From a virus: a stretch of DNA of 30,520 bases. Position 1 is the first letter of the stretch. Every line of letters starts with the position of its first letter. Below the pieces are notes generated by a model. The model was not told the origin of the DNA, did not search any database, and worked only from the letters and a program-made list of their open reading frames with translations. The DNA lies in IMG/VR virus record IMGVR_UViG_3300042307_000633, positions 1-30,520 of that record; one strand, written 5' to 3'. The position numbers were made by a program, and so were the translations under genes. Below, one piece after another: positions 1-30,520 of this stretch.

Positions 1-127
1 AACTAATTTTGAGAAAAAGTAAAACGATATGATTTTCAAACAAACATCCATAGGATTAGAGGATATTGATGAATCAAACGGTATTGTTAAAGGCTATGGA
101 TCAGTGTTTAATAATATCGATTCAGAC
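1..127. repeat. Terminal direct repeat, left copy (assembly overlap)
   Basis: These 127 bases are identical to 30394-30520. The repeat covers a promoter-like box and the first codons of the prohead protease, and the gene following at the left end matches the one broken off at the right end. The simplest reading is a circular genome linearised by an assembler with an overlap of 127, a common k-mer size, and not a true phage terminal redundancy. Confidence 0.95.
4..11 (+). promoter_or_regulatory. Bacteroidetes-type -7 box before prohead protease
   Basis: TAATTTTG fits TAnnTTTG exactly and lies 17 nt before the ATG at 29, giving an expected leader of about 10-13 nt. The same box with an A-rich leader recurs before the phosphoesterase gene at 16416. 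No clear -33 TTG at ideal spacing; a TTTG lies 15 nt upstream on the circularised sequence (30378-30381). Confidence 0.6.
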
Positions 128-709
128 AATGACATTATTTTAGCCGGTGCATACACCAAGACATTAAACGAAAACGGATCCAGAGTGCGTTATTGCAATC
201 AGCACCGTATTGATCAGCCATTAGGTAAGTTTACAGAATTGCGTGAGGATGGAAATGGTTTATATTTTGTCGCTGAAATACCTATGACAAGAATGGGCCA
301 AGATATTTTGTTACTAATGAAAAGTGGGGTGATTAATGAGAATAGTGTAGGGATTATGCCTATAGTAAAATCATTCAGACAGGATGGGGTGCGTGAATTG
401 AAGGAAGTAAAGTTATATGAGATTTCATGCGTTACATTAGCAGCAAATCCATTAGCTATGATTACAGATGCCAAAGGTTTAATAGATCAGGATTTATTAG
501 GAAAGCGATTTGATATTTTGGCAAAAATGATCAAAAAAGAAAATGTATCTGATGAACTTGGATACGCAATTGAAGGTGAATTGATGAAATTGAAATCATT
601 ATTTATTGACATTACCACAGTGCCGGCACCAGATGCCACATTGCCGGTAGATAAAAGTGAGGACATTTCCGAAATATTTAATTATTTAAAAACAAGTATA
701 AAAAAATAA
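29..709 (+). CDS. HK97-family prohead protease
   Basis: A 226-aa capsid maturation protease of the U35/S78 (Caudoviricetes prohead protease) type. It would cleave the N-terminal delta domain of the major capsid protein encoded next. The N-terminal half shows the family plan: IVKGYGSVFNNID near residues 19-31, a candidate catalytic His59 in CNQHRIDQPLGK, a candidate Ser106 in NSVGI, then YEISCVTLAANP at 130-141. The C-terminal third is more acidic and less conserved, as is common. The ATG at 29 sits 17 nt past a TAnnTTTG box and no in-frame start lies between. The capsid gene follows after 5 nt, so the two are probably co-transcribed. Family assignment is firm; the catalytic residues are assigned by motif position only. 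Confidence 0.93.
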   Translation: MIFKQTSIGLEDIDESNGIVKGYGSVFNNIDSDNDIILAGAYTKTLNENGSRVRYCNQHRIDQPLGKFTELREDGNGLYFVAEIPMTRMGQDILLLMKSGVINENSVGIMPIVKSFRQDGVRELKEVKLYEISCVTLAANPLAMITDAKGLIDQDLLGKRFDILAKMIKKENVSDELGYAIEGELMKLKSLFIDITTVPAPDATLPVDKSEDISEIFNYLKTSIKK

Positions 710-714
710 AAACT

Positions 715-1908
715 ATGTCAGAGGATATAAAAAAACAATTGGATGAATTAAATTCAGCCATTGATTCAAGAATTGAAAAAGCCGAAGGCCAAGCAGTTGC
801 AAGCGCAACAGGAAAGGCTGATGAGTTATTGAAAAGTGAAATCAAGAATTTAGAAACTAAATTCACTGAAATTCATTCACGCATTGATGCTGCTGAAATT
901 GCTGCTAAAAAAACAGCAAGTGGCGCAACAGTGAAATCATTTAAGCAAGGTTTGTTAGAAGGAATCAGCAAAGGTGCTTTAGAAGGTATGATTAATGGCA
1001 AAAGTCGTTCAGCTGCATTTGAAATCAAAGCAGGTGATATGACTGTAGCTAACAACTTTACAGGTGAGGTTATTCCTGCGCAATATGTTGCAGGTATTAA
1101 GTACGATCCAACAAGAGCAGTCCATGTGCGCCAATTATTGCCACAGGGATCTACACAAGCAGAGGTAGTACGTTTCGTGCGTGAATCTGCTTATGATAAT
1201 GGTGCAGCACCAATCGCACAAGGTGGATTATATCCAGAATCAGATTTCGATTTGACAGCAGAGGATGCAAACGTAAGAAAAATCGGTACTTATTTCCGTA
1301 TTTCAGAGGAAATGTTAGCCGATACTGCTCAATTGACATCATATTTATCAGCGCGTGCGCCGGAGAAATTGTTAACTGTTGAGGATACTCAATTGCTTTA
1401 TGGTAATGGATCAGGTCAAAACATTGAAGGTGTTTCATACGCATCGACAGCATTCGCAGCAGGATCATTCGCAGATACAATTACAGCTGCTAACCAATTT
1501 GATGTTTTAACAGTTGCAATCAATCAATTAGCTTTGGTTAATTACACACCTGATTACATCATGGTTAACCCTACAGATTTTACTAAAATCTTATTATTGA
1601 AAGCTACAACTAATGAGTACTTGAAAGATCAAGTATATCAAGGTTTACAGCCATCATTCTTGGGAATCCCTGTAGTGGTTAATACTGCAATTACTGCCGG
1701 ATCTTATTTGGTTGGTAACTTTGCAATGGGTACTCAAATGTGGGTGCGTGAAAACCTATCTTTAGAATTCTTTAGAGAGGATGGAATTAACGTTCGTGAA
1801 GGATTTGTAACAGTTCGTTTAACTGAAAGAATTGCATTAACTAACTATGCGCCATTGGCCTTTGTTAGTGGTGTATTCTCTACGGATATTGCTGCAATTG
1901 GTGTTTAG
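715..1908 (+). CDS. HK97-fold major capsid protein
   Basis: A 397-aa phage major capsid protein of the HK97 family. Residues 1 to about 70 are charged and heptad-like, the expected scaffolding delta domain removed by the upstream protease; the fold proper seems to start near residue 105 (FEIKAGDMTVANNFTG). Family-like segments follow: PTRAVHVRQLLP (N-arm/E-loop region), the YFRISEEMLAD region, a long helix and P-domain, and FFREDGINVREGFVTVRLTERIA near the C-terminus. Codon use is richer in G and C than its neighbours, as in highly expressed genes. A strong terminator follows 24 nt after the stop (1933), so abundant short transcripts of protease plus capsid are likely. The exact cleavage site cannot be read from sequence. 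Confidence 0.95.
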   Translation: MSEDIKKQLDELNSAIDSRIEKAEGQAVASATGKADELLKSEIKNLETKFTEIHSRIDAAEIAAKKTASGATVKSFKQGLLEGISKGALEGMINGKSRSAAFEIKAGDMTVANNFTGEVIPAQYVAGIKYDPTRAVHVRQLLPQGSTQAEVVRFVRESAYDNGAAPIAQGGLYPESDFDLTAEDANVRKIGTYFRISEEMLADTAQLTSYLSARAPEKLLTVEDTQLLYGNGSGQNIEGVSYASTAFAAGSFADTITAANQFDVLTVAINQLALVNYTPDYIMVNPTDFTKILLLKATTNEYLKDQVYQGLQPSFLGIPVVVNTAITAGSYLVGNFAMGTQMWVRENLSLEFFREDGINVREGFVTVRLTERIALTNYAPLAFVSGVFSTDIAAIGV

Positions 1909-1932
1909 TCAATCGTAGAATCCAAATAGAAT

Positions 1933-1966
1933 AATGGCACCTGATTTTCGGGTGCCATTTTCTTTT
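1933..1966 (+). terminator. Rho-independent terminator after capsid gene
   Basis: A perfect 9-bp stem, AATGGCACC (1933-1941) with GGTGCCATT (1951-1959), 9-nt loop, followed by TTCTTTT. The U-tract runs directly into the -7 box at 1966. Confidence 0.88.
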
Positions 1967-1973
1967 ATATTTG
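1966..1973 (+). promoter_or_regulatory. -7 box restarting transcription after capsid terminator
   Basis: TATATTTG matches TAnnTTTG and lies 18 nt before the ATG at 1992. It begins 6 nt after the terminator stem, so the hairpin occupies where a -33 element would be; no TTG is visible there. Confidence 0.55.
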
Positions 1974-1991
1974 TTCAAAAAATAAAACAAT

Positions 1992-2213
1992 ATGGGCAAA
2001 ATAACAATGCTAAAAAATGTCAATGATGGTATTAACTATTATAAGGCATACGGTATTTTTGATGTTTCATCCGAGGTTGAAAAATTGTTTATATCAAAAG
2101 GATGGGCCATTAAATCATCCAAAAAAGTTGAAGAAATAGTAGAAGAAATACAGGAAATTATTAATCCGGTTATTGATGATGAATCATTGGAAATATCCGA
2201 AAACATAGATTAA
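1992..2213 (+). CDS. Small head-module protein, paralogue of next gene
   Basis: A 73-aa protein, function unknown. The pattern KI-x-LKxV near the start, a central Tyr, then EVEKLFISKGWA resembles the small proteins often found between capsid and connector genes in HK97-like phages. The next gene (2215) has the same plan, suggesting duplication. The C-terminal third is acidic and rich in Ile and Glu. The ATG at 1992 follows a -7 box by 18 nt and an A-rich leader; the next gene starts 1 nt after its stop. A head or head-tail accessory role is inferred from position only. Confidence 0.75.
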   Translation: MGKITMLKNVNDGINYYKAYGIFDVSSEVEKLFISKGWAIKSSKKVEEIVEEIQEIINPVIDDESLEISENID

Positions 2214-2214
2214 C

Positions 2215-2454
2215 ATGGCACAAGTTAAAATATTAAAAACTGTTTGCAATGGTAACACCATGCACATTGCAGGGCAATCATATTATTTACCAAAGGATCT
2301 TGAAAAATATTATTTAGAAAAGAAAATTGGTGTAATGGTGGAGGCAGAAACAAAGGAAATTAAAGTGGCCGAATTAGAAACCAAAGAAGAAAAAATAGTT
2401 TACGAAACAAAAGCTATAAGCAAAAAGAAAAATGCGCCAAATAAAAATAAATAG
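2215..2454 (+). CDS. Small head-module protein, paralogue of previous gene
   Basis: A 79-aa protein of unknown function. The N-terminal half (VKILKTVCNG, then YYLPKDLEKYYLEKKIGV) aligns by eye with residues 4-40 of the preceding protein: LK-x-V, an aromatic, then D-x(2)-EK and a K-G/I turn. The C-terminal half is very rich in Lys and Glu (residues 43-79) and ends KKKNAPNKNK, likely disordered. Its end overlaps the connector gene by 23 nt, implying translational coupling. Role inferred from position. Confidence 0.75.
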   Translation: MAQVKILKTVCNGNTMHIAGQSYYLPKDLEKYYLEKKIGVMVEAETKEIKVAELETKEEKIVYETKAISKKKNAPNKNK

Positions 2455-2950
2455 CACAACAGGATCAGAAATTATTACTGTTAGTGATGTTAAAAACTTT
2501 GTTAGGATTGATACATCAGCTGATGATGCGCTTATTGGAACTATGATCACAGCTGCAAGAATAGCAGCCGAAAATTATATGTCCAGAGATATAGTCGCAA
2601 AGACAAGAACCTATTATTTACCGGCTGTAAGATTAGATCTGTTAATTGATGTGCCATTTGGCCCAATAGCATCAATCCAAAGTGTTACCGGTACCATTGA
2701 TAATACAGCATTGACATATAATGTATTTGGTTTAGATGATAAAATCATTGAATTAATAGGTGATGCAGTTAATATTAAGATTAATTACACTACAGCCGGC
2801 ATGAATGATGGCCTATTAAAACAGGCATTGTTAATGATGGTTAGTACTTATTACGATAATAGAACTGATTACGTTACAGGAACCATAGTGCAGGATGTAC
2901 CATCATCAGCACAAAGTATTTTAAATGGGTATAAAGCAATGTTTGTATAA
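2432..2950 (+). CDS. Head-tail connector protein (gp6-like)
   Basis: A 172-aa protein with the layout of phage gp6-like connectors (Phage_connect_1, as HK97 gp6 or SPP1 gp15): SDVKNFVRIDTSADDALIGTMI (residues 18-39 region) then a long helix IAAENYMSRDI, a beta middle with PFGPIASIQSV, and a C-terminal helix LLKQALLMMVSTYYDNR. Such proteins form the ring below the portal. The start overlaps the preceding gene by 23 nt; the first residues MRQIKINST precede the conserved helix by the usual distance, so I keep this ATG. The stop overlaps the next start as TAATG. Confidence 0.87.
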   Translation: MRQIKINSTTGSEIITVSDVKNFVRIDTSADDALIGTMITAARIAAENYMSRDIVAKTRTYYLPAVRLDLLIDVPFGPIASIQSVTGTIDNTALTYNVFGLDDKIIELIGDAVNIKINYTTAGMNDGLLKQALLMMVSTYYDNRTDYVTGTIVQDVPSSAQSILNGYKAMFV

Positions 2951-3285
2951 TGGCATTAACATCAGGTGATCTAAAGCAAAGAATTATAGTTAGCAGATTG
3001 ACAAAAACTGCTGATGGTTATGGTGGGTGGACATCTACCACAGCTGTTATTGGTACATATTGGTGTCAAGTTTTGGAAACATCTGGGGATATTTCAGCAA
3101 AGAATGGGATCAGATCACTTGAAACAAAAATAGATATTGCGATTAGAAGGCCAACAGCTGATCTAATTCAAAATCAGGATATATTACAGGTTGAAGGAAA
3201 TGCCTCCACATACAGGATTAATTCTGGATACCAAACCATTGAAAATTTTTGGGTTAAAATAACAGCTACCAAGATTGAAGGGTAA
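2950..3285 (+). CDS. Head-tail joining / head closure protein
   Basis: A 111-aa protein of the Phage_H_T_join family (SPP1 gp16 / HK97 gp7 type), which closes the head and gives the tail its docking surface. Seen: SGDLKQRIIVSRLTKTADGYGGW at the N-terminus, a WCQV strand with a following loop, KIDIAIRRP, and a final strand pair ending WVKITATKIE. Size is normal for the family. Its ATG overlaps the connector stop, and its own stop overlaps the next start as TAATG, so the three connector genes are coupled. Confidence 0.87.
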   Translation: MALTSGDLKQRIIVSRLTKTADGYGGWTSTTAVIGTYWCQVLETSGDISAKNGIRSLETKIDIAIRRPTADLIQNQDILQVEGNASTYRINSGYQTIENFWVKITATKIEG

Positions 3286-3737
3286 TGGCTAAAAAGGATG
3301 GCATAACTATTAATGAAGGGGATTTAAATTCATTAAAGAAAAAAATCCAACAGTTGGGCCAATTGGCAGCACAGGAATTATCAAATGAGTTGGCCTACAC
3401 AGCTGCATTTGCTGTACAGGGAATGAAAGTAGATGTAAAAAAAGATACAGGCAATTTAATGCAAAGTATCTTTTTTGAAAGGGTAGGAAAAAATAGAGTT
3501 AGCATATTTGCCAAGGCACCTTATGCGCCATACGTTGAATTTGGCACAGGTAGAAAGGTAGATTTAAGCCATTTAAAGGTATTAGGATTTAATGATAGTT
3601 ACGCAGCGCAGTTTAAAGGAAAGGGAATTAAAGAAGTAGTACTACCTGCAAGACCATTTTTTTTTACAAACATAAAAAAGGAATTAAATAAATTAGAAGT
3701 TAGGTTAGATAATAAAATTAAACAATTGACTAAATAA
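3285..3737 (+). CDS. HK97 gp10-like neck/tail protein
   Basis: A 150-aa protein of the HK97-gp10 family. The diagnostic stretch KKDTGNLMQSI (about 55-65) followed by APYAPYVEFGTG (about 80-91) and PARPFFF (about 122-128) is clear. These proteins act at the head-tail interface or in tail completion. Coupled to both neighbours by TAATG overlaps. The call is well supported by motifs; the precise step in assembly is family knowledge, not seen here. Confidence 0.88.
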   Translation: MAKKDGITINEGDLNSLKKKIQQLGQLAAQELSNELAYTAAFAVQGMKVDVKKDTGNLMQSIFFERVGKNRVSIFAKAPYAPYVEFGTGRKVDLSHLKVLGFNDSYAAQFKGKGIKEVVLPARPFFFTNIKKELNKLEVRLDNKIKQLTK

Positions 3738-4174
3738 TGTTAGAGGCTATCCAATTTATTCGCAAGGCGATCATTACCAGATTAACAGGAACCATTACAT
3801 TAAATGCTACGGTGTTACCGGTTTTTAACAGGGTGCCAAGCACATCAGTTTACCCATACATTTATGTTTATTCTGTTAGTACTAATGAAGCTGATTTTAA
3901 TCAAACAAGTTTTATTACTGAAACTCTAACAAGAATAGAAGTAGTTACAAGATTTAGTGGCGATTCTGGGGGAGAACTACAGGCCAATCAAGCAATTTCA
4001 CAAATATTACAATTAATTAGAACCAGATCAGCAGGGTATTTTGATTTGTCAGCTGATGGATTTTCTGTGTTTACCTGCGTAAATGAAGGAACTACCTATT
4101 TGACTGATGAGGATTCAGATTATACCTATTTTCGTGGCATAGTAGAAATCAGCAATAAAATTCAACAATTATAA
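3737..4174 (+). CDS. Tail terminator / completion protein (DUF3168-like)
   Basis: A 145-aa protein consistent with the DUF3168 tail-completion family: an N-terminal helix (LEAIQFIRKAIITRL), VFNRVPSTSVYPYIYV, a long beta hairpin with TLTRIEVVTRFSGD, a helix with IRTRSAGYFDL, and a closing strand YTYFRGIVEIS. Such proteins cap the tail tube and join it to the head. Position as fourth in the connector block fits. A 2-nt gap separates it from the lysis genes. Confidence 0.78.
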   Translation: MLEAIQFIRKAIITRLTGTITLNATVLPVFNRVPSTSVYPYIYVYSVSTNEADFNQTSFITETLTRIEVVTRFSGDSGGELQANQAISQILQLIRTRSAGYFDLSADGFSVFTCVNEGTTYLTDEDSDYTYFRGIVEISNKIQQL

Positions 4175-4176
4175 TA

Positions 4177-4470
4177 ATGGAATCAAGGGAAGCAATCATA
4201 GGCATTATCACATCAGCAGGATCAGCATTTATAGGATGGATCGTTGGTAGAAGAAAAGAAAATGCCGATATAAGTACAATACAATTAGAAAACTCCCAGA
4301 AAGTTATTGATATGTTTACTGCCATGAATGAAAAATTGGAAGCTAAAGTGGATCAATTGAGCAAAAAGGTGGATGAATTAACCATAGAAATTGAAGGTTT
4401 AAGGGTAGAAAATCACAATTTAAAGATAGCAAAAGCGCCAAAGGTTATTAAAACAAAACCAATAAAGTGA
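4177..4470 (+). CDS. Membrane-anchored coiled-coil protein, holin candidate
   Basis: A 97-aa protein with one probable N-terminal membrane segment (about residues 6-24, IIGIITSAGSAFIGWIVG) followed by RRK and a heptad-like coiled coil (about 33-85), then a basic tail ending KTKPIK. It directly precedes, and overlaps by 4 nt, the endolysin gene, which makes it the best holin candidate in the genome. However a single segment with a long coiled coil is not a typical class I or II holin, and a lysis accessory or tail-linked membrane protein is possible. No recognised family motif. Confidence 0.6.
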   Translation: MESREAIIGIITSAGSAFIGWIVGRRKENADISTIQLENSQKVIDMFTAMNEKLEAKVDQLSKKVDELTIEIEGLRVENHNLKIAKAPKVIKTKPIK

Positions 4471-4925
4471 AAATAACATCTTGCAATCAATTTGGAATTG
4501 ATCTAATTAAAAAATTTGAGGGTTTTAAATCAAAACCATACAAATGTCCTGCCGGAGTTAATACAATTGGGTATGGATCTACCTTTTATCCAGATGGAAA
4601 TAAGGTAAAATTAACCGATCCTGCAATCACAGAGGAAAAAGCCACAGAATTATTGTTGGATTTATTAAAACCATTTCAAAAATCAGTAGATTCATTTTGC
4701 AGGGATGATATAAACAGCAATCAGTTTAGTGCATTATGTTCATTTTGCTATAATGTAGGGCCAAACAATTTAAAAGGATCTACATTATTAAAAAAGGTAA
4801 ATAAGGATCCCAATGATCTAACAATAAAAGATGAATTTTTAAAATGGAATAAATCAGGGGGCAAAACATTAACCGGATTAACCATTAGAAGAATGGCAGA
4901 GGCTAAATTATATTTTCAATCATGA
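4467..4925 (+). CDS. GH24 lysozyme-type endolysin
   Basis: A 152-aa phage lysozyme of glycoside hydrolase family 24 that would hydrolyse the glycan strands of peptidoglycan. The triad follows E-x8-C-x5-T: Glu18, Cys27, Thr33 within FEGFKSKPYKCPAGVNTIGYG; Cys in the Asp position is known from the P1/phage 21 type. Downstream SNQFSALCSFCYNVG and the C-terminal LTGLTIRRMAEAKLY are family-typical. There is no signal peptide or signal-anchor segment, so release needs a holin. The start is GTG at 4467, overlapping the upstream stop as GTGA; the next in-frame start would cut into the fold. Its stop overlaps the spanin start as ATGA. Confidence 0.94.
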   Translation: MKITSCNQFGIDLIKKFEGFKSKPYKCPAGVNTIGYGSTFYPDGNKVKLTDPAITEEKATELLLDLLKPFQKSVDSFCRDDINSNQFSALCSFCYNVGPNNLKGSTLLKKVNKDPNDLTIKDEFLKWNKSGGKTLTGLTIRRMAEAKLYFQS

Positions 4926-5362
4926 AATATCTTGCATTTTTATTAATCATTTTTAGCTTTTCATGTAGATCAGTCAAGCAATCACCTGTGTTTACTGATC
5001 AAAAAGATTCTGTAGTGATCACTAAAATAATTACCGAATACAAAGAGTTAAAAGATACCATATTAATTATTAATCCATGCGATTCCAATGGCATTTTAAA
5101 GCCATTTAGAGAGAGGATAAAAGGTCAGCAAGGTGAAGTGATCATAAGTGGAGAAAAAAACAAGCTAAAGGCCACTATTAATTATTATCCTTATATAAAT
5201 AGCAATGAATATAGAATAGAATACAGATACATCACAAAGACTATTTACAGGGAATCCGAAACCAAAAAAATAGGATGGATTCAAACATTAATAAATCAGA
5301 TATTAATTATCCTCATATTGTTAGCAATCGGCCAACAAATTTTTAAACGATTTTTTGCCTAA
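4922..5362 (+). CDS. Unimolecular spanin candidate (lipoprotein with C-terminal membrane segment)
   Basis: A 146-aa protein with two membrane anchors at opposite ends. The N-terminus is a lipoprotein signal: MK, a hydrophobic core, then a lipobox ending FSFSC with Cys15. Residues about 60-110 are polar and beta-prone. A hydrophobic stretch near 122-140 (LINQILIILILLAIGQQIF) followed by KRFF is a C-terminal inner-membrane segment. This is the architecture of u-spanins (phage T1 gp11), which tie outer to inner membrane and fuse them in the last step of lysis of Gram-negative hosts. It overlaps the endolysin stop as ATGA, completing a lysis cassette. Function is inferred from topology and position; no sequence family recognised. 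Confidence 0.72.
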   Translation: MKYLAFLLIIFSFSCRSVKQSPVFTDQKDSVVITKIITEYKELKDTILIINPCDSNGILKPFRERIKGQQGEVIISGEKNKLKATINYYPYINSNEYRIEYRYITKTIYRESETKKIGWIQTLINQILIILILLAIGQQIFKRFFA

Positions 5363-5390
5363 ATTGCACGAAATATAAAGGCAATATTAA

Positions 5391-8300
5391 ATGGCTACAT
5401 TAACCGGTAAACTTGTTGCAGACACCTACAAAGCGCTATTAAAATTAATAGATAATGATATATTAACGGCAAGTGAAAAGCAGATTTCAGATGGTTTTGG
5501 TGGTGGATCAAACGTATTTATTGATCAAAATGGATTTTTAAGAGCAGCACAATTTAAGGTTACAGGTGGCACATCATCACAATTTTTAAAAGGGGATGGA
5601 TCATTAGATAATAATAATTACTATTTGGCAAGTAATCCAAGTGGTTTTATTACAGTAGCTACGGCTAATACTTTATATCTACCAATAGGATCCACCACAA
5701 CAGCAATAGCCGAGGGAACACGATTATATTTTACCACAGCCAGAGTTTTAGCCACCACATTAGCCGGATTTGTAGCAATAACAGGAACAGTTACGGCAAG
5801 CGATACTATTTTATCAGCCATTGAAAAAATATGGTGGAATATTGAAAACGGTGGAGGTGGTGGAGGTGGAGGCTATGTGCCATATATTGGGGCCACACAG
5901 AATTTAAATTTAGGCACCTATGGTTTAATATCTGATTTTGTTCAATTTAATACCACTAATTCAGCAATTCCGGTAACAGCCGGCACAATGTCATGGAATA
6001 ATACTGATGGCACAGCTGATTTAAGGTTAAAGGGTGGTAATGTTACTTTACAAATAGGTCAAGAATTAGTTACAAGGGTGGTAAATAAAACCGGTGATGA
6101 TTTATTAGAGGAAAATTATCAAGCTGTTTACATAAGTGGGGCGCAAGGCCAAAGATTAAAAGTAGATTTGGCATTAGCTGTTACAGATGCAACATCAGCC
6201 GGAACATTAGGATTAGTTACAGAGGATATAGATAACAATCAGGAAGGTTTTATAACAACATCCGGATTAGTTAATAAAATTGATACCACCGGTGATCTGC
6301 AAGGGGAAACATGGGCCGATGGGGATATACTTTATTTATCACCTACAGTTGCAGGACAGATTACAAATGTAAAACCATTAGCGCCAGATCATACGGTGAT
6401 TATGGGTTTTGTGGTTTATGCCCATGCAAATAATGGTAAAATCTATGTAAAGGTAGATAATGGCTACGAAATTGAGGAACTACATGATGTGCAGGTTATT
6501 GATCGTACAGACACAGACATTTTACAATGGTATGAGGATGATTTGGTATGGCGAAACATACAATTTGGAACTGCTTTAGAGAATGCAGGTGGAATAATTG
6601 GTTTAGGTGATATAAATTATGTGCCAAGATTTGATGGCACAAATAGTATTTCAAATTCATTAATTTTTGATGATTTAGAAAATGTAATTGTAGGTGGAAC
6701 GATTGGAATAATTCCAAATCCATTTGGGGTAGCTGATATGTTAACCGTTTTAAATGGTAATATAGCCATTGATGGGGCATATAGTTACCGAATTGATACA
6801 CATCAGATATTAAAAAGAACTAATGCGACAGGGGAATTTAGAATAGGTACAGATGTAGCAGGGGATTTTATTACTTTATATGCCGGAACAAGCGAAAAAG
6901 CAAGATTAACGGCAGCAGGTAATTTAGGATTAAGTGTTACATCGCCATCAAGCATGATCCATGCAAAAGATTCTACGGCATACGGAAAAATCATAATTGA
7001 TAATACAGGGGCAACAGGTGGTGGATCATTTAGCGCAAGGCAGAATGGCACAGAAACGGCCATCTTTGGTGTTTCGGGTGCATGGCAAGCAAATACTACA
7101 TCTGATGCAGCAATCGTAGCTACAAGGGCAGGCCAAGGCATAAAATTTTACACCAATGGATCAGCAACAGCAAAGGGTGGGATCGATTCGGTTGGGAATA
7201 GTTTTATAGGTCAATTGCCTGCATATTATGCCGGTGCCACAAACTTTATTGTACAGGGTATTTCAGCAGCTGCCATGATTGGGGTAACTCACATGGACAA
7301 TTCAATCAAAGGGGTATTTAGTACCTTAAATGGTGGGGTTACATTTGGATCATATACACCACATCCGGTAATATTTACAGCTGATGATATTGAAAGTGCA
7401 AGAATTGCAAGCGATGGCAAATGGTTATTTGGTACAATTGTAAACGATAATGTTAACACGGTCCAAGTAAACGGATCAATTATTGCCACATCATTAAAGA
7501 AATCAGGTGGCATAGCAACAGAATTTTTAAAAGCTGATGGATCTGTAGACAGTAATTTATATTATTTAGATAGCAATCCAGATAATTATATTCCATTGAC
7601 TGCAATTTCATCCACTGCATTTGGTTTAACATATACCAATACTACAGGTGTTATTAGCTTAACAGCAGGATTTGAGATCCCAACAACAACAGATACCACT
7701 AATTGGGATATTTCTTATTTAAATAGGATCACAAGCGCTACGGCCCCATTGAGTATTACGACAAATGTAATTTCAATTAGTCAAGCATCTGGATCAGTTA
7801 ATGGCTATTTAAGTAACACAGATTGGAATACGTTTAATAATAAAACATCCAATACAGGAACGGTTACAAGTGTAAGTGGCACAGGCACAGTTAGTGGTTT
7901 AACATTGACAGGCACAGTAACTACCACAGGATCATTAACATTAGGTGGCACATTATCATTAACAAGTGGCAATGTTACAACAGCATTAGGGTTTACACCG
8001 GTAACAAATGCAAGAACATTAACAATTAATGGAATTTCATTTGATTTAACAGCAGATCGATCATGGACAGTTAGTGGCACCATTGGTGGATTAACTACAA
8101 ATAAAATACCAAAGGCTACAAGTGCAACAACATTAGGGGATTCTAATTTAATCAATGATGCAAATGGCAATTTAGGATTAGGAGTTACACCAAGTACATG
8201 GACATTATTTAGTGGAGTAATTGAATTAAATGGTGCAACTGCAATTGGTGCTTTTTCAAATACTGCATATTTTATGCAAAATACTGTATTTAATTCTGGA

Positions 8301-9545
8301 TTTAAATACAAAAATACAGGTACAGCAGGTAGATATGAATTAGCTCAAGAACATAAATGGTTTACAGCCCCAAGTGGAACAGCAGGAAATGCCATAACTT
8401 TTACGCAGGCAATGACATTAGGTAGTAATGGTGGATTATCAATTGGAACTACCACAGCAGCATCAGCAAATGGATTATTAGTAGCCGGTACTGCTACGTT
8501 TAATATAAATCAAAATGCACAAACTAATTTAATAATTAGTAATACTACTGCAGGTACAGGTTCTTATGTTTCAACAAGTTTTCTAAGTAACACAAGTGCA
8601 GGAATTGGGGAGATTGGTAAATATAGCTCTACTACAAGTACTTATAAAATTACAACTGCAGGAAGTACTTACATATATAATGGAACTTTAGGTGACATTG
8701 CAATATTAAATGATTATTTATCGGGTGCTATTAAAATGGCGGCTGGTGGTTCATCTACTGCACATCTTACCATCGCCTCCACAGGCATAGCTACGTTTTC
8801 GAGTAGTGTAATTGTTGGAACTACTGCATTATTAAACTTTGGTCCTACGTCTAGCTTTGTTGGAATGAGTGGAAATAACTCAACGGGATCTTTAGCATTA
8901 TATGCAAATAATACACAAGTTCTAGGATTTGCAGCCTCCACAGGCGCAGCTACGTTTTCTTCTTCAATATCAGCAACAAGTGCTACGTTTAGTGGGAATT
9001 TTACATTAACAAGTGCTGCAACAGGAGGTGTAATTATAACTAATAATAATAATGCACATATTAATTTATTTAGGTCTATAAACCCTACAGGAAATTATGG
9101 TATAAATATAAATGGTAATGGCGATTTAAATATAGATGAAACAGGGGTAGCTACAAGAGTAACTATAAAAAAGACCACAGGTGGTATAAACATTAATACA
9201 AGTACAACAGGTTACACATTAAATGCAATATCATCCACATTTACACAATTTAATACATCATTTATAGGATCAGGATCTTTAATTAATATTATGAGTAGAT
9301 TTATGCAAGATACAAGTACAAACAGGGGAATAGCCATAGGATATGCTTATGATTCTCAATTAATATCTGGAATTTGGGCCACACAAGATACAGGCACTTT
9401 AATGCTTGGGGTTCGTGTTGGAAGTAATTATAAATCAAAAATTAATATTAATACTACAACAATTGCTTTAGACATACCATCATCATCAGCAGGATTAGGT
9501 GGTGGTCAATTATATAATGATGGTGGATATGTTAGAATAGTTTAA
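5391..9545 (+). CDS. Large tail fibre / receptor-binding protein
   Basis: A 1384-aa fibre-like protein. The N-terminal segment (1-60) is the likely attachment domain. A motif of the form GG-x4-FLKxDGS-x5-YYLxSNP occurs twice, near residues 59-80 and 704-725. A run of eight Gly with one Tyr-proximal break (about 155-162) forms a hinge. Residues about 210-370 form a compact beta domain. The rest is Ser/Thr/Ala/Gly/Asn-rich shaft with repeated TGxATFSS motifs (about 1120-1200). The C-terminus ends GLGGGQLYNDGGYVRIV; I see no S74-type self-cleaving chaperone. Length suggests the adsorption fibre. Lying between the lysis genes and the tail tube is an unusual place. Receptor cannot be read. Confidence 0.82.
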   Translation: MATLTGKLVADTYKALLKLIDNDILTASEKQISDGFGGGSNVFIDQNGFLRAAQFKVTGGTSSQFLKGDGSLDNNNYYLASNPSGFITVATANTLYLPIGSTTTAIAEGTRLYFTTARVLATTLAGFVAITGTVTASDTILSAIEKIWWNIENGGGGGGGGYVPYIGATQNLNLGTYGLISDFVQFNTTNSAIPVTAGTMSWNNTDGTADLRLKGGNVTLQIGQELVTRVVNKTGDDLLEENYQAVYISGAQGQRLKVDLALAVTDATSAGTLGLVTEDIDNNQEGFITTSGLVNKIDTTGDLQGETWADGDILYLSPTVAGQITNVKPLAPDHTVIMGFVVYAHANNGKIYVKVDNGYEIEELHDVQVIDRTDTDILQWYEDDLVWRNIQFGTALENAGGIIGLGDINYVPRFDGTNSISNSLIFDDLENVIVGGTIGIIPNPFGVADMLTVLNGNIAIDGAYSYRIDTHQILKRTNATGEFRIGTDVAGDFITLYAGTSEKARLTAAGNLGLSVTSPSSMIHAKDSTAYGKIIIDNTGATGGGSFSARQNGTETAIFGVSGAWQANTTSDAAIVATRAGQGIKFYTNGSATAKGGIDSVGNSFIGQLPAYYAGATNFIVQGISAAAMIGVTHMDNSIKGVFSTLNGGVTFGSYTPHPVIFTADDIESARIASDGKWLFGTIVNDNVNTVQVNGSIIATSLKKSGGIATEFLKADGSVDSNLYYLDSNPDNYIPLTAISSTAFGLTYTNTTGVISLTAGFEIPTTTDTTNWDISYLNRITSATAPLSITTNVISISQASGSVNGYLSNTDWNTFNNKTSNTGTVTSVSGTGTVSGLTLTGTVTTTGSLTLGGTLSLTSGNVTTALGFTPVTNARTLTINGISFDLTADRSWTVSGTIGGLTTNKIPKATSATTLGDSNLINDANGNLGLGVTPSTWTLFSGVIELNGATAIGAFSNTAYFMQNTVFNSGFKYKNTGTAGRYELAQEHKWFTAPSGTAGNAITFTQAMTLGSNGGLSIGTTTAASANGLLVAGTATFNINQNAQTNLIISNTTAGTGSYVSTSFLSNTSAGIGEIGKYSSTTSTYKITTAGSTYIYNGTLGDIAILNDYLSGAIKMAAGGSSTAHLTIASTGIATFSSSVIVGTTALLNFGPTSSFVGMSGNNSTGSLALYANNTQVLGFAASTGAATFSSSISATSATFSGNFTLTSAATGGVIITNNNNAHINLFRSINPTGNYGININGNGDLNIDETGVATRVTIKKTTGGININTSTTGYTLNAISSTFTQFNTSFIGSGSLINIMSRFMQDTSTNRGIAIGYAYDSQLISGIWATQDTGTLMLGVRVGSNYKSKININTTTIALDIPSSSAGLGGGQLYNDGGYVRIV

Positions 9546-9566
9546 ATTTTACGATTATATTTTTTC

Positions 9567-9574
9567 TACCTTTG
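9567..9574 (+). promoter_or_regulatory. -7 box before gene 9598
   Basis: TACCTTTG matches TAnnTTTG and lies in the 52-nt gap after the fibre gene, 23 nt before the ATG at 9598, preceded by a run of T. No -33 TTG at good spacing. Confidence 0.5.
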
Positions 9575-9597
9575 CAATAAATCAAATCAATAATACA

Positions 9598-9999
9598 ATG
9601 AAAAAAAGTTATGCAGAATTATTCGTTTTAGTGCATTTTTTAAATAATAATGCAAAAGATGGAAAGACAAAAGGGCAAAAAAAGTTAGTCCTAATTGCTA
9701 AAAAAGTACAAGTCCATTTGGATGAATACAATGAAAAGGCAGAGGAACTACGTTTAGATGCAGCATCAGTGGACAAAGATGGAAACCTGATCCTAAACGA
9801 AAAGGGCAGTTATTCATTTTCAAAGGATGGTTTAAAGAAATTGAATCAACAAAGTAAGGATCTTAATTTATCAGAATTTGATTTTGATCCTATTGTGGTA
9901 AACAATCCAGAGGGTTTAGATATTTATCCATTTTTAAATGGATGGGTTACAGGGGTTAAATTTAAAGATATAGAAACAATTGATGATGTCGAACTTTAG
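9598..9999 (+). CDS. Uncharacterised tail-region protein
   Basis: A 133-aa protein, not recognised. The N-terminal half looks alpha-helical and basic (KKLVLIAKKVQVHLDEYNEKAEELRLD), the middle has a DKDGNLILNEKGSYSFSKDG beta-hairpin-like stretch, and the C-terminal part is acidic with LDIYPFLNGWV. It has its own -7 box 23 nt upstream and overlaps the next gene by 14 nt. Placement between fibre and tail-tube genes suggests a tail or fibre-assembly role; nothing in the sequence proves it. Confidence 0.75.
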   Translation: MKKSYAELFVLVHFLNNNAKDGKTKGQKKLVLIAKKVQVHLDEYNEKAEELRLDAASVDKDGNLILNEKGSYSFSKDGLKKLNQQSKDLNLSEFDFDPIVVNNPEGLDIYPFLNGWVTGVKFKDIETIDDVEL

Positions 10000-10369
10000 A
10001 GCAGTTAAAACCACAGATTTATCCTATGAATGGGTGATCAGCCAGATGCAATGTTTTCCATCTTATGAAGGTGAAACAGATTTTGTAGTGTATGTACATT
10101 GGCGCAGAAATGCAACATTTGAAGAATACATGGCTGATGTTTACGGATGCCAGACATATAGCCAAATGGAGGGCAGTACCTACATACCTTATGCAGATCT
10201 AACATACGACATTGTTTGTGGATGGTTACAGGAATCATTGGATGTGCCGGCATTAGACATTAATTTAGCCAAGCAAATAGAGGATTTGATAAATCCACCA
10301 ATAATTACTTTGCCATTGCCATGGGAACCAGAACCGGTGCCACCAATAGAAGAAAATGCCACTATATAA
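9986..10369 (+). CDS. Uncharacterised tail-region protein (DUF7936-like)
   Basis: A protein of about 127 aa containing the pattern YEWVISQMQCFPSYEG then DFVVYVHWRRNATFEEYMADVYG, which I associate from memory with a phage tail-region family (DUF7936-like); this is not verified. The C-terminus is Pro-rich (LPLPWEPEPVPPIEE). Two tandem ATGs (9983, 9986) overlap the end of the preceding gene; I chose the second, and TTG at 9980 is unnecessary. The next gene begins 14 nt before its stop, so three consecutive tail-region genes are coupled. Confidence 0.72.
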   Translation: MSNFRAVKTTDLSYEWVISQMQCFPSYEGETDFVVYVHWRRNATFEEYMADVYGCQTYSQMEGSTYIPYADLTYDIVCGWLQESLDVPALDINLAKQIEDLINPPIITLPLPWEPEPVPPIEENATI

Positions 10370-10805
10370 TGGATCTAATGTAATTGTATACAATGGGGAT
10401 ATAGCTTTAGGGCATAGCACCAATGCAGTATTATCAATGAATTTAGATTTACCAAGCACAACTAATAAAAATAGTGGTGGATGGGCCGAATGTATAGCAG
10501 GTAAACGATCTGTTACAATGAAGGTGGAAGGTTTAGTAGATTACAGCGATCAGATGAATTATGATCAATTTGTCAATTTGCTGATTACTAAAAAATACAC
10601 TAAATGGGTATTCCAAACAGCCGGAATGTTTTATTTTGGTGGAGGCTATGTAACAGCTGTAGAAGAAATTGCAGAAACAGAAACAGTGGTCAGATATTCA
10701 CTTGATATTGTGATCGATGGTCGTGTTTATTGGGAGCCGAGATTGCCATGGAATTTAGTTTTTACGAATTGGGAAAATATAAATATTAATTGGGAAAATG
10801 TGTGA
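10356..10805 (+). CDS. Tail tube-like protein, paralogue of gene 10858
   Basis: A 149-aa protein of the TP901-1 major tail protein type. It shares with the next protein the run: N-terminal G-x-N-x(2)-V, a GH-S/T-T-x(3)-LS-x-NLD strand, then SGW-x-E-x-IAG and a V/F-x-GLVDYSD segment (about residues 57-65). It differs at the C-terminus, where it extends with PRLPWNLVFTNWENININ. Two similar tube proteins may form different parts of the tail, or this one may be a minor tube protein at the tip or terminator end. Which is the main tube subunit is not certain, but the second has its own promoter-like box and terminator. Confidence 0.8.
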   Translation: MPLYNGSNVIVYNGDIALGHSTNAVLSMNLDLPSTTNKNSGGWAECIAGKRSVTMKVEGLVDYSDQMNYDQFVNLLITKKYTKWVFQTAGMFYFGGGYVTAVEEIAETETVVRYSLDIVIDGRVYWEPRLPWNLVFTNWENININWENV

Positions 10806-10815
10806 TATATTTTTC

Positions 10816-10823
10816 TATTTTTA
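10816..10823 (+). promoter_or_regulatory. Possible -7 box before major tail protein
   Basis: TATTTTTA departs from TAnnTTTG only at the last base and lies in a 52-nt gap, 34 nt before the ATG at 10858. Gap position and T-rich flank resemble the other boxes; weaker than those. Confidence 0.35.
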
Positions 10824-10857
10824 CACAAAAAAAGAGGAATAAAATTTAACAAATAAT

Positions 10858-11268
10858 ATGGCAACAGCAGGAGTATTTAACGGCACCAATCTTGTTTTAA
10901 AGGTTGAAGGCACAGTGGTAGGACACACCACATCATGTACATTATCAGTTAATTTGGATGTGGCTGATGCTACGACAAAAGATTCATCCGGTTGGTCGGA
11001 AGGAATTGCAGGTTTAAAATCAGGTGAGATTTCATTTGATGGTTTGGTAGATTATTCAGATGCTAATAATGCAGAGCAATTATTGGATTTGTTAATTGCA
11101 AGAACTCAATTAACTGCAATTATCGGCACATCTGTATCTGGGGATTCAATCTACACAGCTGATGGATTTATTTCATCATTAGAGCAAACAGGTGAGATGG
11201 AAGCTGCAGTAACTTTTAGTGGAACTATCACCATTACAGGTGCTATTGTTAAATCGACAAACGCATAA
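10858..11268 (+). CDS. Major tail (tube) protein, TP901-1 family
   Basis: A 136-aa protein with the TP901-1 tail tube signature: LKVEGTVVGHTTSCTLSVNL, then SGWSEGIAGLKSGEISFDGL and VDYSD, and a C-terminal strand VTFSGTITITGA. It would polymerise into the tail tube around the tape measure. It has its own upstream gap with a weak -7 box, and a hairpin 22 nt after the stop, consistent with high separate expression like the capsid gene. Closely related to the preceding gene, so a duplication has occurred. Confidence 0.87.
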   Translation: MATAGVFNGTNLVLKVEGTVVGHTTSCTLSVNLDVADATTKDSSGWSEGIAGLKSGEISFDGLVDYSDANNAEQLLDLLIARTQLTAIIGTSVSGDSIYTADGFISSLEQTGEMEAAVTFSGTITITGAIVKSTNA

Positions 11269-11289
11269 TTTAGTTTGCACAATATATTA

Positions 11290-11316
11290 ACCCAACATCA
11301 GCAATGGTGTTGGGTA
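11290..11316 (+). terminator. Terminator-like hairpin after major tail protein
   Basis: A 10-bp stem, ACCCAACATC (11290-11299) with GGTGTTGGGT (11306-11315), one G-U pair, 6-nt loop. The following ATTTGAATTT is a poor U-tract, so it may be partial or serve as an RNA-stabilising hairpin. Confidence 0.6.
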
Positions 11317-11344
11317 TTTGAATTTAATCTAATCATAAAAACAA

Positions 11345-11725
11345 ATGGAAGTCAACAAACGTAGAGGTTACTGCCAATTAGAATTGGGAGGCAAAACTCG
11401 AACATTACATTTTTCAATGAATTTTTGGGCAGCATTTGAAGAAGCATCGGGATTTAAAATATCCGAGGTTGACAAGGTATTTGGATCCGGTTTATCCATG
11501 GCCACAATGCGTGATCTTGTTTATGCCGGTATCATTGCTTTCGATCAGGAAAATAATAATGAAATTGATTACAATAAATTTTCTGTAGGTGCTTGGATGG
11601 ATGAAATAGATCAGGAAGCATTAGGAACTATTATAAATACTTTGATGGAATCAAGGGTTTTAGGTAATGATCTAAATGCAGGTGTGCGCAGAAACGTATC
11701 TAAATCGACAAAAAACCCAAAGTAG
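11345..11725 (+). CDS. Tail assembly chaperone G
   Basis: A 126-aa tail assembly chaperone, the counterpart of lambda gpG. It begins with a short beta segment (QLELGGKTRTLHFSMNFW) and is otherwise helical and acidic, typical of the class. It sits between the tube and tape-measure genes, where G and G-T are found in siphoviruses. Near its end is an in-frame A_AAA_AAC heptamer (11710-11716), three codons before the stop, from which a -1 shift enters the downstream reading frame. Ribosomes that do not shift make this protein, ending STKNPK. Confidence 0.85.
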   Translation: MEVNKRRGYCQLELGGKTRTLHFSMNFWAAFEEASGFKISEVDKVFGSGLSMATMRDLVYAGIIAFDQENNNEIDYNKFSVGAWMDEIDQEALGTIINTLMESRVLGNDLNAGVRRNVSKSTKNPK

Positions 11726-11753
11726 AAAAACCCCTAACATGGGATGCCATGTT
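11710..11753 (+). promoter_or_regulatory. Programmed -1 frameshift site G to G-T
   Basis: The slippery heptamer A_AAA_AAC occupies 11710-11716 and is in the correct phase of the upstream frame (ACA AAA AAC). After slipping, reading resumes at CCC 11716-11718 and stays open through PKVEKPLTWDA into the ATG at 11749. A perfect 7-bp hairpin, AACATGG (11736-11742) with CCATGTT (11747-11753), lies 19 nt downstream; that spacer is longer than the usual 5-9 nt, so its stimulatory role is uncertain. Confidence 0.85.
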
Positions 11754-12051
11754 TGATTATTACATTGGTCAAGCAGGAATACTACCAGATCATTTTTGGC
11801 GCAATACATGGAAAGAAAATGCGTTGTTAGGGGAAAGTTGGTCAATTAAAATGAATCTATTTTGGGAAATGAGTAGATTTGAAAGTACGATGATAGTCAA
11901 TTCTACAGCCAAAAAGAGATCACAATTAATTACACCAGATAAACTATTTCCGTTGCCACAGGATGTTTATTTAAATAAGGGTACACCGAAATCATCACCG
12001 GAAGAATTACAAGCATTTATGGAACAAATCAAGAAAAGCCAATCAAAGTAA
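11749..12051 (+). CDS. T extension of tail assembly chaperone G-T (translated by -1 frameshift)
   Basis: This frame is open from 11716 and is best read as the C-terminal T part of a G-T fusion, not an independent gene. The fusion would be 124 residues of G plus 111 residues, about 235 aa. LTWDAMFDYYIGQAGILPDHFW resembles the T-domain start in other phages, in which the fusion recruits the tape measure to the tube protein. The in-frame ATG at 11749 lies inside the LTWDAMFDYY segment, and no leader or -7 box precedes it. The stop codon lies within the loop of a terminator hairpin. Confidence 0.85.
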   Translation: MFDYYIGQAGILPDHFWRNTWKENALLGESWSIKMNLFWEMSRFESTMIVNSTAKKRSQLITPDKLFPLPQDVYLNKGTPKSSPEELQAFMEQIKKSQSK

Positions 12052-12066
12052 GGATTGGTTTTTTTT
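12037..12066 (+). terminator. Terminator after tail chaperone genes
   Basis: An 8-bp stem, AGCCAATC (12037-12044) with GATTGGTT (12053-12060), one G-U pair, followed by six more T. The left arm is in the last codons of the chaperone frame and the stop is in the loop. The U-tract runs into the -7 box at 12068. Confidence 0.82.
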
Positions 12067-12067
12067 A

Positions 12068-12075
12068 TAACTTTG
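12068..12075 (+). promoter_or_regulatory. -7 box directly before tape measure start
   Basis: TAACTTTG matches TAnnTTTG. It begins 7 nt after the terminator stem and ends only 4 nt before the ATG at 12080, so transcription would start at or within a few bases of the start codon, giving a leaderless or nearly leaderless mRNA. Confidence 0.55.
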
Positions 12076-12079
12076 AGGC

Positions 12080-14320
12080 ATGGCAAATACATTAGAAATA
12101 TTCTTAAACGGCAATTCCAAAGATCTGGAGGCAGCCTTATCATCAGCTGAAAAGAAATTAGCAGGATTTAGTAGTAAAATGAAGGACATAGGTCAATCAT
12201 TATCACTACGATTGACAGCGCCATTAGCATTAGCCGGAGGGGCAGCGATTAAATTAGCATCTGATTTCGAAGAATCATTAAATAAAGTTAATGTAGCATT
12301 TAAAGATTCATCCAAAGATGTTCAAGCATTTGCAAAAACTACCTTAAAATCATTTGGAATTGCAGAGGGAACAGCATTAGATATGGCTGCATTATTTGGC
12401 GATATGTCCACATCTATGGGATTATCTACAAGCCAAGCAGCCAAATTAAGTACATCAATGGTAGGTTTAGCCGGTGATCTTGCATCATTTAAAAACATGA
12501 ACATTGAAGAAGTTACAACAGCTTTAAATGGTGTTTTTACAGGTGAAACAGAATCATTAAAAAGATTGGGTATTGTAATGACAGAGGTAAACTTAAAACA
12601 GTTTGCCATGGAAAAAGGTATTAAAAAGAATTTAGATCAGATGACACAATCTGAAAAAGTACTTTTGAGATACCAATATGTTATGAAAAATACTGCCAAT
12701 GCACAGGGCGATTTTGAAAGAACAGGTGGAGGTGCAGCCAATCAAATGAGGATGTTTAATGAATCATTAAAAGAATTGGGAGTGCAATTTGGTTCGGTAA
12801 TATTGCCGGCAGTTACACAAATAATTACAAAGTTTAATTCTATTTTGGGGTATTTGCGTGATTTATCACCTGCCACAAAAACATTTATTTTAACCATTGC
12901 CGGAATAGCAGCTGCTACAGGGCCATTATTATTTTTAGCAGGATCTATTTTGCCAAAAGTATTAACCGGATTTAAATTATTAACAAGTGCAGCAGGTAAA
13001 TTTAATTTAACAATAGGCAAGGGAGGCGCATTAGGTGTATTAATAGCAGGTTTAGGATATGTCGCTGAATCAGCCTATGATTATAACAAGGCATTAGGCG
13101 AAACAAATAAATTAACAGAGGATCAAAAAAAGAATCTTGATGTAGTTTTAGCAACTAATGAAGCTATAAAGAAAAAAATTGCATTGCTTGATCAAGAAGC
13201 AAGAATGTTAAATCAGCCAAAGTTAATTACGGGGCCAAATACTGCAAGTCCAATGCAGAGAACACCACAACAAATTGCAGCAGCAAGAAATGAACAGGCT
13301 AAATTATATAATGAAAATAAAGCTATAATAGCGCAATTAACTAAAGCGCAAAAAATTGATTTAGGCAAAGGTCCTGATTTAGGTGTATTAGGTGGAAATG
13401 AAGAAAGCGCAGCAGCTAAATTTGATTTTAGTGCATTAGGTAGCAAGATTAATGATCTTAATAAAGATATATTTAATGATCTACAATCGGTAAATAAAAC
13501 CATTACATCAGAACAAGAAAGTGTATTAAAAAAGTTTATGGCCACACAATCATCAAGAGGTCAAGAATTTGGAAAATTATTAAAAAGTTGGTTTAGTTAT
13601 GATATTACAAATAGTGAATTTTTTACATCACTGCAAAAGTTATATGGTCAAGTGAGCAATATTGCCACACCTTTTGCTGTAATGGAACAAGGGATTACAG
13701 CAAGTACAATAGTTTTACAAGAACAGTTAGCATTACAATCAGAGCAATTTAATATGTATATGCAGGCAATGGATATGCTAAAAAATACCACACAGCAAGT
13801 ATTTCAAAGCATAGGAAATAGTATTGTAAATTCATTTGGATTAGCCAAGACAGGATTAGAAGGATTTATAGGCGCAATGGCAAATGTATTAATACAAATG
13901 GGTGCAATGGCCATAGCCGAATCTATTTTCGGTAAGAAAAAAGTAGCTACAAAATATGCAGAATCACAAGCGAATGCAGTTACCATTGGTACAAATGCAG
14001 CAGCAGCAGCAGGGCCGGCAGGATTAGTAGCATTAGCGCCATTTATTGCAGCTGCAATGGGGGTGGTGCAGGGTGCATTTACAGGAATTAGCGCATTTGC
14101 TAAAGGTGGTATAGTTAGTGGCCCCACAATGGGTTTAATGGGTGAATACATGGGTGCTAAATCCAATCCGGAAGTAATTGCGCCATTATCTAAACTACAG
14201 AATATGATGGATTTTGGTGGAGGCAATGACATGAATTTATCTGGGGAGTTTGTAGTGAGAGGCCAAGATTTAATTTTAGCATTACAAAGGGCAGAAAAAA
14301 CACGAAATAGAATTGGATAA
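12080..14320 (+). CDS. Tail tape measure protein (TP901 core family)
   Basis: A 746-aa tape measure protein. The core TP901-type region is clear: FEESLNKVNVAFKDSSKDVQAF, GLSTSQAAKLSTSMVGLAGDLASF, TTALNGVFTGETESLKRLGI and KGIKKNLDQMTQSEKVLLRYQYVMKNT (residues about 70-210). Hydrophobic segments lie at about 270-300 and 610-670 (AAAAGPAGLVALAPFIAAAMGVV); the end is Gly-rich. By the usual 1.5 angstrom per residue the tail would be about 110 nm, in the siphovirus range. The ATG at 12080 lies 4 nt after a -7 box. The next gene starts 2 nt after its stop. Confidence 0.93.
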   Translation: MANTLEIFLNGNSKDLEAALSSAEKKLAGFSSKMKDIGQSLSLRLTAPLALAGGAAIKLASDFEESLNKVNVAFKDSSKDVQAFAKTTLKSFGIAEGTALDMAALFGDMSTSMGLSTSQAAKLSTSMVGLAGDLASFKNMNIEEVTTALNGVFTGETESLKRLGIVMTEVNLKQFAMEKGIKKNLDQMTQSEKVLLRYQYVMKNTANAQGDFERTGGGAANQMRMFNESLKELGVQFGSVILPAVTQIITKFNSILGYLRDLSPATKTFILTIAGIAAATGPLLFLAGSILPKVLTGFKLLTSAAGKFNLTIGKGGALGVLIAGLGYVAESAYDYNKALGETNKLTEDQKKNLDVVLATNEAIKKKIALLDQEARMLNQPKLITGPNTASPMQRTPQQIAAARNEQAKLYNENKAIIAQLTKAQKIDLGKGPDLGVLGGNEESAAAKFDFSALGSKINDLNKDIFNDLQSVNKTITSEQESVLKKFMATQSSRGQEFGKLLKSWFSYDITNSEFFTSLQKLYGQVSNIATPFAVMEQGITASTIVLQEQLALQSEQFNMYMQAMDMLKNTTQQVFQSIGNSIVNSFGLAKTGLEGFIGAMANVLIQMGAMAIAESIFGKKKVATKYAESQANAVTIGTNAAAAAGPAGLVALAPFIAAAMGVVQGAFTGISAFAKGGIVSGPTMGLMGEYMGAKSNPEVIAPLSKLQNMMDFGGGNDMNLSGEFVVRGQDLILALQRAEKTRNRIG

Positions 14321-14322
14321 AT

Positions 14323-16257
14323 ATGGCATACGGTGTTAAATACAGATTAGAATTTTCAGATGTTAAAGGCAATAAAAGAAAGGTAGAGATCCTTAAAAAA
14401 GATTATGTATCATCTGTTTTGCCTATGGTTTGCCAAGGGGAACCGGTAACAATAGAATGGCGAGCAGATAATGATATTTATGAGCCATTAATTGGATCAA
14501 ACGCATCTTTACATTTAATGGTAACAGATACGGTATCTTATGACAATTTCTATGAATATGATGAAAGAGAATATTTATTAAAAATATCTTATGAATCATC
14601 AGCAGGTGTTTATAGTCTATATTGGATGGGATTTATTAGTAATGATATTTACATCGAAGCAATAACGACAAAGCCATATCCATTAACAATAAATGCCACA
14701 GATGGTTTAGGATCGTTAGAAGGATTTAATACATGGATGCCGGCAAATGGTGAAGCTGATCCAACATTGTGGAAATTTATTCACAATAATTTAAACTATT
14801 TAAATTTAGATTTTAACATTTACATATCTAATGACATTAGAGGATCAGCAGAAAGTGAATGGGCAAATGTATTTAACATTGTGAACATTAAAAAAACAGG
14901 AATGTTTCACAAAAATTATATTATTTGGGATGCCAAAACCGTATTGAGATCAATATTAATTGGATTTAATTGCAAGATTTTTCAAAGTTATGGCAGATGG
15001 TACATAGTTAATTCATCATCTTATGGGGATCAAAGAATTATAGCAGGTATTCAAAATGGCACATACACAGGTAATGGTATTTTAGCTGCTAAACAAGCAT
15101 TTTTAGCCGGTGGAACAGAGGAAATAAAATACTTAATTTATGATTATTTAGGGGTTTATCAATCTACCATACAGCCATCAATGCTTTACATAGCACCAAG
15201 CCAAGCGCAGCCAATTAATAATAATTTAGTTAGGGAAATTAAACGGCCTGTAAAAAGGTATCAAGAAATAGTTAATATTGAACAAAAGCAAATAGATCTA
15301 AACTATAATGGATCCTTTGAATTTGATTTAGAGAATTGGTCTAATGATTCTGGATCTTATACGATTTCAGATGTGCCATTTGCCGGATTAAAAAGCTATA
15401 GATTTACTGAATTTACGACAGTATTAGGAACGTATACACAGAAATTGCATAGCACCGGTGGTTTAAATATTGTAAAAGGAAATCAATACCAATTGTTAAT
15501 TTCAGTTAATGTAGATGAGGCAAGTGGTGGATTTAACGGCACCAGAATTCCGTATTATATTAGATACTTAAATTCAGGTAATTATTGGTATTGGTCAACA
15601 GTAAATCAATCATGGGGTAATTCCGGAACAATTATATGGAATGATGAAAAAATATTAGATGCCGAGGGAGAATATGAAGTAATTAAAATTACCACAGGTG
15701 CAGCGCCAGATGGTGGCCCTATGGAAATAGGAATTGGGGTAACTTATATAGATGCATCAGGTAGTTACACAGCTACCTATATTGATAATTTTGTTTTACG
15801 AAATATTGATACAGAGCAAAATGTGTATAAAGAGATTCTATTTATTAGGGTTCAAAATACATCTTTTATAGCTACAGATCTAATGGAACATGAGGGAATT
15901 TATCAAAGTAGTGTTCCTGATTTCATATTTTTAGGGGCATTTTTTACTAATAATACTTTTAAAAGGGCGCAAGATTCTACAGCCAAAGTGATTGAAGAAA
16001 TTGTAACACAGCAAAGGATTAACGATTTTAGGGAATATAATAAAACCTATGAAGGGGATTTTTACAATCAGGTTCAATACAATATGTTAAGTATGGCAAA
16101 TAAATTTTTTATTAATTTTGCCACACCAGAAACCGATTCAGCGATCATGGATTCCATTAAATTATCAGTTAAATCAAATGTGTATACTGTAAGGTGTCAT
16201 ATCCCTAATAATTATACAGATATTGCCAATAATTACAGGGTTAGTTATCAGGAATAG
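14323..16257 (+). CDS. Tail tip / baseplate protein
   Basis: A 644-aa protein directly after the tape measure, where distal tail and hub proteins lie. Residues 1 to about 130 (YRLEFSDVKGNKRKVEILKKDY, EPVTIEWRADND, YEPLIGSNASLHLMV) are of the kind that begins tail-tip proteins of Bacteroidetes phages. Residues about 325-490, starting NGSFEFDLENWSND and ending YIDNFVLRN, look like an inserted jelly-roll carbohydrate-binding domain. The C-terminal part (about 500-644) is helical then beta. It probably contacts the cell surface. It is the last gene of the tail operon; two terminators follow. Family assigned by position and general form, not by a diagnostic motif. Confidence 0.75.
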   Translation: MAYGVKYRLEFSDVKGNKRKVEILKKDYVSSVLPMVCQGEPVTIEWRADNDIYEPLIGSNASLHLMVTDTVSYDNFYEYDEREYLLKISYESSAGVYSLYWMGFISNDIYIEAITTKPYPLTINATDGLGSLEGFNTWMPANGEADPTLWKFIHNNLNYLNLDFNIYISNDIRGSAESEWANVFNIVNIKKTGMFHKNYIIWDAKTVLRSILIGFNCKIFQSYGRWYIVNSSSYGDQRIIAGIQNGTYTGNGILAAKQAFLAGGTEEIKYLIYDYLGVYQSTIQPSMLYIAPSQAQPINNNLVREIKRPVKRYQEIVNIEQKQIDLNYNGSFEFDLENWSNDSGSYTISDVPFAGLKSYRFTEFTTVLGTYTQKLHSTGGLNIVKGNQYQLLISVNVDEASGGFNGTRIPYYIRYLNSGNYWYWSTVNQSWGNSGTIIWNDEKILDAEGEYEVIKITTGAAPDGGPMEIGIGVTYIDASGSYTATYIDNFVLRNIDTEQNVYKEILFIRVQNTSFIATDLMEHEGIYQSSVPDFIFLGAFFTNNTFKRAQDSTAKVIEEIVTQQRINDFREYNKTYEGDFYNQVQYNMLSMANKFFINFATPETDSAIMDSIKLSVKSNVYTVRCHIPNNYTDIANNYRVSYQE

Positions 16258-16301
16258 TTTAGTTTGTTTTCATAGTAAATAGGTTGTGTTTGTATAAATG
16301 G

Positions 16302-16322
16302 CCCGATTTTTAATCGGGTTGT
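16302..16322 (+). terminator. Terminator after tail operon (first)
   Basis: A 7-bp perfect stem, CCCGATT (16302-16308) with AATCGGG (16312-16318), 3-nt loop, followed by TTGTTTATT. Extends by two G-U pairs. Confidence 0.75.
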
Positions 16323-16345
16323 TTATTGGTTAGGTTGGGATGCAA

Positions 16346-16377
16346 AAAGATCATTAACATTGTTAGTGGTCTTTTTT
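16346..16377 (+). terminator. Terminator after tail operon (second)
   Basis: A 12-bp stem with two G-U pairs, AAAGATCATTAA (16346-16357) with TTAGTGGTCTTT (16363-16374), 5-nt loop, followed by TTT (T-run 16372-16377). Second of two tandem hairpins ending the structural operon. Confidence 0.85.
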
Positions 16378-16384
16378 GTTAATT

Positions 16385-16423
16385 TACATTTGTGATTTGT
16401 ATTTGTTTATTTGACTAATTTTG
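16385..16423 (+). promoter_or_regulatory. Two -7 boxes before phosphoesterase gene
   Basis: TACATTTG (16385-16392) and TAATTTTG (16416-16423) both match TAnnTTTG. The second is 13 nt before the ATG at 16437 and has TTTG at 16396-16399, 16 nt upstream, as a possible -33 element. Its ACTAATTTTGA core is the same as that before the prohead protease. Confidence 0.6.
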
Positions 16424-16436
16424 AAAAAAACTAATC

Positions 16437-17435
16437 ATGGGTAAAGAAGAAAAATACAATATAATCCGAGATCATTTTTTCAAATGCCATTATAATCTAA
16501 AGAATTTTCACGAGCAGCATTACCAAGATTATGGATATAAAAATCCTAAAATGTTGAAAGATGCAATGGTAATGCAAGGCATTACATTAAAAGCAAAAAA
16601 TGAATTTATACAAAAGCAAAGCACCAAGCAAACAGCTGAATTTAAAGATTACAATTTAGATAGTTTAGACTATTTTGGTATAGCTGAATCAATAGGTAAG
16701 GATCATTTACCGTTCTATTTGCCAAATCAATTTAAAAAGGTTGGAATTTTATCAGATATTCATGTGCCATTCCACCATCGTGAATCATTGGCCTGTGCAA
16801 TTAGCTATTTAAAGAAACAAGAAATTGATTGCCTGTATCTTAATGGGGACATTTTTGATACATATAGCCTATCATCCTTTATTAAAGACCCCGATCTTAG
16901 GGATTTCCCAAGGGAAGTGGATATGTGCAGAGAATTCATGCAAAGAATGAGAGATATTTTTAAGCACATTCCAATCTATTTTAAATTAGGAAATCATGAG
17001 AACCGGTATGCCAGAATCCTACAAAATCAAGCAGAGGAATTCGCACAAATCCATGATCTACAATTTGAGATATTTTTCCATCTGGAGAGGTTAGGATTTA
17101 TCATGGTGCAAGATTGGCAAGGTTGTTACATGGGGGATCTGTTAGTACTACATGGCCATGAATTATATGGATCCGGTGGCGCTAATCCTGCGCAAAATTT
17201 AATGAACAAGGTAATGTGCAATGCTTTAATGGGGCATGTGCATAAAACAAGTTTTGCCATGAAGAAAACAGGATTTAAAGAATCAATTAAAACATACACC
17301 ACCGGATGTTTGACATATACATCACCTAAATATATGGTAATGGCCCAACATAATCAAGGTTTTGCCATTGTAGATATTGAAAATGGCAAAAGCAATGTGC
17401 ATAACATGATCATTAAAGATGGAAAAGTTTTGTAA
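16437..17435 (+). CDS. Calcineurin-like metallophosphoesterase
   Basis: A 332-aa protein with all metal-binding motifs of the calcineurin-like phosphoesterase fold in order: D-x-H (Asp107, His109 in ILSDIHVPFHH), GD-x2-D (Asp138, Asp141 in LNGDIFDTY), GNHE (185-188), HGH (239-241) and GHVH (266-269). The first 100 residues are an extra, helical N-terminal part. The catalytic residues are intact, so it should be an active phosphodiesterase or phosphatase on nucleic acid, nucleotide or protein; the substrate is not evident. It is a single gene with its own promoter boxes, terminators before and after, and no co-transcribed neighbour, like an accessory gene. DNA repair, recombination or counter-defence roles are all possible. 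Confidence 0.9.
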   Translation: MGKEEKYNIIRDHFFKCHYNLKNFHEQHYQDYGYKNPKMLKDAMVMQGITLKAKNEFIQKQSTKQTAEFKDYNLDSLDYFGIAESIGKDHLPFYLPNQFKKVGILSDIHVPFHHRESLACAISYLKKQEIDCLYLNGDIFDTYSLSSFIKDPDLRDFPREVDMCREFMQRMRDIFKHIPIYFKLGNHENRYARILQNQAEEFAQIHDLQFEIFFHLERLGFIMVQDWQGCYMGDLLVLHGHELYGSGGANPAQNLMNKVMCNALMGHVHKTSFAMKKTGFKESIKTYTTGCLTYTSPKYMVMAQHNQGFAIVDIENGKSNVHNMIIKDGKVL

Positions 17436-17475
17436 ATTTAAATGTTAAGTATGGTTTGAGGGTAAAAAGCAAAAG

Positions 17476-17500
17476 AGCATCTAATTTTAGGTGCTTTTTT
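17476..17500 (+). terminator. Terminator after phosphoesterase
   Basis: A 7-bp stem, AGCATCT (17476-17482) with AGGTGCT (17489-17495), one G-U pair, 6-nt loop, followed by TTTTTCTT. Flanking A and T runs extend the stem. Seven nt on lies a -7-like box. Confidence 0.82.
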
Positions 17501-17502
17501 CT

Positions 17503-17522
17503 TATATTTAGGGAGTACTCCC
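17503..17522 (+). promoter_or_regulatory. Promoter-like box abutting a 12-bp palindrome
   Basis: TATATTTA (17503-17510) matches the -7 consensus except for its last base. It abuts the perfect palindrome GGGAGTACTCCC (17511-17522), exactly where transcription would start. An operator that blocks initiation is a reasonable inference; no binding protein is identified. Confidence 0.5.
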
Positions 17523-17539
17523 TGTTAATGCCCCTAAAA

Positions 17540-17576
17540 AATAGGTAAAAAATAGGTTACCTATTAAAAACCTATT
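17540..17576. repeat. Symmetric four-copy AATAGGT array (operator or origin candidate)
   Basis: AATAGGT occurs at 17540-17546 and 17551-17557, and its reverse complement ACCTATT at 17559-17565 and 17570-17576. Both arms have an 11-bp period with AAAA between the copies, and the whole is centred on T17558. An 11-bp period puts each pair on the same face of the helix. It lies between the last late-type gene and the early genes, with a strongly AT-rich stretch (17577-17640) next to it, so either a repressor operator or a replication origin with iterons is possible. Confidence 0.75.
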
Positions 17577-17640
17577 GGATAATTATGATATTATTTTTTA
17601 AAAAAGTTTTAAAATGTTTTGGAAATATTAAATAAGGGTG

Positions 17641-17648
17641 TACATTTA
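17641..17648 (+). promoter_or_regulatory. -7-like box before early genes
   Basis: TACATTTA differs from TAnnTTTG in the last base only. It lies 4 nt before one in-frame ATG (17653) and 31 nt before the preferred one (17680). Confidence 0.4.
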
Positions 17649-17679
17649 CATCATGTTAAACAATCAAACCAACAAAAAC

Positions 17680-17892
17680 ATGACAAATTCAATTAAAGTA
17701 GGCGATTTTATTAGAGGTTCATACAAATATGGATGTATTTGTGGAGTTGTTTCAGAAGTAAAAAAATCAATTGTTGTAATTAAAAAATGCAAAATGCATT
17801 ATAATGTTTACACATTGACAGATACATTATGTAATGTAACTAAAAGTAGAATACACATAATAGGGTTAAATCAAGAAGAATCAATAGTTTAA
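17680..17892 (+). CDS. Uncharacterised small early protein
   Basis: A 70-aa protein if started at ATG 17680; ATG 17653 is in frame and would add nine residues, and would be near-leaderless from the box at 17641. I prefer 17680 because MTNSIKVGDFIRG has the usual form and an A-rich leader. The sequence looks all-beta (VGDFIRG, GVVSEVKKSIVVIKK, YNVYTLTDTL, RIHIIGL), like a small SH3 or OB-type barrel, with four Cys. First gene of the early region, alone between the control region and a terminator, which suggests strong early expression. Function unknown. Confidence 0.65.
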   Translation: MTNSIKVGDFIRGSYKYGCICGVVSEVKKSIVVIKKCKMHYNVYTLTDTLCNVTKSRIHIIGLNQEESIV

Positions 17893-17905
17893 AATATTTA
17901 TCCTG

Positions 17906-17933
17906 TGCCATGGCAGATTCCATGGCATTTTTT
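17906..17933 (+). terminator. Terminator after first early gene
   Basis: A perfect 8-bp stem, TGCCATGG (17906-17913) with CCATGGCA (17920-17927), 6-nt loop, then six T. Confidence 0.88.
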
Positions 17934-17946
17934 AATTTATCAAACC

Positions 17947-18075
17947 ATGAAAAAAATCATTAATTACATCACAGATTTCCACCATCAGGATCCACAGGGT
18001 TTATACGGTGGCATTGCTATTTACACATTTTTTTATTTCCTATTGTTTCACATCCTACCAATTATCAAACCATGA
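17947..18075 (+). CDS. 42-aa membrane protein
   Basis: Translation gives MKKIINYITDFHHQDPQG followed by a hydrophobic, aromatic segment (about residues 22-40) ending IIKP, a single-pass membrane protein. It is supported as real by its start context, TTATCAAACC-ATG, identical over 18 nt to that of the next gene, and by the ATGA overlap with that gene at 18072. Function unknown. Confidence 0.6.
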   Translation: MKKIINYITDFHHQDPQGLYGGIAIYTFFYFLLFHILPIIKP

Positions 18076-18269
18076 AAAATGAAGAATCGTTTATTTTAAA
18101 AATGAAATTTCGTGATGATGCCGGATATTATACGGTGATCAGGGAGTTTTACACCTTTAATGAGGCGCAATCCTTTTTAGATAAAGAATGGCGCATATTT
18201 AGGGGCCGGTTAATACAGATCATGGATATACCGGATCCAATCCAATCTAATCAAATCAATCATGCGTAA
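18072..18269 (+). CDS. Uncharacterised small early protein
   Basis: A 65-aa protein. Its beta-rich N-terminal half (ILKMKFRDDAGYYTVIREFYTF) runs into a helix (NEAQSFLDKEWR) and then a strand, an arrangement seen in small alpha/beta phage proteins. No family recognised. It overlaps the preceding 42-aa gene by 4 nt and the next gene by 8 nt, so it is part of a coupled early operon leading to the recombinase. Confidence 0.7.
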   Translation: MKNEESFILKMKFRDDAGYYTVIREFYTFNEAQSFLDKEWRIFRGRLIQIMDIPDPIQSNQINHA

Positions 18270-18456
18270 AGTAAAGCAGTACGAAATACATCAAATGGTG
18301 GCAGAGAATCTAAATAAAATGGGATATCTGCCACATAGTGCAAGGGAGTTTAAACCCCATAACATCCAGAGTATTATTAGCCGAAAGGTAAATGATCCTG
18401 TGATCAATTCAGAAATAGAAAAAGTTATTAACATCCTAAACCAAACCAATAAGTAA
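18262..18456 (+). CDS. Small possible helix-turn-helix protein
   Basis: A 64-aa basic protein. The stretch NIQSIISRKVNDPVINSEIEKVINIL (residues about 35-60, split here by my reading into a recognition-like helix, a turn with NDP and a final helix) resembles the end of Xre/Cro-type domains, and the N-terminal YEIHQMVAENLNKMG could be the first helices. A DNA-binding role would make it a candidate for the operator at 17540. This is inference from pattern only. It overlaps the preceding gene by 8 nt and is followed after 1 nt by the ERF gene. Confidence 0.65.
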   Translation: MRKVKQYEIHQMVAENLNKMGYLPHSAREFKPHNIQSIISRKVNDPVINSEIEKVINILNQTNK

Positions 18457-18457
18457 A

Positions 18458-19033
18458 ATGAATGCAAAAAATGATTTGGCCATTATACAGGCCGAAGTCC
18501 AAGCACCAAAGAATAAATTTAATTCCTTTGGTAAGTATGCGTACAGGTCAGCTGAAAACATCATAGAAGCTGTTAAGCCGATTATAAATCCCAAGGGATA
18601 CCATTTGATCCTATCCGATGAAATGGTGATCATAGGCGAAAGATATTACATCAAAGCCACAGCCACCATCAGCAATGGCGAAAAGTCCTACAGCGCCACA
18701 TCTTATGCCAGAGAACCAGAGGAAAAAAAGGGCATGGATTCTGCGCAGATTTCCGGAACGACAGGCAGTTACTCACGAAAGTATGCGTTGAATGGATTAT
18801 TTGCTTTGGATGATCACAAAGATTCTGATGCAACATCTACTGAAACCAAACCTAATGTAGTAGTAGAGGAAATTAAATTATCTAATGATGAAAGGATTGA
18901 ATTAATTAATTCATTAGATGCTTGTGAAAACATAGATGATATAAAAGAATTATGGAAATGTTTAGATCCAAAATATAAAGGCATTGAGCAAGTTAAAAAT
19001 TTAATAAAAATACGAAGAATTGAATTATCATGA
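18458..19033 (+). CDS. erf: ERF-family single-strand annealing recombinase
   Basis: A 191-aa single-strand annealing protein of the ERF family. Family-typical segments: FNSFGKYAYRSAENIIEAVKPI (residues 21-42 region), GYHLILSDEM, the strand YYIKATATI, and the hallmark GTTGSYSRKYALNGLFALDD with DxD following. The C-terminal 60 residues are a separate helical part (NDERIELINSLDACENIDDIKEL). Such proteins anneal complementary strands during phage recombination and genome circularisation. It is coupled to the next two genes, one of which has an SSB-like tip, forming a recombination set. Confidence 0.92.
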   Translation: MNAKNDLAIIQAEVQAPKNKFNSFGKYAYRSAENIIEAVKPIINPKGYHLILSDEMVIIGERYYIKATATISNGEKSYSATSYAREPEEKKGMDSAQISGTTGSYSRKYALNGLFALDDHKDSDATSTETKPNVVVEEIKLSNDERIELINSLDACENIDDIKELWKCLDPKYKGIEQVKNLIKIRRIELS

Positions 19034-19497
19034 AAAATGAATTAACACTAAAACCATCCATGATTATAAACATGGATAAGCAAGAAATTATCCATCAGGC
19101 GCAAGTTATGGTGGATGAATTTGATGTATCTTTAAAGGATCCATTGGTGCAATTGGCCATCATATCTAAATTTCAAATCTTATTTGAAACGGTGGATAAG
19201 GGAATCAAGCAGAAATCCATTGATGAACTGCACAAATTAGGTGGCAAACACAATGTGCATGGAGTTGAATTTGCCATAGCAGAGGTCGGCACATCGTATG
19301 ATTACACAGCCACAAAGAAATGGAATGATTTAGAGGATCAAATTAGTTTCCTTAAAAGGCAACAAAAGGAAATTGAAGGATTCTGTAAGGCCATTACCAA
19401 TTTTACCACAACAGTGGATCCGGACACAGGTGAAGCACATGAATTTTATCCGGCATCAAAAAAATCTACAACATCAATTAAAAAAACAGTTAAATAA
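19030..19497 (+). CDS. Uncharacterised protein of the recombination operon
   Basis: A 155-aa, mainly helical protein. Two long helices (about 16-60 and 95-125, the latter WNDLEDQISFLKRQQKEIEGF) suggest a coiled coil; the centre has VHGVEFAIAEVGTSYDY; the tail is Lys/Ser/Thr-rich. It begins 4 nt inside the ERF stop (ATGA) and precedes the SSB-like gene by 2 nt. An accessory role in recombination or replication, such as a Gam-like or loader function, is suggested by place only. Confidence 0.75.
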   Translation: MKNELTLKPSMIINMDKQEIIHQAQVMVDEFDVSLKDPLVQLAIISKFQILFETVDKGIKQKSIDELHKLGGKHNVHGVEFAIAEVGTSYDYTATKKWNDLEDQISFLKRQQKEIEGFCKAITNFTTTVDPDTGEAHEFYPASKKSTTSIKKTVK

Positions 19498-19499
19498 TT

Positions 19500-19820
19500 A
19501 TGGGACAGTTAACAAACATTAGCATCAATTTTAATAAGATTGATCAATCACGATTAACAATAGACAAAAACGGCAATTCATGGCTAAATTTATCAGGATT
19601 TGTGAATGAAATCCCAGATAAATATGGTAATAATGGATTTATTACACAAAGCCAATCCAAAGAAGAAAGGGAAAGTGGCGAAAAGTTGCCCATTTTAGGC
19701 AATTTTAAACTGCCAATGGCAAATACTACCAAAGTACAGACAGAAATCAATCCTAAAGCAAATATGGTGGCAACAAAAGCACCACAGCCAATGGATTTAG
19801 ATGATGATTTACCATTTTAA
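19500..19820 (+). CDS. Probable single-stranded DNA-binding protein
   Basis: A 106-aa protein ending DLDDDLPF, closely matching the acidic C-terminal tip of bacterial SSB (DDDIPF), which docks repair and replication proteins. The N-terminal 70 residues are beta-prone (ISINFNKID, NSWLNLSGFVNEIP, KLPILGNFKLPM) but shorter than a standard SSB OB domain. The middle is a Lys/Ala/Pro linker. It lies directly behind ERF and its partner and before a terminator. The tip is strong evidence for a DNA-binding partner role; the OB fold is not proven. Confidence 0.72.
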   Translation: MGQLTNISINFNKIDQSRLTIDKNGNSWLNLSGFVNEIPDKYGNNGFITQSQSKEERESGEKLPILGNFKLPMANTTKVQTEINPKANMVATKAPQPMDLDDDLPF

Positions 19821-19824
19821 ACAT

Positions 19825-19850
19825 AGGCCGGCAGAAATGTCGGCCTTTAT
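19825..19850 (+). terminator. Terminator after recombination operon
   Basis: An 8-bp stem, AGGCCGGC (19825-19832) with GTCGGCCT (19839-19846), one G-U pair, 6-nt loop, then TTATTATTT. Confidence 0.8.
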
Positions 19851-19859
19851 TATTTAATT

Positions 19860-20123
19860 ATGAGAAAAATAGTAGGTCAATACACAACAAGACATGGCGA
19901 ATTAAGGGCCATTTATTCGGTAGCTAATTCAGTCTTTAAACATAAGGACATAGAATTGGGAGGTAAATTTGATATTCAATATAAATTAGGTAATAAAGAT
20001 GCCTATCTGTCTGGAGTGTTAGAACTTGCCACCGAAGGGAATCGTACATTATTTTTTAAAACAACAGAGGGAAAATCCATAGGGATCCCTATAATGTCAA
20101 TCGTTAAATACATAAGAAAATGA
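19860..20123 (+). CDS. Uncharacterised early protein
   Basis: An 87-aa protein that appears all-beta (KIVGQYTTRHGELRAIYSV, KFDIQYKLG, DAYLSGVLELATEGNRTLFF, KSIGIPIMSIVKYI). No family recognised. The ATG at 19860 follows the terminator tail after a few bases with no -7 box visible, so some readthrough must feed it. Its stop overlaps the next start as ATGA. Confidence 0.7.
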   Translation: MRKIVGQYTTRHGELRAIYSVANSVFKHKDIELGGKFDIQYKLGNKDAYLSGVLELATEGNRTLFFKTTEGKSIGIPIMSIVKYIRK

Positions 20124-20236
20124 AAAAAAATGAATTAGGGTACACCTTTAATCAGGTGTTTGCACATATTGATAAGCAGCTTAAATTAAACTATATTAAG
20201 TTAGGTTATGTCGGCATTGCACAGAATCAAGATTGA
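20120..20236 (+). CDS. 38-aa uncharacterised protein
   Basis: Translates as MKKNELGYTFNQVFAHIDK and ends GYVGIAQNQD. The ATGA overlap with the preceding stop and the MKK start favour a real gene; its 3' end overlaps the next gene by 29 nt, which is more than usual here and lowers confidence. Confidence 0.5.
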   Translation: MKKNELGYTFNQVFAHIDKQLKLNYIKLGYVGIAQNQD

Positions 20237-20414
20237 AGAAATACGAAATCTTGAATTAATAGAAGAAATTACGCAAGTCGTTTTGAAATATAAACGAAAT
20301 GGCATCCTACCAAATGATGCTAAAATTGAGGAAAAATCGTTATTGATATACCTTAATAACCGTTACGCAGTTTATAATAAATTCAATCACATTGATGATC
20401 ATTTAGGAATATGA
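20208..20414 (+). CDS. Uncharacterised small early protein
   Basis: A 68-aa mainly helical protein (RIKIEEIRNLELIEEITQVVLKYKRNG, then KSLLIYLNNRYAVYNKF). No motif recognised. It overlaps the 38-aa gene by 29 nt and the next gene by 4 nt (ATGA). Confidence 0.65.
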   Translation: MSALHRIKIEEIRNLELIEEITQVVLKYKRNGILPNDAKIEEKSLLIYLNNRYAVYNKFNHIDDHLGI

Positions 20415-20596
20415 TATTTAACTTTAATTTTAATCCATTAGTAAAGATATTGTTAGTGATTACATTTGTAGCTATTTTTTTAAAGCTAACAGGTGTTTTC
20501 AATTATTCATGGTTTGAATCCATGATCCCTGCCATGGTATTGGTAGGATGTGAATTTTATATTTTTGTATTAGTTTTTTTCTTTTTACGCAAATGA
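20411..20596 (+). CDS. 61-aa two-pass membrane protein
   Basis: Two strongly hydrophobic stretches at about 9-28 (PLVKILLVITFVAIFLKLTG) and 38-58 (MIPAMVLVGCEFYIFVLVFF), a short Asn/Phe-rich start, and a basic RK end. Its start and stop overlap both neighbours by 4 nt. Membrane location is well supported; function is unknown. An early membrane protein could act in superinfection exclusion or be a holin placed outside the lysis cassette. Confidence 0.7.
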   Translation: MIFNFNFNPLVKILLVITFVAIFLKLTGVFNYSWFESMIPAMVLVGCEFYIFVLVFFFLRK

Positions 20597-20862
20597 AAAC
20601 ATTCCAACAGTACGATCAAGAACATCCAGAGATTTATGCAGTTTACAAAAATGTTGCAGAGGAATTTATTAAAAAAGGTATAATTAAAATGGGATTTAAA
20701 CGAATAGTTGAAGAAATCCGGTGGCACAAAAGGATAAAAACCAATGAATACTATAAGATCAGCAATAATTACACAGCTTATTATGCAAGAAAATTTGTTA
20801 ATGATCATCCACAATATGCAGGGTTTTTTAACTTTATGCCATTGCGATCATCAAATAAATAG
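20593..20862 (+). CDS. Conserved phage-type hypothetical protein
   Basis: An 89-aa protein with the pattern FQQYDQEHPEIYAVYKNVAEEFIKKG, then RIVEEIRWHKRIKTNEYYKISNNYTAYYAR and a final DHPQYAGFFNF. I recall this arrangement (NP-x-IY, IRW, K-I-N-N, YYAR, FF) from unnamed proteins in many phages; no function is known to me. Its start overlaps the membrane gene by 4 nt. A -7 box and leader RNA follow at once. Confidence 0.75.
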   Translation: MKTFQQYDQEHPEIYAVYKNVAEEFIKKGIIKMGFKRIVEEIRWHKRIKTNEYYKISNNYTAYYARKFVNDHPQYAGFFNFMPLRSSNK

Positions 20863-20870
20863 TATATTTG
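20863..20870 (+). promoter_or_regulatory. -7 box for leader RNA and replication gene
   Basis: TATATTTG matches TAnnTTTG, starting 1 nt after the preceding stop. The expected start of transcription is about 20875-20878. Confidence 0.6.
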
Positions 20871-20875
20871 TAAAC

Positions 20876-20970
20876 TTTAGCGATCTCACAACATAGCTAT
20901 AAACGGTCTTAAAGGCCATCATTATTGAACCCAAGGTGAGATCTGGGGGATTTAATTGATGGTCTTTTTT
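20876..20970 (+). ncRNA. Structured leader RNA: attenuator or pseudoknot before replication gene
   Basis: Between the -7 box at 20863 and the ATG at 20974 are two interleaved long-range helices: GATCTCAC (20882-20889) with GTGAGATC (20936-20943), perfect, and GGCCATCA (20914-20921) with TGATGGTC (20957-20964), one G-U pair, followed by six T (20965-20970). The order left1-left2-right1-right2 means they form a pseudoknot together or compete as alternatives. The second looks like a terminator, ending 3 nt before the start codon. A small local hairpin GGTCT/AGGCC (20905-20917) also competes with left2. It may be a transcription attenuator or a free small RNA of about 95 nt. Start is estimated. 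Confidence 0.65.
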
Positions 20971-20973
20971 ATT

Positions 20974-21711
20974 ATGAAGAAAATAAGAATTAAAAACAGA
21001 TATGGAACGGTTCCAAATGCGCTATTAAACAGCGATCAAATATCGTTTAAAGCCAAGGGCATCTATGCTTACATACAATCAAAACCGGATGATTGGGATT
21101 TTTCTGTGGAACGAATTTCAAGCCAAGTAAAAGAAGGAAAACCAAGCATTGCAGCTGCACTAAAAGAGTTAGAAAATGCAGGTTATTTGACACGAATCCG
21201 GTACCAAGCAGATTTTGGATATTGGGTTACAGACTATGTACTGCATGAATTTCCTATAAAGGAATCCCTACATACAGGAATTCCTATGCAGGAAAATCCT
21301 ATAGCAGGAAAACCATCAAATAATAGTAATAAAGATTTAAGTAATAAAGAGTATATACATAATAATATAAGTAAGAAAGATAAGGACATTGGACAAATTT
21401 TGTCTAATAGAGATCTGATTTTTCAAAAATGGTTCGACTATAAAAAAGAGAAAAAACAATCTTATAAACCTATTGGAAAACAGGCATTAATTAAAACATG
21501 GGAATCGGCCACAGATGATCAATTAGAAAAAGCCATTGATCATTCAATATCCAATAATTGGAATGGAATTTTTGCTAAAAAAGAAGAAATTAATAATATT
21601 ACAAAAGGCAAGCATCAAACCAATTTAGAAAACATAGAATTAGCACGACAACAAATCCAAAAACTACATGAAAACGGAACTTATAAAAATCCATTCGCAA
21701 TCGGCGATTAA
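20974..21711 (+). CDS. Helix-turn-helix replication protein
   Basis: A 245-aa protein of the type annotated as helix-turn-helix or replisome-organiser protein in Bacteroidetes phages. Residues about 1-95 form a winged-helix: RYGTVPNALLNSDQISFKAKG, YIQSKPDDWDFSVERI, KPSIAAALKELENAGYLTRI. A polar, Asn/Ser/Lys-rich linker follows (about 105-145), then a DnaD-like C-terminal segment with FQKWFDYKKEKK and AIDHSISNNWNGIFA. I choose ATG 20974; the in-frame TTG 20956 and ATG 20959 lie inside the terminator arm of the leader. It likely binds the origin and recruits the host helicase machinery. The next gene overlaps by 44 nt. Confidence 0.82.
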   Translation: MKKIRIKNRYGTVPNALLNSDQISFKAKGIYAYIQSKPDDWDFSVERISSQVKEGKPSIAAALKELENAGYLTRIRYQADFGYWVTDYVLHEFPIKESLHTGIPMQENPIAGKPSNNSNKDLSNKEYIHNNISKKDKDIGQILSNRDLIFQKWFDYKKEKKQSYKPIGKQALIKTWESATDDQLEKAIDHSISNNWNGIFAKKEEINNITKGKHQTNLENIELARQQIQKLHENGTYKNPFAIGD

Positions 21712-22405
21712 CATCAGCAATCTGCAAAACAAAATAGTACAAGCACAGGCATCTACAAAATTGATGCTAATGCTACCAAGTGAAAAAACAGATTTAGCCA
21801 CACAGATCTGGGCCATTGCAAAAATGAAATTATCATTAAGATCAGAAAATCAAAATGAGGACATGGCGCAAATAGTTATTTTAACTGATGATCTGGAATT
21901 GTTTGGAAATCTAACAAAAGATGAAATTATGATCGGTTTAAAAATGGGGTTAAACGGTGAATTTTTAAATAAAGATCAGCAGGTATTTTTTAATTCATCC
22001 AATTTTGTGCAATGGATCCGGAAATACATAGAACGCAAACAGGTTGAATTGGCAGAACTTGCAAAGTTGCCAAAAATGGAAACTATTAAACCGGTACCAT
22101 CAGATCAAGAATTAAAAATAATGGCCATAAATAATGCCAATGATCATGCAGATCTGATGGTTAAAATGGGCAAAGATTTTAAATGGATTGCCGGTGGGTT
22201 GTATCAGCTTTATGATGATTTGGTAAAATTTGGTCTTTATGAATGTCCAGAATCGGATAAAAATCGTATCAAATCAAAAAATTATATATCATCTTTAAGT
22301 GAAGTGGAACTTGATGCGACATATAAAAGCGCATATTATAAAGAATTTATCCAATCCATGGTTAATATGGATGTCAGATTTGATCAAAATGGTCAATTAT
22401 TTTAA
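21668..22405 (+). CDS. Uncharacterised replication-region protein
   Basis: A 245-aa helical protein overlapping the HTH gene by 44 nt. The N-terminal 35 residues may not all be used, since ATG 21764 is in frame; the long overlap makes the true start uncertain. Conserved-looking parts are LATQIWAIAKMKLSLRS, TKDEIMIGLKMGLNGEFL and FNSSNFVQWIRKYIERK. No Walker A motif, so not an AAA+ loader. Coupling to the HTH protein suggests a helicase-loading or replication partner, by inference only. Confidence 0.72.
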   Translation: MKTELIKIHSQSAINISNLQNKIVQAQASTKLMLMLPSEKTDLATQIWAIAKMKLSLRSENQNEDMAQIVILTDDLELFGNLTKDEIMIGLKMGLNGEFLNKDQQVFFNSSNFVQWIRKYIERKQVELAELAKLPKMETIKPVPSDQELKIMAINNANDHADLMVKMGKDFKWIAGGLYQLYDDLVKFGLYECPESDKNRIKSKNYISSLSEVELDATYKSAYYKEFIQSMVNMDVRFDQNGQLF

Positions 22406-22421
22406 ACTAAAACCCTAATCA

Positions 22422-22613
22422 ATGAAAAAAGTTATCAGCATTATTGCCATTACAGGCATTATTTATTTTTTATATCCTAAAAATGAACCTGTTAAAGCAG
22501 TAAATTTCAAACCAAATAGAGATTTTGGGATCATTACGCATGAGGATATTTACATCGATAATATGGAAAAAGGTAAATACACAAAACATGGTAGGTTAAT
22601 TACTAAAGATTAA
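22422..22613 (+). CDS. 63-aa membrane-anchored or secreted protein
   Basis: MKK followed by a hydrophobic segment (about 4-18, VISIIAITGIIYFLY), then a polar C-terminal 44 residues with Lys and Asp. Reads as an N-terminally anchored protein with a periplasmic domain, or a signal peptide. The start context CTAATCA-ATGA is shared with gene 24030. Function unknown. Confidence 0.65.
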   Translation: MKKVISIIAITGIIYFLYPKNEPVKAVNFKPNRDFGIITHEDIYIDNMEKGKYTKHGRLITKD

Positions 22614-22617
22614 GATT

Positions 22618-22782
22618 ATGAAAATAACAGCAACAAAAGTTAAAAGAATATTAATAGAAAAATATGGATGGGGAACTATGCAAAAATTGGATGATCCTAT
22701 TTATACTGAATTAATAAAAGATACAATGCATATAATTAATGAAATTTTAGTTTCACAAGGTCAAAAACAATTTATAAAGTAA
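22618..22782 (+). CDS. 54-aa uncharacterised protein
   Basis: Translates as MKITATKVKRILIEKYGWG through a helical acidic centre to KQFIK. It starts 4 nt after the preceding stop and its TAA overlaps the next ATG (TAATG), so it fills exactly the space between two genes on the same strand. Helical, basic N-terminus; no family recognised. Confidence 0.65.
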   Translation: MKITATKVKRILIEKYGWGTMQKLDDPIYTELIKDTMHIINEILVSQGQKQFIK

Positions 22783-23000
22783 TGAAAACTAAACAAACAG
22801 CAGTAGAATGGTTATATAATAGATTTCTTTTTGCAGGATATGCAATACCTACTGAATGGAAAGAACAAGCCAAACAAATGGAGAAAGAGCAAATAAAAGA
22901 TGCATTTACTGATGGATGTATTGGAGAATTGTATGAGTTAAATGCTTATTATACATCAGAAAAATATTACAACGAAACCTATAAACAACAAGACAATTAA
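22782..23000 (+). CDS. 72-aa conserved phage hypothetical protein
   Basis: Pattern KQTAVEWLYNRFLF, then EWKEQAKQMEKEQIKDAFTDG, ends polar and Tyr-rich. This plan (T-A-V-E-W-L, later QAK-x-MEKEQI-x-DA-x-x-DG) occurs in many small unnamed phage proteins as I recall. Function unknown. After its stop there is a 137-nt gap. Confidence 0.72.
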   Translation: MKTKQTAVEWLYNRFLFAGYAIPTEWKEQAKQMEKEQIKDAFTDGCIGELYELNAYYTSEKYYNETYKQQDN

Positions 23001-23052
23001 CAATTATACGGTAAAATGTAAAACATAATTAATGTTATATGTCGGGAAAATT

Positions 23053-23085
23053 CATCATTAATGACACAATTGACACATAATGATG
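23053..23085. repeat. Inverted repeat enclosing a direct repeat
   Basis: CATCATTA (23053-23060) pairs perfectly with TAATGATG (23078-23085). Between them TGACACA occurs twice (23062-23068, 23071-23077). This is the main structure in the 137-nt gap at 23001-23137, in which I see no TAnnTTTG box. It could be an operator or a leader hairpin. Confidence 0.5.
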
Positions 23086-23137
23086 GAAAAAAGTAAAAGA
23101 AACATTTAACAAATCGAAATTTAACAATTAACAAAGT

Positions 23138-23242
23138 ATGGAAAATCAAGGTAAAAAAACATCATCAGCCGATTTAAGCGCTGAAATTAATTTTTGGTCT
23201 ATATTGGCCATTTCAATAGTTTTAATCTATTTGGCAATATGA
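23138..23242 (+). CDS. 34-aa membrane protein
   Basis: Translates as MENQGKKTSSADLSAEIN followed by a hydrophobic end (FWSILAISIVLIYLAI). Its TGA overlaps the next ATG at 23239 (ATGA), and it follows an A-rich leader. A single-pass protein with a short polar N-terminus. Function unknown. Confidence 0.55.
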   Translation: MENQGKKTSSADLSAEINFWSILAISIVLIYLAI

Positions 23243-23409
23243 ATAAGATCATACATCCGTTTTTTGTTGTTTTATGTACAGCTATAATAATTGTAATAAC
23301 TGCAATAGTTTTAGCTATGGATGTTCCAAAGGCTAAAAAAAAAATCGTGGATTCAGAAATCTATGATCATGCCGGATTTATTAAATTCATGGATAAGCAT
23401 AAACCATAA
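23239..23409 (+). CDS. 56-aa membrane protein
   Basis: Starts MNKIIHPFFVVLC with a hydrophobic stretch to about residue 27 (VVLCTAIIIVITAIVLAM), then a polar, Lys-rich end. The upstream in-frame extension to 23194 would overlap the 34-aa gene fully, so ATG 23239 with its ATGA overlap is preferred. Paired with the preceding gene; two tandem small membrane proteins suggest a joint role such as membrane disruption or exclusion, unproven. Confidence 0.6.
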   Translation: MNKIIHPFFVVLCTAIIIVITAIVLAMDVPKAKKKIVDSEIYDHAGFIKFMDKHKP

Positions 23410-23414
23410 TCAAC

Positions 23415-23828
23415 ATGAAAAAAGAAGAACATCACCTGCAAGTAATTCTATGTCAGTATCTTGATTGGAATGGCTATGATTTCTTTAGCATTCCAAACGG
23501 TGGTTTAAGACATCCAAGGGTAGGTAGAGCATTAAATGCCGAAGGATTAAAAGCCGGTGCAGCTGATTTGTTTATCGTTTTGGCTAATAACACACACCAT
23601 GGCCTGTTCATTGAAGTTAAGTTTGCAGATGGTAAGCAACAGCCAAACCAAAAAAGATTTCAATCAATGGTCGAACACCATGGATATTGCTACAAAATAG
23701 TCAGATCATTGGATGATTTAATTGATGTTTTAAGGATCTATAAATCAGATCCAATCATTGATCAATATAATGCCGGTTACAGATCTGGATTCATGGATGG
23801 TAAGCTACAGGAACAGATATTAAGATGA
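23415..23828 (+). CDS. VRR-NUC domain nuclease
   Basis: A 137-aa nuclease of the PD-(D/E)xK superfamily, VRR-NUC type. Motifs: Glu4/Glu5 at the first helix, FFSIPNGGLRHPRVGRAL, GLKAGAADLFI with Asp51, LFIEVKFADG with Glu67 and Lys69, and QQPNQKRF. Stand-alone phage VRR-NUC proteins are proposed to process branched DNA such as Holliday junctions before packaging. A 35-residue C-terminal tail follows the core. Its stop overlaps the next start by 4 nt. Confidence 0.9.
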   Translation: MKKEEHHLQVILCQYLDWNGYDFFSIPNGGLRHPRVGRALNAEGLKAGAADLFIVLANNTHHGLFIEVKFADGKQQPNQKRFQSMVEHHGYCYKIVRSLDDLIDVLRIYKSDPIIDQYNAGYRSGFMDGKLQEQILR

Positions 23829-24061
23829 AATCTAATTATCAAGCTGCATGGGATTGGGGCCATCAATACTTATTATCCAATGAATCCATAGATATTCAGC
23901 TAACAGGTTGGGAATACATTACCAATTCACGAATATTTGTAGCAGTTACCATGGATCGTTTAAACAGCCATTGCCCACAGGATCGAAAGATGGCATTTAT
24001 CAGATTACAAAAATTTAAAAACCTAATCAATGAGTTACGACAAAAAGAAAAACAAAATTAG
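23825..24061 (+). CDS. Uncharacterised small protein
   Basis: A 78-aa protein with WDWGHQYLLSNESIDIQLTGWEYI and a final helical DRKMAFIRLQKFKNLINELRQKEK. No family recognised. Overlaps the nuclease by 4 nt and the following gene by 32 nt. Confidence 0.65.
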   Translation: MKSNYQAAWDWGHQYLLSNESIDIQLTGWEYITNSRIFVAVTMDRLNSHCPQDRKMAFIRLQKFKNLINELRQKEKQN

Positions 24062-24416
24062 ACAATTGACCTATTTTGCATTATGCCAAAATCTGCTTGA
24101 TTTTATTGATGGTGGATGGATCGGGCATCCGGCCAATAAACAGTCTGTTAAATCAGCTACAAACCATCTGATTAAAGAATTAGAAAGGGCAAACAAAACA
24201 TTATTTCCACCGGAAAAATCAGGTGATGAATTATTACAGGCATTAGACACATTCCAAAATGCTTGTACTGCCATGGAATCTTTTTTTATTCTGGGAATGG
24301 AAATGGATACAATGGATCAAATTCATAAGGATTCATTAAATACGCATATAAATATTTTGCTAAAATCATACGGTGTAGATTGTTGGGAGAAACCTATGTC
24401 AAACCTATGGAAATAG
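24030..24416 (+). CDS. Uncharacterised protein, last early gene
   Basis: A 128-aa helical protein (RQLTYFALCQNLLDFIDGGWIGHP, KSATNHLIKELERANKTLF, GDELLQALDTFQNACTAMESFF). No family recognised. The ATG overlaps the previous gene by 32 nt but has the CTAATCA-ATGA context also seen at 22411-22425, which supports it. A -7 box follows 5 nt after its stop, so this ends the early block. Confidence 0.68.
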   Translation: MSYDKKKNKIRQLTYFALCQNLLDFIDGGWIGHPANKQSVKSATNHLIKELERANKTLFPPEKSGDELLQALDTFQNACTAMESFFILGMEMDTMDQIHKDSLNTHINILLKSYGVDCWEKPMSNLWK

Positions 24417-24420
24417 TTTT

Positions 24421-24428
24421 TACATTTG
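24421..24428 (+). promoter_or_regulatory. -7 box of packaging/head operon
   Basis: TACATTTG matches TAnnTTTG, with the transcript expected to start near 24434. A 6-bp hairpin, GCTGTT (24433-24438) with AACAGC (24450-24455), would sit at the very 5' end of the message, 36 nt before the ATG at 24492. Confidence 0.6.
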
Positions 24429-24491
24429 TATGGCTGTTGGGTGAGGAATAACAGCAGGTACAAAAGCACTTATTAACCTAAACAATATAAT

Positions 24492-24710
24492 ATGAATTAC
24501 AATGATCAGCCAGATATGGTGAATAAACCACCACATTATCAGACTATAACAGGGCCACAGCCTATTGATATAATAGAACAATTCAATTTATCTTTTCATA
24601 CCGGTAATGCCATTAAGTACATTTTAAGATCAGGCAGGAAAGGTAATGAAAGAGAGGATTTAGAAAAAGCCATTTGGTATTTAAAAAGACACATAAATAA
24701 TAAATTATGA
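24492..24710 (+). CDS. DUF3310 protein
   Basis: A 72-aa protein matching the DUF3310 (SaV-like) family: VNKPPHYQ, PIDIIEQF, GNAIKYILRSGRKGNEREDLEKAIWYLKRHI in the known order. The family is widespread in phages, with an unsettled role; it is often seen with nucleotide metabolism genes. It has its own promoter and a 5' hairpin and is first in the packaging operon. Its stop overlaps the next start as ATGA. Confidence 0.88.
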   Translation: MNYNDQPDMVNKPPHYQTITGPQPIDIIEQFNLSFHTGNAIKYILRSGRKGNEREDLEKAIWYLKRHINNKL

Positions 24711-24850
24711 CATATTTCGGAATTAAAACAACAAGGCACACTATAGAAGTTTTGCCATCAATTCGCATTAATCTGCCTAAAAAGAACAGAAATGATGTAT
24801 TAATCTTTTCATGGATTATATGGGAGTTTGTAATTGGTTTTGATCATTGA
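24707..24850 (+). CDS. 47-aa uncharacterised protein
   Basis: Translates as MTYFGIKTTRHTIEVLPSIR with a hydrophobic C-terminal stretch VLIFSWIIWEFVIGF. ATGA overlap with DUF3310 and a 1-nt overlap with the next ATG support it. Possibly membrane-associated. No family recognised. Confidence 0.6.
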   Translation: MTYFGIKTTRHTIEVLPSIRINLPKKNRNDVLIFSWIIWEFVIGFDH

Positions 24851-24948
24851 TGGATATTCTGATCATAGAATCAATCTTTTTTGGTGGCATATTATTTGCA
24901 TTTATAATATTTATGATTTACATGATCATAGATGAAAAGAATAAATAA
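24850..24948 (+). CDS. 32-aa membrane protein
   Basis: MDILIIESIFFGGILFAFII followed by FMIYMIIDEKNK: one membrane segment spanning most of the protein, with an acidic/basic end. The ATG shares a base with the preceding stop (TGATG) and its TAA overlaps the next ATG (TAATG). Function unknown. Confidence 0.6.
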   Translation: MDILIIESIFFGGILFAFIIFMIYMIIDEKNK

Positions 24949-25451
24949 TGATTGAGGAAGTAAACATTAAGCTAATTATCCCTAATCCATCCAATCCAAG
25001 GATTATTAAGGATACCAAATTTGCTAAATTGGTGAAATCCATAAAGGATTTTCCCGAAATGTTAGCGCTACGGCCCATCGTTGTAGATGAATATATGATC
25101 GTGTTGGGTGGTAATATGCGATTAAAAGCCTGCATTGAAGCCGGATTAAAAAGGGTGCCGGTTATTAAAGCATCCATGTTAACAGCTGATCAGCAAAAAG
25201 AATTTATAATTAAAGATAATGTTGGTTATGGTGAATGGGATTGGGATATATTAGCAAACCAATGGGATGAACACCTGTTAAATGATTGGGGGTTAGATGT
25301 GCCGGTGTTTGAACCGACATTGGAACCGGAACCAGAGGAATCACCGGTGGATCTATTTTTAGTTGAGTTGACATTTAACGATGAAGAATCAAGGCAGAAA
25401 GCATACACAGAATTGATTGAAAAGGGTTATAATGTAAGATTAAGCAAATGA
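24948..25451 (+). CDS. ParB/sulfiredoxin-like domain protein
   Basis: A 167-aa protein. Residues 5-75 form a ParB N-terminal-like domain: IIPNPSNPRIIKD, a helix KFAKLVKSIKDF, RPIVVDEYMIVLGGNMRLKACIEAG and VPVI. The phage version usually lies beside terminase genes, often next to or fused with a DNA methylase, and is proposed to act in DNA modification or packaging. Residues 110-138 are Glu/Pro-rich and acidic; the end has a short alpha/beta part (LVELTFNDEESRQKAYTELI). No methylase is present here. Its stop overlaps the next start by 4 nt. Confidence 0.87.
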   Translation: MIEEVNIKLIIPNPSNPRIIKDTKFAKLVKSIKDFPEMLALRPIVVDEYMIVLGGNMRLKACIEAGLKRVPVIKASMLTADQQKEFIIKDNVGYGEWDWDILANQWDEHLLNDWGLDVPVFEPTLEPEPEESPVDLFLVELTFNDEESRQKAYTELIEKGYNVRLSK

Positions 25452-25810
25452 GGAGGCCAAAGGCAACAGCAGGGAATAAAAAACGAATGATCCAAGCATT
25501 GGAAAAATCGTTGGGGATCGTAACTACAGCTGCAAAGTTGGTCGGTATTGAACGCACAACACATTACCTATGGATGAATACAGATCCGGTGTATAAACAA
25601 CAGGTAGAGGAAATAAATGATATTGCATTAGATCTGTCAGAAACCAAATTGCACAGCCAGATTATGAAAGAAAACATAGTGGCGATCATATTCCATTTAA
25701 AAACAAAAGGTAAGGGCAGAGGATATGTGGAGAGAACAGAAATCAAACACGAAACAGGTGTAGAATCATCAATCATCGAATGGACACCGGCAAAGATCGA
25801 AAACGAGTAG
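25448..25810 (+). CDS. terS: Terminase small subunit
   Basis: A 120-aa DNA-recognition subunit of the packaging motor. The N-terminus is basic with a helix-turn-helix (KKRMIQALEKSLGIVTTAAKLVGIERTTHYLWMN), followed by a helical oligomerisation part (QQVEEINDIALDLSETKLHSQI) and a terminal polar segment. The HTH of this kind, followed directly by TerL with a 31-nt overlap, makes the call good. Starts within the ParB-like stop (ATGA). Confidence 0.85.
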   Translation: MRRPKATAGNKKRMIQALEKSLGIVTTAAKLVGIERTTHYLWMNTDPVYKQQVEEINDIALDLSETKLHSQIMKENIVAIIFHLKTKGKGRGYVERTEIKHETGVESSIIEWTPAKIENE

Positions 25811-26964
25811 TACAGGAATGCAATGTACAATTTTACCAAACATTAAACAGCAAGGCAAGAATCAAGGTACATCAAGGTGGCACCAGATCCGGTAAAACCT
25901 ATGCGATATGTCAATACCTAATCTACAAGCTAACAAGCACTAAAAAACCATTAGTGGTCAGTATTGTGCGCAAGACATTGCCGGCCATCAAAGGATCAGT
26001 CCAAAGGGATTTCATGGAAATTCTTGATAAGTTGGGAATCTTATTTTTAGGCAATCACAACAAATCCGAAAACACATATTCATTTGGCCATCATACAGTG
26101 GAGTTTTTATCCGTAGATGAACCACAAAAAATCAGGGGCCGGAAACGTAATATTTGCTATATCAATGAGGGCAATGAGTTAGACTACGAAGACTACAGAC
26201 AGTTATTAATGAGGACAGAGGATGAAATGATTATAGATTTTAACCCATCAGATCCCATACATTGGATATATGATCAGGTTATAGATCGTGAGGATTGCGA
26301 AACATGGATCACCACATATTTAGATAATAAGTTTTTACCTGCTGAATTGGTAGCAGAAATAGAAAGATTAAAGGAAAGGGATCCAGATTATTGGCGAGTG
26401 TATGGCGAAGGCAAAAGGGCAGTATTTTCCGAAAGGCAGATATTTCCTAAATGGGAACAGATTCCAAAAGATAATTTCCCAGAGTTTGATGAAATATTTT
26501 ATGGATTGGATTTTGGATATGCACAGGATCCTACAGCTATTGTGCAGATAGCCAAAGTAAAAGATCGGTTATATTTGCATGAGGTTTGCTATAAAAAGGG
26601 GATGACAAACAGGGATATTGCAGAGTTTATAAAGTCCAATGGCTATGATCAGGATCTATTTTATTGCGATTCAGCAGAGCCGAAATCAATTGAGGAATTA
26701 AGGCAAATGGATATTTTAGCTAAAGGGGCAGTAAAAGGCACAGGATCCATAAACGCAGGAATTAGTTTACTAAAGGAATTTGAGGTTTATTATAGCTTTG
26801 AAAGCAAGAATTTACACAATGAATTTCAATTCTATTTTTGGGAACAGCTTAAAGATGGAACCATTATCAATAAACCCATTGACAAGCAGAACCATTTAAT
26901 GGATGCAATCCGGTATGGGGTTTACTCAAAGTATAAAAATAGGAATGATTTTTTTGTAATTTAA
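25780..26964 (+). CDS. terL: Terminase large subunit
   Basis: A 394-aa packaging ATPase-nuclease of the Terminase_3 family. Walker A is GGTRSGKT (residues 33-40), Walker B with its catalytic Glu is ICYINEG (125-131, Glu130), and a coupling-like motif is IIDFNPSD (151-158). The RNase H-type nuclease acids are Asp244 in GLDFGYAQDP, Asp297 in YCDSAE and Asp375 in HLMDAIRYG. Length is slightly short but complete. The start ATG overlaps TerS by 31 nt; the first 15 residues are polar and may not all be needed. The small size does not reveal whether packaging is cos or pac. Confidence 0.95.
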   Translation: MDTGKDRKRVVQECNVQFYQTLNSKARIKVHQGGTRSGKTYAICQYLIYKLTSTKKPLVVSIVRKTLPAIKGSVQRDFMEILDKLGILFLGNHNKSENTYSFGHHTVEFLSVDEPQKIRGRKRNICYINEGNELDYEDYRQLLMRTEDEMIIDFNPSDPIHWIYDQVIDREDCETWITTYLDNKFLPAELVAEIERLKERDPDYWRVYGEGKRAVFSERQIFPKWEQIPKDNFPEFDEIFYGLDFGYAQDPTAIVQIAKVKDRLYLHEVCYKKGMTNRDIAEFIKSNGYDQDLFYCDSAEPKSIEELRQMDILAKGAVKGTGSINAGISLLKEFEVYYSFESKNLHNEFQFYFWEQLKDGTIINKPIDKQNHLMDAIRYGVYSKYKNRNDFFVI

Positions 26965-26969
26965 TTGAT

Positions 26970-26977
26970 TATTTTTG
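26970..26977 (+). promoter_or_regulatory. -7 box before portal gene
   Basis: TATTTTTG matches TAnnTTTG, in a 31-nt gap, 18 nt before the ATG at 26996. Expected leader about 12 nt. Confidence 0.5.
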
Positions 26978-26995
26978 ACAAAAAAAAGCGATAAC

Positions 26996-28375
26996 ATGGC
27001 AGGCATAGTAGATACATTTAGACAATCAATCATCAAGGCTTTAGGGGGAACAGATCCGGCATATAATAAATTATTGTACCAATGGTTAGGCACAAGTATT
27101 ATTATGCAAGAGGAAAATGATCAATCATTTATCGTTAATGGATACCAAAGAAATGCCACCGTATATTCTATTATTAACCTGATAACCAAGGCAGCTACCA
27201 CAATACCTTTTCAGATCTATGAAGTAAATGACAAAGGTACAGCCAAGCAATATAAAGCCATGACATCTGGAATTATGGATGGTGGCGCAATGTATAAAGC
27301 TAATGTGTTACGCAAAAGAGCATTTACACAGATCACAGATAGTCCATTAGAAGCATTATTGACAAGGCCAAATCCGGAGCAATCATTTAGCACATTTTTG
27401 CAGGAATTGATTGCATTCGGTAAACTAACCGGCAACAGATACATTTATGGGATTAAGCCAACAAGTGGCCCAAACCAAGGTAAATTTGGTCAGCTATATG
27501 TTTTGCCAAGTCAATTGGTGGAAATCGTTTCACAAGGGGTTTTAGATCCAATTAGTGGATACAGGATCCGGTATAATGCCACACAGGAAATTGATCCAGA
27601 GGACATTTGCCACATCAAAGATTTTAATCCGGATTACAACAGCGCAGGATCTAACTTATATGGTCAATCACCATTGCGTGCAGGTTTACGGGTATTAACG
27701 GCAAACAATGAAGCTGTAACAACAGGTGTAAAATATCTGCAAAATCAGACATCAAGGGGAATGCTAATTGATAAGGAAGGAACCATAAACCAAGTGCAAG
27801 CACAGGCATTAAAGGACAATTTTAGAAAACAATATCAGGGTACTAATAATGCCGGTGATGTGATCGTATCATCAAAGGATTTATCATGGGTAAATTTCGG
27901 ATTAAGTGCAGCAGATTTATCATTAATTGAGCAGTACAATGGAACCGTAAAGGATCTATGTAACATTTACAATATTCCGGTGCAATTGCTTAATAATACC
28001 GATTCATCTACCTATAACAATATGAAGGAGGCCAAAAAGGCCATGTATCAAAATGCTGTAATTCCAGAATTAATTAAAATTAGGGATGAATTGAATAGGT
28101 GGTTAGTGCCACAATTTGGGGCCAATCTGTATTTAGATTTCGATTTCACTATGATTAGTGAGATGCAAGAAGAAGTGGATAAGTTGGTATCACAGTTAGC
28201 ATCGGCATGGTGGATTACACCAAATGAGAAAAGGGATGCCATGAACTATGGCAAAGATGAAGTAAATGCCTACATGAATGACTATTTTATCCCAACATCA
28301 TTAGCGCCACAGAATGTTAGTATAGATGCGTTGGAGAATCCAAAGGCATTAGACATTGATTATGATCTAAAATAA
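26996..28375 (+). CDS. HK97-type portal protein
   Basis: A 459-aa portal subunit that forms the dodecameric DNA gateway in the capsid. HK97-portal features: NGYQRNATVYSIINLITKA near 40-58, LLTRPNPEQSFSTFLQELI, TGNRYIYGI, LYVLPSQLVEIV, YRIRY, DPEDICHIKDFNPD, GQSPLRAGLRVL, GVKYLQNQTSRGML, and the C-terminal stem LIEQYNGTVKDLCNIYNIP with SSTYNNMKEAKKAMYQNAVIP. The ATG at 26996 is chosen: an upstream in-frame TTG at 26975 overlaps the -7 box and would be a poor start. One nt separates it from the MuF gene. Confidence 0.94.
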   Translation: MAGIVDTFRQSIIKALGGTDPAYNKLLYQWLGTSIIMQEENDQSFIVNGYQRNATVYSIINLITKAATTIPFQIYEVNDKGTAKQYKAMTSGIMDGGAMYKANVLRKRAFTQITDSPLEALLTRPNPEQSFSTFLQELIAFGKLTGNRYIYGIKPTSGPNQGKFGQLYVLPSQLVEIVSQGVLDPISGYRIRYNATQEIDPEDICHIKDFNPDYNSAGSNLYGQSPLRAGLRVLTANNEAVTTGVKYLQNQTSRGMLIDKEGTINQVQAQALKDNFRKQYQGTNNAGDVIVSSKDLSWVNFGLSAADLSLIEQYNGTVKDLCNIYNIPVQLLNNTDSSTYNNMKEAKKAMYQNAVIPELIKIRDELNRWLVPQFGANLYLDFDFTMISEMQEEVDKLVSQLASAWWITPNEKRDAMNYGKDEVNAYMNDYFIPTSLAPQNVSIDALENPKALDIDYDLK

Positions 28376-28376
28376 T

Positions 28377-30170
28377 ATGCCATTACCATCACCGAGAGTA
28401 AATGAGGATCTAAATGATTTCATTGGCAGATGTGTAATTGATCCAAATGTGGTGAATGATTTTGCCACATCGGATCAGAGATTAGCTGTTTGCAATTCTC
28501 TTTATTCGCAAGAAAAGGAAATCAAGGCAGCCAAAGAAAATTACACAGCTAAATTTAGTGAGCAATTAACCAAGGCAGAAAGATCATCAGTAAAAGATTT
28601 TTATAAGTTTTATAATGATCAATACGATCAAGCATCTGCCATGTTTATCAGACAGGGGGCATTATCAGCCACAGATGTATCAGTATTTTTTAAGGAAAAT
28701 GATTTGATCAATATGTACACAGAAATGTACAGTAAAATTGGTTTACATTTTGCTTTATGGTACTACAAGAATGTGGATAAATTACTTAATAAGGCAAGTG
28801 ATTTAGATAATTTAATGTCTATTTGGGCCAAATCATTTGCATTTGTAGGTCAACAAGTAGGGGCGCAGAGGGTTACATTGGTCAGTGGCACAGCTAAAAA
28901 CACATTAATTGCAGTTACTCAAAAACTAATGTCTGATCCTGCATTCATGAATCAGGGGGAAAAGGTCAAAGCCAAGATGCTTAAAACGCAGTTTAATAAA
29001 TATTCAACATACCAAGCAAAGCGATTAGTAAGAACAGAGGCCACAAATGCTGCTAATTATGCCACCATTGTATCTGCTCAAAGTGTATTTGATGGCAGGG
29101 ATTTAATGAAAACATGGCACACATCAATAGATGGCAGAGAGAGGGCAAGCCATGGCGCAGCCAATGGGCAAACGGTACCTAATGCCGGTAAATTTTCTGT
29201 TCAAGGGCAATTCCTTAAATGGGCAGGGGATCCGGCAGGATCAGCAAGTAATGTGATCAATTGCAGATGTGGTGTTAGTGTATTTCCGAAACCAAATGCC
29301 CAGACTACAGGGGAAAACATTACAGATATTGGATTTGGAGTTGCACAGGCACAGGTACAAAGCGCAATATCAGAGGCATTAATTACACCGGAGGTATTAA
29401 CTACCATAGTTGCAGAAACAGCAGTTATAGAGTCAAATTCAAAAACTATAAAAGAAGCAGAACAATGGGCAGTAGATAATGGAATAGCTAAAACAGTAAA
29501 TTATAAAGGTCTTACACTTGATACTGCTAACGAAATAAATAAAACCATGAAAATGGTATTTAATGATTGGGCATTAGAACCTTTGGATTTTATAAATAAT
29601 GGTTCAAGAAAATTAGGATCTGCAAATGGACAGTTAATTAGATATAATGCATCAAAATTAAAACAAGATGAATTAGACAGATTATGGTCATCAAGTGTTG
29701 CTAATTATAAAGAAAGAACACAAAAACGAGTTAATCATTGGGAGGCATTTGGTAATAAAATACCACCAGATTATTTAAAAGATGCAAAAGAATCATTAAA
29801 TTACAGCAGATATCATGTTCATATCAGTAGAAATGATATGAGATCAGATTTATTTATTCATGAATTAGGACATACAATAGAAGATCAATTATTAGGATTA
29901 ATTAATAGATCACTTGTTCAATCAAGATTTGGTAAATTTGAAAATGGAATCATGGAATTTTCAAGTAAGACTAAAGCTATTAGAGATGAATATATAGCAA
30001 TTTATAAAAATATAAAAAAAGAAGATTTATATAAAATTAGTAATTACGGATCTACAGATATTGATGAAGTTTTTGCAGAATCATTAGTTATGTATTATCG
30101 TGAGCCACAAAATATGCCAACTGTATTAAAAAATTTCTTTGATAAACTTAAAATATATGCCCGTAAATAA
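28377..30170 (+). CDS. MuF-type minor head protein with C-terminal HELGH zincin domain
   Basis: A 597-aa two-part protein. Residues about 30-310 form a phage head morphogenesis (MuF / SPP1 gp7) protein: LVRTEATNAANYATI (217-231), KTWHTSIDGRERASHGAANG, GDPAGSASNVINCRCG with Cys296 and Cys298. After a linker (about 310-350), residues about 350-597 form an added domain with the zinc protease motif HELGH (495-499) and a downstream DEVFAES with Glu564 or Glu568 as third ligand. This matches the published MuF polymorphic-toxin plan, in which the head protein delivers a C-terminal effector. The tail part is richer in A+T. The next gene overlaps by 14 nt. A maturation protease role cannot be excluded. 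Confidence 0.87.
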   Translation: MPLPSPRVNEDLNDFIGRCVIDPNVVNDFATSDQRLAVCNSLYSQEKEIKAAKENYTAKFSEQLTKAERSSVKDFYKFYNDQYDQASAMFIRQGALSATDVSVFFKENDLINMYTEMYSKIGLHFALWYYKNVDKLLNKASDLDNLMSIWAKSFAFVGQQVGAQRVTLVSGTAKNTLIAVTQKLMSDPAFMNQGEKVKAKMLKTQFNKYSTYQAKRLVRTEATNAANYATIVSAQSVFDGRDLMKTWHTSIDGRERASHGAANGQTVPNAGKFSVQGQFLKWAGDPAGSASNVINCRCGVSVFPKPNAQTTGENITDIGFGVAQAQVQSAISEALITPEVLTTIVAETAVIESNSKTIKEAEQWAVDNGIAKTVNYKGLTLDTANEINKTMKMVFNDWALEPLDFINNGSRKLGSANGQLIRYNASKLKQDELDRLWSSSVANYKERTQKRVNHWEAFGNKIPPDYLKDAKESLNYSRYHVHISRNDMRSDLFIHELGHTIEDQLLGLINRSLVQSRFGKFENGIMEFSSKTKAIRDEYIAIYKNIKKEDLYKISNYGSTDIDEVFAESLVMYYREPQNMPTVLKNFFDKLKIYARK

Positions 30171-30354
30171 AGAAATAATTGATAGTGAGTTATGCAATAG
30201 TTGCCTAAATTTTTGGGGAATTAATAGGTGTTTTGCGTTTCCTGATGGGATACCAGATGAGATATTACATGGTGAGAATTTACATAAAAAACCATTAATT
30301 GGACAAACAAATAATATAGTATATCAAGAGTTTATTCCCGATAATCTTAATTAG
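30157..30354 (+). CDS. 65-aa Cys-containing protein, candidate immunity or partner
   Basis: Starts at ATG 30157, inside the stop of the MuF-zincin gene; a TTG at 30139 is in frame but not needed. Cys13, Cys16 and Cys25 (CNSCLNFWGINRC) followed by AFPDGIPDEILHGENLHKKP. I recall the AFP-x-GIP-x-EI-x-G-x(2)-H pattern from small bacterial and phage-encoded proteins without a known role. The Cys set could bind metal. Overlap with a putative toxin domain makes an immunity, inhibitor or activator role the natural guess. Last gene of the head set before the prohead protease on the circle. Confidence 0.72.
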   Translation: MPVNKEIIDSELCNSCLNFWGINRCFAFPDGIPDEILHGENLHKKPLIGQTNNIVYQEFIPDNLN

Positions 30355-30393
30355 AAGAAAAATATTTGTATCTGCATTTTGAATACAATAAAA

Positions 30394-30520
30394 AACTAAT
30401 TTTGAGAAAAAGTAAAACGATATGATTTTCAAACAAACATCCATAGGATTAGAGGATATTGATGAATCAAACGGTATTGTTAAAGGCTATGGATCAGTGT
30501 TTAATAATATCGATTCAGAC
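30394..30520. repeat. Terminal direct repeat, right copy (assembly overlap)
   Basis: Identical to 1-127 and includes the -7 box TAATTTTG at 30397-30404. Confirms that 30355-30393 joins to position 1 on a circle. The 67-nt spacer between the stop at 30354 and the ATG at 30422 holds no other feature I can support. Confidence 0.95.
30422..30520 (+). CDS. Prohead protease, 5' fragment (repeat of gene 29-709)
   Basis: The first 33 codons of the prohead protease, cut by the window end. It is the same gene as at 29-709, not a second copy. Confidence 0.93.
   Translation, partial: MIFKQTSIGLEDIDESNGIVKGYGSVFNNIDSD

Follow-up and report, generated by a model that had tools for sequence, protein, structure and literature searches.

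An optional, operator-like AATAGGT array ahead of the presumed early promoter in a tailed phage and its relatives

What is the role of a compact cluster of AATAGGT motifs that stands between the end of one phage operon and the start of the next? The window analyzed here spans the 30,520 bases of an IMG/VR virus record; it is of the tailed-phage type with phage gene order and encodes an ERF annealing protein as well as an O/DnaD-like initiator. Its positions 17540-17576 read exactly AATAGGT-N4-AATAGGT-N1-ACCTATT-N4-ACCTATT (Table 1). An earlier note had described four copies of the 7-mer, two per strand, repeating every 11 bp within each arm around a single central base, and had judged this too regular for chance. 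The description is exact, with the central base at 17558. Furthermore, a comparable four-copy array appeared in 0/300 dinucleotide-preserving shuffles and the array recurs in other viral contigs, which together rule out a chance origin; when any 7-mer was admitted (X-Nd-X-Nc-rcX-Nd-rcX), the array was the sole match in the window. The symmetry of the arms is incomplete: both 4-nt spacers are A-rich on one strand (AAAA/AAAA), which gives the array a polarity that is kept in array-bearing relatives. The neighboring "64-nt nearly G+C-free tract" was overstated, since the poorest 64 nt contain 8 G/C and the poorest 40 nt, which form the spacer of Table 1, contain three.

Table 1 Features in and around the array slot of the window.
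Feature	Position	Strand	Basis or remark
Metallophosphoesterase gene, last before the slot	16437..17435	+	PHROG 221, E 8e-37
Intrinsic terminator hairpin ending the upstream (late) operon	17471..17500	+	RNA fold -13 kcal/mol, z -4.9
GGGAGTACTCCC palindrome (some relatives GGGGGTACTCCC)	17511..17522	.	
AATAGGT copy 1 (outer)	17540..17546	+	seen in sequence
AATAGGT copy 2 (inner)	17551..17557	+	seen in sequence
AATAGGT copy 3 (inner)	17559..17565	-	seen in sequence
AATAGGT copy 4 (outer; most variable copy among relatives, first two bases)	17570..17576	-	
AT-rich spacer, array to promoter	17579..17618	.	3 G/C in 40 nt
Bacteroidota-type promoter TTTG-N19-TACATTTA, presumed early promoter	17618..17648	+	consensus match
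First early gene, 70 aa, without family	17680..17892	+	
64-aa three-helix protein (reader candidate of the earlier note)	18262..18456	+	kept with or without array
Replication-initiator-like protein, HTH_36 domain (reader candidate of the earlier note)	20974..21711	+	

The array occupies a slot between the terminator and the presumed early promoter, which was called by consensus only (-33 TTTG / -7 TAnnTTTG). As this promoter fits the Bacteroidota type, the host probably belongs to that phylum. That the array separates the phosphoesterase from the early genes is true in the window, and in the carriers the array lies in the terminator-to-early-promoter slot. The genes around the slot differ among relatives: the upstream position is taken by one of two unlike phosphoesterases, the metallophosphoesterase or a gene of PHROG 704 (exonuclease type), and the first early position holds different genes from phage to phage. 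Among carriers the downstream edge of the array lies 55-89 bp from the -7 box, and the array-to-promoter distance clusters weakly by helical phase (p ~0.014 for 11 alleles, which are partly non-independent, with -7 boxes chosen by pattern and no box obtained for L139-L141). The slot harbors further elements. A GACCGTTAAATAAATAATT stretch is found in the slot of many relatives (L076-L137 slots), array present or not, and follows the array in L003, L007 and L013. HNH homing-endonuclease-like genes, identified by eye, are located in the slot after the phosphoesterase gene in L077-L080, L108, L113, L115, L123, L144, L147, L148, L150 and L165. In one carrier (a single contig covering the start of L234 and the end of L060) tandem TATACAAGTT repeats with a 10-bp period stand just upstream of the terminator.

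The exact pattern (28 specified bases) was found in 13 viral contigs. Relaxed patterns brought the number of array carriers to ~23, adding L014, L016, L017, L018, L019, L020, L025 and L028 and, via a three-copy pattern, a degenerate array in L037/L038. All other three-copy viral matches look like chance and carry no phage-family genes except for one ERF match in L015; the leftover relaxed matches lie in unlike context, and their number is close to the chance expectation that we estimate for 16 fixed bases, given the size of the collection. Neither the four-copy nor the three-copy pattern matched anything in 84,980 prokaryote species genomes, which rules out a cellular operator in these genome contigs. 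Searches of plasmid and phage collections returned weak partial matches only (best E 1 or worse), and a literature search for such sites in Bacteroidota phages returned none. The array is real and so far phage-restricted. It is present in both orientations relative to the genes, and between clades the arrays show 89-100% identity where the 37-bp flanks upstream of them show ~20%.

In order to count presence and absence, relatives were gathered by the phosphoesterase, not by the array, a slot being counted if 230 nt or more of it could be read. The array was present in 5 of 71 such slots and in 5 of the 16 slots of relatives gathered by the second phosphoesterase. The phosphoesterase-fetched slots matched either nearly all of the 28 bases (26-28) or no more than background (18 or fewer), the one exception being L061, which holds an apparently decayed copy. 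Alignments revealed clean array-free alleles in three clades, with the terminator before and the promoter after unchanged. Such array-free close relatives have phosphoesterases 86-97% identical to those of carriers, and one pair is identical: L062 (array absent) and L063 (array present) have identical proteins. To explain the distribution of the array, a tree of 73 proteins requires a minimum of 8 gains or losses; well-supported branches enforce 7 of these, and the count does not separate gain from loss. One clade consists of carriers throughout (9/9), but the array itself was what led to its members, so this clade provides no evidence of fixation. Absence likewise cannot show in the L003/L019 clade, which was retrieved by pattern. 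Conservation in close relatives, the check named in the earlier note, is therefore mixed, the array being exact in some and absent in others. Evidently, this switch-like site before the early promoter is real yet dispensable.

Among the alleles the TAGGT cores are intact, apart from one exception in L037/L038; since core changes would escape a search by pattern, this invariance is partly a matter of ascertainment. Most changes affect copy 4 at its first two bases and the spacers (first spacer base); others affect the array centre and, rarely, copy 3 at its first two bases, and the spacers stay A-rich on one strand. In all changed pair cells (10/10) a hairpin pair is lost, without a compensatory change in any. 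Pair breaking without compensation, together with the occurrence in both orientations, points to a DNA site for protein binding and not to an RNA.

Side elements accompany some of the arrays. The GGGAGTACTCCC palindrome is joined to the array by ..CCCTAAAA in 5 phages and in L008 lies in the opposite orientation relative to the genes; GGGAGTACTCCC..CCCTAAA adjoins the A-spacer arm in window-like phages and in L008, where it is flipped along with the array. The GGGAGTACTCCC/GGGGGTACTCCC palindrome with downstream CCCTAAA was seen in six phages, all of the window's phage family (including the window, L008 at 11500 and the L061 slot), and in L061 a GGGAGTACTCCC-type palindrome stands beside the apparently decayed array. 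L006 and L014 have GTACAA repeats at the array side instead. GTACAAGAAAACGTACAA was considered as a second mobile operator and was uninformative, because matches beyond L006 and L014 mostly appear to be coding; its bases spell VQENVQ in one frame.

Several other explanations have to be weighed. A hairpin with a 4x4 internal loop, acting in a leader or a small RNA, would fit the folding of the array at z -2.1 and -3.6 on its two strands and a weak likeness to the 3' hairpin of Rfam Bacteroidales-2 (E 0.055, far below the gathering score); no Rfam family at the array exceeded its gathering score, the best reaching 17.1 bits vs 204.3. The uncompensated changes and the two orientations speak against an RNA element, as does the position 3' of the terminator and 5' of the promoter, and we consider it highly improbable. 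A recombination or mobility site (att-like, or a miniature mobile cassette travelling together with its side element from phage to phage) would account for the patchy distribution, for both orientations and for the linked side elements, which differ between phages and of which one is flipped with the array in L008; the homing-endonuclease-like genes also land in the slot. A mobile element would be expected in copies at several places, whereas the carriers' contigs hold one full array each with no second one elsewhere. Moreover, no target duplication or terminal repeat was visible by eye in the alignments and no recombinase tracks the array, which leaves this explanation unlikely.

The earlier note had proposed that the array is read by the small protein at 18262 as an operator, or by the initiator at 20974 as a replication origin. 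The 18262 protein, a predicted three-helix protein (pLDDT 88), is present in 12/12 carriers with enough sequence, and one homologue weakly resembles a Recombinase domain (E 0.0025, below the cut-off). However, it is equally present in non-carriers (49/50), its central region varies among carriers while the array does not, and a fold search gave no PDB match; an operator read by this protein is disfavored and, in our estimate, rather improbable. The initiator fares no better as a reader. Its family is found in 12/12 carriers and in 46 of 50 non-carriers, and carriers with an unchanged array have three or more unlike types of its N-terminal DNA-binding domain; the near relatives L016 and L028, closely similar in their slots, differ sharply in this domain. 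Comparison of the initiator (window 20956-21711) with L016, L019 and L014 shows N-terminal domains swapped between close relatives and C-terminal parts common to some. An iteron-type origin, at which the initiator would bind the four copies and open the adjoining AT-rich tract, draws on the encoded O/DnaD-like initiator and on the likeness to plasmid and lambdoid phage origins, namely short helically spaced repeats beside AT-rich DNA; the array differs from these in having two copies inverted, in being dispensable and in its independence of the initiator's DNA-binding domain. Iterons should be kept wherever their initiator is kept and should follow its DNA-binding domain, yet the array is cleanly missing from relatives that have this slot and share up to 97% identity in the neighboring gene, and the AT-rich spacer occurs in array-free phages too. 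Short repeats around the initiator gene (20900-22500) were inspected as well and formed no iteron array. The array is thus probably not an obligatory origin; a role as replication origin in the carriers is unlikely, and we give an initiator-bound iteron cluster a low probability. Genes tracking the array were sought in the 5.5 kb downstream (12 carriers, 50 non-carriers) and, for 17 carriers and 15 non-carriers, across their contigs, whole or partial. None was found in either set; the best-associated genes are confined to some carriers and are best explained by phylogeny.

With moderate confidence we favor an optional operator-type cis DNA site with a putative multimeric reader, a host or core phage protein, that adjusts early transcription. 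By its anatomy the array appears to work like an operator: the half-sites are symmetric, repeated and helically spaced, and they lie at a promoter. Recurrence, conserved cores and the site before the early promoter support the operator idea of the earlier note indirectly, while both readers it named are disfavored. Against an operator count the missing linked regulator, given that no gene tracks the array, and the close relatives that live without the array. The four TAGGT-core half-sites form two direct pairs facing each other, to which a dimer-of-dimers or a cooperative DNA-binding protein may bind, and the bound array would adjust early transcription from its place upstream of the -7 box. 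The array-promoter distance varies by 34 bp, which makes a fixed-contact activator or a steric repressor unlikely. The array would be an optional cassette, repeatedly gained or lost and present in either orientation, and its reader would not stem from any gene whose presence follows that of the array; we infer a host protein or a multi-purpose core phage protein.

Known operators resemble the array in part. In DtxR/IdeR operators, TAGG-core facing half-sites are bound by two dimers in an overlapping 19-bp layout; the array shares the TAGG-core facing half-sites and differs in its 37 bp and its 11-bp period. Lambda-type operators of dimeric phage repressors are likewise dyad-symmetric multi-copy sites beside an early promoter, whereas the array lies off the promoter, is absent in near relatives and has no linked repressor gene that we could find. 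Mycobacteriophage stoperators are numerous, genome-wide and asymmetric and act with a phage repressor (PMC9283540); the likeness consists in short repeated phage-specific sites, for the array putative binding sites, and the difference in one compact array per genome.

More tentatively, and with considerable doubt, the phages may gain and lose the operator cassette as a unit, in either orientation, with an outside protein, from the host or a co-resident element, reading it. If so, phages of one family would differ in early-gene control by an outside regulator, and if the reader is host-encoded, they would exchange a regulatory input in cassette form and leave their genes unexchanged. Phages that are nearly identical but differ in having or lacking one 37-bp site at the early promoter constitute a natural experiment, and the array itself is a ready bait for finding the binding protein.
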